The notes beneath the pieces are model-generated. The model had not been told where the DNA came from, did not search any database, and saw nothing but the letters and a program-made list of their open reading frames with translations. The translations under genes and the position numbers were made by a program. Below, in pieces: positions 1 to 64,000 of a stretch of DNA of 64,000 bases; positions within the stretch are counted from its first letter, which is position 1, and the number at the start of each line of letters is the position of its first letter. The DNA comes from Aphelenchoides besseyi (taxonomy: Eukaryota > Nematoda > Chromadorea > Rhabditida > Aphelenchoididae), in contig JAMPIQ010000002.1 of the NCBI GenBank assembly GCA_024699855.1, positions 1,054,001 to 1,118,000 of the forward strand, read 5' to 3'.

Positions 1-298
1 CTCGAATCTGAAAGTTTGCGATCAAAGTTGTTGAATTTCTCTAACTCACTTGATCCGCTCGTTCGAATGGACGCCAATTTCGGTCCACAGAATGTGTTCT
101 TTCTTCCACTTGAAAGCGACTTCCGCAGCTGTCGAACAGTTCGAGAATTGGCTGAGAATTCTCATTAGAAAACACAAGGAGAACTTACAGGCCACGCCAA
201 TTATTGTAATTAAACTTCTTGATGCAGTGGTTGTCGACAGCAACACTCAAATCGACGCTCAAACTCACAATCAGAAGTGTCAGAAAGATGGCGAACAT
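1..298 (-). CDS. Small secreted protein, partial (3' end outside window)
   Basis: I read this as three exons on the minus strand: ATG at 298, exon 1 to about 189, exon 2 about 151-50, and the start of exon 3 at 7, with GT...CAG introns of about 40 nt. The product starts with a clear signal peptide (MFAIFLTLLIVSLSV), followed by a short mature region with single cysteines in NHCIKKF and FSNCSTAAE and the motif FKWKKEH. The same layout, the same intron position and the motif LKWKKHN recur in the minus-strand gene at 14754-15046, so the two are paralogues. Family and function are not recognised. Secretion is inferred from the signal peptide. The C-terminus is cut by the window edge. Confidence 0.55.
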
Positions 299-2528
299 TC
301 TTGCTAATGAACTTCAGTTGTTGAAAAGAGGAAAATAGCCGACTGCTCAGCTAAAGAGATCGGAACAAAACTGACGATCTTTGCAGACAAATCGCTTGAA
401 CGGGAGTAACGCCGTTTTTTGTTCTAGAACTTGGGCTGGAAGCCTTGGGAAAGCAGACAAATTGGAGTGTTAAAATGATCAGCGGTATTAATTCGGAGTA
501 TGAGACTTATGTGACCGTCAATCGCCGGGCAAAATTGCCGATACGCAGCTTATGATCACTGCGAGTAACGCTATAATCTTTCTATCAACCATAAAGCTAA
601 TTGATCTAAAATCAAACGATCATTCAAATTTCCTTTCGATGACCACCGGCTAGATATCCGCAGTTCAATGACCGTTCCACTCGTTTTTGTGAACAGTCGT
701 CTTTGCGTTTTTTGCTTTCGGTCTGTGGCTACAGACATTTGATTTCATTTAACTGTGTACTGCCGTTTGACTGCGTTCTGAGTTTGCAATTGCTGAAATC
801 GCTTGTTATGACGTTGAATACAAATATAATGCTCATCGAGAATGCCATTGATTTCAATAAGAAGTGCGCAGAGACTTCAAGGAAATGCAATAGAACAATG
901 TTGATGAGCAAAATAAGAAGCTTTAACCAACACCTATGACTAAAATGAACTAAACTGAAAACTAAAGGACCTGAAAAGTAAATCTAACTAAGCATGCAAA
1001 ATCAGCAAGCGGAATAAAACACCAGAAATCGTATAGAAACTTGACTATTATGATCGTTTGCAGATTGGAAATCGTAACTAAACGAAGAACTGCAGCCAAA
1101 AATGACCCACTAGTGGACTTGTTGGTTATTGTTCGGACCGAAAAGTCTCAACGATCCCCTTCCTCGCCACCAGACCGATTGATTCTTGTTTCTTCTTCTG
1201 TCTTAATATATTGTATTGTTGTTGTTTTTACTCGTTACGCTAAATAAATTTCTTCTGTTATTACGCGCACACGAGCACGAACCGAACAGTTATGAACTGA
1301 CTGGAAACAGTCAAGGTTTGCATTTGACCAAAAGATAAAATTACCCTCCATTTGATCAATTCCAGAGTTAGCAAAATAAATAGCAACATTAAACGTTCAT
1401 ATACGTCGAATTAAACTGGAGCTTGTTTTCCGTATCAGACAAACAAGCAAGAAGTTGAATCAAACTTAAAAAACACAGAAATCTATGCACAGAATACTCT
1501 GCCACTCTTAACCTGTGTTGGAACGACGGAATAGTTCGAGTGACAAATAAACGTCACAAAAATTATGGTTAAACTGCCTGAGAATAAGCACTTGCAAGCA
1601 TTGGTCCATGATTACCTCAACAGCTGTTTAAGGAAGGTACTCCAGAATACGACTTAAACAAACGAAGGTATCGAATGAATTTTTCACGAAAACATTTGCA
1701 CTCATCAACTTATTTGTTGACGTCGGCAATAGCGATCGTAAAAACTTGGCGAACAAATGCAAAGTTTCAAAGTTGAGCGGAGTCTACAACTTGGTCAGGA
1801 AGAAGGACAACTCTTTCGGACGTCTGATGAAAGTAAACTTTTTCTTTGTCGTTGTACCAAACGTGATGTAATTAACGAGCTTCAAGCCGGCGCACTCGTT
1901 ACTAGGCATGCTATCGCGGAAAACATGCAGTTAGACGTCCCTCGGCGAACGATTTGCCGCTATCCGAAACTGGATTGGAAATCACGGAAATTGCTTTGTA
2001 GAGCATGGAATAAATGTTGCAACAAATATAATCGGACATGCGAATACAAAAGAATGTTTTTGCGGAAATTGAAAGTAGGCACAACTTTAAAAACCGCGAG
2101 ATGTTAACTGAATTCATTACAATGCAAAGTGTTATTCTATGGAGGTACCGTTACGACCCGGTCCAAAAGCTTATCTCTTGTTGTTTCGCACTTTCGTTTT
2201 TGTTAATTTCAATGTCCTCTTAATTTCTCGTTCATTCCTCCTCAAATTTCCCGCCATCGTAGGGAGTCGTTTGTTGTGGCTCTCGTCTTATATTTCACAG
2301 ATTCGGCCATCACAGCGATCGTCTATTGAATGATCATAAACAACAGAAGTCGTATTCGTCATCTGTGGTATCTATTTCACGCACCGAGTTTGAACTTACT
2401 GCTTAAGCCGTGGGTTGTTTTGTTGCTTTCAACGAAATCAACGATCAGTAACTCAGCAGTCGTGGCTTTTCGGTGGCGTGCGATTTTCCCGTTTGTTTTC
2501 TTGTTGTTGAAATCTTTTCGATTGATCA
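299..2528. other. Long stretch without a confident gene
   Basis: No conserved gene was recognised. A plus-strand ORF at 1757-2107 has a Cys-rich C-terminal half (a CRAWNKCC segment followed by a Cys nine residues later) that faintly recalls the CC core of secreted phospholipase A2-like proteins. The following frame breaks and no start context supports it. A short hydrophobic minus-strand ORF at 729-911 could encode a signal-peptide fragment. Both are weak. Confidence 0.3.
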
Positions 2529-3821
2529 ATGGCTTCAATACGAGAAGATTGCGCGGATGATGGCCAAGAAGTTGCGCAACCAAAGAACTCGGCAGCTAAT
2601 GAAAAGGTTGATTTCATTCGATTTGTGTCGGATATTTTGTCGATTTCAGAGTTTCTGTAGTCATTGTGGAAGCGATGTAGATGGCAAACTATCTCTCCAC
2701 TTGCACACTGTTCATTGGCAGTTCAAAACGATTCGTGGACCAATTTTCGTTTGTGCTATGTGCCGCTTTCGAAGCTGGGATATGAACGAGCGAGACAAAC
2801 ATTTTCGATTCGAACACCCGGAACATCAAATGAAACCCGTCTATTGGTCCTATCGAATGAGTCGAATGGTAAAAGCACTACTGTTTCTATTTTGATTGTG
2901 ATTTCAGTTCCATTGCTGGTTATGCGAGTACTCGACACCAAAACGTAAAACCTTCAACTCGCATTGCATGCAAAATCATTTTGATGCGTGGTTTACTTTG
3001 ATGGATGCGAATGTTTCTCAAAAACAAAAGAAGAAGAAACTTAAGGTTCCACAGGTAACCGGAACTTTTGATTGTTCTTATTCGCGTTTCAGGTGCATTG
3101 TGCTTTGTGTCAGATTTGTATTTCGGGTGCGGAGTATTTCGGACACAATCGAGATGCTCATTTGGCTCGTCTCTCTCGTTTGTCAATGATCTTTCTATGT
3201 CCCGAATGTCCGTATCGATCTTATGACCATAAAAGTCGAGACAAACACATTCGCAACAATCATCCAGAAGTCAATTTGAAGGAAGGGTTGGTGTACAATG
3301 GAGTGGACAACACGGTGAGTAACAAATACAAAACTCAAATAAAATCGTTTTTAGTATCATTGTGATCATTGTGTCACTTCGTATTCAGATCTTTCATCAT
3401 TGCTGGAACACTTTTATTTGATTCACAATGAAGAAGAAGCCGCTCGATTGGAAGTTGAGAATTTGAGTGATGGAGAAGAATTCAGTGACGATGAGGTTGG
3501 TTTTAACGTTTAAACTTTTTTCATTGATTGTTTTAGGTTGAGAAGAAAAAAAAGTGAAAGAGTTGAAGATTGAGTATCTGATTCAAGAATTCAACGATGA
3601 AGCGAAGGTAACTGAGTGGCTAATTGTTCATTTTCTTCTTTCAGACATTAAAACGAAAGAATGAAATGGAACCTGTGGAACCAATGGAACTAAAGAAGTC
3701 AAAAATCGATGATGGTGATGTGAAAGAGATGCTTCCTGTTCAAACGACTGACGGAAATCAGAATTCGAAGTCTCGGGATTCGTCAGTTAAGGTTGATCAT
3801 TGCCAGCAAATTGATCTGTAA
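2529..3821 (+). CDS. Multi-zinc-finger C2H2 protein (paralogue of the gene at 30.2 kb)
   Basis: Seven short exons. ATG at 2529 (MASIREDCADDG), first intron starting at about 2608, later introns of 35-60 nt ending in TTTCAG or TTTTAG. At least five C2H2-type fingers are visible: a CSHCG finger, a CAMCRFRS finger, a CWLCEYST finger, a CALCQICI finger, and CPECPYRS followed by CDHCVTSY. An acidic patch and a Lys-rich tail ending at 3821 follow. The finger order and the LH(T)VHW linker match the gene at 30231-32270, so they are paralogues. A nuclear nucleic-acid-binding role is inferred from the fingers. Oddity: the exon after the intron at about 3495-3538 carries a run of eight A where the frame must shift by one base to reach the downstream open frame. 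This could be a homopolymer error, an unseen splice site or real damage. Confidence 0.7.
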
Positions 3822-4070
3822 GTTCACAGTCGAGTATTCACGTATAATCTCTTTATTGTAGATAAAACGACTCTCAAGCATCCAGTTGATCAAAAGACGT
3901 TTTTCGTTATTTAATTACTACGGTTATAATTTTTTGTAATTTGAAAATAAACTATTGCTAATTTTTGATTGTTAAGAATAAAGTTTTGTTTGGAAAGCAT
4001 TTCAACTGCCGAACAATTCCCTTCACGACGAAGTGCCCAGAACTCCGTTGTCTGCTCAAGAGTCGATCGA

Positions 4071-5262
4071 TTTCTTTGTCAACACGACACTTTTTTATCA
4101 AATCCACAAATTATTTAAGAAGTTTATTGTACAACATTCGAAGATTTAAGAAGTGTGTCCCAGTGATCATAAATGCTGGTGATGCTTGATTTTACAGTGC
4201 AAATAAGACAATACTTTAAATTACTGTGCAAGAGTTCATTAAAATAAAAGTCAGGTGTGTGGGGAACACAACGACTATGTTCGTTGTGCCACATAAGAAA
4301 AGACTTCATTTTCAAAAGATCAAACTCTTCATTGTTTTTGTTACAATGTCTGGATTCAATGCCAGCCATCAAAGCGAGTTGCCGATCCAGATGACCGCAA
4401 TCAGTGATGAACCCAAATTGATATTCGAATATCAATCTTAAGCGCAATTCACTGATTAGAAGTTGGACATCCATATCGTAAAAATATGGGCCTTTTGCAA
4501 CATGGTGTTTGCTACACTGCCCTATCGACAGCTGATGATGCTCGGCGCACAAAAGCCGCAATTTACGCTTCAGTCGTTCCCAAAAGTTGAATGGACGACC
4601 GCCGACTTCTTCTAAGTCACGTTCTTCGAACTTAACAGGAGATAAAGTCGTCTTATCCAAGATGTTCGTGCAAATCTGTCCATCGTTGTCTTCACGGTAG
4701 ATGCAAATGCATTTTCCATCTGCAGTTTGCTTTCTAAAAAACGAAATCGTAATTCCCGAAAAATTGAATATTGACTTACAACTTCATTCGCTTAACGAGC
4801 GTTGCGACATTGCAGTCAAAAATCTCTTTACGAAGCTTATCCGCAGCTTCGTACTCCCATCGCTTTTTGAAGTCGTGCTGTTGCGGCGTGTTGTTTTCGT
4901 CATTTTCCATTTCGATCATCTGTACTGTTAGAATACAGTTCTGGACTGACTCTTCCTAAAAATAAACACAACTAGTAAATTATCAAAACACGTATAATAG
5001 TGCACGAAAGTTATAACGGTAATTCATTGATAGCAAATGAATTTAAAATGACCCCGAAACAGCAAAACCAATATCAAGATAACGAACGGAAAAGTTTGCA
5101 AATGGCTCAGAATGGTCTCTATAACTTGAACACCGTCTTTAAGTAGTGACCGATCACATCTCCACCTGACGAAAGCTATTCATCTGACTTGACTTCCAGT
5201 CATCGCGCTAAAGAAAGCGTCAGAAAGACAGTTTCCGCGAGTGTTGTTACGGCAGGCAATGA
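4071..5262 (-). repeat. Inverted duplication, arm 1 (partner 47126-48311)
   Basis: About 1.19 kb matches 47126-48311 in reverse complement almost base for base, through coding exons, the intron and about 330 bp of upstream non-coding DNA. Homology ends abruptly at TCATTGCC (5262 here, 47126 there) and near the GTCGTGTTGACA stretch (4071 here, 48311 there). No terminal repeats or target duplication were spotted at the edges, so the unit may be a segmental duplication or an unrecognised mobile unit. Confidence 0.85.
4124..4919 (-). CDS. Cys/His-rich protein of unknown family, intact copy
   Basis: Two exons: ATG at 4919 (MIEMENDENNT), a roughly 50-nt intron just upstream of the KQTADGKCIC segment, stop at 4124. 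The protein is about 250 aa. It has an acidic N-terminus, a basic helix (FKKRWEYEAADK), then spaced Cys and His residues (KCICIY, LLCAEHHQLS, QCSKHH, FITDCGHLDRQ, MWHNEHSR, YCLICT). The pattern could bind metal, but I recognise no named domain. A near-identical copy lies at 47472-48256. A more distant relative at 45459-46030 shares the core around LRLRL..EYQFGFI..CGHL, and a further fragment adjoins the BEL element at about 48440-48555. Four relatives in 64 kb indicates local expansion. A mobile origin is possible but unproven. Confidence 0.6.
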
Positions 5263-5368
5263 GCATCTTTGAAACAACAAGTTCACTTTCGAACAAAAAC
5301 GCAAATTCGAAAAATCAGTCACTCACTTTTTTGTTTCCGATCGATCCGGTTGATTCACGGTCTTCGAA

Positions 5369-6274
5369 ATGGGCAACTGCAGTCACAAGCCGCTGCTTCA
5401 GCTCACGGATTCGTGGGAAGTTTCCGATTCGGAAGAGTTCTGGAAGACCGAGGATCAAACGCTTCGAAGCCAACGATTTTGGTTTCCGTTTCGTCCAGAA
5501 ATCAAGTTTCGTTTGATGATAGCGACTCGTGGCGGCAATTGGGCCCGAGTTGATCTATTGTATGAAGGTCAATTTGATGAGGAAGATTTTGACTGCTATT
5601 TGTGGGTCGAACAAAACGGCGAGACTATTGCTGGAGCTAACGGTAAGATAAACTTCTATTTTTTTCCGTTCGTCTTTTAGATCGTCCAACAAAAATGGAG
5701 CGTTTTATCTTGGCTACTCACGGCTACAAAGCGTTCGAAGTGCATTACAAAGTCGTGTTTACTAAAAGTTGTCCGTTTTGTGCAAAAGATAAAAGTGTGG
5801 AACAAGTCACCGAAGATCTGATTCAAGAGCTCAAACAAGAACATCAACGTTTGGATGATAAAGTGAGTTGGCTGTTTGTACTCCCATTTCTTCTTCTCAG
5901 ATCTTCAAACACGAGAATGAGATAAGGAACGAACTTCGTCAACTGAACGAGAAATTGGAGCGCTCAGTCAGTCGACTCGAATCTCGGTTGAGTGAAGAAA
6001 AACAACGAAACCAAAGGGTGAGTTGATGTTCGAGAGTGTAACCGAATTTTCAGAGCACACGCATTCCGATTGCAAAATTGAAACACTTCAAATTGCCAAA
6101 ACTTGAACAGGAATACGATCAATGGAAATCGAAAGACGACAAAATCAAAGAGTTAGAAAACAAACTCAAAGAAGCCAACGATCGAATTTTTTGTCTTGAA
6201 TCGGGAAAAGTAAGTTTATTGTTTTAATTCTTGTTCATCTCGATCTTTAGGCCTTGAATGATTCAGTTGTTTAG
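5369..6274 (+). CDS. MATH-like / coiled-coil protein
   Basis: ATG at 5369 (MGNCSHKPLL). Five exons; introns near 5644, 5862, 6019 and 6210. The N-terminal domain of about 150 residues has the family pattern FW...FRPEIKFR, LLYEGQFDEEDFDCYLW, then KVVFTKSCPFC. It ends in a CPFC-type cysteine pair, and the same two-exon split occurs at 12202-12999. The next 150 residues are heptad-rich coiled coil, and the protein ends ALNDSVV. No BTB follows, unlike the relatives at 9.1 kb and 60.5 kb. The fold resembles the MATH/TRAF sandwich only loosely, so this is a family-level inference. A role as scaffold or substrate adaptor is possible, but nothing in the sequence proves it. Confidence 0.6.
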
Positions 6275-7618
6275 TGATGTTGTTTTGTGTCTTATGCTCA
6301 AGAAAAGAATTTGATTGCTCAGTTGAACGCTGAAACAAAAACAAATGGATGCCAAGAGTATTTGATCATCGTATTCGCGATACAATCAACACATTCCGTG
6401 GATCTTATCGATTCAACTAGTATTGATTGTTAGGACGGTGTTGGAGTTGAAACGCAGACACTTCAGCGCTCTAATTATAACATTTCTGTAGTGATTTATG
6501 AGTAACAGACTCAAAGTCGAGTTGATGAACGGCAGCTAGGAATAGCACGCCTTAATCGTTTCATCTATAACACACTTCTTAATCTTCCAAGTTTGGTTGC
6601 TGTAACAGACGATCGTCAAAAAACAAGCACTTTCTGTTTGCGAAAACTAAAATCACTTGGGCAGCTAGAAGCTTGTAATCTTACGCCCATGAATCTGTTG
6701 ATGAGAATTAAGGAAGCGCCAACTGCATTAGCTAAAAACAAATTGAGGGCCTGCGAATGAATGGATTTATCAAAAAGCAAACAACTCGATAATCTCGAAA
6801 CATAGCTGGAGATTTGAATGCAATCATCTAGAACGAAAGAACATTTGCTATCAGAGACAAGATGTAACTTGAAATCTTGTTCCACAGATGCAGTCTACTA
6901 ATGGGATGGACTTCATGACCTCAAACATTAAGTGTTCATTTGTCCAGACCACTCAAATTGTCCATATTGTAAGTTTGTTTGATTGGAACAAATTGTCCTC
7001 TAGTCGTATCTTCATATTTTGCATCGTATTTTCGTGTACAATTGCAAATAAACGGAATTAAAACGGATTCTAGTGATTTCGTTTTTAGCTCAACATTATA
7101 GTCGATTCAAGTTTTTTCGTTAGTGTCGATAGTTTGCAAATGAACAAACGACCACGTCTTCATTATCAGATGCTTATTTTCAATGACCTCTGCTATTATG
7201 AATAATAAACGATATAAATCGGCTTCAATAGTAAGGAACAGGTATTCTAATCTCAATCAAATTTCGACTTGTTGACCAACTCAATGATCAACGTAGACAA
7301 ACACGCGGAAGTAACCAACGTGATTTCGTTATTTGGAGTGAAGAATCAAAAATCTCGTCTTGGTCTCGAAATTTCAAGAACCGAATCTCGTAGTCAGTCA
7401 AGAATTTAATTTGATTTCAACATTTAAGCGGTGTCATTCCCATTGTTTTTTTAGGGAAAGGAAATAAACGTTCGTTTCCTCTTTCAATTTGAAGCTCATT
7501 GGGTTTCCGGCTAGGTCGATGAGGACCGGCCTTTTAGCTTCTACCGATCCAACAGAGTTCTGACATCGCAGTGCTTGAAGTAATCTAAATCGATGAGTTC
7601 GAAGCATACAATCAACGC
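6275..7618. other. Intergenic, no gene seen
   Basis: Only short, uncorrelated ORFs on both strands, such as 6616-6885 minus. I see no conserved motif, splice-consistent exon chain, repeat or RNA gene. Confidence 0.5.
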
Positions 7619-8674
7619 TTACTCAATGGTCTTTCTTTTGTAGGAAGGAACTCTGAACATCGGGATTGCAACGAACATTACACCGTAGAATAAGATCGTA
7701 AAATTGAAAAGTGCGACAGAAACTTGTCGAACCAAGACATTCGTGGATAGCGAGTCGACAAAAACCGTCTAAGCGAAATGATGTTGTTGTCGATGTTCCA
7801 CTTACTACTTGACAAACGATATTCAGTGTGAAACACAAAGTCAATGTTTCTCTGAGAATTCTACTCGTTCGCACGTTCTCCGAAAGTTGGAATCGCTCAC
7901 TTAATGTGTAGAGACCGATGGGTGATGACTGGACGTCTTTATACCAACGAAAGTTGATTCTCTCAGTAAAAATAAAGGACTGAAAAAGTTAAATAGTTTC
8001 AGATGAGTGGCTTACAACAAAGATAAGTAGATTCACGAATACGGACGCCAACACTATGTACTCGAATGGTACCACATCTAAACAATATTCTGATTGATTT
8101 AACGCTTGGCTTACTGTTAATGTTAATGATGTAAGCAAAAAAGAAAGAAAACGTTTGAATCGCAATCGAAAGTAGAAAGATATTAAGATGATTTTCTTTC
8201 TCGTATATTGACAGTTGAATGGTCGCTATAAATCGCTCAATACTCAAACTGCTAAGTGCACTGAAATAGCTGCCAAAGAAGCCAATTCGACCGTATTCGA
8301 AAAGTTGAAGTTCCGAAGTGCAGGAGAAGAAGTGCGATAGTGAAACTGAAAAATCAAACTATTGAGTTGAAAATCGATCTTCAAAACTCACAGGCCGATT
8401 TTCCTTTTACCATCATCAAGAAAATTACGATCACGCGTAGTAATATCATTCCGTAGAAGTTCATAATTATGGTGTAGACTATCAAAATCAAATTGCGACC
8501 AAAAACCGGAGAACGAGAAATAACGTATAATCCGAAACCAACGTAAATCGCCGAAGAAAATGTGAAACAAAGTTCGAGAATGTCGATTGCAAAATAATTC
8601 CAAGTGTATTGGTTGTTGGATATGAAAGTTGCGGCACTCAAATTCATTAACCAACTACTCGACCATTGGCACAT
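7619..8674 (-). CDS. Seven-transmembrane chemoreceptor (Sra/Srb/Sre-type)
   Basis: Minus strand, ATG at 8674, stop at 7621-7619, with short introns. Hydrophobic segments run through all exons: N-terminal YVGFGLYVI, YTIIMNFYG, LLRVIVIFL, SIAIQTFSFFFAYI, EYIVLASVFVNLLIF and a last one in LFNFTILFYGVMFV. Family-type landmarks are SPVFGRNL after TM1, SIERFIATIQLSIYEKE in the loop after TM3, and LSERFQLSENV before TM6. These match the nematode Sra/Srab/Srb/Sre GPCR superfamily, which acts in sensory neurons. The subfamily and ligand cannot be assigned by eye. The gene looks complete. Confidence 0.75.
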
Positions 8675-9063
8675 TTTAAGCTAACTAGCTCGCAGTTACG
8701 AACACCTTTTAAATAGAGTTTTGGTTGACAACAGGTAATGGATAATTTGGTTTAGATATGTGGTTTTGTGTATTTTTTCAATTGAGTTACAAGCTTAACT
8801 TCGTTTTTTGAATGCAATTCGATAATCAGATTGCAGGCTAAGAGTTGATTTCATTTAAAGAACACATTCACAGACAAAGAACTTGATCGAGAATACCAAT
8901 TTCAGAGATCACTTTTGATCTTGATTTCAAACAAAATGAGATTTTTGTTGAAAAGTGACATCGTTATCAGAAAGAATCAATTTAACATCTTTTTCCGATG
9001 CTTCCAAACACTCAACTTCGACTTTCATCTTAAAGTTACACTTTCACATTTACGACATTTTCC
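8675..9063. other. Intergenic
   Basis: AT-rich spacer between the chemoreceptor start and the degraded MATH-BTB copy. It may contain unrecognisable 5' exons of that pseudogene. No promoter element stands out. Confidence 0.35.
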
Positions 9064-10106
9064 ATCACGTATGACGACGACATGATCGATGTCGACAAGT
9101 TCGATGTTTACTATTGGGGACAAATAAACGGACAAGCCTGTGGTTATAAAGGTTAGTTTTAAATAACTATAGAAGAGATTAACTCCGCTTAAAAACTTTC
9201 AGATAAGCCGCAAGCTTTCTATAAAACAATATCTTATTACGACGAATTCGACGCGGTTCGACTTTATTGCAAAATTGTTGCGAATCGAAGTTGACCAACG
9301 ATCAGCTGAAGTTGAAAACGGCAATTCAACAGACCAACGAATTGGAGAACGAGAACGAAGAATTACGTAAAGAAGTGAGCGACTAAAAAACAAGATTGAA
9401 TTGTATATTGGCTTTTAGCTCAATGCCGTGAAGCTCGAACGTGACAAGTTCTCTGAGCAATCGAACATGAAGCAAGAGAGCGAGCAAAAGAGCAATCATT
9501 TGGAAGCTTTCTGGCAACTTCAACAGCAGAACAAACTCACAGATTTCACGTTGTTTGTCGACGGCAACTCGATTAAGGTTTGTTCGCTGTTTGTAACAAA
9601 AACAACCAATTTGCAGGTTCACGAAGTCTTTTTGTCAGCCGCATCGGAGTTCTTTGCTCAACAGTTTGAAGAAAATCCTGGAAAGTTGGAGTACTCAATC
9701 GAAAGCACGACTTTTGAGGCCGTTGACGCGATAATCAAGTTCTTCTACATGAGATTATTATTGGAGAGAAGAGTGCAGACATATGTAAGAAAATATACAA
9801 ATTGGCAATTTGGTTTTCGATTCCCAAGTTACATGTAAGATTGTGAATCATTCTGTGCACTTTGTAATCCAAAAACGTTTAACAATCGTTTTGAAACATA
9901 TCAAGTCGACAATCATGATAGACAACGCCCCAGCATCTCTGATCTGGTCGGTCAAGAACGATGACGATAAGTTGAAGAAGATTGCAATTGAGTTTGTGGA
10001 TCAGGACGGCGGAAAGTCTTAGGTTTTGTTGACCGACTTATTTGTTTGTTTGCTCAAAGACGACGTTCAACTTTACACGAGGATTCTGAACCATTTGCGT
10101 GATTAA
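9064..10106 (+). pseudogene. Broken MATH-like/BTB gene copy
   Basis: The remnant follows the family plan: a MATH-like end (DKFDVYYWGQINGQACGYK, then LYCKIVANRS), a coiled coil (ELENENEELRKE), a BTB domain (KLTDFTLFVDGNSIK, then VHEVFLSAASEFF) and a BACK-like tail (NHLRD before TAA at 10104). The intron inside the BTB at about 9577-9616 sits exactly where the intact gene at 60456-61546 has one. Damage is visible. A one-base frameshift near 9290 follows ANRS, where relatives carry the CHFC/CPFC cysteines. An in-frame TAG occurs at about 10019 before the last helix. The first third of the MATH-like domain is not recognisable upstream. It is probably non-functional, unless a splice variant bypasses these lesions. 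Confidence 0.6.
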
Positions 10107-12201
10107 TTATTTAATCAATCTCATGTTGTTGTCTTAATAAACTTTTGTTGAATCAAATTGTTTGAAGGTGATCTTGCTTGATGGAACGAAAACAAAGATT
10201 GTTACACGGATTTTATGTTTTCGATTGTTCGACGCTCAAGTGATGTCCGTCATCGTTTTAAACTGTTGAGCTCGTTTGCTTCTCGCGTTCGATCGAATGC
10301 CGATAAGTCGACCGTTTTCTATCGATTGCAATCGACATTTTTGCTCGCAATACTGATATTAGAAGTCATTGAAGCGCAGTTGATGTTATGCCGAGTACGT
10401 GCTATTATTTTTACATCGAGAAGAATTACCGTACACATAAAGCTAATGGTCAAAACAAAATCATTAGACTTCTCGTTTATCGTTTGCAGAGCTTGAGGTT
10501 CAAGTAAGCAAAATGCAGTCGAGCGAGAGACAGTCCATGATTCGAAATGCTAACAATCTAAATAATATACCATTTTCCGGAATTACGCAACAAGTTGTAG
10601 CGCTCAAGCGGCACACTTCGAGACTTCTGCGAAATGTGCAGGTGCGAATGTTTTAGAAATTATTCGAAAATTGTAAACTTACTAGTCCTAGTGCTCGCCT
10701 AAAGTCAAAAGTGAGCAGTAGGTAAAGAGTCCGACGCCCGAGTGATCGCTTTCTCAATAAACGAGACGAGAATTATGATATTGTACTGCCGTGTCTGACA
10801 GAATCAATCACCACAACAAACTTCTTACGGACAATGAAAGACCATATGATAAGTTAAAGAGCTGATTGAACTCTAAAAGCTCCGATTAGATGCATGAACT
10901 GATAGTTCTTGTCCTCAAGGAAGTAATCGAAACAATTTTATTCAAGTGTCAACAATTAAAACAAACAACAGATTCATACGGAGTTTATAACTTGCTCGTC
11001 TACCATTAACTACTTTCCTTCTAGTCAACATGTCGAGCTACTTTGATCATAATGGAACTTCGATTCCTTGTTTAATGCAAGAGTTTTCTGTTGCGAAAAG
11101 TCCCTACTTAAAATCTCTTGAAATATTGCAATCAAAACCATTCGGCAAATGTGAACAGCTTCTAGTTTCGCAAACATCGCAAATCATCCGGAATCTCTTA
11201 ACTGCGAATGTAAGCCGTACTCATCAAAAACTAGTTAGTAAAAAATGTCATACACTGCCCGGATAAAAAACCACTTTTCAATGACCAATCCTAGCTTTTG
11301 GAATAACAAATCCATCTCCTTCGGTTACATAACCCGAAACTCAACGGTCGATCACGAATAACTCTCTACGAGCTGGCTTTACACACTACAGAAATTGAAG
11401 TGCATTCCACGGTTTCTAAAATGTCGGAGAACAAATAGAACGTCAAAGAAGATTCCCCGAAAATAAACAAGAAATCGTAATCTTTTCATTCAGCCTGGAA
11501 TAAAGCTTCATAGTTCATTCAAAAACAAACTTCAGATTCATAACCTTTTCCATTTCGATCTGTCAGAGGGTCACGTAAACTCTTTTGTTAAATTAAAAGC
11601 CAACAACATGAAGAAACGAACAAGAACGAAATAAACACAATTAAAGTCTACAATACACCTGTAACTTCTAGTCATTACCTTGGATCAGAAACACCAATTA
11701 ACTCGAACAAACTTCCTATATCCTTTTATCTTATGTATTTTGTCTTAAATATAAATTCAATTAACGATCTCACCCGTTTATTTTGCCGTCGATTCTATCG
11801 AACGAAAAGTCTGCGTAGTTTAAAGAAACGGCAGTAGCGTTTCTTTGAACAGAAATCGGTCTCTTTCGCTTCGCATTTGATGGTCCTCTTGCGGATTTCG
11901 ACTTCGATTTCAAAAGGTCAAAGCTTTCGGAACATTTGGAGATCGATTGAGAATTCGCAATGGACACTCGAGTGTTCCGAGTGTGCATCTGAATTCTTCA
12001 TTTGTGTTAAAAGGAATTTGGAGCCCACAGTCGAAAGATCTGCCACTGAAAGCGGCGAGTTCGCGGAGACGACGATCAGTCAGTGTTTCGACCAAAACAA
12101 TTGCCGGTCGAATGGTGCGCTTTTTTGCTCCAAATTCAAAATCGTTTTCTTTTCCTTGCAACCGTGTGTCTCTTCTGATTTTTAGATTTCAGTTCAAGAT
12201 A
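10107..12201. other. No confident gene; candidate small ORFs
   Basis: Short ORFs at 10215-10400 plus, about 10513-10640 plus, and 11030-11266 plus share a loose pattern (a PF segment, then Gln/Ser-rich, then IIRNLL or LLRNV) but give no full gene. On the minus strand about 12161-11770 could hold a small nuclear protein: it has a KEN tripeptide near the N-terminus (GKENDFEF), a RRLREL stretch and a basic AKRKRP cluster. No in-frame ATG was found and two splice choices give different C-termini. Confidence 0.3.
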
Positions 12202-12999
12202 ATGAAAATGGAGAGTTGCGGTCACACTCATTTGCTCACCATGAAAAACACGTGGTGTGTTGCGGAACCACAAGAGTTTTGGGAGAACGGCGACGAGGTC
12301 AGAACGAGCGATCCGTTCACGTTCAAATCTCGCCCGGAGACTCGTTTTCGAATTGCAGTGAAACCTGATGGCCACTGTTTTGGCTGGTTTTGCTTGTTAT
12401 GTGAGGGCAAATTCGAGGACGACGAGTTCGAATGCTACTTGTGGACCGATGTAAATGGAATGATTTATGGTGCAAAAAGTTTGTTTCATAGTTTTCAAAC
12501 ACACGATCAATATCTTTCAGATCGACCAACAACAACCGGACGGGGATTTAACTTCGAGCGCAATTCGTGTGGTGTGTTCCAATTCAACTGTCGAATTGTC
12601 GCCAAGAACTGTCACTTTTGCAACGGTGATTTGACGAATGAAGAACGTTTGGCGAAACAGCTTCGGAAGGCCGAGAAACTAAACAATAGTCTTCGCACAG
12701 AGTTGAGTTGGCGGGTAATTGAACGATGAAATCAAATATACGTTATGATTTAGAGCGACGATCACATGGAAATGCGCGAGTATATGACCGATCGATTGGA
12801 CGACGTCACGAAAGAGAACTTGATGTTGAAGGCGAAAAATAGGAAGTTGGAGTCGTTTTTGCAAAAGATCAAAGAAGCGAACATTCAGGTGAACAGTGTT
12901 TTGACTCAATTCGAAGGTAAACCATTGAACAGAGAAGGTGGAATAACAAGTGACCTTTCAGTCGACAAGTTCTTGGACGAATCTCAAGATGTTTTCTAA
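12202..12999 (+). CDS. MATH-like / coiled-coil protein
   Basis: ATG at 12202 (MKMESCGHTHLL). Exons about 12202-12479, about 12522-12712, about 12754-12914 and about 12961-12999. The N-terminal domain mirrors the gene at 5369: EFWENGD, FKSRPETRFRI, LLCEGKFEDDEFECYLW, then CRIVAKNCHFC. The intron falls at the same place, right after the YLW...G segment. The rest is a charged coiled coil (LRKAEKLNNSLR, MTKENLMLKAKN-like heptads) ending LDESQDVF. No BTB domain was found. Function is unknown. Oligomerisation through the coiled coil is the only safe inference. The upstream ATG at 11947 belongs to a longer unspliced reading frame that overlaps the intergenic gap and is not chosen. Confidence 0.62.
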
Positions 13000-13781
13000 C
13001 TAATCCAATCTATCAACCAACGTCAATCAAATTCCATTACTCGAATAAGAACGAATACATTTCTAATTGTTAGTTGTAGTCATGACATTTTTTGGTATTT
13101 TCGTGCTCAAATAAACTTGAGAGAATAAGCAAAGTTCGAAAGATTACGAGCAACATACAGAAGTCGTCGACCGGGGTTTCTCATTGACTAACAAAAGCTC
13201 AGTTTTTACATAAAAGAAGCATTGAGACGTTGATTTCTGGAATCGAAGTCACAACGCTAATGCCGTTAAGGTCAATGACTTTTTCAAAAAGAAACTAGTA
13301 ATCATTAATTGCACGAATACTCGACTCCAGGATTATCGATTGCACTTCAATTCAAGTTTGCAATTTTTCGAATGCTTCAAAAACAAAAGTCGATCAATCT
13401 TTTTTCACTCAAGTTACACGTCGTTAAAATTTGGTGTTTTACGCGCGATCTCTGTAGACCCATAGAGTTCCTGTGTGGGTTTGAATTGCTTATCGACGGC
13501 TCAACAAAGTCAACGGCTTGGCGCTTTTTCGATCCTTATGGCCAGCCGATTCCCGCGAGCTAAACTGGCCACCAAAAAGAGTTCTCATGGACCTTTTGAG
13601 CGACAAGAACCTTCTTATACGTTAACCTCGCGCATTAATGTCCTAGAGCTCGTCAATTTCGAACAAAAACGACGCGCAAATAGGTAGTGCGCACCAAGCT
13701 GCCATATAAACCCGAGCAGTTCGTTAGTTCGGTCATAGTGCAGTTCCCAAAGCTTCATCCTCATCTTCCGTCTACTCCAAA
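13000..13781. other. Intergenic / 5' region of Elongin C
   Basis: ORFs at 13309-13563 and 13475-13687 overlap in different frames and lack support. The last 100 bases before 13782 are pyrimidine-rich and are probably the Elongin C leader. Confidence 0.35.
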
Positions 13782-14410
13782 ATGTCCAACATTGAAATCG
13801 ACTCTGTCGCTCCAGTCACCGCGTCACTCTATGGGCCAAATGCGACACACATCAAACTCGTCTCTGGTGATGGCCACGAATTCATGCTTCCGAAGAAGTT
13901 GATCATGGTTTCGTCCACACTGAGGAACATGATCGCTGGTCCGGGTCAAGTCGTCGATGATAACGAGATCAACGAATTAACATTGAGGAACATCCCGTAA
14001 GTTTGTTTTCGATCCATTAATTATTTCATTGCCGAGATCTTGTCCGTTTTCGCGCACTTTTTTGACTCCCACCCGTTTGCTAATTTTGCATAGTTCCTGC
14101 TCACACTAATGCGAGTTTTTCATACGAGTAAAAAGTGTCAAGCAGGGATTGTGCAAGTTAGTAGGCGAGTCTGATTTGAAAAAGTATGGGCGAGGGAATA
14201 ACAAACAACATCCAAAAAACGAATACATTTCTTTCAAAAATAGGATGAATATATGCTGTTTTTAGATCTCAAATTCTTCGCGTAGTTTGTCACTACTTAC
14301 AATACAAGGAGTACTACGACAACAAAGGTATGGGAATACCTCACTTCCACATCAATGTCCCGGAACACGCATTGATGCTGTTGTTTGCCGCAGAGTTTCT
14401 CAATTGTTGA
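13782..14410 (+). CDS. elc-1: Elongin C
   Basis: Two exons, 13782-13996 and 14266-14410. The 269-nt intron is unusually long for this window and ends TTTTTAG. The product of about 120 aa matches Elongin C over its whole length: YGPNATHIKLVSGDGHEFMLPKK, then MIAGPGQVVDDNEINELTLRNIP, then VCHYLQYKEYYDN, then IPHFHINVPEHALMLLFAAEFLNC at the C-terminus. Elongin C has the Skp1/BTB fold. It bridges Elongin B and BC-box receptors to Cul2/Cul5 ubiquitin ligases and is also part of Elongin. The residues at the C-terminal helix used for BC-box binding are preserved. The symbol is given by orthology to the nematode gene. The gene is single-copy here, and an AATAAA-like signal follows at about 14465. Confidence 0.9.
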
Positions 14411-14753
14411 ACGATGATTCCACGCGAGTTTCATATCTTAACGTTGTTAATACTTGTGTTTTATAATAAATTACTGTATGAACGAATTCAAATTTGAGAA
14501 CTAACAGAACTTCTTATTCAACTTAAAACCAAAAAACATCCAAAAGACGCATATCATCGGCTAGTTTGTTTATTAGATAGCATAAGCTCTAGCAAATGCG
14601 ATCATATCAACGCCCCTGAGATCGAAAACTTGATTGAACGGCTTGCATCGTCAAATTTTGCTTTCAACCAAAATTGTTTGTTAGTTGAAGACTTCGAATA
14701 TTTCGATAATGAAAGAGTTTACTCAAAAACAAATAGAAACACAACATTTACGA

Positions 14754-15046
14754 TCAATTTGAACCTAAACGCGAATATTTTCTGTTGAGTTCAGTTACGT
14801 ACTTAGAGGTTTTATGGGCCTCTTCGTGTACATGAATACCCAATTCGTTATGTTTCTTCCATTTGAGCGCAATTTCGGCATCATCACAATATCGAAAGTA
14901 ACTGAAAGCAAAGTGGTTGAACGAACACTCCAATGACCTTACAATCCGCGTAGAGACTCGTTTTCAACGGTATCGATGCATTTGTTGTTGCCAAAGGAAT
15001 TTGCCGCGTTGACAATGAAACTCGAGAAGAAAATGAACCAAAGCAT
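14754..15046 (-). CDS. Small secreted protein, paralogue of 1-298
   Basis: ATG at 15046. Exon 1 encodes a signal peptide (MLWFIFFSSFIVNA) and NKCIDTVENES. An intron of about 40 nt ends CTTTCAG, and exon 2 encodes YFRYCDDAEIALKWKKHN and runs to TGA at 14756-14754. Size, signal peptide, Cys positions, intron position and the KWKK motif match the partial gene at the window start, so the two are duplicates of one family about 14.7 kb apart on the same strand. Function is unknown. Secretion is inferred. Confidence 0.5.
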
Positions 15047-17262
15047 TTCGGCAATCAAAATATTATGCCCGAGAACTATGGTTCAGCGAATTGATCAGTT
15101 GATCGGATTTATAAACAGAAGCGATTGTCGCTGATTTGTTTATGCACTTAATCATTAGCGTCCACTTAATGGCCATGAATATACTCGCAGTTCTTCACTA
15201 ATGGAACAAATAATATTGTTTTTCTATTTAGCATTAAAGTCAAATGACTGCGACACAATGAACAGCTTTATTGTTGTGACTAAACAGCAAAGAATCTAAT
15301 GACAATTGATACCATGAATTAAAAGGATTTAGGTGAGAACACAGCTTGTAGATCACAGAAAGAAGTACAATCATATGGCAATGAATTGGAAGAATCTGTT
15401 TATTTTTTCTTTCATTATCAATCACAAAAAACTTGAAATGCAATTTGCGCCAGCAAACTACGATATTAAGAGCTTTAATATCCTAATGGATTCTGAGCAG
15501 TTTAATTCGTTTGCTTCAACATTTCTAATATGACTACAAGAAGCCAAAAAACGTTTGCGATATGCATCCGTAAGCATTCAAACATTCTTAGAATATCGAT
15601 CTCGTAGCAGTAAAGGGTAACTGCTATAAATTCCGATATGTTAAAAAATAAATTTTCTCAATTTCGATTAATCAATTTATAAGAATTCCGATTAAGTCTT
15701 ATGACCGTTTTTCATTTAGATTCTGAGAATGTGCAGCTCTTCTTGATGTTCGTTTCTTCTTTTCGGGGTTTTCTGTAAACTCATCGGGTTCACTCACTAA
15801 TTACACGAACATCGTATTGTCCATTCACAATTTCCGTAATCCCTGGTTTAAATGCATCCGCAAACAGATTTGTGTTTAAAAGCGTATGAGTTGCAATCTT
15901 TGTGTTTGCTATTAAATTCGCAAATTTCTTCACCCTTGCATTATAAGCGGATATGAGTTAGCTTGTTGTTTTCATTCCGTTGTGCAAGCTTTACCTATAG
16001 ATTGCGTCAGTATTTTAACATTCTTCTTTCTCCGACATTCAACTATTGTTGCAATTACTTGCTACGGTTGCAACGATATCAAACAATCATTTCAAGTAAT
16101 TTGTGCAGCCGACTTTACTGCTCCGCGTCTTGGCACTATGACATTTGGCGTCTTCTTAACTAACAGATTCTGGTTGTTAGTTCGTGCGATTTCCGCGAGG
16201 GTCTTGATTTGAGTTTATAACACTGAACACTTCTACGATTGGTGTCCAACTATAATGGCAGTTTTTGCTGATTTCCGAACTGGTTGATTTTAGTGTGTGC
16301 TTCTAACCGTTCTCTTACTCATTGCTAATCGTCACATAAATTCGAAGATTATTACGACGTCCTTGCAGTCCGATCACCGGACGTTCGAGTTATTTTGGCG
16401 GCCGCACATTTCGCTGATTAGTTCCATCGAAATCTGCAGTTCTTTTCATTATGAACAAAATTTGTGTCGCATTTGAATGCCGTTAATTGCAATACGTGAT
16501 CTCGTCTCTTTGCAAGCGAATGTGTCTGACTTCAATGCCTACCGTTCTTACTTGCTGATCACGTGTCGAAGGCTCACAAATTCAAACTTTTTATGCTAGT
16601 GGGCACGATTGAAATTTATTAAGAAAAGTCGATAAATGCAAGAATCGGCATCAAGCATTCGGAACTATGTTCCTTACAAGTTTGTTTAGACAGTTAGAAA
16701 ACCTTGAAAGCATCTCAACTGACCTCTTTCTTGTTTGCATAGACGTGCAGAGAAATCGAGAACGGAAGAAGTAAATATGAAGCACCCAATTACGGAATTA
16801 ATGAGATGAATTCATACGATGTCTTAATATAACCACTCTTCAAATTATCAAGAACCGGAATTCGCAATAAATAAGATACATTCAAACGGGAAAGTCTCGA
16901 GATAACACTTATTTGCGGACGGATGAGTTCTCTGAATTGATCCACTGAGAACATCAGCTAATCTAAAAAGGTAATCATATCGAACATGTGCAACAAGCAT
17001 TCTATTCTTATTGACTTGCGGATCGTCACTAACCGAATCAACAATTACGATTCGTTAACGCGGCACAGGAATGTAAATTGCGTTTTTCGTTTATGTATTT
17101 ACCTGACAGTAGTGTTGAAATAACTTGATTGATCACAAGGACCTTGGGAGTTTCGGTCGATCCAACGGCTTCTGTGAATTAAATTTTCCTTGTTCTTCTT
17201 GACTGCTAAGGCAATGCTGCGGCTAAAAGCTTGTTTATTCATTTTCTTATATACACTGTCAC
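15047..17262. other. Long gap; possible Ly6-like fragment at about 15980-16210
   Basis: The plus-strand frame at 15982-16212 contains a hydrophobic stretch followed by AITCYGCNDI, which resembles the start of Ly6/uPAR three-finger proteins (compare LLCYTCDSS at 24.5 kb). It has no ATG and no continuing cysteine pattern, so it is at most a decayed fragment. Nothing else was recognised here. Confidence 0.3.
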
Positions 17263-19508
17263 TTAACAGAGAAAGAGAGAAAGGAAAAGAAGGAAGAATG
17301 TTGGATAGTAGTAATTTGAAGACGAATTCCAAATGTGATTGCCAACGAAATCAAAGTTTCCAACCGGAGCTCGTGGTTCGAAGTTGACGAGAACGAGTTT
17401 GTTATCCGTTTTTCCAGTCAAATCAAAGAACACTCCCGGAACGAAAACTGTACGCTAAACTCGAAGTTATATCGTTCCGAACTTGGTTCTTTACTTGTGG
17501 TCCAGCTGATGGCCAATAGCGTCCAACATTCACGTTGTTCAGAAACAATTGACCTTTGCCCCAGTTGATGGGATCGAAAAACGTGTGCACTCCGACGTCG
17601 CTCGCCAAATCCTGATGATCTAATTTGAAAACACTCAAATAGATTCCCGGCTCCGAAGGTGCATTTTCAGGAGCAAAAGCCGTAGGCCCGTCGGCAGCCA
17701 ATTCATCGACCATCGACGGAAGCTTTTCGCTGTTCACTCCGCATTCTTCCCAATTAGTCAAAATCATGTCGTTAAGGTAAACAGATGAACGAATTCCCTA
17801 AAGCCAATTAAATTTATTCTAATCTTATAATTATACCTTATAGTCTTTGCCAATTCCGAAGTTCAAACGTCCCAAATTCTCGACAACAATTCGAAGTTTC
17901 CCGTCGGCTTTTGGATTTAATTGAAGTTCCGATTTAAAGCAAACATCAATAGTGCAGTCTCCAAGCCAACCCTTATTACACACATGTTATATTGTGGTAG
18001 TTATTCCAGTTACCTGATACTCATCGCCAATGAAAACATAAGCCAAATCGCGCAGAAATTTGATGTACAATTTCTTCGGTGTGACACCCATCGGCATGTC
18101 TGTTGAGTAGATTGCATAACCGTAAGATTGATTGAACTTTTCAAAGTTCTCCGGTTCATTCACGGTCTTGCAATTTTGTTTCACTTTCGAAAGCAAAGTC
18201 ACTAAACTTCCGTTTAAACGACGAGCCGACAATTTTGTAAACGCAAAAGAACTAAACGATAGATGATTAGGAGGTTGATTTGCCTGATCAACCTGTGGTT
18301 TTGAGGAACCGATAGTGGTTGGTTGGGCCAATTGTCCAGCTTTTTGATGTGATTTTGTATGGCCAAATACTTTTCCGTAATCTGACCGCTTTCAGTAATC
18401 GGCGATCCATAGTCGTAGGATTGAATAATGAACGAATCTGTTTCTGCTCCATTCCAGAAACCGAAATTCGTGCCGCCATGAGCCATGTAGAACGAGAAGG
18501 AAGCGTTGTACTTGAGCATGTGGTCCATTGTCGAACTGACTTCTTTTGAAGATGGATATCCGGTATGTGAATGATTCCAAGAATCATACCATCCACTGAA
18601 AATTGAAATTAATAAAAAATTGAGGTCAATTTAATTACGTGTAGAATTCCGAGTTAACATAAGGTCCGCACTTTGCTATTTCGCGTTGTTTGGCAAAATT
18701 TTTGCTAACTTGTTCTTGACTATTTACGCCAAAATCAACAGTAGGATATGCGCCTTCTGCGCAACCACAAGGTAAATTTACAGGAGGGTCGGTTGTGTAC
18801 GCTAATGTCCGATTCATCCCATATTCCTTCATTGCACTGGTCAATTGGCTCATGTATTCGTGATCACATCCATAACTTGAATATTCGTTTTCCACTTGTG
18901 CGAGAATAATCGGACCATCTGGATATTGCAAATCCTGAACTTCCTCGACTAAACGTTTCATCCACTTCTTTGCAAGTCCAAGGAATCTTAATTCGAGTTG
19001 GCGTGATTACTTGAATACAAACTCACGGCTCTTTGCTGGAACGTAATTCAATATTCGGATAATTGAGCAACCACCACGGCAATCCGCCTTGTTCCCATTC
19101 GGCACAAGCGTATGGACCCATTCGTAAGTTGACAAAAAGCTGATTGTCGGCGGCCAACTTCAGGAATTCGCGAAGATTGCGATCTCCTTCAAAATTGTAT
19201 CTAAACACAATTCGATTCAATTCTCGCAGTCATATCTCGACTTACACCTCTTCCTGTTCTTCATGCCAATTCCAAGCAACATAGACTTGAGCAACATTAA
19301 GACCCATAGCTCGCATTCGTTGAAGTCGATCATTCCACAGTTGTCGTGGAATTCGAAAGTAATGAATTTCGCCGGAAATATAACGAAACGGTTTGCCATC
19401 CAATTCAAACTGATTTTTCTCGCAATTAACTTTCACTCCTCTTTCCTGAGCATTCTGACCGTTTAGTAACGAAAGAAGCACGATAACTATAAGACCATAC
19501 AGTTTCAT
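17263..19508 (-). CDS. Beta-galactosidase, glycoside hydrolase family 35
   Basis: Complete gene of about 640 aa. ATG at 19508 with a signal peptide ([15 protein letters not shown]), stop at 17265-17263, and about eight introns of 36-60 nt. GH35 landmarks in order: [43 protein letters not shown], the acid/base Glu in [10 protein letters not shown], the nucleophile Glu in NSEFYTGWYDSW, and [16 protein letters not shown]. The jelly-roll C-terminal domains end in [16 protein letters not shown] and GPQ segments (seen as [18 protein letters not shown]). An apparent frameshift near 18.29 kb disappears if a 41-nt intron (GTTGATC...GTTTAG) is removed. It is predicted to hydrolyse terminal beta-galactosyl residues in lysosome or secretion. 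The last residues are hydrophobic ([13 protein letters not shown]), which could be a GPI-attachment signal. Confidence 0.88.
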
Positions 19509-20539
19509 GGTTGGAAGATTTGAAAGCAGAAGAACAAGAACCTAATTTCTAATTATCAATTGAAACCAAACATAAAACCAAAAGTTTTGATCTTTCGATC
19601 GTGTGCACATGGAATAAATAAAAGCCATTAGTTGATAACGAAGACAAAGAACAAAAAAAGCGTGTGTGAAAGATGCTTCAATTCACATCAATGGTGCACG
19701 TTACCCCAAAGTGATAATAAACCGCTGGGCCGCGTGATCGCGAACTGTAACCTCCGATTGTTCTTCATTCTCGTAGCTCATTCGTTTAAACGTTGTACCC
19801 AATTTGTAGTTTGTGATTTTAGTTTTCGTTTTTTGTTTCATTCTCGAACCTTTTGTCCCATTTTGTTGTTATCTTTTTCTTCAGTTGGCTTTCGCTTGAG
19901 ATGTCTTGGTCTATTTAAGATGTCCTCCGTACTTATCGATTGCCTTCTCTTCTTCCTCGTTATTTTTTTACTCATATTGGTTACTTGTTCGTTTTCATCT
20001 CGATAAACAATCGGATTTTCGATTTTACCTTATTGATCAACGTTTGCAACCTTCAGACAAGTCATTAGCTGATTGCTGCTTTTCGAAAACACTACAACTT
20101 TCTTTTTGCATGAAAGGTGGTGTTTTAAGCACATTCCAGTCTGATAGCTATCGGAAATAGTTAGCGTTGAAAAGCTTTTGATAAAGAAAATTAACCACGT
20201 TTAGTTGCTGATCACGAAAAGGAGTGTTAGCAATAAGTTTGAAAGAACGATCAACACCTCGAGGAATGAAGAGATGGAACAAAACAAAAGAGTAAGAAGC
20301 GTGAACATTGCAAGCAAGTTATTTAAATGCAAAGTTAACAGCACGAAACTCATCAATGACCACAAATAATCAATTTTACATTCAGAAAAGTGATCAGAAA
20401 TTAATGCTAAAAGACTAGGAGCTTATCATAAACATTAAGCTCTTACTCAATCGACTGCTGCTGAACTTTTTTGTCTGATACGAAAGCCAATTTCCGCGTT
20501 CCAATGATCGAAGTCTGGTGTTCAACGCCCATATTCCGT
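19509..20539. other. Intergenic
   Basis: Contains the upstream region of beta-galactosidase and AT-rich DNA up to the truncated mariner. A tiny hydrophobic plus-strand ORF at 19919-20005 is not supported by anything else. Confidence 0.4.
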
Positions 20540-21301
20540 GCAGAAGTCACTTGTGAACAAGTGCGACTTCTGCTTCTCAACGAATATCGTCTCCATCACT
20601 CGCCCGCCAAAGCCGCCGCCATCATCAACTTGGCACATGGAACGCGAACGACCACCGAGAGGACGGCATGTCGATCGTTCAAAAAGTTCGACGATGGACT
20701 CGAGGATTTGGCCGATCAACCACGAACAGGACGTCCGCCACCGGCTCCTAACCTGCGACGAAACATGGGTCCAACTTGACAATCCATATCGCCGTGGGCA
20801 ATGGTTGCGTCCCAATCAGCGACCGGGTAATACACCCCGGCCGAATCTTTTCCAAACAAAAGTTATGCTTTCTGTTTGGTGGAATCGGTTAGGTGTTGTG
20901 CACTGGGAGTTGTTGGACCGCGGGCAGACGATCACTTCGGAACTTACTGTGCCCAAATGGATCGAGTCGCCGCCGCCCTTCGTCATCGCCACGACGTTCT
21001 ACTGCTCCAGGACAACGCGCGACCGCACATCGCCCGAAGAACTCAACAGCACCTGAGGACTTTAGGTTGGACGGCCATCGAGCACCCGCCGTACTCTCCG
21101 GACCTTTCGCCAACGGACTACCATCTCTTCCGTTCGCTAAAGACGTGGATACGAGGACGCCGATTCAACGACGTCGATCATCTCCGCCGGTCCCTCAACT
21201 CGTTCTTCGCCTCCCGTCATCGATCCTTCTACACGCGCGGAATCAGCCAATTGCCCGAACGGTGGCGCCGAACTATCAACTCAAATGGCGAGTATTTTTG
21301 A
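20540..21301 (+). pseudogene. Mariner transposase remnant
   Basis: Coding part of the element above, read in three successive frames: to about 20760 for the HTH region, about 20755-20945 for the TCDETW to WWNRLG segment, and about 20925-21301 for the catalytic end up to NSNGEYF. All three Asp positions are still encoded, but not in one frame. The C-terminal 140 residues are uninterrupted. Confidence 0.8.
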
Positions 21302-21478
21302 TGATTTGTGTTAATTTTAATAAATGGATTCTAATCTACAACGAAAATCATACTTAGGACAGTAGGCAGCTGAACAACCGAACTTCGTTCACACACTTCC
21401 AACCGACCGGTCAATTTCTTTCATTCCTAATTTAGGTCACTCATGACGCAATCAGACAAAACTTTAGTAACAATCCAA
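20540..21478 (+). mobile_element. Mariner-family element, 5'-truncated and frameshifted
   Basis: The right terminal repeat is present (CAAAACTTTAGTAACAATCCAA ending at 21478, followed by TA). The left end is missing: homology with the second copy begins inside the coding region at the GAACAAGTGCGACTTCTG stretch. The transposase frame contains an HTH part (VRLLLLNEYRLHHSP) and then breaks. The first catalytic Asp lies in TCDETW, the second in LLLQDNARPH and the third in SPTDYHLF. The D-to-D spacing of the last two is 34 residues, as in DD34D mariners. There are at least two frame changes, and a block between the HTH and TCDETW is missing. It cannot make an active transposase. Confidence 0.85.
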
Positions 21479-21910
21479 TATATTACACGCCATTTTCGTT
21501 GCGTGTAAATCGACCTATGGTTTTATGTATGACTTAAATTTTGTGTCTTCTACTCCAAAAAACCAACGAATAAACACGACCAACTTTATTAAGTGCAATC
21601 AACAACAAACACAAGGGAGAAAAAACACAACTCAACTGAACTGTCGGCCGATCATCCAAAAACCTCACAAGCTAGAAGGCGGGGCGTTTACATATGTAGA
21701 AAACGGAAATGTCAACAAAGAATGAAAATGCGACGAGATAAAATGATGAAAATGAAAAGCCAAAACAACAAAATTGCGAACAACAACTACATAACAAAAC
21801 AATTGACGAAATTCGACGTTGAATAAAGAGAAGACAACAAGATGAAAATTCGGGCGCTTAGAAAACAAAGTACGTTTTTACACACCATCTGATGAATTCT
21901 TCGTGTGAAA
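21479..21910. other. Spacer between mariner end and GIY-YIG gene end
   Basis: AC-rich low-complexity DNA with several short overlapping ORFs and no recognisable gene. Confidence 0.35.
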
Positions 21911-24339
21911 TTAATTTTCCTGTTCTTGATCGTCCTCTTCGTTTTTGTCGATGACCAAGAGAAACAGTTTCTCATCGTTCATGACTTCGACGTAATTTGC
22001 TTCATCGTCCACGTCGCTTTCGATTTCCTCTTCATCGTCAACGTTCGTATCACCGTCAACGTCTTTTGAACTTCCAAGTGATACCGGAACTTTCGGCGTT
22101 TGGACCTAAAATATTGTTATATGTCATAATATGTCAAAACAAACCATTAAACTCGAGTCAAAGTAACAAAATTCGTTGTTCTTGAATTTTTGCAAAAACA
22201 TCGAAACAAGCCACGTTTGTATATCTTCGTGGTCTTTTCGGAGCAACAACCGATACAATCCGTCTCGATGTCCAGTGGCCGTGTTGAGCAAATGCGAAAC
22301 ACCTAAAGTGAAATGTATAGTTGTGTTTTGAAACATAGTAATTACCGTACAGATCAATGAGCAATTGCTCAAACAAACGGACCACGAGCTCGCTTAAATT
22401 TTCTATTTCCATGTGAACGAGGACATTTGCAGGTGACTGTGGAAGATGACGAGTTGCAGGTTGGTACACTTTTTCGAATTTCAACTGAAAATGCTGTTAC
22501 ATGATATATTCTTTCAGATAACAAATACCTTCTCTGCCGCCGTTGCCTGTTGATATTGACGCATTCGACTTGTGTGCTGGTTAAACCGAATTTTCTTATA
22601 TACATGTGTAATTCCAACGTAAAGTTGCTCTTTACATTGATTAGTCAAGTAGTTGGTGTTGAAGTTTGTTTGGAACGGCGTGTGAGACAACACGAAGTTG
22701 TAGAATTTCAAATCGTCCAACGTCGCACAGATCAAAAGTTTGGCGCATGGATCAGAATTGACCACACAAAATTTGATGAAATCAGCCGTGGCAGCTTCAC
22801 GAATTGGCGCAAGATGTCGTTCTAACAACTTCTTGATGTCGTCATCAGTCCGAATCTTCTTTTCAATTATTTTTGCCACGTCAACGACACCTGAAATTGC
22901 AGTATACTAATAGAAATATGATTGTTGCTGACTTAGTTGACTTTTCGGCGTTTGAACTGTTACCATTTCTTGTTCCATTCTTTAGCCATCAACGCCATTT
23001 GTTTTCTTTTTGATTCCGAAACCGATTTGCCCTCTGCCGCGAACAAATTTGCTACCTAAATTTAACGCATTTAAAATACTAAGCTATAAACTAACTTGTT
23101 GTATACGCTGAGCCACGCTGTAGCATTGAAGCTGTGTGCAATGATAGGACATATAACGGCTTTCTGCAGTTTTGTAAGTGCATTTCGATTCACATAATGG
23201 CAGTTTTTGGTCGCGGCAATGGTACAATACGTCTTCGTTTTGGACCTAGAACGTCATTTTTCATGCCCTAACACGGCGAACTTACGTAAATGTGGCGTGT
23301 AACTGGACAATTCGAACTCTGTTGGTGTCTTTCTAAATTGACTTTTTGCGTCGCCACATAATCGCAACCAGGTTTTAGGCATGGAAATCCAGGTTTCGAA
23401 TCTAATGCCTAAACACATCATATTAATGACTGTCATACAAACTTTTTTCTTACCGAGTCTCTTCGTCAAGAGCTTTGGCTGCTTGTTTCTCGGGTGTCTT
23501 CTTCACCACGTAATCCTTAAAATAAAAACAGTTGAAAACAAATGTTGAAATCCATGAACGAAACATAGATGTACTTTTTGGTGGTCTATTTACAATGTTT
23601 GAAATTCACTTACCGCGACCTTGTTGATGGCTTTGAATGCCAAGTTGCCGAGCGTCTTCTTGTCTTTTCCATTTTTTTGTTTCTTAAGGGGGATCCGCGA
23701 CAGTGTTTCAGGTGGAGTCGATGGACCGGCAGCTGAAGGGGTTGTTGATGCTGCTGGCAACTCAACGACATCATCGTCAATTTCGCACGATGGATGTTGT
23801 GCGTCTTGTTGAAGCGAAAGACCCTCGTACTTCGCTCGCTTTACTACTTGCTCTGTCGAGTTTTCAGGTCGACCTTGTTTGGCCGCTTGTCTTGGTCCAA
23901 CCTTCTTCAGCATGATGTCGTTGAGGATTTCACGCATCCGTTTTCGTTCCTCATTAGCTGTCCAAGCTGTGAGGCTTTGGTCGATGTTGTCGTTGGTGAT
24001 GATTTGACGTGCGTATTCGGAGATGAAGACTCCGCAGTTGTAAGAATCATCCGACGTTTGTTGGCAACATCCAGGAAGTGTTTGTTGCGCAATTAAACGG
24101 ACATCTGAGTTGAATTGCTGTCCAACTAACTTGACCATTCGTTCGACAAATTCTTTCAGTTCAGACTCAAGAGGCTGGTTCAATGGGTCGTAGTAGTCGG
24201 CGGCTTGCAGCTCTTTGCGGACGAATGGTCGTGCACGACCCCGAGGGCAGCGTGGCGAGGATGTGGATGGCTGAGCCGCATCGTACCAACACTTGGTGTC
24301 CGAGTGCCATTGCCGACCGTATTGATCAGCTAAACAACC
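21911..24339 (-). pseudogene. ULP-protease-like / zinc-finger / GIY-YIG (LEM-3/ANKLE1-like) multi-exon locus
   Basis: Eight or more exons on the minus strand. The first, 24339-23597, carries the C-terminal half of a C48 (ULP) peptidase: the Asp region YYDPLNQP and the Gln..Cys region QQTSDDSYNCGVF. The region where the catalytic His should lie shows no HW motif. Later exons encode a C2HC-type finger (PCLKPGCDYV with His and Cys downstream), a second Cys/His cluster (YHCRDQKLPLCESKC), then a GIY-YIG nuclease resembling LEM-3/ANKLE1. The GIY-YIG part has FYNFVLSH, LYVGITHVYKKIRF, the presumed catalytic Glu in VRLFEQLLIDLYG, and NTATGHRDG. The final exon is acidic and stops at 21911. Two junctions (near 23.46 and 22.90 kb) do not keep frame with the visible GT-AG sites, so I call it probably decayed. 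If those junctions are mis-modelled it would be a real fusion gene. Confidence 0.5.
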
Positions 24340-24590
24340 CTAAGCACAATTGGAAGACTTCAATGCGTCCGATCTCTTACTTCGATTGTAACTCGCTTGG
24401 AAGTGGTAATTCGAACGCAAGAAGCATAGTCGTCACATAACATCGATGTGCCCGGATACACACAATCAGTTGAGAAGCCCGTAGTTTGACCGCTGGAATC
24501 ACAAGTGTAACAAAGAAGTCGTTCAGCATGCGCCATTAAGCTCATTGTCAACAGCGTAGAAGCACAGAAAGCGAAAGTCGAGAATTGCAT
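24340..24590 (-). CDS. Ly6/uPAR-like secreted protein, first exon
   Basis: ATG at 24590. The exon encodes a signal peptide (MQFSTFAFCASTLLTMSLMA) and then LLCYTCDSSG, a DCVYPG turn and SCVRITTS, the typical start of a three-finger Ly6 domain. It ends at about 24381 on a good donor (GAA|GTAAGA), and the acceptor CTTAG precedes 24339. Splicing there stays in frame and adds the expected GC pair (EGCLADQY) and another Cys (TKCWYD). The frame then runs straight into the ULP-like segment and never reaches the Ly6-terminal CC..D.CN pattern. So either the Ly6 gene was truncated by insertion of the ULP unit, or a chimeric gene exists. Ly6 proteins are usually secreted or GPI-anchored. Confidence 0.55.
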
Positions 24591-25240
24591 TGAATCTGAA
24601 ACTTAACACATTACACGACAAGCATTTGACTCATAGTCTAAAACGGAACACAACTTGTCAATAAGAAGCAACGTGAAAATTGGTGGTTTAAATGTCGAAT
24701 CTTATCAACTGAAGAGACTCAAGAGTGAACGACGGATAAAGAACGCGGTTGTGAGCTTCTGGTTGTTTTTCCATTTCAATGTCAATATGCTTCTTATCGA
24801 TTTCCAGACTCCAGTTATTGAGAAGTGCCTTTCTGTCGCTTATCAGACAAATTAGTAGCTGGAATAGTGGCTGTCTATTCGGAGACACTTAAGACTGATG
24901 TCAGTGTGTTTTTAATCAATGTTGAGCAACGAACTGAAAGCATAAGCTCTCAATGTAAAGTTTAGAAGCTGAAGACAAACATTGAATGTCGCGTGGTCTC
25001 ATTTCTCATGGACCTTCCTAATCCAATTAGCTTGTATATCGTTGAACTTGTTTGTTGATACGAGTCCGAAGATAAGTCTAAGGTCTATTTGTCGGTGCCT
25101 AACACAACTCCGCCAACAATCCGAAGGTCGTTGCAATCTGCGAAGTTTGGGCGCGAAAAGCGGGCAACTTTCTCAGGTCCTTCTTCGGTTTTTGCTTAAA
25201 TTCGACTGTCGATCGTCTTCGAATTTTGTGTCCATTCACC
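24591..25240. other. Intergenic between divergent genes
   Basis: The shared upstream region of the Ly6-like exon (minus) and APC4 (plus). No TATA box or other clear site was identified. Confidence 0.4.
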
Positions 25241-28200
25241 ATGGAATTCTACGACACAGGAATCACATACGATCGTCTCGAATTTCGCACGAAATTCAAA
25301 GTCAAAAGCGCCGTTTGGAATCCGCAGTTGGACGTTTTGGCGTTGGCGTCTTCGGATGGAGAAATTTGTCTCAAACGTTTTTATTGGAAAACGGGATGGA
25401 AGGTAAGTAGTTTTGGAATTCTTCTGTACATTTTAGTTTCAGAAAAAAATCGCTTCCGAACCGATCTACTTCAACAAATGGACACGGTCGAGTGGTGGAC
25501 AAGCGAAGGAAACAGCCGGTCAATTCGCCGCGATGTGCTGGTCGCCGTGCGGACGCGTGTTGGCGGTGGGATTCGAAGAAGGAATCTGTCATCTGTTGGA
25601 AGTGAACGATGCTCTGATCCTGTACTCGTTTCGACTTGCCAGCATAATCAAAATGCTTAAGTGGATCGAGATCGATGGACTGAACTCGGAGTTGAAACAA
25701 GACGTTCAGGGATCGTCGCTATTTACCGCTGATTACTGTTACAACTCGGTGAGTATCTTTTTCCATTGTTTTGACTTGGTTTTTAGAATAATTGTGAACA
25801 TCTGAAGACCAAAGAGTCGGAAACTCAACGGGACAACTACAAGATCGTTTATGGTCTTCAGGAGTTCTGTCACTCATTGGTTCAACGATCACTTTTGGGA
25901 ACCGCGTTGATTATCGTTGCTGAAGCTGATGCGGATGTTGGTTTTCACGTTTACACTTGTGGAATGTTCTTGACAAGATCGATTACCTTCGACTATTCAT
26001 TCATGAACGATTGTGAGTTCGATGGTAACTTAATTTTGATTTATGTTTAGATTTCGACAAATCGTCGTTGGAAGTTCGCGATTTTGTTGTTCTGCCAAAT
26101 GGTAACCTTCAATTTGCTGTTTCGTAAGTTTTTGTTTTGAATTTGGTTTTTGATTTCTGATTTCAGGGCTTCAGCTCACGATACCCCAAAATTCGATTCG
26201 ACTGCCGGCTACACGTTGCCGGAAAGTCCCGAAGCTGCGTATGGCGAGTGTACGTTTCTTTTGGACTACGATGTTGGTTTCGCAAATCTGTGTTGGATGC
26301 GATCTTCGGCGCTGTTAGCGGCTCGAGTTTGTCATATTCTTCATCTTTTCACATCTTTTCGCGAAACCTTCTTTCGCACTTGTGCCGAATGGGAGAACGT
26401 TAGTGAGGTAACGACTTTTCCGATTTGAGTCCTCAATTTGTTGTTTAGCAATTTCACCGAAATGTCTTCGGATCGCTCTACGAGAAGTATCGAGAGGAAA
26501 CGAAAGGCCAAGTCACCGACTTTGCTTTGGATTTCATGTCCTACATTCTGACTGGCAACTCGGCCGAAGCCTTCGCAAGAGCTTTCTTCAAGGACATCAA
26601 GCCCACGGATTGGAAAGCGGCTCGTGATTTTGTGATCAAACACATTCCGTGAGTTCGAGATTGAAATTTGCTTTTGAACACAATTTCAGAAATTTTTTGC
26701 AGTCAATCAATCGACATCTTTTTCCGTTGGTCGATGTGCTCTACGTTCACTTGAGAGCGTTTCACGACGAACTGCAGAGCTACGAGAGAAACTGCGTTTT
26801 TGGTTGGAATGAACATCAACGCAAAACTTTGGAACTTCTCGACGAAACAATGCACATGGAAAAATCGCCGCCGTTACGTCAAGTTCTAAGCGCAATTGCT
26901 GGGGTTCGTCATTTGGCTCAAATCGTTCAACTATTAGGCGATGTAGCGCATAAGAATTGGTTTGTTCGATTCCAATTTCTTCAATCGATGTTTAGGGCCG
27001 AGCTCAAGTACGTACTCCAACTGTTGTCTTCGCATCCCGACAATGAGCAGTTGAAAATGGACATCGAAGATAATTGTGATGGTATTCCACGACAAGAGAA
27101 TTTTGAGGTTCTTCTCAACGTAAGCGAATGTGAACGGGGCAAACGATAACAAGTTTTCTAGTTCATCCTGAACGCCTTGGTTGATCCGTCAAAACAAAAA
27201 CTACTCGATGATCCATTTGAGGTTAGTCGATGGCGCAAGTGTCTATCACAATCACAATTTTAGCTTATTCGTTTGTGGCACAACAAGCTGGACGAAGGCG
27301 AAGAATTGGCGGCACCCGAAACGCTGCTTTGCAATCCCAATTGGTTGAAACATCGTGTGTTTGATAAGGTTTGTATGTTCTGTTCGTATTGTTTTTATTT
27401 TCGAATCGTTCAGATCGCACCTTTGCTTGGAATTTGTCCGGAAATTCCCGTTTCACCGTTGGATCGAAAAGAAACCGAGGCAGAAGAGATGTTCGATGTA
27501 AGTGACGACTTTCTAATCACTGCCGACTGTCGATCTGCTCGAACTGTTTTGGACGCTCTTCGTTGGTGTTTCAACGCGATGGAAGATATCTACTTGAATG
27601 GAACAAACGGACTGCACGAGTAAGCAAGGAACTATAGGGTTTAGTGTAATCGTTTGTTTTAGAGCCAACAAAGAGATCAAACCAATTCGAACGGCTTGTG
27701 TTGAGTATTGTCATCCCGAATCGATTACAAAACTTCAACTTTTCAATTGGGATACTTTGAAACAAAGGCACCGGTCGATGAAAAGCGATGAGTCCGAAAA
27801 ATGTGCACAAGCATTGAAAATCTACGAAGAGAACACGAACGCTAAAATCCAATCGATGATCATGAGTAAGTGGTTTTCAAGCTTCCGTTTTTCATTTTGC
27901 TTTTAGTTCACAGGCTTCGTTTTCCTCGAAATTCTACTGATGCAGACGAAGTGGAACGTAAAACCGCAACCACTGTTCAATGTTTTGTTTCCGTTGAAGC
28001 GACAAACGAAGTGAATACGAATTTGGCATCCAAATGTGCTCCAAAATTGATTCTGAAGTTGAGCGAGTTTGGACGATTGCACGAGGTTCGTGAGCAACAT
28101 TCACGATCTTCTCTACTTGTGTTTCTAGTGCACGGACGGATTTAACGACATGACCAACGAGAAGATTGCCGTAGCTTTCGAATCCGGAAACTATCACGTC

Positions 28201-30003
28201 ATGGACGCCGAGATTTACGGTAGCGGTGCAATTCATTTGGTTTGCTCGTTCTGTGAACCAACCGACATTTCCGATCTGCTCAACTCGACTCCAACCACTG
28301 CATTAGCCTCTAACGGCTCCGCACCGGCGGTTTACATTTTGCGAGCGGACATTTGTGGAAATTTGCGAAAAGTTGAATCAGTGAGTAGAAGAAAAAGCCT
28401 AATAAAATAATTGAGATATTTGCAGACACCTCTTACTTACACCAACGATCCAATCTTGTGCACAGCTTCCGGACGCACTGTGAGCGTTCTTTTCGAACAG
28501 AAATACGAAACTATCAAATGGTTCGATTTGGAAGCCGGTGGTCGCTCTCTACTCCACCGACCAATGCTTGTGGTTGCAAATCGAGGAGAGGCAATTTCGA
28601 GTAAATCTCTTGTTCTTACGCCTCACAATTCAACCTTGCCAACAACCCCAACGACTTCTCGACCGCGTCCTTATGTTCGACCTTCGGCTCGTCGACGACG
28701 GGTGATTTCGCCATCAGATAGCGTAAACTCGTTCATTTCACCATTGCCTTCAACTCCACAACGAAACGATACAATGCGCAGCTCAATGGTCGTAACCCCA
28801 ACGTCTACCGGTCGACATCGTCGTTTGCGTCGCATTTCAACTCGTGATTTGAGCTCCAGTTCACGGTCACCACGTCGTTTGCGTAGTACGGGCGATTTGG
28901 AAGATGAACACGACTACTTTTTGTCCAACTTTCGAACTGGTCGTTCACGTGCCGGGCGACATCAAACGTTGATATCCGATGATGAAGATGAGGTCGAGCA
29001 AGACATTGAAATGGAAGAACTCGAAGAAATGGACGAAGAAACCCGTCGAGCAGTCGAAGCTGGAGCGCTAGTCGTCGAAATCGAACACACTCCCACACCA
29101 TCGCCCACCTCACGACCGTCGCCGATTTCTTTTCGTTTACGTTCGAGACGTATTCCCGAAACAGAAACGCGAATGATTTTGAGTTTCGGAGAATCACGCG
29201 ACGACGATGAACGTGAAGACGCGTACGACGCAGATCGAACTTCGCTGAATTCGCCTACCATCACTCATCCAACACCGCCATTGATGCGTTCGGTGGTCGT
29301 CAGCGAAGTTCAAACGACTGCAGATGGCGAGATTCTGCTTCGAGACATTCCATCACCTGTTGCTTCAACAATCACCGCTTCAACTAACTCTTCCGCTTCC
29401 AACTCAACAGCTTCTTCTCCGACACGTCGAAACGCGGCTTCAACTCGACAGACTCGATCCTCCAGACGCTCCAATCGCCGTCGCTTCACTGCCGAATTGC
29501 GGGTTTCAGGCGAGGTCGAAGAAGAGGAACGTGAAGCCGATTTAAACGATAACGAACTCAGCGAATCTGAGTATCAACGTCGACGCATGCGCGAAATGTT
29601 GGAGAACTTGGAAACGGAAACTGAAACTGCCGCTCGTACGATCGCCGCCGCATACGCCGACAATCGTGTTGAAGCGGAGATTCGCGGAACGTACAACGAA
29701 GTCACTCGAAGTGTCGAATCGCCACGCCTTCGATCGGCAACCGATGTTCGCACGCAACGTCGTCCACGATATTCGCAGCAGGTGGAAACTGGCAGTCTGC
29801 GGCGCAGTCAACGTTTCTCGACGCAAACAACAACCGCAGCGGCATCCACTTCGACCACGAACGTCACGACCAACTCGACGTCGCCTCTCGACACTCTATG
29901 GGATTCGCTGGAAAACGAACAAGAGGACATGGATCTGACGATGGTCGGCGAGTATTTCGAGGCGCAGCTTGACCCCGATGAAACGGTTCGCGATCGTTTT
30001 TAA
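25241..30003 (+). CDS. emb-30: Anaphase-promoting complex subunit 4 (APC4/EMB-30-like)
   Basis: ATG at 25241 (MEFYDTGITYDR), followed by about 14 short introns, stop at 30003. The N-terminal part is an APC4-type WD40 propeller (KSAVWNPQLDVLALASSDGEICLKR, then MCWSPCGRVLAVGFEEGICHLLEV). The next 500 residues follow the APC4 long helical domain (QVTDFALDFMSYILTGNSAEAF, FVLVDVLYVHLR-type segment at 26.72 kb, LSAIAGVRHLAQIVQLL). After the core (EQKYETIKWFDLEAGG) comes a tail of about 480 residues from about 28560. It is rich in Ser, Thr, Arg and Pro with acidic blocks (DDEDEVEQDIEMEELEEMDEE) and contains no known domain. APC4 is a scaffold of the APC/C ubiquitin ligase. The symbol is given by similarity and is less certain than the family call. 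Confidence 0.75.
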
Positions 30004-30230
30004 CCTACAACTAACTTTTTTGTTTACATTTTACTTTTTCGGGTCGATTACCAAAAATGTAATTTGTTGTCTTTGGTTCCAATTAAACTTTTTTTACTGT
30101 TATTTACAAGTAAATAGAACCACTACTGACAACTTCGTTACAATTGCTTAATCGAACGTCAACAAACTGCGCTCACTGACGCTAATCCCTCACTTTTATT
30201 GCTCTTTTCGATGCTAAATATTCTCAACTG

Positions 30231-32270
30231 ATGGCTCCACGTCGATCAAATCGTGGAGCCGCTTCTCAAAGAACTCAACGTTCTCCAAGAAAACCGGTGA
30301 ATCGGTCGGCAATCGCCAAAACGGTCCGTTTTTCCGTTTGTTTTGATTAGTTCGCTTTTCAGCACAAATGTCTCGTTTGCTCAATGGCGTTTCGCACATC
30401 TCAAGGTCTTCAGTTTCATTTACATTCGATACATTCCGATGGCAACGCGACGACAAAAGGACTCGATGCGGAGAATCAACGAAATCGGCCGGGAAAAAGC
30501 AGTAATGTGAGAAACAGATTCTTAGCATCGTATTCTCGTTTTTTCAGTTATACTGCAACTACTGCAACAAGTTGATTACCACCAGCTATTTTGTCCACAA
30601 CCTGCACGTTCATTGGAAGTTGCGGTCCATAAACGGAAGTGTTTTCGCATGTTCTTATTGTCCGTTTCGCTCCCGATCGTGCAAAGGTCGAGATGCTCAT
30701 CTGCAGAACATGCATCCGGGGATAAACTTGAGAGCCATGGATTTGCGGGAGCATCATCGAACGAAGGTGAGAGATAGGTTTTGATTCTTGTTTCAATTCT
30801 CGTCATTTCAGTTCTTCTGTTGGTTGTGTACGGCTTTCTGCTCCACGGATGCTGCGCTTTTTGAGCACTGCAAGCATGAACATCCGGATGCCGAAAACTG
30901 GGACAATTGGATAGCAGATCATGAGAAACGAACAGGAAAAAAGATGATCGCGACCGAGGATCCCAACTGTCAATTGGAACATGCAGATCGAGAGCCTTCG
31001 AATAAGGTAAAAAGTCAATTTTAGTGTTCTTTTGTGATTGTCTTTTAGGATCGCTGTTTTGTTTGTAAACTTCGAATGCAAACAACAAAGGTTTACGACC
31101 ACATTCGTGTCGCTCATCTCGGAGAGCGTGAAGAAGATGGAATCGTTTGGAAATGTCCGGTCTGTAATTATAATTCCATAATTAGAAACGCTAGAGACAG
31201 CCACGTTCGATCTAAACATTCAACTGTTGAACGATTTTATTTGCCAAATGGTGAGCTTCGAAAAGTAGTGAGTTAACAACGTAGCTGGTGTTTAGTTTGT
31301 TTTAGTTCAAATGCAACATTTGCAATTTTATCGGCGACGCTCGATTCCTGTTAGTTAAACACATGATTGAGGTTCACGGTCCTGAACCAGAGCATGAATT
31401 AGAAGCCAAAACATGTGAACAAGTCGAAAAATTTAAACAATCCGAAGACAAGGCAAGTGAACCATCTTCAAGCAGTGACGAAAAAGAAAAGGTAAGATCG
31501 TGTTATGTTCTTTCACTGCAGTTTCAGATCAAGAAAGAACAGTTCGACAGCGATGAGTCCGATCACGAGCTGCCGGGTTTTGTGCCTCCGATGCGCCCGA
31601 TTCAAATCGAATCTCAAAGCTCGGAGGTACTTTGGAAGCTTTCGGTTATTTATGTTTGTGATTTAGAAGTCCACAAAGCGCAAAAAGGAAATGAAAACAT
31701 CGGTTTCAAAAGAGCCGAAACGTGTGGAAGAAGAAATGAACGACGAGTCGACTTCAAACTCTCCGATTTGTGATACTCATTACGATGTTTCTTCTTCGCC
31801 GCTTAGTTTGTCTGCCGAATTGCTTTCGCTTCAGACATTGGCAACGGCGATGCTTCAACAACCGTCCGTGATCTATTACGATTATCATATGGTGAGCTGA
31901 CAATTTTGCATGCTTACTTGTCGTTTAGTTGAATTGGAAGCTTGGAACATTACCAATAGACTTGTGGAAGACAGCTGATGAATGCAAAGTCCTGTTCCTA
32001 CGTCTTCACTCTAATCAATGGGATCACAAACCGGAACTCGATCGTCCGCTGGTCTCCGCGTCGATGTTGCGATTTGATGCTCCGCGAAATGCCGATCGAA
32101 ATGCTTTTCTTTTAGGATTCGTTAAAACATCTGCCGAAGACATGGCCGCCACTTTGCTGACAGAAACCAATCGACACATGTCTTTCGACGAGTTGGTAGA
32201 AGAGTTGATTCCGTCGTTAGGTACCGAGTCAGTGCTGATTATTGCCAATGGAGTTGACAGTAACCTCTAA
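30231..32270 (+). CDS. Multi-zinc-finger C2H2 protein (paralogue of the 2.5 kb gene)
   Basis: ATG at 30231 (MAPRRSNRGAAS), with about ten introns of 33-66 nt, stop at 32270. Fingers in order: KCLVCSMAF, YCNYCNKLI, CSYCPFRSRS, CWLCTAFCST, CFVCKLRMQ, CPVCNYNSI and CNICNFIGD. A Ser/Glu-rich linker with SSSSDEKEK and KRKKEMK follows. The C-terminal region of about 170 residues (LWKTADECKVLFLRLHS, LTETNRHMSFDELVEELIPS) has no recognised domain. The core finger block with the HVHWKLRSI linker matches the 2.5 kb gene (TVHWQFKTI), so they are duplicates. It is probably a nuclear nucleic-acid-binding protein. It starts 228 bp after the APC4 stop on the same strand. Confidence 0.72.
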
Positions 32271-32953
32271 ACCGACCATTCAATTGTAATGTCGTCGTTG
32301 CAGGACAAACGGCAGTCGAGAAGCAGAACGAGAATCAGCTAACGGTGTACAACGTTGTCTAGCTCAGTGAGAATTTCTTACATTTTGTTAAAGTATTGTT
32401 AAGTTTATTAAAGTGTGATAAATTGTCTTTTTAAACAAGTTTACGGCCAAAAAACTATGTCCATGAGTGATAGTGATTGGACGACTATTCATTGAGTGCT
32501 GAGTTGATGTTTTTATTAGCGTTGGGAAACAACAGCATGTTTATTAGATTTAGTTCTTTGAGTTGACCAGGTTGTTAAACAAAGTGGCCAGTTCCGATTT
32601 GCGTGAGACAAAAGCATATTCCAATTCGTTAATAAGAATCAATGGACATCTTTTAGATATTTGTTAATTGAAAGCACCTTATTTCAAAACTCTGAGAGCT
32701 CAAAAAGTTTTATACACGTAATTCTTATGCCAGTGTCGAAGCAAACTTGTTCTTGTCGATTATAGCCGATATATTGTAAGCAAAAGTTTTAGACCAAACC
32801 GATCGCATTTAATGATAGAATCGTTTTCTGTTCCGAATCCAAGAGCTTCTTTTAACGATCTGCATAGATCTGTTGGTTTAATTAATCCAAAGAAACAGTA
32901 CGACAAACAAAATCAATAGCCGGAGGAAATGATGTTTCCGGCAGTTCAGACCT
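32271..32953. other. Intergenic, tail-to-tail
   Basis: 3' flanks of the convergent zinc-finger and receptor genes. A plus ORF at 32957-33238 next to it is the antisense shadow of the last receptor exons. Confidence 0.5.
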
Positions 32954-34660
32954 CTATTGTCGTGTGAGGTGAACACAATCATCAAAAAACTCGCTGCCAA
33001 AAGCGAAGAACGCAAAAGTCAACCCGATCAAATAGATGAGGAACACTCCGAGGTATGGTTCAATTGCTACAATGTATATGATTGCTATCTAATGCAGTTC
33101 AACATACTCAACGGTTTTGCAGAAGAATCCGAACGCTCACAAAGCGATCCACTGAAAACGAAATTTAAGAATTTTTTGTCGATGAAAATACTTACGGTCG
33201 CCAATATTTGTATTTTCGATATGCACTATAGATTTTGACTCGTTGGGATACGATCGATTGATTTATTTGTGCCATCTGTGAATATTCAATCTATTTATCG
33301 ATGTCAGCAACTTACCAGTGGATGTCCTTTACGCATTATGATTCTTTGGGCCATCTGAATCACAATACAATCCATTAACAAGAAGACTAACCGGTGGGAA
33401 AGGACTCTTTATGTAAACAAAGTTGCAGTAAAGTTCATCTGCCACATAAGATGCAAAATTGTCGTCTTGCAACACCGCAATCACTCTACTCGAGTTAACT
33501 CCATTGAGAAGCGCTCTGTCGCTGTCATACTCTTTTGGCTTGTTGTTGATCATTGCTTTTCTTAGATCGTAGTACGGATAGGCAAATGAAGTCTCGATCA
33601 GTTCGAAATACCTAAAAATACACAACAGCATTGGTCTCGTGAACTAACCATTCATGATGTTTTTGCAAATGACCACTTAATTTTCTAGGCGTATTTTGTT
33701 CGTGTCCATCAACCGTAGCAAATTTATAGCGATTTTCACTTAGAACTCGAAGCAGCTCGTCGGCTTTGAATGGAGCTAAGTCTTTGGTACGCACTACTGA
33801 TGCAATGATTAAGGATTGGTAGAGACTAAATCTAGGAATAAACATAGGGTTGGTTAAACGTACCCAATAAGCACAGCACATTGAAGGAAACCGAAAGTTA
33901 AAACCGAAAAATTGCCTAAGCCTGCAATTGTTAAGTGATGATTGAGAACTTGCCAGAGATCAATTTATGTTTGATTCGCTTATGTTGCATCAATTGTAAT
34001 CGTATCATTTGCCAAATCAACTGAAAGCTTGTAAGCTGTTGGCCAATCTGTTGCTTACTTGAAAGTAATCGAATCGACTACGCAACACAAGATGCCATTC
34101 GATAAATCGAACTGCTAATCCGATAGCTGTGAAGAGAAGAAACGAAGCAGCCAAAAACATCCATGAACTCCAACTAAAGACGTTGAAAAAGTCGAAGACA
34201 TCATCTATCGAACTATCCCGACCTCGAACGGCTAAACGTGTTTTTGCCTGAAAAAGCTGATTTCTGAAGAAACAAATTGTGAACTTGCCCAGTAAAGTGG
34301 TTCGGAAAACTCGAAATATTTCCGACGTCGAGTTGTATCTTCGAACGTATATCTAAAGTTTTGTTTAGCAGCTTTCACTGTCAATTTACCCGATCAAGTC
34401 TACGGTGCCATTGTAGAGCATATCCATTAAATCAACGAAGCTATCATCAGTGCCATCATGCGCTTCGATCTCCATATTCAAGTCATCGGCAATTAGATTG
34501 TAAATCTAAACGGCTGTGTAAGAACAAAACAATCACTCACTTCAACCATGAGGCCCGGATTACTGCATCGAAAATGAAGGGACGGGAACTTGACACATCG
34601 TTTGTAAATGTGATTCCAAAAAGGAATGTAATCGTCGATGGCAATTTTCAGTTTATGCAT
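32954..34660 (-). CDS. Ionotropic glutamate-type receptor without amino-terminal domain
   Basis: Minus strand, about 10 short exons. First ATG seen at 34660 (MHKLKIAIDDYIPFW), but an acceptor directly upstream suggests an unseen first exon. Ligand-domain half S1: NLIADDLNMEIE, MLYNGTVDLIG, EFSEPLYWA. M1 follows FDFFNVFSWSSW (MFLAASFLLFTAIGLAVRF). The pore/M3 region is LGNFSVLTFGFLQCAVLIGFSLYQ, then LIIASVVRT. S2: ADELLRVLSENRY, VADELYCNFVY, IMRKGHPLMAQINQSI. M4: YLGVFLIYLIGLTFAFF, then stop at 32956-32954. One intron near 33.98 kb appears to use a GC donor. The layout matches iGluR/IR channels: a cation channel gated by an extracellular ligand. No LIVBP-type domain is visible. Confidence 0.78.
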
Positions 34661-36590
34661 CTGTAGGCAAGGACTTTAACTGACGATTTGAGTTAAGAAG
34701 CATATAATTCAATGCTTGTTTTCATTCACAGATCTTTAAACAAATGAAGACCTGACGACTCCGTGTTCTGAGCGTTTTCCGGTAACAAGTATTGAATTTC
34801 ATTTGCTCTAAGTGTTTTTCGAGTTAATTCTGCATCAACGTTTGGTTTCTCGTCGAGAACATTATATGACGGTTATTTCAATAGCTGATGTTCTACCGTT
34901 TGTTTGTTCCGACATAAACGAGCTTTGTCAGTTGAGAAGCCAAAATGCTCCCGTTTACTTCCGTCCGCCAACCATGCAGTTACTTTTACGTTTCTGAATT
35001 CTTTTGTTAACACGACGGTTTCTTTAAAGTGTTGATTGGTGATATTTTCTTCTCCTTCAAATTCTGATCAATATTTGATCCTGGATCTTTAATGTTCGTT
35101 GGTTGAAGTGGTTTTCTTTTTTCCACACTTCCAAGTGCTTTTTTGGCTTTTATGTCCAACAACGAATAATTATTGAGGGAAAATAGCAAAGGGTTGCGGT
35201 GTTCTTACAACTTCCGTTTATGTTCGTTGTTGCTCTAAGAACTAAGCGCAATCATCCCGTGTTGGAGGTCTATCCGCATGATGAACATTCTCTTTAAGAT
35301 CGATTTCTACGTTAATGCAACTACATTTTCGCCAATTTACGTGTGTTTTGAATCCATGGTTATTGCTCTGAAGTTAATTCCGCACATCTTTCTCGAAGTG
35401 GACGGCGGACAGCAACTTTCCGCTTCGCTTGACCGTGCAAATTTCCAATTAAACTCGACTTGAAGTTCCCATTCGATCTTATTTCCGATTTGCGACTGTC
35501 ATTCTATTGGTTTCAATGGTAATATTTGCTCGGTTTTCATGCATCTATCTTTAGAACGGTTTGTATACCAGTTCAGATTGTCAATTTTAAGTCCGGTTTG
35601 TTCTACCAATGGAAATAATGCTATGTTCCTGTTAGTTAACAAGGTCCTTTTGTCGATTTAGAAGGTTAAATCCGATCAGTTAGTTTGAAGTTGCCGGTCT
35701 TTTGCTGTAGTCCTCCTTTTCACCTCTTGCTGAAGATTTCTCCTTTTGATTTTAACAATAAGTTTATTCTTAAGAAACAACAAAAACTACTGTATTTCCG
35801 TGGACTCTCTGGATCTACCGGACTTTCAGCGGCAGAACTGTTAGTTGATGGTCGTGGGTTATTTCCGTATTGTAAACTATCAGCATGATAATATGTTCGC
35901 TTACTAAACGGCGATTCTAGTTCATTAGTTAAATTTTTTGGGTTGTTCGAATTGGAATCTCTTCTTTAGTCGCTTGGAATGATTCTCATCGCGCAGCTCA
36001 AACGTTTTTTGCGTAAAAAAGAAGTGGACGTTTAAATTCAAAAAAGTCGAGAAGCAGAAGAGAAATCGCGTCTGACGCAAAGAAAACGATCTCCGATTTG
36101 CCGCAAAAAATCGCGATCTTTTGCGTTGGAATCGGCGCCGGCTTTTTGCCGCCACTTCGATTTCCATTCATCGGTTGTTTGTTTGTTTTTTTGGTGTCAC
36201 GAGAGGCCTTTGATCTCCGGTTCCATTAACCGACGACAAAAGATGACTGTCGAAGTTGTTAATCGCGAATTGAACTTGTTGTTGTTTTGATGGCAGTCAA
36301 TTTCATGGACGAAAAGTTGTGCGCCGTCGAAAACTTTCGAGTCTAACAACCAGTGAGTCAACACAACCAGCTCTTGACTGTTACCCTTTGATCTTGTTTT
36401 AACGATCGTTTTACTTCAATGGATTTGATCGTTGGTTTCCGCCGACGGTGTTTTTGCATCGATGGATTTCAATCGAATGGCTCACGCCAAAAGGCGTGGC
36501 GTTCACTGTTGTTGACTTTCGAATAGACAGACTGATCGTGAGTATAAAAATCTGAAGGTCGTGGCTTGGGATTCAAAAGTTTTTTGCGCA
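34661..36590. other. Gap, possible missing first exon of receptor
   Basis: Contains scattered short ORFs on both strands. A signal-peptide exon for the receptor could lie within the first few hundred bases, but I could not identify it. Nothing else was recognised. T-rich DNA precedes the gene at 36591. Confidence 0.35.
36543..36550 (+). promoter_or_regulatory. TATA-like box
   Basis: TATAAAAA 48 bp before the ATG of the secreted precursor gene. Similar spacing is common in short-leader nematode genes. Confidence 0.5.
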
Positions 36591-37091
36591 ATGAAGTTCG
36601 TTTCGTTAATTTCGCTTTTTGCTCTCGTTTTGTACGGTAAGTTCCGGTTGCTGGTCGAAGCTTCTGATCGATGGTTTTTAGTTTACGCTCAAAACAATGA
36701 AAATCCGCCGACTGTTCCGTCGCGTTTGCGTCGACAAACGCCGCCGCCCGTTGAAGGGTCGAAGGTGAAACGTGAAGCCTCCAATACTCCGCCTCCAGAA
36801 GAAGTTCCACGACTTCGACGTGAAGCTGACGAGACGACGATGATTCCTCCGCAGAATCGGGATCGACGTGATGCGGACGAAAACATGGCCACGTCGCCCC
36901 AACCGAAGAAACGTGAAGTCGATGAGGGTGAGATGTCGACTGCTCCACCGGTTCCGAGCACGAAATTCGCTCGTTTCCGTCGTGCCACGGCCCCGCCCTA
37001 CACCCCACCAACTGCGATGCGATTCCGTCGTCAACAACCGCGCGAACAAAACGGCCAACAACCGGGAAGCGTTCCGATCATTCACGAATAA
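36591..37091 (+). CDS. Secreted precursor with repeated dibasic cleavage sites
   Basis: ATG at 36591. Exon 1 encodes a signal peptide (MKFVSLISLFALVLY). A 47-nt intron starts at GTAAGTT and ends GGTTTTTAG. Exon 2 starts VYAQNNENPP and runs to TAA at 37089-37091; AATAAA follows at about 37158. The mature part, about 130 aa, is Pro/Glu/Thr-rich. It is cut by repeated basic pairs or clusters: LRRQTPPP, VKREASN, LRREADE, RDRRDADE, PKKREVDE, RFRRATAPP and RFRRQQPRE. Spacers between them have 10-18 residues, several start with (E/A)D or contain PP. There are no Gly residues for amidation, so a classical amidated neuropeptide is unlikely. A furin-processed secreted peptide or cuticle-associated precursor fits better. 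No family was recognised. Confidence 0.6.
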   Translation: MKFVSLISLFALVLYGKFRLLVEASDRWFLVYAQNNENPPTVPSRLRRQTPPPVEGSKVKREASNTPPPEEVPRLRREADETTMIPPQNRDRRDADENMATSPQPKKREVDEGEMSTAPPVPSTKFARFRRATAPPYTPPTAMRFRRQQPREQNGQQPGSVPIIHE

Positions 37092-37557
37092 ATGTTCCTA
37101 TCTCTCACTTAATCTCCTCTTCTTCACTACCATGTAGTTGTTGTTCCAATGTATGTGCAATAAACAAACATTCTTCTTGTAACCTCAAATTTAATAATCG
37201 AATTCCCTCCTCGTTCACAGGTGTCCAAAAGATAAAAGAGCGAACAAACACGCCGCTAACGTTCAGCTGTCGCTGCTGCCCACGTCAACAGCCACGGAGG
37301 GCAAGAATGCCAATCGAAATGATCAGTAGTCGTGGTTTCCGATGTGACGTGAGCAAAAATCGTTTGTTCGAATTCCCAGTATTTATTCCAAAAGCGTCCA
37401 GATGCTGCCCGTTGCGTTTACATCGGTCCGGAAGACCACGTGCCTTCACTTGAAATCCCATTGACCGGTCGGTTTGATTCCCTCTCCCGCTCGCCCCCTT
37501 CACTCCCGTGTTCTCGTGTCAACAGGACGATCAATTTTGATCGCATTTTCATTCGAA

Positions 37558-39780
37558 ATGCCCGCGAACGAACGTTTTTGTTGGCAAAAATCGAAAGATC
37601 GCGATTGGCAAGTCGTGGGCTTAATAACCGAAGATGTTCAAGAGAACGTCGGAGCGCGGAAGATCGTCGGGCCAAAAATGTCGTTCGAGTTCATCAACGT
37701 GCGTATGACCCGATCGAACCAACAAATTCCGTGGGGTTTTGAGTTGCAACAACGCACTGGAAACGAAGTTTACGTCTCGAAGGTGAGAAACGTTTTCGCG
37801 CGTCTTCACGCCGCTTCTTTTCAGTTGGAATCCGGATCCATGGCCGAAAAGGCGGGGATCTGCGCGAACGACATTTTGAAGGAAATCTCCGGTCAACAGA
37901 ATCTGACGTTAAAATCGGCTTCCGATCGTCTTCGTGCGGCGTTGGAGATCACGATGATTCTCCGACGTCCGATCGGTTCGTCGCCGTCTTTAGCATGGGC
38001 TTTACAAAGACAACCCGATGGACAGTTTTTGGTTCAACAAAACGCAAATCAAAAAGCCGGAAATCCGGTGAGTTTTTGGCGGATTGTCTTTCAACTTCCG
38101 TTTAAGAATGTGGATGAAGTGGAACGTCGACGTTTTCAACGCCACATCACGGAAACGCGCACGGTCGCTGATTTGCCGTCTGGTCAACCGGATCAAAACG
38201 TCGAATTGCCGTACAACACGACTACGCATCATGCAGAAGGAAACTCGACATGGAATCGTGAGGACGACGGAATTCATCGGCGCTACGAATCCAAACGTAC
38301 GTACACACGCACCGAAAGCACGAATCTGCCTCCAGATGCGCAGCAAAATGCGCAGAACGGCGCCGTCCAACAGACGCCAACGACGCAATCGTACGCCGGT
38401 GAAAGCGTTTTGTATCGCCACAGTCAAGAACCTCAACGAACAATTACCACTGGGCAAACCGGCAACACGCGAAGCAGTGAAGGTAAGAAGAGTTTTTGAA
38501 CACACAACCACTTTTCTCTATAGGCTTTCAAACTCAACAGCAACCGCAACAGCAAGCTCGACAGCAAACTCAAACTGCCGTTCAGAATGGCAATAAATAC
38601 ACGTCGAATACAACTAACCAACAATTCGGAAATCAACAACAAATTCAACAAAACCAATTTGGAACTCAACAACAAACCCGAAGCGGTCAGAACGACAGTC
38701 ATTACACAATGAAGACTACAACTACTTACTCGACTTATGGAACTCAACAACCAGGTCCTCAAAACCAACAATCCGGTACTCAAAATCAGCAATTTGGTAG
38801 TCAAATTCAGCACAATGTTGGCCACAATCAGCAGTTCGGTAGTCAAAGTCAAGAACACAGTAGACAGAATGAAAAGTACACTTCTCAGAGTCAACAACAC
38901 CAATCGACTGCTTATCCGCGTTTTCCACAAAATCAATACAATCGCGGTATACCAGAGAATCACTACGAAGAACACAAACGAATTGCTGGTGTTCCCGGAG
39001 GAGTTCGCAGCGTTGAAGCGACACGTTTTGCTGTTGCGTCTCAACCCCCGGCCAATGATTCAAATGCTTTCACATACACCAGTGCAACTCAACACCCAAT
39101 CAATCTCCATCGACGCGAACAAAGTGCCGGTGGAGTACAACAATCGACTCAACGAACTACAAACGCAAATCAACAGCAACGTCAAACAACTGCACCACCG
39201 ATGACGAACTCCGAACAAATGACTTCGATATACGACGCGACAACCGGTGGTTATTTACAAGACGATTTTGCTCATTCGAAACGCAGCCGCGAAGCACACT
39301 ATCGAAACAGTCAACCGGTCTACGAATACGAACAACGATTGATTCCACCGTTGCGACATCGTAGCGCTTATTCGTCACCACAACGCGCGAAGACATCGAA
39401 ACAACCAGTTGGACCGCCGGTCTACTATGTTCCACCTCATCCACGAACTTATCGCGAACTTTCGCCTTCTGCTTCAATTCGACATCTTCAATTCAACTCC
39501 CCATTATCTTTATACTCACCAGAAGCCGCTGCCGAGGCTTATCGTCAACAGACTGGTCAGGAGCTGCATTTTTATCCGTTAGCTCGTGCTTCCAACTCAA
39601 CTAATTCGAATTTTCAGAGACGGTCCCGGACTTCAACCTCATCGTCCCGCCTATTTGGACTCAGAGACGCGCCGCTTGATTATCGAACAAGAACGCGGTC
39701 ATTTTCAACACTCGAAATCGCCGATCCAAAGCTCCGCAATGCGTCGAATTGCCGCGGGAGTTGGAGTTCCGTTGGAATGA
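37558..39780 (+). CDS. alp-1: PDZ-ZM protein of the ALP/Enigma/ZASP family
   Basis: ATG at 37558 (MPANERFCWQK); a second in-frame ATG at about 37678 (MSFEFINVRM) may be the conserved start. The PDZ domain has the carboxylate loop QQIPWGFELQ, then ESGSMAEKAGI and GDxI-like ANDILKEI. A long Gln-rich linker follows (about 38525-39350, QQQ/NQQFGSQ repeats), then a ZASP-like motif LQFNSPLSLYSPEAAAEAY. The last exon is reached by a 40-nt intron (GTTAGCTC...TTTTCAG) and encodes RPAYLDSETRRLIIEQERG and SPIQSSAMRRIA, as in other family members, ending at 39780. Unspliced reading would instead run to 39848. Family proteins anchor alpha-actinin at the Z-disc or dense bodies of muscle. No LIM domains follow within the next kilobase, so this may be the short isoform only. 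Confidence 0.78.
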
Positions 39781-39996
39781 ACAAACAACAACGCAAAAAC
39801 GTCGATAGTTCTGCTTTGGCTTATTTATCTCAAACGCTTATCAAATAGTCCCGGTTTAGATAGTTATAATAAACAAGACTTCAATTCTAATCTTCTCTAC
39901 TTACAATGTGATTATCATCAAAGCAGCAAATTCAATTTCTTTTGTTTGTCAGTTTACACCATTTTGATGCAAGTTTTTATTATCAACAAGATGTTG

Positions 39997-40800
39997 TTAG
40001 ACAAACTTAAGAAAGCGATTGATCAAGGAGCTGGTTCTCCTTTTACGTGCCTTGACTAAATCGGGAACATTCATTTTGTACGGTTCTAACATGTCTGAAG
40101 AAGGTGTTCGAATTTCGAGTTTTTGCTTACTGGCACAATGAAAAGTTCCATTGATTAGAATGGTGATTACGTCTTCACTGTGCAAATTACCCGGTCCATG
40201 AAAGCCAAGAGAAAGTCATGAGTCTAAACGAATACCAGAGGCCAATTCGATTCACTCGCTCAAAGTGCCGTATACTTGTATCAATTTGGTCGCTTTATAG
40301 CCACAAGCTTCATTGTAGCGTTGATTTGTGGCATTAACTCGACGTTCAATTCATCACGAGTAATATTGGAGTTAAAAAAGTCCTAGACATTGTCTCATAT
40401 AGAAACTAGAAACAAAACTAAGTACTGTAATCATGACTTACTTAATGGGAAATGTGCTTTCAAAAGCATTGTTGGAGCTGCCGTCTGTGCTTTGATATAA
40501 ACCAAATTCATTGCACTAACCAAAAAACAACTTTATTTTCATGCACCAACCTTAACTATTTGCCAAAACCACGCTCGATCGTCAGAATCACTTTGTAAAA
40601 ACTCAACATTGTCCTGCATTCCATAATCAAGCTTTCATCTAGACCTAAGATTTGACAATTCCTTCAAATCGTTCAAAGTCGAATTCGTAAAAACATTGCG
40701 AATTGGCTTAATGACTTCAAATTGGTAAGTGTGCTGAAATGCTACGGCCAATAGCCCAATAACGACATATAGCAGATCACTAGACGAAATTCGTCAGCAT
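39997..40800 (-). other. Possible small secreted gene, poorly defined
   Basis: Minus-strand exon-like stretches have good internal coding character but unclear joins. One hydrophobic start (LLYVVIGLLAVAFQ) leads into EVIKPIRNVFTNSTLNDL. It is followed by FWQIVK, YQSTDGSSNNAFES, ITRDELNVELMPQINATMK and a last ORF with LINGTFHCASKQKLEIR to a stop at 39997. Several N-linked glycosylation sequons occur. No family was recognised. Confidence 0.3.
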
Positions 40801-40851
40801 TGCTAAATCGACTAAAAGATCTAAAAAACATGATGATTGCCACTGCTTTTA

Positions 40852-41579
40852 TTGGTTTGTTACTAAAGTTTTGGAGGGGCGGGGCATGTTGACCTAGATT
40901 TGGAATGAAAAAATTTGGCCGATCGGTTGGAATGTGTGAACGAAGTTCGGTTGTTCAGCTGCCTACTGTCCTAAGTATGATTTTCGTTGTAGATTAGAAT
41001 CCATTTATTAAAATTAACACAAATCATCAAAAATACTCGCCATTTGAGTTGATAGTTCGGCGCCACCGTTCGGGCAATTGGGTGATTGCGCGTGTAGAAG
41101 GATCGATGACGGGAGGCGAAGAACGAGTTCAGGGACCGGCGGAGATGATTGACGTCGTTGAATCGGCGTCCTCGTATCCACGTCTTTAGCGAACGGAAGA
41201 GATGGTAGTCCGTTGGCGGACGTCCTGTTCGTGGCTGATCTTCCAAGCCCTCGAGTCCATAGTCGAACTTCTTGAACCAACGACGTGCCGTTGACTCAGA
41301 AGTCGTTCGCGCTCCATGCGTCGAGTTAATGATCTCAGCCGCTATAGCAGGCGAATGACGGAGGCGATATTCGTTGAGAAGCAGAAGTCGTACTTGTTCG
41401 CGAGTGAGGCCCATTCTGACAAAATTAGTCGAGAAAACAGTAGTAACGACGTCGAGCAACAGCAGATCCAATAATTCAAATTTGACACTTCGTTTAATTT
41501 CCAACCGACCGGTCAATTTTTTTCGTTCCAATTTTATAAAACGCATTGCGCAACCGTCAAAACTTTAGTAACAAACCAA
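40852..41579 (-). mobile_element. Internally deleted mariner (728 bp)
   Basis: Complete ends: perfect inverted repeats of about 22 bp (TTGGTTTGTTACTAAAGTTTTG) at 40852 and 41579, each followed outside by TA (40850-40851 and 41580-41581). The interior keeps the start of the transposase and its 3' end but lacks the middle, including TCDETW and the second Asp. The join lies at the sequence encoding GRPP followed directly by TDYHLF. It shares near-identical 3' DNA with the copy at 20.5 kb. It cannot encode transposase, but its ends could still be moved in trans. Confidence 0.88.
40971..41414 (-). pseudogene. Mariner transposase, deletion derivative
   Basis: ATG at 41414 (MGLTREQVRLLLLNEY), HTH region to RTGRPP, then the deletion junction into TDYHLFRSLKTWIRG, followed by a frame change near FYTR relative to the other copy. 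Two of three catalytic Asp residues are deleted. Confidence 0.8.
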
Positions 41580-41581
41580 TA

Positions 41582-42991
41582 AATTACGAAAAATGCAGCG
41601 TCGACTTCTTTACATCCTTCCTTCAATGGTTAAAGCCAAATTCTGCACTGTGTTGAATGCCTTGGCTAAGGCATTACTGCATTCCCAACACGGTTTAACA
41701 GTAATCGTATGGCTCTTCCGACATTTCCTAAAAGTTTGTTGTTTTGATTTTAATTAACGCCACTTATGTTGCCATCAATCGTTCGGTTGTCAAATTCGTT
41801 AATTTCGGGTGTTTTTGCGTATTACTGTGGTTGGCGGTTTAATTCGAGTTTTAAACTGTTTGCGGTGAGCAACATCTAATAAAAGCCAAACTTCTGCAAA
41901 TGGACAGTTCTTCGCACGTCGTCATTGTGTGGTATTTGAAGCAGAAGTCGATGCCCTTTGGATTATCAGAATGACGACTTATCACAAAACCAATAACTTC
42001 GATCACCTTCTGGTCAGCGCGAGTGACATTTTCTGTTGGCTCGGGCGAATATTCGCGATTCAATAGCGCTACAACGATGTTCACATTTGCTATAGCTACT
42101 GAAGGCTAGGAAAATAGAATTGCACAGATGTTAAGGCCGGATCCAACATAACAAAAGAAACCTGTTGGACAAAAAAGGGAGCGTTTATTGCCGAACCAAC
42201 GATCAATGAAAAAACCACAAAACTAATCAGAGAGCGAGTGCGGTCGGCTTAAATAGCGATCAGTGGAGTAAGTGAACGGAGAACAACAATTAGCAACAAT
42301 CTCCTTATTTCGACAAGTTTTGCTGTGCTTTGCAGCGAAATTGAGCACCTATGATGCCAAAATTTGACGTTGAATTGATTGGATGCAAAACCCTAGGTCT
42401 ATAAGCCAGTTTTCGAGAAAATTCGATTTTATTGAGATTGGGTGTGCAACTAAAACTGCACCGATTGTTTGAAGCCATAATTTTTATTTGTTGGTTTGTG
42501 CATCTAGATTTCTTTTGTGATTATTATAGAAAATGAAGTCTGGCTTCTTTCAGTATGCTCACCGAGAAACAAGACCAGAGAATTCACGACCTTATATCAA
42601 ACTTGGATCTGTGGACAATGTGGCCGAAAAAATGGCAACGATTTTTCTTGCATATAAAATTTGTGTGATCTAAAGTATCTGTTTCGCTAATACGCTTACT
42701 TTTGTTTATAGTTTCAACATCTACCAGTGAGTTTAGTTTGAGCTGAAAGTATGGTTTTCCTCAAACATCACATTGCACTTGTAGTTCTAATCACTGAGAG
42801 ATTAAAACGTAGTCTATAATTGTATCTTCAAACTTAGATGCTTGTGACCACGACTCTATTCAAGCAAACAAACTTGGGAGACAAAGTTCTGGTTGATGAG
42901 TATTGTACTCGAGTCGCTACATTTGCCAATAGGAATTTGAAGCAACGGCTATTGGAAGATAAGTCCAACTATCACCTACATATTGCACGAA
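41582..42991. other. Gap with one candidate exon
   Basis: A minus-strand ORF at 42084-41851 (VNIVVALLNREYSPEP, GIDFCFKYH, TTCEELSICRS) follows a TTCAG acceptor and looks coding. Its upstream exons were not found. The remainder is AT-rich without recognisable features. Confidence 0.3.
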
Positions 42992-44147
42992 ATGGCCAAT
43001 TTGAGTGCTTTCCTAGAGTCAAACTTTCATATTTGGGGTCATGAATCCGATTTCATTAAACAATTTCATGTGATCAACAACATTGCAATTTACGTCTTGT
43101 CTCCAATAACCACCATTCTTTTGTTTTATATGATTATATTCAAATCTCCAGTGCTATTTCAAGGTTATCGAGTTGTTCTGCTTTTTGGTATGCATCAATT
43201 TGAAAATTTTCACATCGTATTTAGCTAATTCTGTCGACTGTTTGCTTATTGTCGTCATGTGGTTTATGAACGTAAGATTAGATCGTTTTATCTAACCTGT
43301 CACTTTCAGTTTACTCGTTTGAACGCTGGTTATTTTGCGTTTATAACATCGTGGCCCACGATTCCGTTAACCGTTCAGTGGATCATTTACGGTTGTTTTA
43401 TGAGCAGCACAACACTTGAAAGTTTGACCGTCATGTTGGAGTTTTGGTTTCGTCTCGTCCTCATTAAAACGTTTGTTTACATGTTTGTTATCATCAATGC
43501 TGAGTTTAGAAAGAAACCACCGAGTTTAGTTCGACTTTTTTTGGTGATCTTATTCATCATTTTTTTAAGTGGCACTTCAAGTTTCTTTGTTATGGGATAT
43601 TTTCTGTCCGAAGATTTGTGCAAAACTACGTCGTTTGTTGTATTTGATACAGAGGTACACTTCCTACTCGCCATTATCTAGTGAGCTTTACAGAAAAATC
43701 CATGGGGACGTTTGATCTTGCCCTATCGACGATTTGTTATTTTTGTGTCTTTCGGATTAACGATTCTTTTGGCCATTTTGTCTTTTCGAACATTGAAACA
43801 ACAACCTGTGAGCTTGTCGGAGAGAGCGAAAAAGATGCTTAACGATTTTACCATAACCCTCTATGTGAAAGTCTGTTTTTGTAGTTGCTGTTAAGTAATC
43901 CGTCCTTTAGAACGTGGCTCCAATTTTTATGATAATCGTTCCATTGCTTCTTCGTTATGCGGCAAAAATCTATAAAATGGAAAACTGGGTCATCGATGAA
44001 TACATCAGCACAATGTATTTTTGGTTGCCGTTTATCAACTCGACTCTAACACTGTTGCTTATTAGTCACTATCGAAGAGTCATAATCGGTGCATTCAAAC
44101 GTCTGCGTTTGAAGGCCAATAGCATGCAAACAATTGGTGTTTATTGA
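42992..44147 (+). CDS. Seven-transmembrane chemoreceptor (Srh/Str-like)
   Basis: ATG at 42992 (MANLSAFLES). Five exons, with introns near 43188, 43271, 43653 and 43868, each 35-45 nt. Hydrophobic segments: IYVLSPITTILLFYMIIF, VDCLLIVVMWFM, TIPLTVQWIIYGC, IKTFVYMFVIIN (between helices), LFLVILFIIFLSG, FVIFVSFGLTILLAIL, APIFMIIVPLLLR and WLPFINSTLTLLLI. The end of TM7 reads INSTLTLLLISHYRR, the usual nematode chemoreceptor (Str superfamily: Srh, Str, Sri) signature, followed by a short tail ending MQTIGVY. It belongs to a different branch from the receptor at 7.6-8.7 kb. The gene looks complete. The ligand is unknown. Confidence 0.77.
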
Positions 44148-45458
44148 ACAGACAATGTCCATGAACGTTGTTAACCGTTTGATTGTTGTCAATTAGATTA
44201 CAAATACAACTATTAAGTTCAATCAGTTCTCATTTTTTTGGGTTATCGAACTTCGACTCGAAGCACACCGACACTCATACGAACCGACAGCGATTAGATT
44301 GTTTTGTGTTGAACGGAAGGCAGACGACGAGAGAGCGAACAGAAACATCGTGTGTCTTGTGTTCTCTCGTCCTGACGACGACCCGGCAGTTCGATCGGCT
44401 TTTTCTCAACGACGATATTAAAAGCAAGGAAGAGGGGGAGGCAAATGAACAGGTCCGATGTGCGAGAGTTATTACGAAAAAACCCTCTCTCGTACACCAT
44501 CTTGACCGTTCTTTTTGCAGATTCGCGTAAACATCAGATGCTGTTTTCTATCAACAAAATACAATTAGGATTGATGCTCAATGACATCAACTGCTATGGA
44601 GTCACATTCGCTAGCGATCTTTTGAAGATGAAGTAGCAAACAGAAGTTTTAAAGACATTCGTGGATTGTAGTTGAGAGCTGAAGTTGAACTATGAAAATG
44701 GCAAAGATGGCAGTCATCGCGTTTGAACAATAAGCTCGGGAATAAGATTTCGGAGTCAATTGAGAAGCAATCATTTTTGTTTCAGTTTTCATTTCGACTT
44801 GTTCAACGATTGCAGGTGGTGATTGTTTTTGCGATGGGATCGATTCTGTGTTTTCAAGCCTTTTTACTGTGACGTTCTATTGATGTCCTCATCAAGAAGT
44901 TGGAGACTGAAATTGAAGTGTGAGTTTGACTTCATCTTTCGGTTTGAAATGAGCGGACGTTAAAAGTGATCTACGTTTGTAAGTTGCACGAAAATTACGC
45001 AACAAAAATGAACAACATTTAGATTGTTAATAGCAAGAGGTCTCGAGGTCACGAAGAGACAGAATGCAAGGCAGAAACCAAGGAATCGTTTGAAAATTGA
45101 GAGATGGGTGATCTTTATTGTTGTCGACTTGGTGCGCTCTGAGATCGAAGTGACAGCAGTTGTGAGTAAAAAACGAACGAGCGCGAGCTCTGTTCTTGGA
45201 AAGTAGTGGGGCGAGTGTCGATCGAAGACCGTGGATCTTGTAGTGCAATGATGCCGGTTTTGGGAACCGAGCAATTTGGACTTCGGTTAACAAAGGTAAC
45301 GAATCAAGTGCATTCGTGGAGTCTTAGTAAGTGAGCACATTGACGAATGATAACCAACTCACTAATGTGATTGATTCCGAATGAAATGGTGTTTTTAAAA
45401 ATAAAATTTATAAGACAAAACAAGTTAACAAACAGACATTTAAACAACAAACAAACCA
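44148..45458. other. Intergenic
   Basis: Small ORFs only, for example 44183-44530 plus and 44960-45293 minus, in mutually exclusive frames. No motif, repeat or RNA was seen. Confidence 0.4.
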
Positions 45459-46030
45459 TTAAAGCATACAGTTCAGTTGCCGACATTGGGCCAGGATCCT
45501 GTCGAGGATTGGTTCGGGCGGAGATCGCTTTAGGCGAGCCGAATTCATATGGTCGAGGGCCAGTTCGCTTAGGTCGTTCTTCTGCTTTGTTGGCATCCAG
45601 TTGATCAGTCGAAGCAGTTGCTGGTACCAAATCAGATGTCCGTGGTTTGGAATAAAGCCATAACTACATTCGTAGTTTAGGCGCATTCTCAGCTCGTCGA
45701 TAGGACTCAGACCCGGCTTGTGATAGGCTTTATGGTCGTTAAGTCGGGTCTTCTGGTGCTTCCTGCAGAAGAGATGTTTGTCTGGAGACTTTTCGCGAAC
45801 CAAAAGGCAGAAGTCTTTCAGAGTCATCGAACCGTCGGACTGGAGCCACAGCCATCCTGTCTTCTCCACGGGATGTTGACAAGATCCGAATTTGTCAATG
45901 AAAAGGCAGATTCGTTGGTATTTTCGATTGTACCGACTGAAATCAAATGAAAACAGTTAAAAAAACCAAATAAGAAAACTTACATGTTGAAGAACTTCTC
46001 GAAGTCCTTGATTCGAAATTGCATGGCCAT
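45459..46030 (-). CDS. Cys/His-rich protein, divergent member of the 4.1/47.5 kb family
   Basis: ATG at 46030 (MAMQFRIKDFEK). An intron of about 50 nt (GTAAGTTT...GATTTCAG) sits just before RYNRKYQRICLF, the same place as in the family copies. Stop at 45459. The protein is about 175 aa. Shared core: a Cys..Cys segment (ICLFIDKFGSCQHP), FCRKHQKTR, and LRMRLNYECSYGFIPNHGHLIW, which aligns with LRLRLIFEYQFGFITDCGHLDR of the 4.1 kb gene. The sequence has diverged far more than the two arms of the inverted repeat, so this is an older paralogue. It is intact. Function is unknown. Confidence 0.55.
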
Positions 46031-47125
46031 AATCACCGAGTCTCGTAGACTAGTTGGCGTTGACAATCACAAACGAATGACTGCCGTTTTGATCCCGACA
46101 ACCTGATCCTTTTATCATGTCATGTCAGGACATCCGGTAACGACTGCAAGTCATAATGACCTTAAGTGAGCTTCGGTGATAACCCAACTTTTGATTAAGC
46201 GCTTTGTTTGGATCCCGCGAGGCATCTTGTAAGTGGATTGATTACAACTGCATAACTAGTGTTGCGTATTGTTTTATAATTTGTTTGATCGATTTGAGTT
46301 TTGGTCACTTCTTTCAAATTGACTGATTAAACGGTTAGTTTACTTGAAGACAAGATTCTAATCTTTGAGTTCAAGCAATCAATCGCAATGTATTTATGAT
46401 TGTTTGTTGGATGCGGCAAATGAAACGCTCGTGATTTTCAAAAGTTAACTCACGAGTGCTACGACATGAACTTATTTTAGTTTGAGTTCGACGTTCTGGT
46501 TAATCAACGAATAATCTGAATTGTGTCGTTCAGATGTTATTGTATTGTGAAGTAAAATCTGAGTTTGTGTTCTTATCAAGAAGAGTCTCTGTTTTCTGAT
46601 CTCGTCACAAGTCGGTTTCTGCTTGAATTTTGTCCATACATCCGGTGTTTTAAATGGTCGAAGTTGAGAGCTAGTAAGTGCTTCTACAAAGTTTCCGTTT
46701 TCTCAAAAGATTGTCGTCTGAAAATATGCTTGTAGTCACCATAATGTTGGGGCTTAAGTATTTCTACAAAATGTAACAAATTGATGAAGAACTTCAAAAC
46801 TTTGTGTCTTGCACTTTCCTAGGAGCAAAGCGCTCTCGTCAACGTTCAAGCCAAATATACATTCTTTTATAGTTCACGCACTAAGAACTCAGATGGACAA
46901 AAGAAACAACGGCTTGGTATTGAACCAACGCCAAGCTACCCAATAATCATTCCGATACATTTCATTACAGTGAGCATTAGAAGACGATTCGTTAAAGTTA
47001 AATATTTATAGTTATATCGTCATGTTGAATAAACTAATGGGCAAATTGAAATAAACTTGATTCGAAAGACCAACAAGCAACCCGCTTTCTAACTTCCCCT
47101 TCCACGAAGATCATTTTCGAACGCG
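46031..47125. other. Intergenic
   Basis: About 1.1 kb with no ORF of note and no recognisable repeat, ending at the sharp border of the duplicated segment. Confidence 0.45.
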
Positions 47126-48311
47126 TCATTGCCTGCCGTAACAACACTCGCGGAAGCTGTCTTTCTGACGCTTCCTTTAGCGCGATGACTGGAAGTCAAG
47201 TCAGATGAATAGCTTTCGTCAGGTGGAGATGTGATCGGTCACTACTTAAAGACGGTGTTCAAGTTATAGAGATCATTCAGAGCCATTTGCAAACTTTTCC
47301 GTTCGTTATCTTGATATTGGTTTTGCTGTTTCGAGATCATTTTAAATTCATTTGCTATCAATAAATTACCGTTATAACTTTCGTGCACTATTATACGAGT
47401 TTTGATAATTTACTAATTATGTTTATTCTAGCAAAAGCCAGTCGACAACTTCAAAACTGCGGTTGATTGAAATGGAAAATGACGAAAACAACACGCCGCA
47501 ACAGCACGACTTCAAAAAGCGATGGGAGTACGAAGCTGCGGACAAGCTTCGTAAAGATTTTTGACTGCAATGTCGCAACGCTCGTTAAGCGAATGAAGTT
47601 GTAAGTCAATATTCAATTTTTCGGGAATTACGATTTCGTTTTTTAGAAAGCAAACTGCAGATGGAAAATGCATTTGCATCTACCGTGAAGACAACGATGG
47701 ACAGATGTGCACAAACATCTTGGATAAGACGACTTTATCCCCTGTTAAGTTCGAAGAACGTGACTTAGAAGAAGTCGGCGGTCGTCCATTCAACTTTTGG
47801 GAACGACTGAAGCGTAAATTGCGGCTTTTGTGCGCCGAGCATCATCAGCTGTCGATAGGACAGTGTAGCAAACACCATGTTGCAAAAGGCCCATATTTTT
47901 ACAATATGGATGTCCAACTTCTAATCAGTGAATTGCGCTTAAGATTGATATTCGAATATCAATTTGGGTTCATCACTGATTGCGGTCATCTGGATCGACA
48001 ACTAGCTTTGATGGCTGGCATTGAATCCAGACATCATAACAAAAACGATGAAGAGTTTGATCTTTTAAAAGCGAAGTCTTTTCTTATGTGGCACAACGAA
48101 CATAGTCGTCGTGTTCCCCACACACCTGACTTTTATTTTAATGAACTCTTACACAGTAATTTAAAGTATTGTCCTCTTTGCACTGTAAAACCAAGAGTCA
48201 CCAGCAATGATGATGATTGGGACTCATTTCTTGAATCTTCGAATGTTGTACAATAAATTCTTAAATAATTTGTGGATTTGATAAAAATTGTCGTGTTGAC
48301 ATAGAAATTAT
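47126..48311 (+). repeat. Inverted duplication, arm 2 (partner 4071-5262)
   Basis: See arm 1. Differences from arm 1 are sparse substitutions plus small indels, including a two-base deletion in the first exon of the contained gene. Arms lie about 42 kb apart in opposite orientation. Confidence 0.85.
47472..48256 (+). pseudogene. Cys/His-rich protein, copy with 5' frameshift
   Basis: Equivalent ATG at 47472 (MENDENNTPQQ). Where arm 1 reads CGTAAAGAGATTTTTG, this copy reads CGTAAAGATTTTTG, two bases fewer. The frame therefore hits TGA directly after LRKDF. The second exon (from about 47647) is fully open to 48256 and nearly identical in protein to arm 1 (SKHHVAKGPYFYNMD, YCPLCT). A start at an internal ATG in the second exon could give a truncated protein. 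Otherwise this copy is inactive. Confidence 0.65.
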
Positions 48312-48439
48312 TGTTGATTGTTCAGTTTTGATGAGCAATGGATGAAAAAGCCAATGTGACTATCATGTTTTCTAGAAGCGAATGCAATAGAGCAAATTTG
48401 ATGAATTTATTTGATTGAGATATCTAAGAACAAATGGCA

Positions 48440-48555
48440 AGAAATGCTACATCACATGGTGGATAGAAACGACTTTACTGATGTGTATTCACAAATTCTC
48501 ATCGATGAGTTGCGTTTCAGCGTTCACTACGAATAGTCGTTCAGAATCACAACTG
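48440..48555 (+). pseudogene. Fragment of the Cys/His family interrupted by BEL insertion
   Basis: The stretch MLHHMVDRNDF..YSQILIDELRFSVHYE-stop-SFRIT aligns with YFYDMDVQLLISELRLRLIFEYQFGFIT. The alignment continues on the far side of the BEL element at 53399 (TTD..EYRQ against ITDCGHLDRQ) once one target-site copy is removed. An internal stop and a small deletion show it was already dead before the insertion. Confidence 0.5.
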
Positions 48556-48706
48556 TGTCCCGCCCACTGATCGGCCGCCTTTTTAAGGGCGCCCGGTCAG
48601 GGCCGTTTTCTTTATCTTTTTCTTCTTGCCGTTGTTTTCCCTCCCACCGACCTTAGTTAATAAACCGTTGTCTAAATTTGACCCCAATTGAGCCGTCGAT
48701 TGGACA
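48556..48706 (+). repeat. BEL 5' LTR
   Basis: Begins TGTCCCGCCCACTG, contains AATAAA within AGTTAATAAACCG, and ends TTGGACA. Confidence 0.92.
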
Positions 48707-48708
48707 AG

Positions 48709-48726
48709 TGGCGACCACGATCGGAT
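48709..48726 (+). other. Presumed primer-binding site
   Basis: TGGCGACCACGATCGGAT starts two bases after the 5' LTR, the usual position and the usual TGG start of a tRNA-complementary PBS. The tRNA was not identified. Confidence 0.55.
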
Positions 48727-49254
48727 CAAGGACCTGGAATCGCGGATTCAGAGCCAAGTAAGTTCGTCTTTGAGACACCTTTCAACCAAAAATTTGCACT
48801 GCACGTTTGGAAGCCACTCCGAAATCTTTACTTCGGTGTCTTTGTACACCCGAAAGGACTAGGAGCTCGAAAACCGAAAAATCGAAAGCCGAGTTTCGCG
48901 GAAGACTCATATCCGAAGCGAGAACGAACACCTAAGCCACAGCTCTGACTGTTGACTTGGAATCCAGAAAACAGCGGACGAAGACGCTGTAGCACCAAAA
49001 CGCGACCAAAGACTTGATCCAAGGTCTGCGAAGTTATAATCGAAGTTGTAATTGAAGTCGCGTTGGTCAAAGCTCGGGGAATTTCGTTGGAATTTCCTTG
49101 AGTTCAAGCAGTCAGCGAGACGGCTGATCTTAGTTGTACGCCAAAAAAGCGCAGGAGTCGAATACCGACGACCAAAGTCGCTCGACGCCGGCCGACGAGG
49201 GTGCTGAACAGCAGATTCAGTCCAAAGGTTGCTCTGCCGACAACAGCAGACACA

Positions 49255-52200
49255 ATGACGACACTCGCATCAGTGAAGAGAGTAGTAGCGAGGTTGCGTC
49301 AGCTACAGAAAGAGGCAGATCAGCGAATCAAAGACACCAAGAGCAAGCTCACCGGAGGCACAATCACGACAGCGGAGCAGCAAGACCTCGAAGTCGAGCT
49401 GAGCCAGGCGAGGGGATTCGAGAGTGAACTCGAGGAGGCGCTCCTTGCATGGGAAAAAATGGCCGAAGCTCAAACCGAAAAAGCCGAGTTGGAGACCGTG
49501 TGGACGGCAGCCCTGGAAGAGACAAGAGCGCTCAGGAGGACGGTGCCAGAATTTCAAGTGCGACTCAGAGTACATGGACAAAAACAGGAGGCTGAAGAAC
49601 GAGCGCGGATCTATGAACGCACTCTGCAGGCAACGGTGCCGCCAGGCATCGCGCCGAGAACTCCGCCGACTGTCATCTATGCACAGACCGCCGAGGAAGT
49701 AAACATTCCAACGTTTACAGGCAAGAGGTCAGACTGGCGTCAGTTCCAGATAGCGGTGTCAACCATCATCGACTCGGATCGATACACCGCAGCCCAGCGA
49801 TACTTCAAGCTGCTGGAAAAAGTTACAGGCGGCGCAAAAGACATGATCGAGGCGATTGATGCCACCAAACCGGACTGTTTCAAGTCAGCCATGAAGACTT
49901 TAACGAGTTACTTTGATAACTCGGCGGAAGTCAAGCGAGAGCTCCTGAAGGAATGGAACGAGTTAAGACCCGCAAACAATGTAGCAGAGATCAAGAAACT
50001 GCACATTAAGGCGGCGCGGATCCTACGACAACTGAACGTCGAAGGAATGGAAACAAAAAATGAGAACTTCAGTTTCCAAATCACAAAGTTGTTCCCTCCG
50101 TGGGTGACGCGACGCGTTTGGAGCAAATCCGAGACGCCAAACGCCGAGGAAATCCTCAAAGAAGTGGATCTCATCGTGAAGCAAGAAGAGTTTGTAGAGC
50201 GAACTTTCGGATCACAGACCCGAAAGCCCAACCACTCAAGACCCACGAACGGCCAGCAGACGTTAGACGTAACTCAGCCGAGTCAATCCCGTCAGCAGCA
50301 GGATCCAAAGCCTTCGAGCGGAGGATACCAATGTGCCTTTTGCGCCGGCAGTCACCGGAACCTCGATTGCCCGAATTACGCAGTTGGATTCGCGCGAAAA
50401 AACCGAGCCAGGGAATTGGGCTTGTGCTTCAAGTGCCTAAAGAAACATGGTCGAGAAGATCCGTGCAACGGAAAGAATTGCCGTCGATGTGAACAGCCAC
50501 ACAGCACAGCGATTTGCACGCAGCAAACTCCCGGCCATCGAGCAGACAACGTGCCGACGAGCGAGAGCGACATCGCGAAGCTTAGCATCCGAGCAGACGA
50601 GAAAGGAGTCCTTCGCTGTTATGGAAGAATCGAAACCGCCTTCTTTCCCAGGAGCACAAAGAATCCCATCTTTGTGGACAAGAAGTCGCCAATCTGCCGA
50701 TTGCTTATCCTTCACTATCACGCTGGATGTTTGCACGCCGGGACAGGTACAACGCTATCGGCCATAAGGCAAAAGTACTGGATACCGTGCGGGCGAAAGA
50801 CCACCAACGATGCGGTCAGAAGCAGTTGCATGAAGTGCAGAAAGTTCCTCGCGAAGCCGTTCGAATTGCCGAACTTTGCGCAACTCCCGGCTGAGAGAAC
50901 GCGACGGAGCGAACCGTTTGCGAACATCGGCACAGACGCGTTCGGACCATTCTACGTGAAAGTAGAAGGCGTAGCAAAGAAGATGTACGTCTTCATCTTC
51001 ACGTGCCTATTGACTCGAGCAGTGCACTTCGAATGCGCACTCGACTCTACGGCCAAGGAATACGTGGAGGCATTCCAACGGTTCGCAAGTCGCCGGCGAG
51101 TTCCGACAATCGTCTGGTCAGATAATGGAACCAATTTCGTCGCGGCACAAAAGCTGCTGAAATCCCAATTTGAGCCGAATATCTCGATTCAGTGGAAGTT
51201 CATAACCCCTAGGGCCCCATGGAAGGGAGGCGTGTATGAACGGCTGATCAAGATCGCGAAAGACTCATACAAGCGGACAATCGGAAAGTCGCGACTCACA
51301 TTTTCTGAGTTCACGACGCTCATGACACGGATTGAGAACGTGATGAACCAACGGCCGATTACGCAGGTCACCGACGCGTTCGACGACTACCGAATCCTCC
51401 GACCGTGTGACTTCTTGCTTCCCGGCATCGGACCGGAGGAAGCAGGAGAAGAGCGAGACGATCCAAATGATCCGGAGTACCTCCCGGATACGCCAAATTT
51501 ACAACAGACGCTAAAGGAGGTGTGGAGCAAGCAGACCGAACGCCTAAATCGGTTCTGGAAGCTCTGGTACAGGCACTACCTCATCGAATTACGAGAAGCG
51601 CATCGACACCAAGTCGAAGGCAAAACAACTCGCCGAAAACCAGTGGTCGGCGAAGTCGTGTTGATAGAAGAGGTCGAGTCACCACGAAATCAATGGCCAA
51701 CGGCAAGAATCACCAACATAAACGTTGACCCAACAGACGGCCAAATTCGGTCAATCGAGTTGCAGAGAAGCAGCGGCAATACCACAACTAGAGCGCCAAA
51801 CCAGATCTACGCGTTAGAGATCCAAGACTCAGAGAAACAAAATTCAACTGCACAGCTCGAAGCGTCGATTAACCTGCTCTCATTCCAGGCTATGGTGTCC
51901 GATGACGAATTCATTCCGGACTACGAGGAATGGGTGGAACCGACTCAAGTCTTCGAACCGCCAGCCGAAGCCAATCCGCCGAACGAAGAGACCGTCCGTC
52001 AGTTAAGTGATATGGAAATCGAGTCCGAAGACGAACCAAAAGAGGAAGGCCCCCGACCGAGTTCACATCGGGGAGGGGCAGTCGACGCCACGACGAAGAA
52101 CGACGTGTCGTTATCCTACTGTCCACAACCGCCACCATTCGACCTGCGTCGAGTTTACGTGTCATCTAAGGCAACACACGCACTCACGCCGCACGCGGCA

Positions 52201-53085
52201 TGTGATCATCTCTTCTGCGATCCGATTTATGCCGCTCGTTTGCTCGGGCACCCAGAGAACGATCAGCCGGTCATCAAATCCTTGGCAGGCCTTGCGCTGG
52301 TCTGTTTCGCGAAAAGAGCCCTCAATCCCTCGACGGCATACCTCTTTGCCCAAAAAGTTGCCACGCTTTCGGTGGACCAGTGCATCCAAGAGGTCACCAA
52401 GACCAGAGAAGCCGGGGGACTCCGACAATGGGTCGTGGAGGTGGACGTTCGTCAGGCCATGAAGGTTTGGACGGCGCACTGCAGCTCAGCAAAACACCTT
52501 TGGTCTCAGACGTCCAAGAAAAAATTTTTGGGAGTCGTCGAGAGCGGCAGAGGTCGAATCAACAACGTCGATCCTAACATCGTTTTCGCCAGAGCTGCGA
52601 ATAAGATCCGGAATGAACAGCTTCGTGTAATGGGTTGGCCGTTAGTATCCACCAAGGTCGTTCTCATCGGCAACGGACGGATGGATCGACTAGCAGAAAC
52701 CTTCGATCGTTGCTTCAAAGTCGAAGTGAACCAACTGCAAGACATCGCTCAGCGCTTAGCCCGGATGTTCATCAGCCCCGAAGTCTTGATTATCGTCGTA
52801 GTTCTGGCTGATCGGCTGTTGGAGCGGGTCTACGACTCACAGTTCCGATATGAGGTTCGTTGTATTCCACGAATAGTAGCCAAGGGGATCCCGCTGTTCG
52901 TCGCCAATGACCTGCAATCGGGATCTCGCACTCTCAAGCCCATCCACGCCAAGGAGATCTTCCTCGAAGCCCAAGAAGCTTTTCCGGACGCCAAATTCGC
53001 TTCGACCACATCCGACACCACCATTCAGATGCGACGCCGAATCGACCGTTTCTATCGACAAGCCACCGGGGGCAAATCTCTCTGA
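49255..53085 (+). CDS. Gag-integrase fusion polyprotein of BEL/Pao element
   Basis: ATG at 49255 (MTTLASVKRVVAR); the frame is open from 49201. Order: an N-terminal coiled coil; a DUF1759-type Gag domain (IPTFTGKRSDWRQF at about 49707); zinc knuckles (CAFCAGSHRNLDC, CFKCLKKHG, CRRCEQPHS, about 50330-50515); then, without PR/RT/RH, the pre-integrase segment (LRCYGRIETA), integrase H2C2 (HAGCLHAG...CMKCRK) and core. Catalytic residues are present: Asp in GTDAFG (50935), Asp in WSDNGTNF (51121) and Glu in GGVYERL (51238). A DUF5641-like segment (FWKLWYRHYLIEL, GEVVLIEE) ends near 51830. About 400 further residues follow, first acidic, then a folded-looking part (KVVLIGNGRMDRLAE, PEVLIIVVVLADRLLE) that I do not recognise. 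Standard family polyproteins are about 1,700 residues or more, so roughly 3 kb is missing. Confidence 0.88.
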   Translation: MTTLASVKRVVARLRQLQKEADQRIKDTKSKLTGGTITTAEQQDLEVELSQARGFESELEEALLAWEKMAEAQTEKAELETVWTAALEETRALRRTVPEFQVRLRVHGQKQEAEERARIYERTLQATVPPGIAPRTPPTVIYAQTAEEVNIPTFTGKRSDWRQFQIAVSTIIDSDRYTAAQRYFKLLEKVTGGAKDMIEAIDATKPDCFKSAMKTLTSYFDNSAEVKRELLKEWNELRPANNVAEIKKLHIKAARILRQLNVEGMETKNENFSFQITKLFPPWVTRRVWSKSETPNAEEILKEVDLIVKQEEFVERTFGSQTRKPNHSRPTNGQQTLDVTQPSQSRQQQDPKPSSGGYQCAFCAGSHRNLDCPNYAVGFARKNRARELGLCFKCLKKHGREDPCNGKNCRRCEQPHSTAICTQQTPGHRADNVPTSESDIAKLSIRADEKGVLRCYGRIETAFFPRSTKNPIFVDKKSPICRLLILHYHAGCLHAGTGTTLSAIRQKYWIPCGRKTTNDAVRSSCMKCRKFLAKPFELPNFAQLPAERTRRSEPFANIGTDAFGPFYVKVEGVAKKMYVFIFTCLLTRAVHFECALDSTAKEYVEAFQRFASRRRVPTIVWSDNGTNFVAAQKLLKSQFEPNISIQWKFITPRAPWKGGVYERLIKIAKDSYKRTIGKSRLTFSEFTTLMTRIENVMNQRPITQVTDAFDDYRILRPCDFLLPGIGPEEAGEERDDPNDPEYLPDTPNLQQTLKEVWSKQTERLNRFWKLWYRHYLIELREAHRHQVEGKTTRRKPVVGEVVLIEEVESPRNQWPTARITNINVDPTDGQIRSIELQRSSGNTTTRAPNQIYALEIQDSEKQNSTAQLEASINLLSFQAMVSDDEFIPDYEEWVEPTQVFEPPAEANPPNEETVRQLSDMEIESEDEPKEEGPRPSSHRGGAVDATTKNDVSLSYCPQPPPFDLRRVYVSSKATHALTPHAACDHLFCDPIYAARLLGHPENDQPVIKSLAGLALVCFAKRALNPSTAYLFAQKVATLSVDQCIQEVTKTREAGGLRQWVVEVDVRQAMKVWTAHCSSAKHLWSQTSKKKFLGVVESGRGRINNVDPNIVFARAANKIRNEQLRVMGWPLVSTKVVLIGNGRMDRLAETFDRCFKVEVNQLQDIAQRLARMFISPEVLIIVVVLADRLLERVYDSQFRYEVRCIPRIVAKGIPLFVANDLQSGSRTLKPIHAKEIFLEAQEAFPDAKFASTTSDTTIQMRRRIDRFYRQATGGKSL

Positions 53086-53247
53086 CCGTTCCAATCCCGT
53101 CCCTCACTCCTCCCGGCCTATCTTTCGATCCTGTTCAACCGTTAATTATAATTTCAGGAACCTCCTCCGTCCCCTTTTTCCAGTCAGATTTTCCCCTCTT
53201 CTTGTTTTCCGGCTGCCTCGGGATCGTTTCGCTTTGGCCCGGGGCAG

Positions 53248-53398
53248 TGTCCCGCCCACTGATCGGCCGCCTTTTTAAGGGCGCCCGGTCAGGGCCGTTT
53301 TCTTTATCTTTTTCTTCTTGCCGTTGTTTTCCCTCCCACCGACCTTAGTTAATAAACCGTTGTCTAAATTTGACCCCAATTGAGCCGTCGATTGGACA
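53248..53398 (+). repeat. BEL 3' LTR
   Basis: Same 151 bases as the 5' LTR. It is preceded by GGCCCGGGGCAG, a weak polypurine tract. Confidence 0.92.
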
Positions 53399-53529
53399 AC
53401 TGATTGAGAATATCGACAATGAATATGATGGTTGATTTGCAAAAGAGGTTGGACAGATTTGGCGCAGAAGTTGAACAATCGCATTGACAACTTTGTAGTG
53501 CTGTTTAACTTGGAAGAACAGTAGAACTG

Positions 53530-54140
53530 TTAAACCACCTGTTCTGTCGTGAGAGAAGAAGAGTTTTATTATACGAAACAGTTTTACAAAAATAAATCAA
53601 TCGGCGGGAGCGTCGAGCAGTGGGAGAATTGTGGCGTCCTGCTTGGGGAAAATCGCGCGGGGATCGCAAGGGATCAGGACAATCCTCCCTTACCAAAGAG
53701 GAAGATGGCCGTGGAAACAAAATGATAAAGTAAAAGGCAAGAACAACGCACAATTAACAATTTTACAACAAGTGGTGAGGGGAGGATTGGACAGTCGACG
53801 GCTTCGCTTTGGTGAGTGTTCCAATCAAATCGCAATGGTCAGAGTTGGGAGTCTGGTTGATTGATCGTCGACGGTATTTCCGGTTCTTGTTGGCGCTTGA
53901 ACAGTTGATTGACGTGTCGAGTAAGTTGGCCAGTAGCTTTTTCCACAATAGCTAGTCGTTCGCCTTTGAATTGAACGATTCTTCCGAGAACTTTCCGGTT
54001 CGGTTTGAAGAGCACGTAAATTTGTTCGTGGAGTAGAAATTCACGATTTTGAGTGCCATGATGTCGGTTGAATTTCTCTTGCGCTTTCTTGCGAGAGTTA
54101 TCGGTTGCCTTGACATTTCGGCTGTGTCGGGCTGTCGGTT
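53530..54140 (-). mobile_element. Gypsy-type LTR element, 3' remnant
   Basis: On the minus strand an integrase C-terminal tail is followed by a purine tract (AAGGGAGGA at about 53685) and LTR-like DNA beginning TGTCCTGATC. That DNA has an AATAAAA signal and ends about 53530. No matching 5' LTR was found within the window, so the element is truncated. Confidence 0.45.
53839..54140 (-). pseudogene. Gypsy integrase C-terminal fragment
   Basis: The frame reads ARHSRNVKATDNSRKK, then FLLHEQIYVLFKPNRKVLGRIV, then GQLTRHVNQLFKR, and stops at 53841-53839. The Gly-x-x-Val chromo-like strand pattern and RHVNQL ending are typical for Gypsy/Metaviridae integrase C-termini that carry the RRHVDQL-type motif. 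The catalytic core is absent, and upstream sequence to 54370 stays open but unrecognised. Confidence 0.5.
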
Positions 54141-54379
54141 TGTGTCAGAAGATGACGTTCGTGCTGTTTGATTGACAGATTGATTTCGTCCCTGCCTTCT
54201 TCCGCTTTCTCTTGGCTTTCTTGGAAGTCGTTGGTCTTCAGGTATTTGAACAAGTTGTCTTCATCGCCGGTTTTCATCCAGACGTCGTTGTACTTGTCGA
54301 TGTTGATATAGATGTAACGGTCGTAGGTGGGTATTTCGGGCTTCCATTTGGTGTAACGGTCTAATCGCTCGTCTACTGG

Positions 54380-55057
54380 GAATCGAACATATTATTTCCC
54401 AAATCAGCATCGAGAACCTAATTGCTTGACCCACTCGAATCTCAACGCCATTAATTGTAAAAAAAGTATGAATGTTTTTGGGTACAGCTTATGATATACG
54501 GGTCAAGATCGTAGTTATAATAAGGCGTTACAACAAACAGTGTATTATTATAAGGACTTTTCAAAGCTAAAATTGACGATGTCTTTAAACGTTGTGTTAT
54601 CGGCGATCTAAAAGAAATAACCCGCTATCTACAACGCACAAACACTAATCAGTTGCCCGATCTATCATAGAAAACAAATCCAATTTAAAAGTCGATGTGA
54701 GTGGATTGCTATGGAATTGAAGCGGAACAGTGACGAGTGGTGTTCGATAACGACATCCGTTCAATTCTTTGCCAAATTTAATGGTTGATAAAACCACTTC
54801 TTCTTTGCTGCTTTTTTTATACACCGAATAAAAAAAAAAGACAGATTGAGAAGAGTAGTAAAAATGATCAGTACAAAGGTGAAGTTTAAGCATTTGTCAG
54901 ATTGTTTACTTTTATTATTATTAGCTAATTAAAAGTCTAAACGAATAAATTTCAACAAGAAAATTTGATTAGCAGTTGATCAAACGGTTTTGCTTAACAA
55001 TGACAAAAGCATTTGAATCCATAACAACGGGAACGTCTAATATGAGCTAACAAGGGA
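54380..55057. other. Gap with one candidate ORF
   Basis: A minus ORF at 54893-54645 (IKFGKELNGCRYRTPLVTVPLQF) is preceded by a TATAAAAAAAG stretch. It could be the 5' part of a receptor-like gene (LNGxxYR..L..VP recalls the start of ionotropic ligand domains), but nothing follows. Confidence 0.25.
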
Positions 55058-55235
55058 AGGGTCATTAGCCACCACGCGATATTCACGCATACTATATGCC
55101 AAAAAACGCGCCTTTTCGAGAGGAATCTGATAATGTTATCAGTTTTTGCTAAACAGTACTCTGCGTGGACTTATGGGCCTTTGAAGTTCCCCGCAAATTG
55201 CGCGGTTTTTATCGCTTTTTTGGCAAGTGGACGCG
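55058..55235 (+). repeat. Left TIR
   Basis: Matches 60121-60303 inverted, with about three mismatches in the outer 125 bp before it decays near the TTTTTATCGC stretch. Contains the perfect palindrome CTGATAATGTTATCAG (55127-55142). A second, private hairpin follows just inside (GCGCTCTTTT / AAAAGAGCGC at about 55232-55257). Confidence 0.8.
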
Positions 55236-55439
55236 CTCTTTTTTGATCAAAAGAGCGCCTTCGAACAGCGGACTTTGGTGTGCTAGTCTATCGATTGCGA
55301 GATTTCTTTTATTGATCATTAAATACTCATTCATTGATTCATTCATTTATTTGCTCACAGCGATAGAAGATAAAGAGACCGCGGTTTAGACGGTTTAAAT
55401 CGTGACAAATTTCATTAAATAACTGTATGTTACACGAAG

Positions 55440-58400
55440 TTACGGTTGTAAATAAGTTTTGCATTGGGGGACATCAGGTAATGGATAATTCCAGTAGTCT
55501 TTTCCGTGTATTGCATCGATTACAAGCGATGTGCGGCGCGTTATTGGTAGATCGTAACTGTGCATAAATGTGCACTCGGTGAGCGCCACACAGTATTCGA
55601 ACTGGAGCCGCTTGTAGAACTTTCGTTGTTCTTCGTTGAGTTGGTCCCTTCTTCGTAGAATTTTTGTTATCTTGTCGATTGCAGCAAGATAACCAGCAAA
55701 ATAACGTCGTTGCCAGTCAGAATAAACTGGTGTTCTTCCATCCGATTGTTTTATATCCAGTGGGTCTTTTCCTGGTTGCCATTGGTTGTACCTGGTTAAT
55801 TCCATATTATTCATCAGATTGGACAATGTATTCTCTGGTTTTGTTAGAACCTCCCTATTCCACCGTTGACAGTATTCTTGTCGCAACGGCGGGAAGAACA
55901 CATCTATCCAATTATGTAGCACAAGTGATGGCCAGAGAAATGCGACGGTAAACTTCTTCGGATCAAAATCGTCATTGGGAATGTCTGGAACATCTTTTGA
56001 GATTTCATCATCTGGTAGGTTATCTGGATCGATAGGTTCTGATGGGACGTCTGCATCATCATTAGGTGTGAATCCCTTGAAATAATGATCGGCCAACGCT
56101 CGGATTGTTTGAAGACCGGTGACATCGCCGTCGGTACACATTACAATCTTTGCGTCGTATTTGATGGAAATTGTCTTTGCCAAATTACGAAGTTTGGAAG
56201 TCTTCGAAGATCCGCTCAACGCGATTATTGGCCCTTCAGTGTCTTCAATTTGAAGAGCAATTTGTCTGTAGTCCAAAATTGCTCTTCCTCTTCCTTCATA
56301 TATTAGCACAGCCGCGATTTTGTTCATTTCTTTGCCTTTTGAGTTCATGAACTTGAATTTGTTGTCACTTACTTCCGAGGCTGTGTCTCCGGTTATTATA
56401 AACGGTCGGAGGATGTTGTATACTTCCTCTTTTCCTTCTTCGTTCGTGTATTTGAAGAAACCAATCAGGAAACTGTCGAAGGATCCGGGCTTTATGCATC
56501 TTTTGACCGTGTTGTAATTAACAACCGCTTTGTTTTTACCGAACAGGTATTGGACGTCCGAGCCAGCTCGAATATCTGCAGATAATCCACTTTTTATATG
56601 TGTAAGATCTCGACGGACAAGATGCTTGAAACGTCCGGAGCCAATTCCCAGGGCGATTTGAATAGCATGAAGTGATGCTTGTGAGCTACTTTGTTGCCAA
56701 GTAATTGAACGACCCGCATTTTGTGCGTTGGCTATAGCCCATTTGAAATCGACGTCTTCGTCTTTCACTGCGTTGAAGAAATCGACGAGTGTAAACAGGG
56801 CGTCAAGAGCATCTACGAGAACAAGCGTTTCCGGCTTTTGATTTGGCGCTGTCAATGTAACCTGGGAGTGTTTTTCTTGTTGTTTCTTTGTTTCAGCGGC
56901 TATTTTCTTGGCAATTGGAGCGCCACCACTTTTCGGCCGACGTCTTGTTAAACAGCGGATGAAGTTGCTGAATACTGAATTACAAACATTGTCGGTGTTC
57001 GGAAAAGTTGTTTTGATCTGTTGTTGAAATTCTTCGATGCCGGGTAACACACGATGAAGTTGAACGTCCATCAGCTTTTGAACCAGCAAGGATGTGTAGG
57101 TCCAATAATGAAGGGAATGTTGCGTGTATGATTTGCGTACTTCTTCGGGCACTTTGTAGTGGCCTTCTTCAGCTATGTTTGGCATAATTTTAATCTGGGC
57201 GAAAGACATTTTTGATGACGCTGAGTTCCAATCTTCGATCATTTGTTGAGTCATACCGCATCTTTTGAATTCATCAGGTATTGAATGAGCGATACTTCGA
57301 TTGAACCACCACTCGATATTGCCGATGAGTATGAAATCCATTAGCGAATCCAAGGCTCGTGATTCATCGGTTGGATGTGAAATGGATCTAATGAATTGCT
57401 CGTCCACAGAGAATACTGGTTCTTCATTGGGTTCGGTGACTGGATCTTCACATATTGCAAGTAATTCTAACAAAATTTGTGAAACTTCTTGGTTATCAAC
57501 AGCCATCGAAAATTCTTCGGCAATGATTGGTTCTATTGGTTGAGTGGGATCTATTTCCATTTGCATGTCGTCGATTGCGTTAGTGACCTGTAGAGCTTCG
57601 GCTGCTGTTTCGGCACGAATTTTTTCATTAATGTCTGTGTCCGGAGCACCCACTGTATCGGCAACGACAAAAACGGGAATCTCTTCGGGATTGTCGTAAA
57701 AGTGATGTGCTGCTAGTTGATAACGAAGCGAGTTGACGTGTTGCTGATTTTTTAGTATAGTGCGTTCTTCATCATTAATTGAGACGGCATATGGCTCAAT
57801 TAATCTCTCAGCTACAAAACACAAAGCAATTCCATAATCACATTCTTGAGGCGTCGGATGGTAGATGTTTTCGTAGGCTGTTGTAATGTGGCATCCTGAG
57901 AAAACCCTCAAGTAAAATTCGCGTGTTTTGTCTAGTCGATCGTCGTCAATTTGAGAAGCCGTCATATACTGAACGTTGAGATTGGGATCGTATAAGGTTG
58001 CTTTAAATTCCAAATTATTGGTTGTGTCGACGGTAATAAATGCGAATTTTGGAGATTGACGATCATCGGTTATAAAAACGAATCCTTTACGCAGTTCATT
58101 GTCCTCGTCAGCGCTCAGGTTGTCGCCGTTGTTATTGTCGATGTGACGACTGAAGAATTGATTTCCCAACACACCGATAAGAGCGGGTCCCGGTGTGGCA
58201 TGTCTGAAGCGTTTGATTTCCTCAACAAATACTAACGGACGGATTTCGTTTCCATAATTTAAGGAAAGGATTTCCTCTTTGTTGAGTTTTCCGTTGTAAA
58301 TGTTGTCGATTGGTTGGTCGTTCTTCAGGTTGTCCAGAAGTTCCATGAATTTGCTGAGTGCTTTAACCATTCCATCAGTATAAGCACCAATCATTGGCGG

Positions 58401-58937
58401 TTGCAATTTACGAAACATCTTCAGCCCTTCTTCGATTGCCTTCGAACAACTCTCGTGTCCACATCCAATTTTGTTGCATTGTTGAGTGGTGAGTTCCGAA
58501 ATGCTTCTTACTGATGTCAGTTGAGTGGCTAAGGTTTGCGTGTTTACGTTCAACGAATTAAGTTCGTATGCGTCGCGATTGTTGCTGGAGGTACACGCTT
58601 CGTCAATAATATCCACATCCATGTTGTTGTCTGTAGAACAACTTTCTTCGTCTTGTTGATATACACGAATTCGCATCTTACTCCACAATTCCGATAATTC
58701 CGGACGTTCCGTTATTTGCTTGCAATTCTCGTCCGATTGCATAACTTCTTTCTCCAAATTGATGAACTCTTCATTGTTATGAATTTGATAATGAATAGCC
58801 GCTGGTGTTGGTGGAGAACCTCCTTCGTTGACGACAAGTTTTCCTGCAGTTTTGGCGAAATTGTCGAAATTGGGCCGATTCTTCCAGTGTGCGACCTAAG
58901 CAGGTTATTATTCGGGTCAATCAATTTTACTTACCAT
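55440..58937 (-). CDS. TOPRIM (topoisomerase-II-like) protein of the TIR element
   Basis: Open from 58895 to a stop at 55440. The nearest in-frame ATG is the last codon of the preceding exon (58937-58935, then a 39-nt intron). That gives about 1,150 aa. Positions below count from the codon at 58757. Residues about 240-340 have a ULP-like shape (KFAFITVDT, LYDPN, CDYGIALCFVAERL), but the Cys of the DCG motif is Tyr and the His is absent. Residues about 815-900 match a type IIA topoisomerase TOPRIM: VLIYEGRG (Glu about 821), IIALSGSSKTSKLRN, then MCTDGDVTGLQTIRAL (DxD at about 876/878). Residues about 1010-1025 (DWQRRYFAGYLAA) resemble the W..KYYKGLGT segment of the same enzymes. No GHKL ATPase or catalytic Tyr domain was recognised. 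Function is unknown; DNA handling is inferred. Confidence 0.65.
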
Positions 58938-59082
58938 TTTGAAGCATTTGTTGAAACATCTCGCGATGTAGTGGTCGCGTTCTTCGATTGATTTGTTTAT
59001 TAAGTTGGATCGCAATGGAAATCAATAATAGGATCAAGATCATGAAGAGGTAATCAACGTGCGAGTTGTTGACGTAATTCAT
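58777..59082 (-). CDS. Small membrane protein ORF overlapping the TOPRIM gene
   Basis: ATG at 59082 (MNYVNNSHVDY). One hydrophobic segment (LFMILILLLISIAIQL) is followed by a basic tail (NRRTRPLHREM and, after the same 39-nt intron, CRKTCRQRRRF). Stop at 58779-58777, about 88 aa. Its second exon overlaps the start of the TOPRIM frame in a different frame, and its ATG is the first one on the shared transcript. A type III-like membrane topology is likely. No family was recognised. It could be a leader ORF with no product. Confidence 0.4.
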
Positions 59083-60120
59083 TTCAACTACAAAGATCAA
59101 TAAAATCAATTACCAAACAAACACGAAACGCCCGACAATTTCAAGATCAATTCAAGGCACGAATGCAAAAAACGAACGTACGCGCAGAGTACAAAACGAC
59201 GTACGCGATGGACTTCGAAAAACATCGACGGCAAAGTCCGATTAACACACACGCGAAGACGTTCGACTCTTCTCTGCGAACCACTTTGTTGATCGAAACA
59301 ACTTGGCTGTTTACGGAACAGTTTGTTGTTCGGGTAACATGTTTGTAGACGCAAATTTTTCCATCTGCCCTACGATCTGACTGTGGTCGGAGGAAAAGTG
59401 AAAAGAGTGGGCATTTTAAGGCCGCGGCAGATTTTTCTACAAGAATCGTCAGTGAACATCTTTTCGTTGCAACGCAACAACAAGTGATCTTTCCATCAGA
59501 GAAGACACTTGAATGTTTTTTGTTCCGCAGCTGCAGTTTCTTTTGATCGTCGGCAAAACCACTGGTCGACACTGCTTGCCAGTGCTTTTGTTGTTGCGCA
59601 ATTCGCACAACGCGCTCAACATTCTGTTTATTTCTAGATCGATTCACAGAGCGGTCAAATCACAAGAGATCAAAGGCAAAAAAGGTTAATTAGATCGGAT
59701 CAAGGCCGGTCGATTGCAATTTTGCATTTTTTTGATTCGTTTTGCAACTTTTTGTAATTCTAATCAATTTTAAGTAGTACGTTGATTAAATCAGTTAGAG
59801 TATTAAAGTGAACCTGAAAAGTTTACTGTGACAACAATCAAAGATGTAGGTGCGCTTGGTCGGATGCAATGGAAACAATAATACTGCTCGCAATGAGCAC
59901 ATCTGATGAATGCTAAACGGGTACATCTCGGTATTTCTTGACATCTTTCGATCCATTGGTAATTGAAACAGTAGCCAGTTGGCTTTTAGCATCTTTCTGG
60001 TCGTTCATTAGTGTACTCGCTCTTAAACCAACCACTAGATTGCTCGAGAAAACAAACTCAAGCGCACTTGTCGCTCATAACTCGAAGGCAATCCAAAAAA
60101 GTCAAATCTACTTGCAAAAC
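59083..60120. other. Non-coding part of TIR element
   Basis: Between the small ORF and the right TIR. The 166-codon minus ORF at 59647-59147 has Cys-rich but uneven composition and no start context, so I treat it as chance. The transcript promoter presumably lies here. Confidence 0.4.
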
Positions 60121-60303
60121 GCGCTTGCGTCCGCACATCGCCAAAAAAAGTACAAAAACTGCGCAATTTGCGGGGAACTTCAAAGGCTCATAAGTCCACG
60201 CAGAGTACTGTTTAGCAAAAACTGATAACATTATCAGGTTCCTCTCGAAAAGGCGCGTTTTTTGGCATATAGTATGCGTGAATATCGCGTGGTGGCTAAT
60301 GAC
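60121..60303 (-). repeat. Right TIR
   Basis: Inverse of the left TIR. The palindrome recurs at 60222-60237. Confidence 0.8.
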
Positions 60304-60455
60304 TCTTCTATTGTAAGTGTATGTACATAAACTAACTGTCTAATTGGAAGATTAATTGAACAGCATAGATACTTATCTTATAGTTCTAACTAACACATTT
60401 CATTACACAAACCTCTACTTTTTTTTATCAAAAAAGTTTATTATACAAACGAATT

Positions 60456-61546
60456 TTAAATAGTTAAACGGCAAAATGCCTCACAGATTTCAGTTAACAA
60501 TTTGACGTCTTTCTGGACCAAATTTGAAACTGCTGTTGACGAAGCAAGTTTCTCCTCTCCATCGTTTTGTTGAACGTATACGGTCACATTTTTTGTGAAG
60601 TTCTCGTCCTTGCACTTTGTTGACGAAATGAAGAGCTCTGCCGACGTTTCAATCGTGAGCTTTGACTTCAAGAAATCCACGCAGTTTTCCTTAAACGACA
60701 CTAGTTAATAAAGTCCATTAAAAGGTCTCACTTTCAAAGCATCAATTTGAAACCGTACAGAGAGTTCGTACAGCTCATTTAGATGATCACCAAAGTTTGC
60801 AGATTCGTCCAAATAGACATATTCAACCATTTCCTTGACTGCTTCGAACGTAGTGCCTTCAATCGTATACTCCGACTTCTCAGAGTGTTCTTTGAACAAC
60901 TTCCCGAAGAACTTCGATTTGACCGCCAAAACGTTCTTGTGAACCTGACAAGCGATTGTTTTTTTGGGTACAAACAGCGAACTCACCTCAATCGCTTTGC
61001 CATCGACCATCAGCATGAAATCTGTGAGTTTGCCTTCCCTTTGGAGGATCAGCAAACATTCAAAGCTGTTGTTCACTGGTCGGACATCAACCAGTAATTG
61101 CGCCCGTTCCAACTCCGATTGCAATCGTTTCCAAATCTCAGTCATTTGGGTTTTGCGCAATTGCAATCGAGTTGTCACATCGACGAAGCCGATCTTTAAG
61201 TTCTTGGCCGCCGATTTCCATACACCTTTTCGGTTGTCCATACTCAGCAACATAACCAGGATGTAGCTGCGTTGATCGGTCAGTTTTTTGACTTTGGCGT
61301 TCTGAAATAATTTCTGTTACTGCCCATGTTCAAATAACTTACTTCTTTCATCAATTCATTTTGAAGTTGCTGGACTTGATCTCTGATGAGATCGCAGTAA
61401 TGTTCAATGGTTTTCATGGCGTACTTGAACAATTTGAGTCTGAAATAGAAACATAACGAAATAACAAAGAACGAAACAATAGGAAAAACACGAAAGAAGG
61501 CATTCAAGGATATTGTAGGTTGTCCTTCCGTCATGTTCGAAAGCAT
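60456..61546 (-). CDS. BTB-domain protein, intact relative of the 9.1 kb pseudogene
   Basis: Minus strand, stop at 60456. The start is uncertain: ATG at 61546 (MLSNMTEGQP) or an internal ATG at about 61417 (MKTIEHYCDL). A possible 52-nt intron between them does not preserve frame. A helical/coiled-coil stretch (IRDQVQQLQNELMKE, LQLRKTQMTEIWKRLQSELERAQ) precedes a BTB: LTDFMLMVDGKAIE, VHKNVLAVKSKFFGKLF, EYTIEGTTFEAVKEMVEYVYL, ELYELSVRFQIDALK. The BTB is split after GKAIE by the same intron as the pseudogene at 9.6 kb. A BACK-like tail ends CEAFCRLTI. BTB proteins commonly serve as Cul3 adaptors; here that is only a family inference. The MATH-like N-terminus of its relatives is absent. Confidence 0.65.
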
Positions 61547-62707
61547 TTCTTCAATTCACATTTGGCTGTTGATCATAAAGTTCGAACGGCCAATTCTTTG
61601 AGCCACTCGGCTGTTCGATCCACAATTACATATCGCTAATCAGAACTTAAATTTGTTTCCCCTTCAAATTTGCATTCTATTATAGAAAAAGAGTCCGATG
61701 ACACAGAAAAGCAACTTAGCATCCGATAAAGGAACTTTCAACAAAACCGAATCCAAACCCATGAAGTGGAACGGCAAAGAAAAACGACTGGAAAAACGAA
61801 GGGCACAATTTATAATGAATGAGGATCATTGCTTGATGATTTAGGGCGGAGACAGCCCTGGGAATGGGAGCGAAACCGCCGGGCCTTTTGTCTGGATTTC
61901 CCCAACAGGCATTGCTACCCCAAAGCTGCCGATCGCATCTTTTTATCAAAAGAAGGGATTTGAACTTGCGCGTCAATTCTTTGTGTATGCGGGAAAAAAC
62001 GATTGCCACATTCACATGCGGATTAATGACGGCTTTTCATTTGGAGCAAAGATCATTGAGATTGAAAGTAACGCCAAGTTCTCTGAAAATTGGTGTTCAA
62101 ATCAATAGCTTCATAACGACCTGTGAGTTGAGTTAATTGTAAATGTTAGATTGAATTTAATACATTCAATTGACACGCATTAAAATTTATAAGTTGACTC
62201 GAAAGTTTGTGGTAATTCTTGATCGTTAGAAGTTTATAGTCATATCAAAGAGTTTTCATGTTGCGGTTAATACGAGAATTTGTTCGTTACCTGGACCTTG
62301 TTGGATATTAAAGTTTGTAAGAAGGCTGGAAAATCGTTGCCAATAACCCCTCCAAACACATGTTAATCACACCAAAGTGTTCGAACTGTCAACATGTTTG
62401 AACGATCATTTTTTGAAACTGACGTTGGATAACAAGAAAACGACATAAAAAACATGATTAGTTTCTTAATCAACAAAGCTGAGGACACGGTCCGTTGCTT
62501 TGGTTTCAATTGAAATGCGTGTCGGCAACTTTCAATCTCGTCGAATTGCTTTCCGAGTGTTCTCATCTTCAATTGATGCTCGAATTTAAATCTGCGCTCA
62601 AAAAAACAACGTGAACGAATAGCGATTGCAGATCTTCGAACACGTGTGTTGACCCACCGAAACGTTTGAAAAGCTGCTCGAAATGTTTATTTCAAACTTC
62701 TATTCGA
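61547..62707. other. Gap, no gene seen
   Basis: Includes a GC-rich patch at 61840-61930 (CCCTGGGAATGGGAGC) that does not fold into a tRNA by eye, and AT-rich DNA. Short ORFs only. Confidence 0.4.
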
Positions 62708-63055
62708 TTATTGACGTTGACAAACTTCGTTGTATTGTGCGTCGTAGTAATGAGGTTTACAGACGTTGCAGGCGTCTTCATAGCAATGAGCAACTTCCGG
62801 ACACTCGTTGGTTGGCAAAAATTGACACGGAGATACGAAACAAGCGATGTTAACGAAATCCGGTGATCCTGAAAAAAACTAGTGTCTGGAAAGACTTTAG
62901 AACTCACCGACACAAGAACCAGCAAGTGGAATGCATTTCACTTGATTCTCCGAGTTCTTGATCTCTTGGTAATAGTTCGGGCATTTGCCTCGTTTTTCAG
63001 TCCCATCGGCAGCCACCAATCCAACGAACAGAGCAAGAAACAAAGCGAATTTCAT
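62708..63055 (-). CDS. Small Cys-rich secreted protein
   Basis: ATG at 63055 with a signal peptide (MKFALFLALFVGLVAA), then GTEKRGKCPNYY. A 37-nt intron (GTGAGTTC...TTTTTCAG) splits the gene. Exon 2 encodes FVNIACFVSPCQFLPTNECPEVAHCYEDACNVCKPHYY and ends VCQRQ at 62710-62708. About 103 aa with ten cysteines, eight of them in exon 2. It resembles the compact Cys-rich secreted proteins common in nematodes, but no named family is assigned. The KR after the signal peptide is a possible maturation site. The gene is intact. Confidence 0.68.
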
Positions 63056-63132
63056 TTCTGAAATTGAAGTTTAAAACGAGTTTTGAAGGACGAAAAGCGA
63101 TCGAACGTTTTCGATTGAAATTTTCACGTTTC

Positions 63133-63140
63133 TTTTTATA
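63133..63140 (-). promoter_or_regulatory. TATA-like box
   Basis: TATAAAAA on the minus strand about 80 bp before the ATG of the Cys-rich secreted gene. Confidence 0.5.
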
Positions 63141-64000
63141 CTCTCGACTAGCAGTCTCTGAGCCCTGTGGTCGGAATTTCAACAAGCAGAGTAATCTTTT
63201 TGTTGTGCTATTTGATTAGCGAACTTGGAAGGTCAACGAGATTATTCAGTCGGTTATGTCCGAATCCAACAGCTCGATGTTCACAAGCTTGTAAACACAG
63301 TCAAAAATGTTCAGAAAAATAAAGTTGACAACTTGTTGCCGCTAGAACGATCGAATTTGACTCTAGATTGCTATTGCTGCCCATTCCAACTATCCACAAC
63401 TTTATTGATGGCCAATCTGTTTGTTTTTTGTCACAAGCGGATATACGGGAGGAGATCAGAGTTCAATTCGGAAAACAGCTTTGAATTTGTATTTTGGAAG
63501 CTCGAAGGACTACAAAAATCCATTTCTTTGCATATGCTTGTATTCCGTCGAAGATCTCATCTTTAAACTTGTAATTGGACACCAATAACCTCCGGATCAA
63601 CAGAATCCGATAAAATTTCTTGAAATCTACGAGCGAATTTTCGAAGGCCAGTGAATTAAATTTGAAGCTCAGCATTTAATTTACTCAATAGGATTGTAAG
63701 CCGGTGATCATCAGTGGATAAACTCATCTATTTTCGTCCACAACAGTGGCTGAATTGGCATTTTTGTGGGAGCTTGAGTGAAATCGATTACCCTCGGTTT
63801 CATTAATCACTAAATGCCGAGAGTTATGTGTGGAGTTTAGCGGATGAATTATGAAAATTATATTCGATTCACTGGCGATTCGAAAGATCCAAACCGCGAC
63901 AACAAGTCAGAGATTAACCGCTGAAATGTGTTGTAGTGGCCTAGAGACACGAAATTCCACTGAATTAGAGGGTGCGGAAAAAATTGTTGTTTTCATCTTC
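63141..64000. other. No gene seen to window end
   Basis: A plus ORF at 63225-63566 and a minus ORF at 63463-63675 overlap and have no recognisable content. Confidence 0.35.

Follow-up and report, generated by a model that had tools for sequence, protein, structure and literature searches.

Tc5 belongs to the Tc1/mariner superfamily, and a TNA duplication in a CTNAG site, together with ends of the kind described below, is the rule for Tc4/Tc5. In plants, the Pack-TYPE transposons are non-autonomous DNA transposons with captured coding DNA. TOPRIM proteins, which include DnaG-type primases, type IIA and IA topoisomerases, topoisomerase VI/Spo11 and OLD nucleases, act on DNA phosphodiesters through a Glu and a DxD motif with metal ions. 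The C. elegans element Turmoil-1 holds fragments of RRM and cpg-3, acquired by transduplication, in its TIRs (PMC2572040), and the 2008 paper on this element describes the transduplication of protein-coding genes as previously unknown in animals (PMC2572040).

Here, the window, a 64,000-nucleotide stretch of Aphelenchoides besseyi DNA, very probably contains a degenerate, non-autonomous Tc5-type DNA transposon that carries a captured TOPRIM-like gene unit of 4.4 kb (the cargo). The element resembles Tc5/Tc4 of Caenorhabditis in having TIRs, a TNA duplication in CTNAG and the PF04236 domain inside it, but its transposase is a C-terminal remnant and it carries a large unrelated gene. It shares with the Pack-TYPE transposons a non-autonomous state and captured coding DNA, whereas these are known from plants. 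Like Turmoil-1, it is a nematode DNA transposon with acquired foreign coding sequence; however, Turmoil-1 is described as holding fragments of two known genes in its TIRs (PMC2572040), while the window element holds a near-full-length gene of a repeated family between them. The window element would be a further case of transduplication of the nematode type, with a near-complete gene. Its features are as follows.

55048..55050, no strand: left target-site duplication TAA (context CTAA), from the flank sequence
55051..55224, plus strand: left terminal inverted repeat, first letters CAAGGGAAGGGTCATTAGCC, from arm comparison and genome matches
55248..55427, minus strand: 3' end region of the cargo unit, which exists in two versions in the family, from copy comparison
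55440..58895, minus strand: main exon encoding the cargo protein, with its stop codon at 55440-55442, from the open frame
56124..56297, minus strand: TOPRIM-like core, Glu821 to DxD 876-878 (YEGRG ... TDGDVTG), from sequence and weak Pfam matches
58896..58934, minus strand: putative 39-nt intron GTAAGT...CTTAG, from sequence only
58935..58937, minus strand: probable start codon ending the putative upstream exon, in frame with exon 2
59440..59638, minus strand: 5' block of the cargo family (TCTAGAAAT...), from copy comparison
59639..60313, minus strand: long arm of the Tc5-type element, common to gene-less copies, from alignment with these
59869..60030, minus strand: remnant of the Tc5 transposase C-terminal domain (PF04236) with one TAA stop inside, Pfam profile, 40.2 bits, E 2.0e-8, over the cut-off
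60140..60313, minus strand: right terminal inverted repeat, from arm comparison
60314..60316, no strand: right target-site duplication TAA, from the flank sequence

The element extends from 55051, where it begins with CAAGGG, to 60313, where it ends with the complement of these letters, and is bordered on both sides by TAA duplications in CTNAG, so that the immediate context reads CTAA, element, TAAG. The inverted arms (55047-55224 and 60140-60317) are 178 nt long and 94% complementary; the long inverted repeats of the original prediction were therefore real, albeit placed some 10-15 bases off. Searching the own genome with one TIR arm returned 42 matches among the best candidates listed, 40 of them long, and CAAGGGAAGG or a near variant starts most of the TIR ends in hand. 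Both ends were available for 16 distinct elements, and 11 of these have perfect TNA duplications, including the TAA of the window; the five elements without one are L006, L010, L039, L042 and L049 (L-numbers label other loci of the own genome). The outer ends of L053-L055 differ from those of the other TIR elements, which, like the five missing duplications, speaks against the Tc5-type reading.

By position comparison, PF04236 also lies inside 15 other TIR elements, in several of them under the cut-off. Since the transposase of the window element is reduced to this C-terminal remnant, with no intact DDE transposase, the element would be non-autonomous. Open-frame Tc5 copies of up to 474 codons exist elsewhere in the own genome, and the one that was checked, at L038, carries Transp_Tc5_C and DDE_1 (Pfam). 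No intact Tc5 partner with exactly the TIRs of the window was identified, the open-frame copies lying away from the TIR matches among the best candidates listed. The TNA duplications and the PF04236 remnant argue for a degenerate Tc5-type element and not for a new class of TIR element, and given the same remnant the long frame is not confirmed as the only coding relic within the repeats. We propose that most of the transposase gene of the element has been lost, and that a Tc5 transposase supplied from another place in the genome would cut at the TIRs and move the element.

Between the arms lies one long minus-strand frame, open for 1151 codons, in line with the roughly 1,150 codons predicted, and encoding 1105 residues from the first ATG, GTG or TTG. 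Splicing of the 39-nt intron, as suggested by its borders, would give a cargo protein of 1152 residues that starts at the ATG of the upstream exon. On its 5' side, the captured unit ends at 59638; its 3' boundary at 55248 is common to L011, L012, L022, L060, L062 and L064. By eye, introns and upstream exons are retained in some cargo copies.

TIRs of the window type enclose the cargo frame at three loci (the window, L010 and L011), and many other elements with these TIRs have no such gene. The capture site is uninterrupted in four of the seven gene-less elements aligned (L042, L043, L047 and L048). In L010 the capture site of the window is likewise empty, and the gene sits about 80 bp away in the opposite orientation, indicating two captures into the same Tc5-type element at different positions and in opposite orientations. 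The window and L011, on different contigs, share the unit start and exactly the same 3' junction, while on the outside of the 5' junction the window has less sequence than L011; L040 retains 29 bp of the unit start with the join at GAGCGCG, the pattern expected from an internal deletion. One captured unit is thus present at two loci on different contigs, with a deletion derivative at a third. As in Pack-type elements, captured coding sequence, gene-less relatives and related copies elsewhere in the genome are all present, although the cargo may itself be a transposon. Neither capture into the Tc5 element has a clear target duplication at its ends, from which we infer that repair of a break or gap within the element brought in a 4.4-kb copy of the unrelated, highly repeated TOPRIM-like unit, which has since been carried along as a passenger. 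However, the start and end boundaries of the captured unit recur in copies outside TIRs, and insertion as a discrete unit therefore suits the data as well as capture by repair.

The TOPRIM resemblance rests on Glu821 and the DGD at 876-878 (1105-residue numbering), both present as originally claimed; Glu821 is kept in all five aligned copies that cover this residue. By eye, the order strand, Glu, strand, DxD, helix fits TOPRIM. The profile matches to TOPRIM were weak. Pfam Toprim matched 6 of 14 copy pieces and Toprim_2 matched 5 of 14, whereas no other Pfam family matched more than a single copy among the 14, and in the three copies with coordinates shown Toprim matched the same residues. Yet the best match (E 0.0034) fell under the curated cut-off, and the window protein gave E 0.17-0.19 against PF01751/PF13155 over residues 835-892, with the invariant Glu outside the matched stretch because the match begins 6-23 residues after it in the window, L010 and L011. 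The only place returned by a tblastn search of phages was a DNA primase, at the same residues (E 6, not significant).

Against these weak matches stands the reading that YEGRG...TDGDVTG resembles TOPRIM by chance and that the cargo protein is lineage-specific, evolves fast and has a different fold; we give this reading a little less than even odds. RE_MjaI in L010 (E 0.029) and Pus10_N_euk in L011 (E 0.02) outscored Toprim, and in PHROGs a family of unknown function did equally well (E 0.0028, 5 of 14 copies) and a head scaffolding family matched 8 of 14 copies at best E 0.013; both PHROGs matches were read as noise. NCBIfam, PADLOC and PDB sequence searches of the C-terminal part returned no match, and a PDB sequence search of the cargo protein returned a single irrelevant one (E 1.1). 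An alignment profile (A3) was run against 305 E. coli frames with five TOPRIM proteins among them: parE, topA, dnaG and gyrB ranked 10th, 11th, 12th and 17th (E 5.6-9.6), below unrelated frames, and topB was absent among the matches listed. In this run parE, gyrB and part of dnaG aligned across the DxD, whereas topA did not; with profile A2, parE and topA were the only TOPRIM proteins among the matches listed. The cargo alignment profile did not separate the E. coli TOPRIM proteins from other frames, and neither BLASTP nor hhalign gave a significant match to E. coli DnaG (DnaG relatives, at least 120 matches that are 92-100% identical, were left out of the TOPRIM reference). While the cargo resembles TOPRIM proteins in its motif order and weak profile matches, it differs from them in having no flanking ATPase, winged-helix or zinc-binding domain by Pfam and NCBIfam; neither the GHKL ATPase nor the winged helix with catalytic Tyr of type IIA topoisomerases was matched in these collections, divergent forms being possible. 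The repeated matches to the same residues and the fitting motif order incline us slightly towards a TOPRIM protein, a resemblance that is suggestive only. If so, its Glu and DxD would act with metal ions on DNA phosphodiesters, and the enzyme would serve its own family and not the TIR element. Spo11-like, gyrase-like and DnaG-like readings of the segment, made by eye, found no profile support and were set aside, as was a C48-protease-like reading of the middle region of the protein.

Beyond the window, and in support of the original interpretation, the protein matches 44 places scattered over the own genome. Pieces of the cargo unit occur at 48 loci of this 47-Mb genome, 29 of them with coding pieces, and 45 of the 48 (26 of the 29 coding) have no such TIR within 1.7 kb, the TIR list comprising the best candidates only. 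These TIR-less loci, the numerous gene-less copies, the Tc5-type ends, TNA duplications and remnant, and the occurrence of the gene at different positions of one element, in opposite orientations, all run counter to a new transposon class whose TIRs are moved by a topoisomerase-like protein; the long frame within the TIRs of the window, L010 and L011 speaks for it, and we consider it highly improbable. The TOPRIM protein was accordingly rejected as the mobility enzyme of the TIR element, and the cargo gene appears to be the passenger, not the engine.

Whether the cargo moves on its own is a separate matter, for which there are two rival readings. In one, which we regard as unlikely, the TOPRIM-like unit is a mobile element in its own right that inserted into the Tc5-type element by its own transposition and is nested there, with the TOPRIM-like protein as sole large gene product and possible mobility enzyme. 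The unit pieces at 48 loci, many of them internally deleted, fit this reading, as do the identical unit boundaries inside and outside the Tc5 element. Of 30 loci with the 5' block, 17 have a cargo piece no more than 6 kb away, with the block on its 5' side (one piece accounts for two of these loci), whereas 1000 random placements gave 0.44 such cases on average and never more than 4; yet the other 13 blocks have no cargo piece within that distance. In one of the two 3' versions of the family, the copies agree up to GATTCGAAATT and then enter several different continuations, but these are partly common to several copies, and the 21 of 28 matches that end at this boundary are no measure of its sharpness, since the query ended about 6 bases past it. 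A dN/dS of 0.19-0.66 in 59 of 68 cargo pairs also favors own mobility. On the other side, copy comparison defined neither terminal inverted repeats nor a consistent target duplication for the family, the 5' flanks are themselves mosaics of repeats, the 3' part exists in two versions, the captures into the Tc5 element lack a clear duplication, and several copies share their flanks as products of segmental duplication. The duplicated flanks speak for the second reading, an ordinary lineage-specific host gene family, immobile itself and spread by segmental duplication and by transposons of several types, which we hold to be a realistic prospect though short of even. Cargo copies lie directly beside a Pif1-helicase frame at L014, a Tc5 transposase at L038 and, with a match under the cut-off, a DDE_3-like frame at L028, and the introns and upstream exons seen by eye in some copies point the same way, as do the Helitron-like and integrase-like frames noted below; the recurrence of the 5' block at many unlinked loci and the common 3' boundary speak against it.

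Scoring of the 8000 candidates that share most words with the cargo protein revealed no homologue in the collections searched, and pattern searches returned pattern hits but no relative by tblastn. The proposal that the cargo is a gene of protein-primed polymerase elements was rejected, as none of 25 PF03175 matches lies near a cargo locus by coordinates, and a polymerase-like reading, by eye, of a frame beside L035/L036 gained no Pfam support. No TOPRIM-based eukaryotic transposon was found in the literature searched, with subscription journals mostly outside it. It is quite improbable, in our view, that the cargo family is an unrecognized class of eukaryotic mobile element, with a TOPRIM-type protein as its sole large gene, a palindromic TCTAGAAAT start and a TOPRIM-based mode of spread, which inserts into or rides Tc5-type elements and in some copies perhaps carries an upstream exon with a membrane segment as an anchor. 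Were both the TOPRIM fold and own mobility true, this would be a mobile element based on none of the DDE transposases, tyrosine recombinases, serine recombinases and polymerases. Some cargo copies have frames beside them that look Helitron-like or integrase-like by eye. At several other loci, the TCTAGAAAT block forms half of a palindrome.

Sequence analysis of the source genome of Aphelenchoides besseyi (G000; 47.4 Mb in 31 contigs, three of which measure 18.1, 17.8 and 10.0 Mb) confirmed the inverted repeats around one long frame on which the original prediction was built. The frame runs for 1151 codons without a stop, and a putative intron would link it to an upstream exon ending in an in-frame ATG, giving a predicted protein of 1152 aa.

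Features of the element and its setting (window coordinates, except the first line)
G000:C2:1054001-1118000, position of the window on contig C2 of the genome
55047-55224 and 60140-60317, inverted arms, 94% complementary
55051 (first bases CAAGGGAAGG) to 60313, element proper
Both sides of the element, TAA target duplication in the context CTAA...TAAG
Minus strand, long frame, 1105 aa counted from the first possible start
58896-58934, putative 39-nt GT-AG intron, read from the sequence
59869-60030, minus strand, PF04236 remnant, 40.2 bits (above cut-off), one internal TAA

A search with one terminal inverted repeat (TIR) arm revealed at least 42 genome matches, the best candidates being 40 long and 2 short ones, and the aligned ends of this family mostly read CAAGGGAAGG or a close variant located in CTNAG, with the outer ends of L053-L055 differing from the rest. 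Target duplications were surveyed in 23 rows, from which L011, L051 and L053-L055 were dropped (single end or two left ends); once L050 (the window locus in duplicate) and L008 (identical with L040) had been merged, 16 distinct elements remained. Perfect TNA duplications were found in 11 of them (the window element, L005, L040, L041, L043-L048 and L052) and not in the other five (L006, L010, L039, L042 and L049). A CTNAG site and a TNA duplication are the rule for Tc4/Tc5 elements. In a profile search of the genome, PF04236, the Tc5 transposase C-terminal domain, gave 52 matches, and comparison of positions placed such matches, several of them under the cut-off, inside 15 TIR elements besides that of the window. 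Tc5 copies elsewhere in the genome have open frames of up to 474 codons and lie apart from the best-candidate TIR matches. A Tc5 element distinct from that of the window, whose transposase frame spans 364 codons and carries Transp_Tc5_C (PF04236) and DDE_1 (PF03184), interrupts another copy of the long-frame gene (L012/L038, G000:C2:423201-429009). The window element is a degenerate Tc5-type transposon holding a captured gene unit, and the TNA duplications and PF04236 remnant largely refute the proposal of a new TIR class built on TOPRIM. No description of a TOPRIM-based eukaryotic transposon was found in those parts of the open-licence literature that a limited search covered. Separately, PF03175 gave 25 genome matches, to protein-primed type B DNA polymerase genes; their open frames reach 1103 codons, and they may belong to Polinton-like elements.

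The TOPRIM-like gene is cargo of the TIR element, and pieces of its 4.4-kb unit are dispersed in the genome. The cargo protein has 44 matches; grouped with matches to the 3' end, these give 48 loci. Coding pieces occur at 29 of the loci, and the other 19 hold nothing but 3'-end pieces, some of these shorter than 100 bp. A TIR match lies within 1.7 kb at only three of the 48 loci (the window, L010 and L011), in a test that used 40 TIR matches and is blind to degraded TIRs. Among seven aligned gene-less TIR elements, the uninterrupted capture site AATGGCAATCAAAAAAAGAGCG is kept in L042, L043, L047 and L048 and occurs as variants in L040, L045 and L046. In L011 and the window the cargo unit has the same start (TCTAGAAATAAACAG) and an identical 3' junction, TTTTG followed by ATCAAAAAAGAGCG; outside the 5' junction, L011 reads GGCGA, which is shortened in the window. 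In L010 the capture site is empty and the gene lies about 80 bp further on in the opposite orientation. Since the junctions of the window and L011 match and L010 differs in site and orientation, we infer at least two captures, with one composite present at two places. L040 retains 29 bp of the cargo unit start, with the join at GAGCGCG, which is what an internal deletion would leave, and 16 bp at the capture site of L045 resemble the reversed cargo 3' end of L024, weakly suggesting another scar. L050 (G000:C2:209600-211000) is a segmental duplicate of window 54753-60726, with both flanks 95-97% identical, the same TAA duplication and the same Tc5-type element, which lacks the equivalent of window 55245-59983; we take the duplicated locus to have lost this segment by deletion, which is no proof of excision.

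How the cargo entered can be read in two ways. No clear target duplication was found around the captured unit at its ends, which favours capture during repair, and these ends coincide with boundaries in copies outside TIRs, which favours insertion of a discrete unit; both fit the captured ends, which cannot separate them. A comparable transduplication is reported for Turmoil-1 of C. elegans (PMC2572040). Copies in the cargo family are mosaics with internal deletions. A 5' block (TCTAGAAAT...; window 59440-59638) recurs at 30 loci, palindromic at several, and a cargo piece lies within 6 kb at 17 of these, where 1000 random placements gave 0.44 on average and never more than 4. At all 17 the block lies 5' of the piece, one piece being common to two blocks, and 13 blocks have no cargo piece within 6 kb. 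In one 3' version the copies are alike through AATAAA...GATTCGAAATT and then pass into several continuations, some common to a few copies; 21 of 28 matches to the 3'-end query stop at positions 319-326 of 326, but only about 6 bases of the query lay beyond the boundary, and the count is therefore no proof of a sharp end. The second 3' version, that of the window, has 13 matches, some short. By eye, some copies retain a longer N-terminal coding sequence and an upstream exon that encodes a hydrophobic stretch. Repeats also make up the flanks of the 5' block, and because termini and a target duplication of the family could not be defined, a mobile element in its own right is a possibility and not a result.

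In L091, L025 and L062 a block of about 300 bp, palindromic in sequence (TCTAGAAAT...ATTTCTAGA), lies between TTGCG and CGCAA; judged by eye, it may be a MITE that duplicated CG on entering a palindromic target. L022, L060, L062 and L064 have about 0.5-1.5 kb downstream of the cargo in common, including a gene-like frame (in L022, MNSNVRDNNEDLPPF...), which suggests that a larger block was segmentally duplicated. Part of the gene-less Tc5-type elements (L043, L048 and similar) looks by eye like a tRNA-derived SINE (GTCTAGTGGTTAAGCC...GGTTCGATTC), and 138 bp of this region also adjoin the cargo 3' end in L024.

What is new is the cargo: its gene family is repeated, perhaps TOPRIM-like, and had no relatives in the searched collections. 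Across 68 non-independent copy pairs, dN/dS was mostly low (0.19-0.66 in 59), which makes it probable that selection acted on the protein during much of the history of the family. The eight pairs with L030 (residues 610-847) gave 0.47-2.32, with seven at 0.96 or above, and the one identical pair comes from two overlapping loci. For residues 591-830 (window 56268-56987), two of four comparisons gave 1.13 and 1.66, so that these copies diverge more in amino acids than at silent sites there. Rows of the copy alignment look like mosaics of alternative versions.

The TOPRIM assignment of the frame is suggestive, slightly more likely than not. Residues 835-892 of the window protein matched Toprim_2 with E 0.17 and Toprim with E 0.19, and among 14 non-independent pieces of copies, five of them spanning the entire stretch from Glu (residue 821) to DxD (876-878), Toprim matched six (best E 0.0034) and Toprim_2 five (best E 0.029). 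Against this, all these piece matches are under the cut-off, the Toprim match begins 6-23 residues past the Glu in the window, L010 and L011, and unrelated families outscore it in L010 (RE_MjaI, E 0.029) and L011 (Pus10_N_euk, E 0.02). Because these families and a PHROGs family of unknown function (E 0.0028) score comparably or better, E-values of this size weigh little. Sequence searches of NCBIfam, PADLOC and PDB returned nothing for the TOPRIM reading, and no homologues of the protein were found in the collections searched. Against 305 E. coli frames, a profile of the cargo alignment ranked the TOPRIM proteins parE, topA, dnaG and gyrB 10th, 11th, 12th and 17th (E 5.6-9.6), after unrelated frames. 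Among phages, tblastn had a single weak match (E 6, residues 810-924); it recurs in three records from one phage, two of which name the product DNA primase. Elsewhere in the assembly, the small contig C20 carries a bacterial-looking ParE/GyrB-like gene (L071, G000:C20:14835-15080; Toprim 44.7 bits, frames read by eye), perhaps bacterial DNA.
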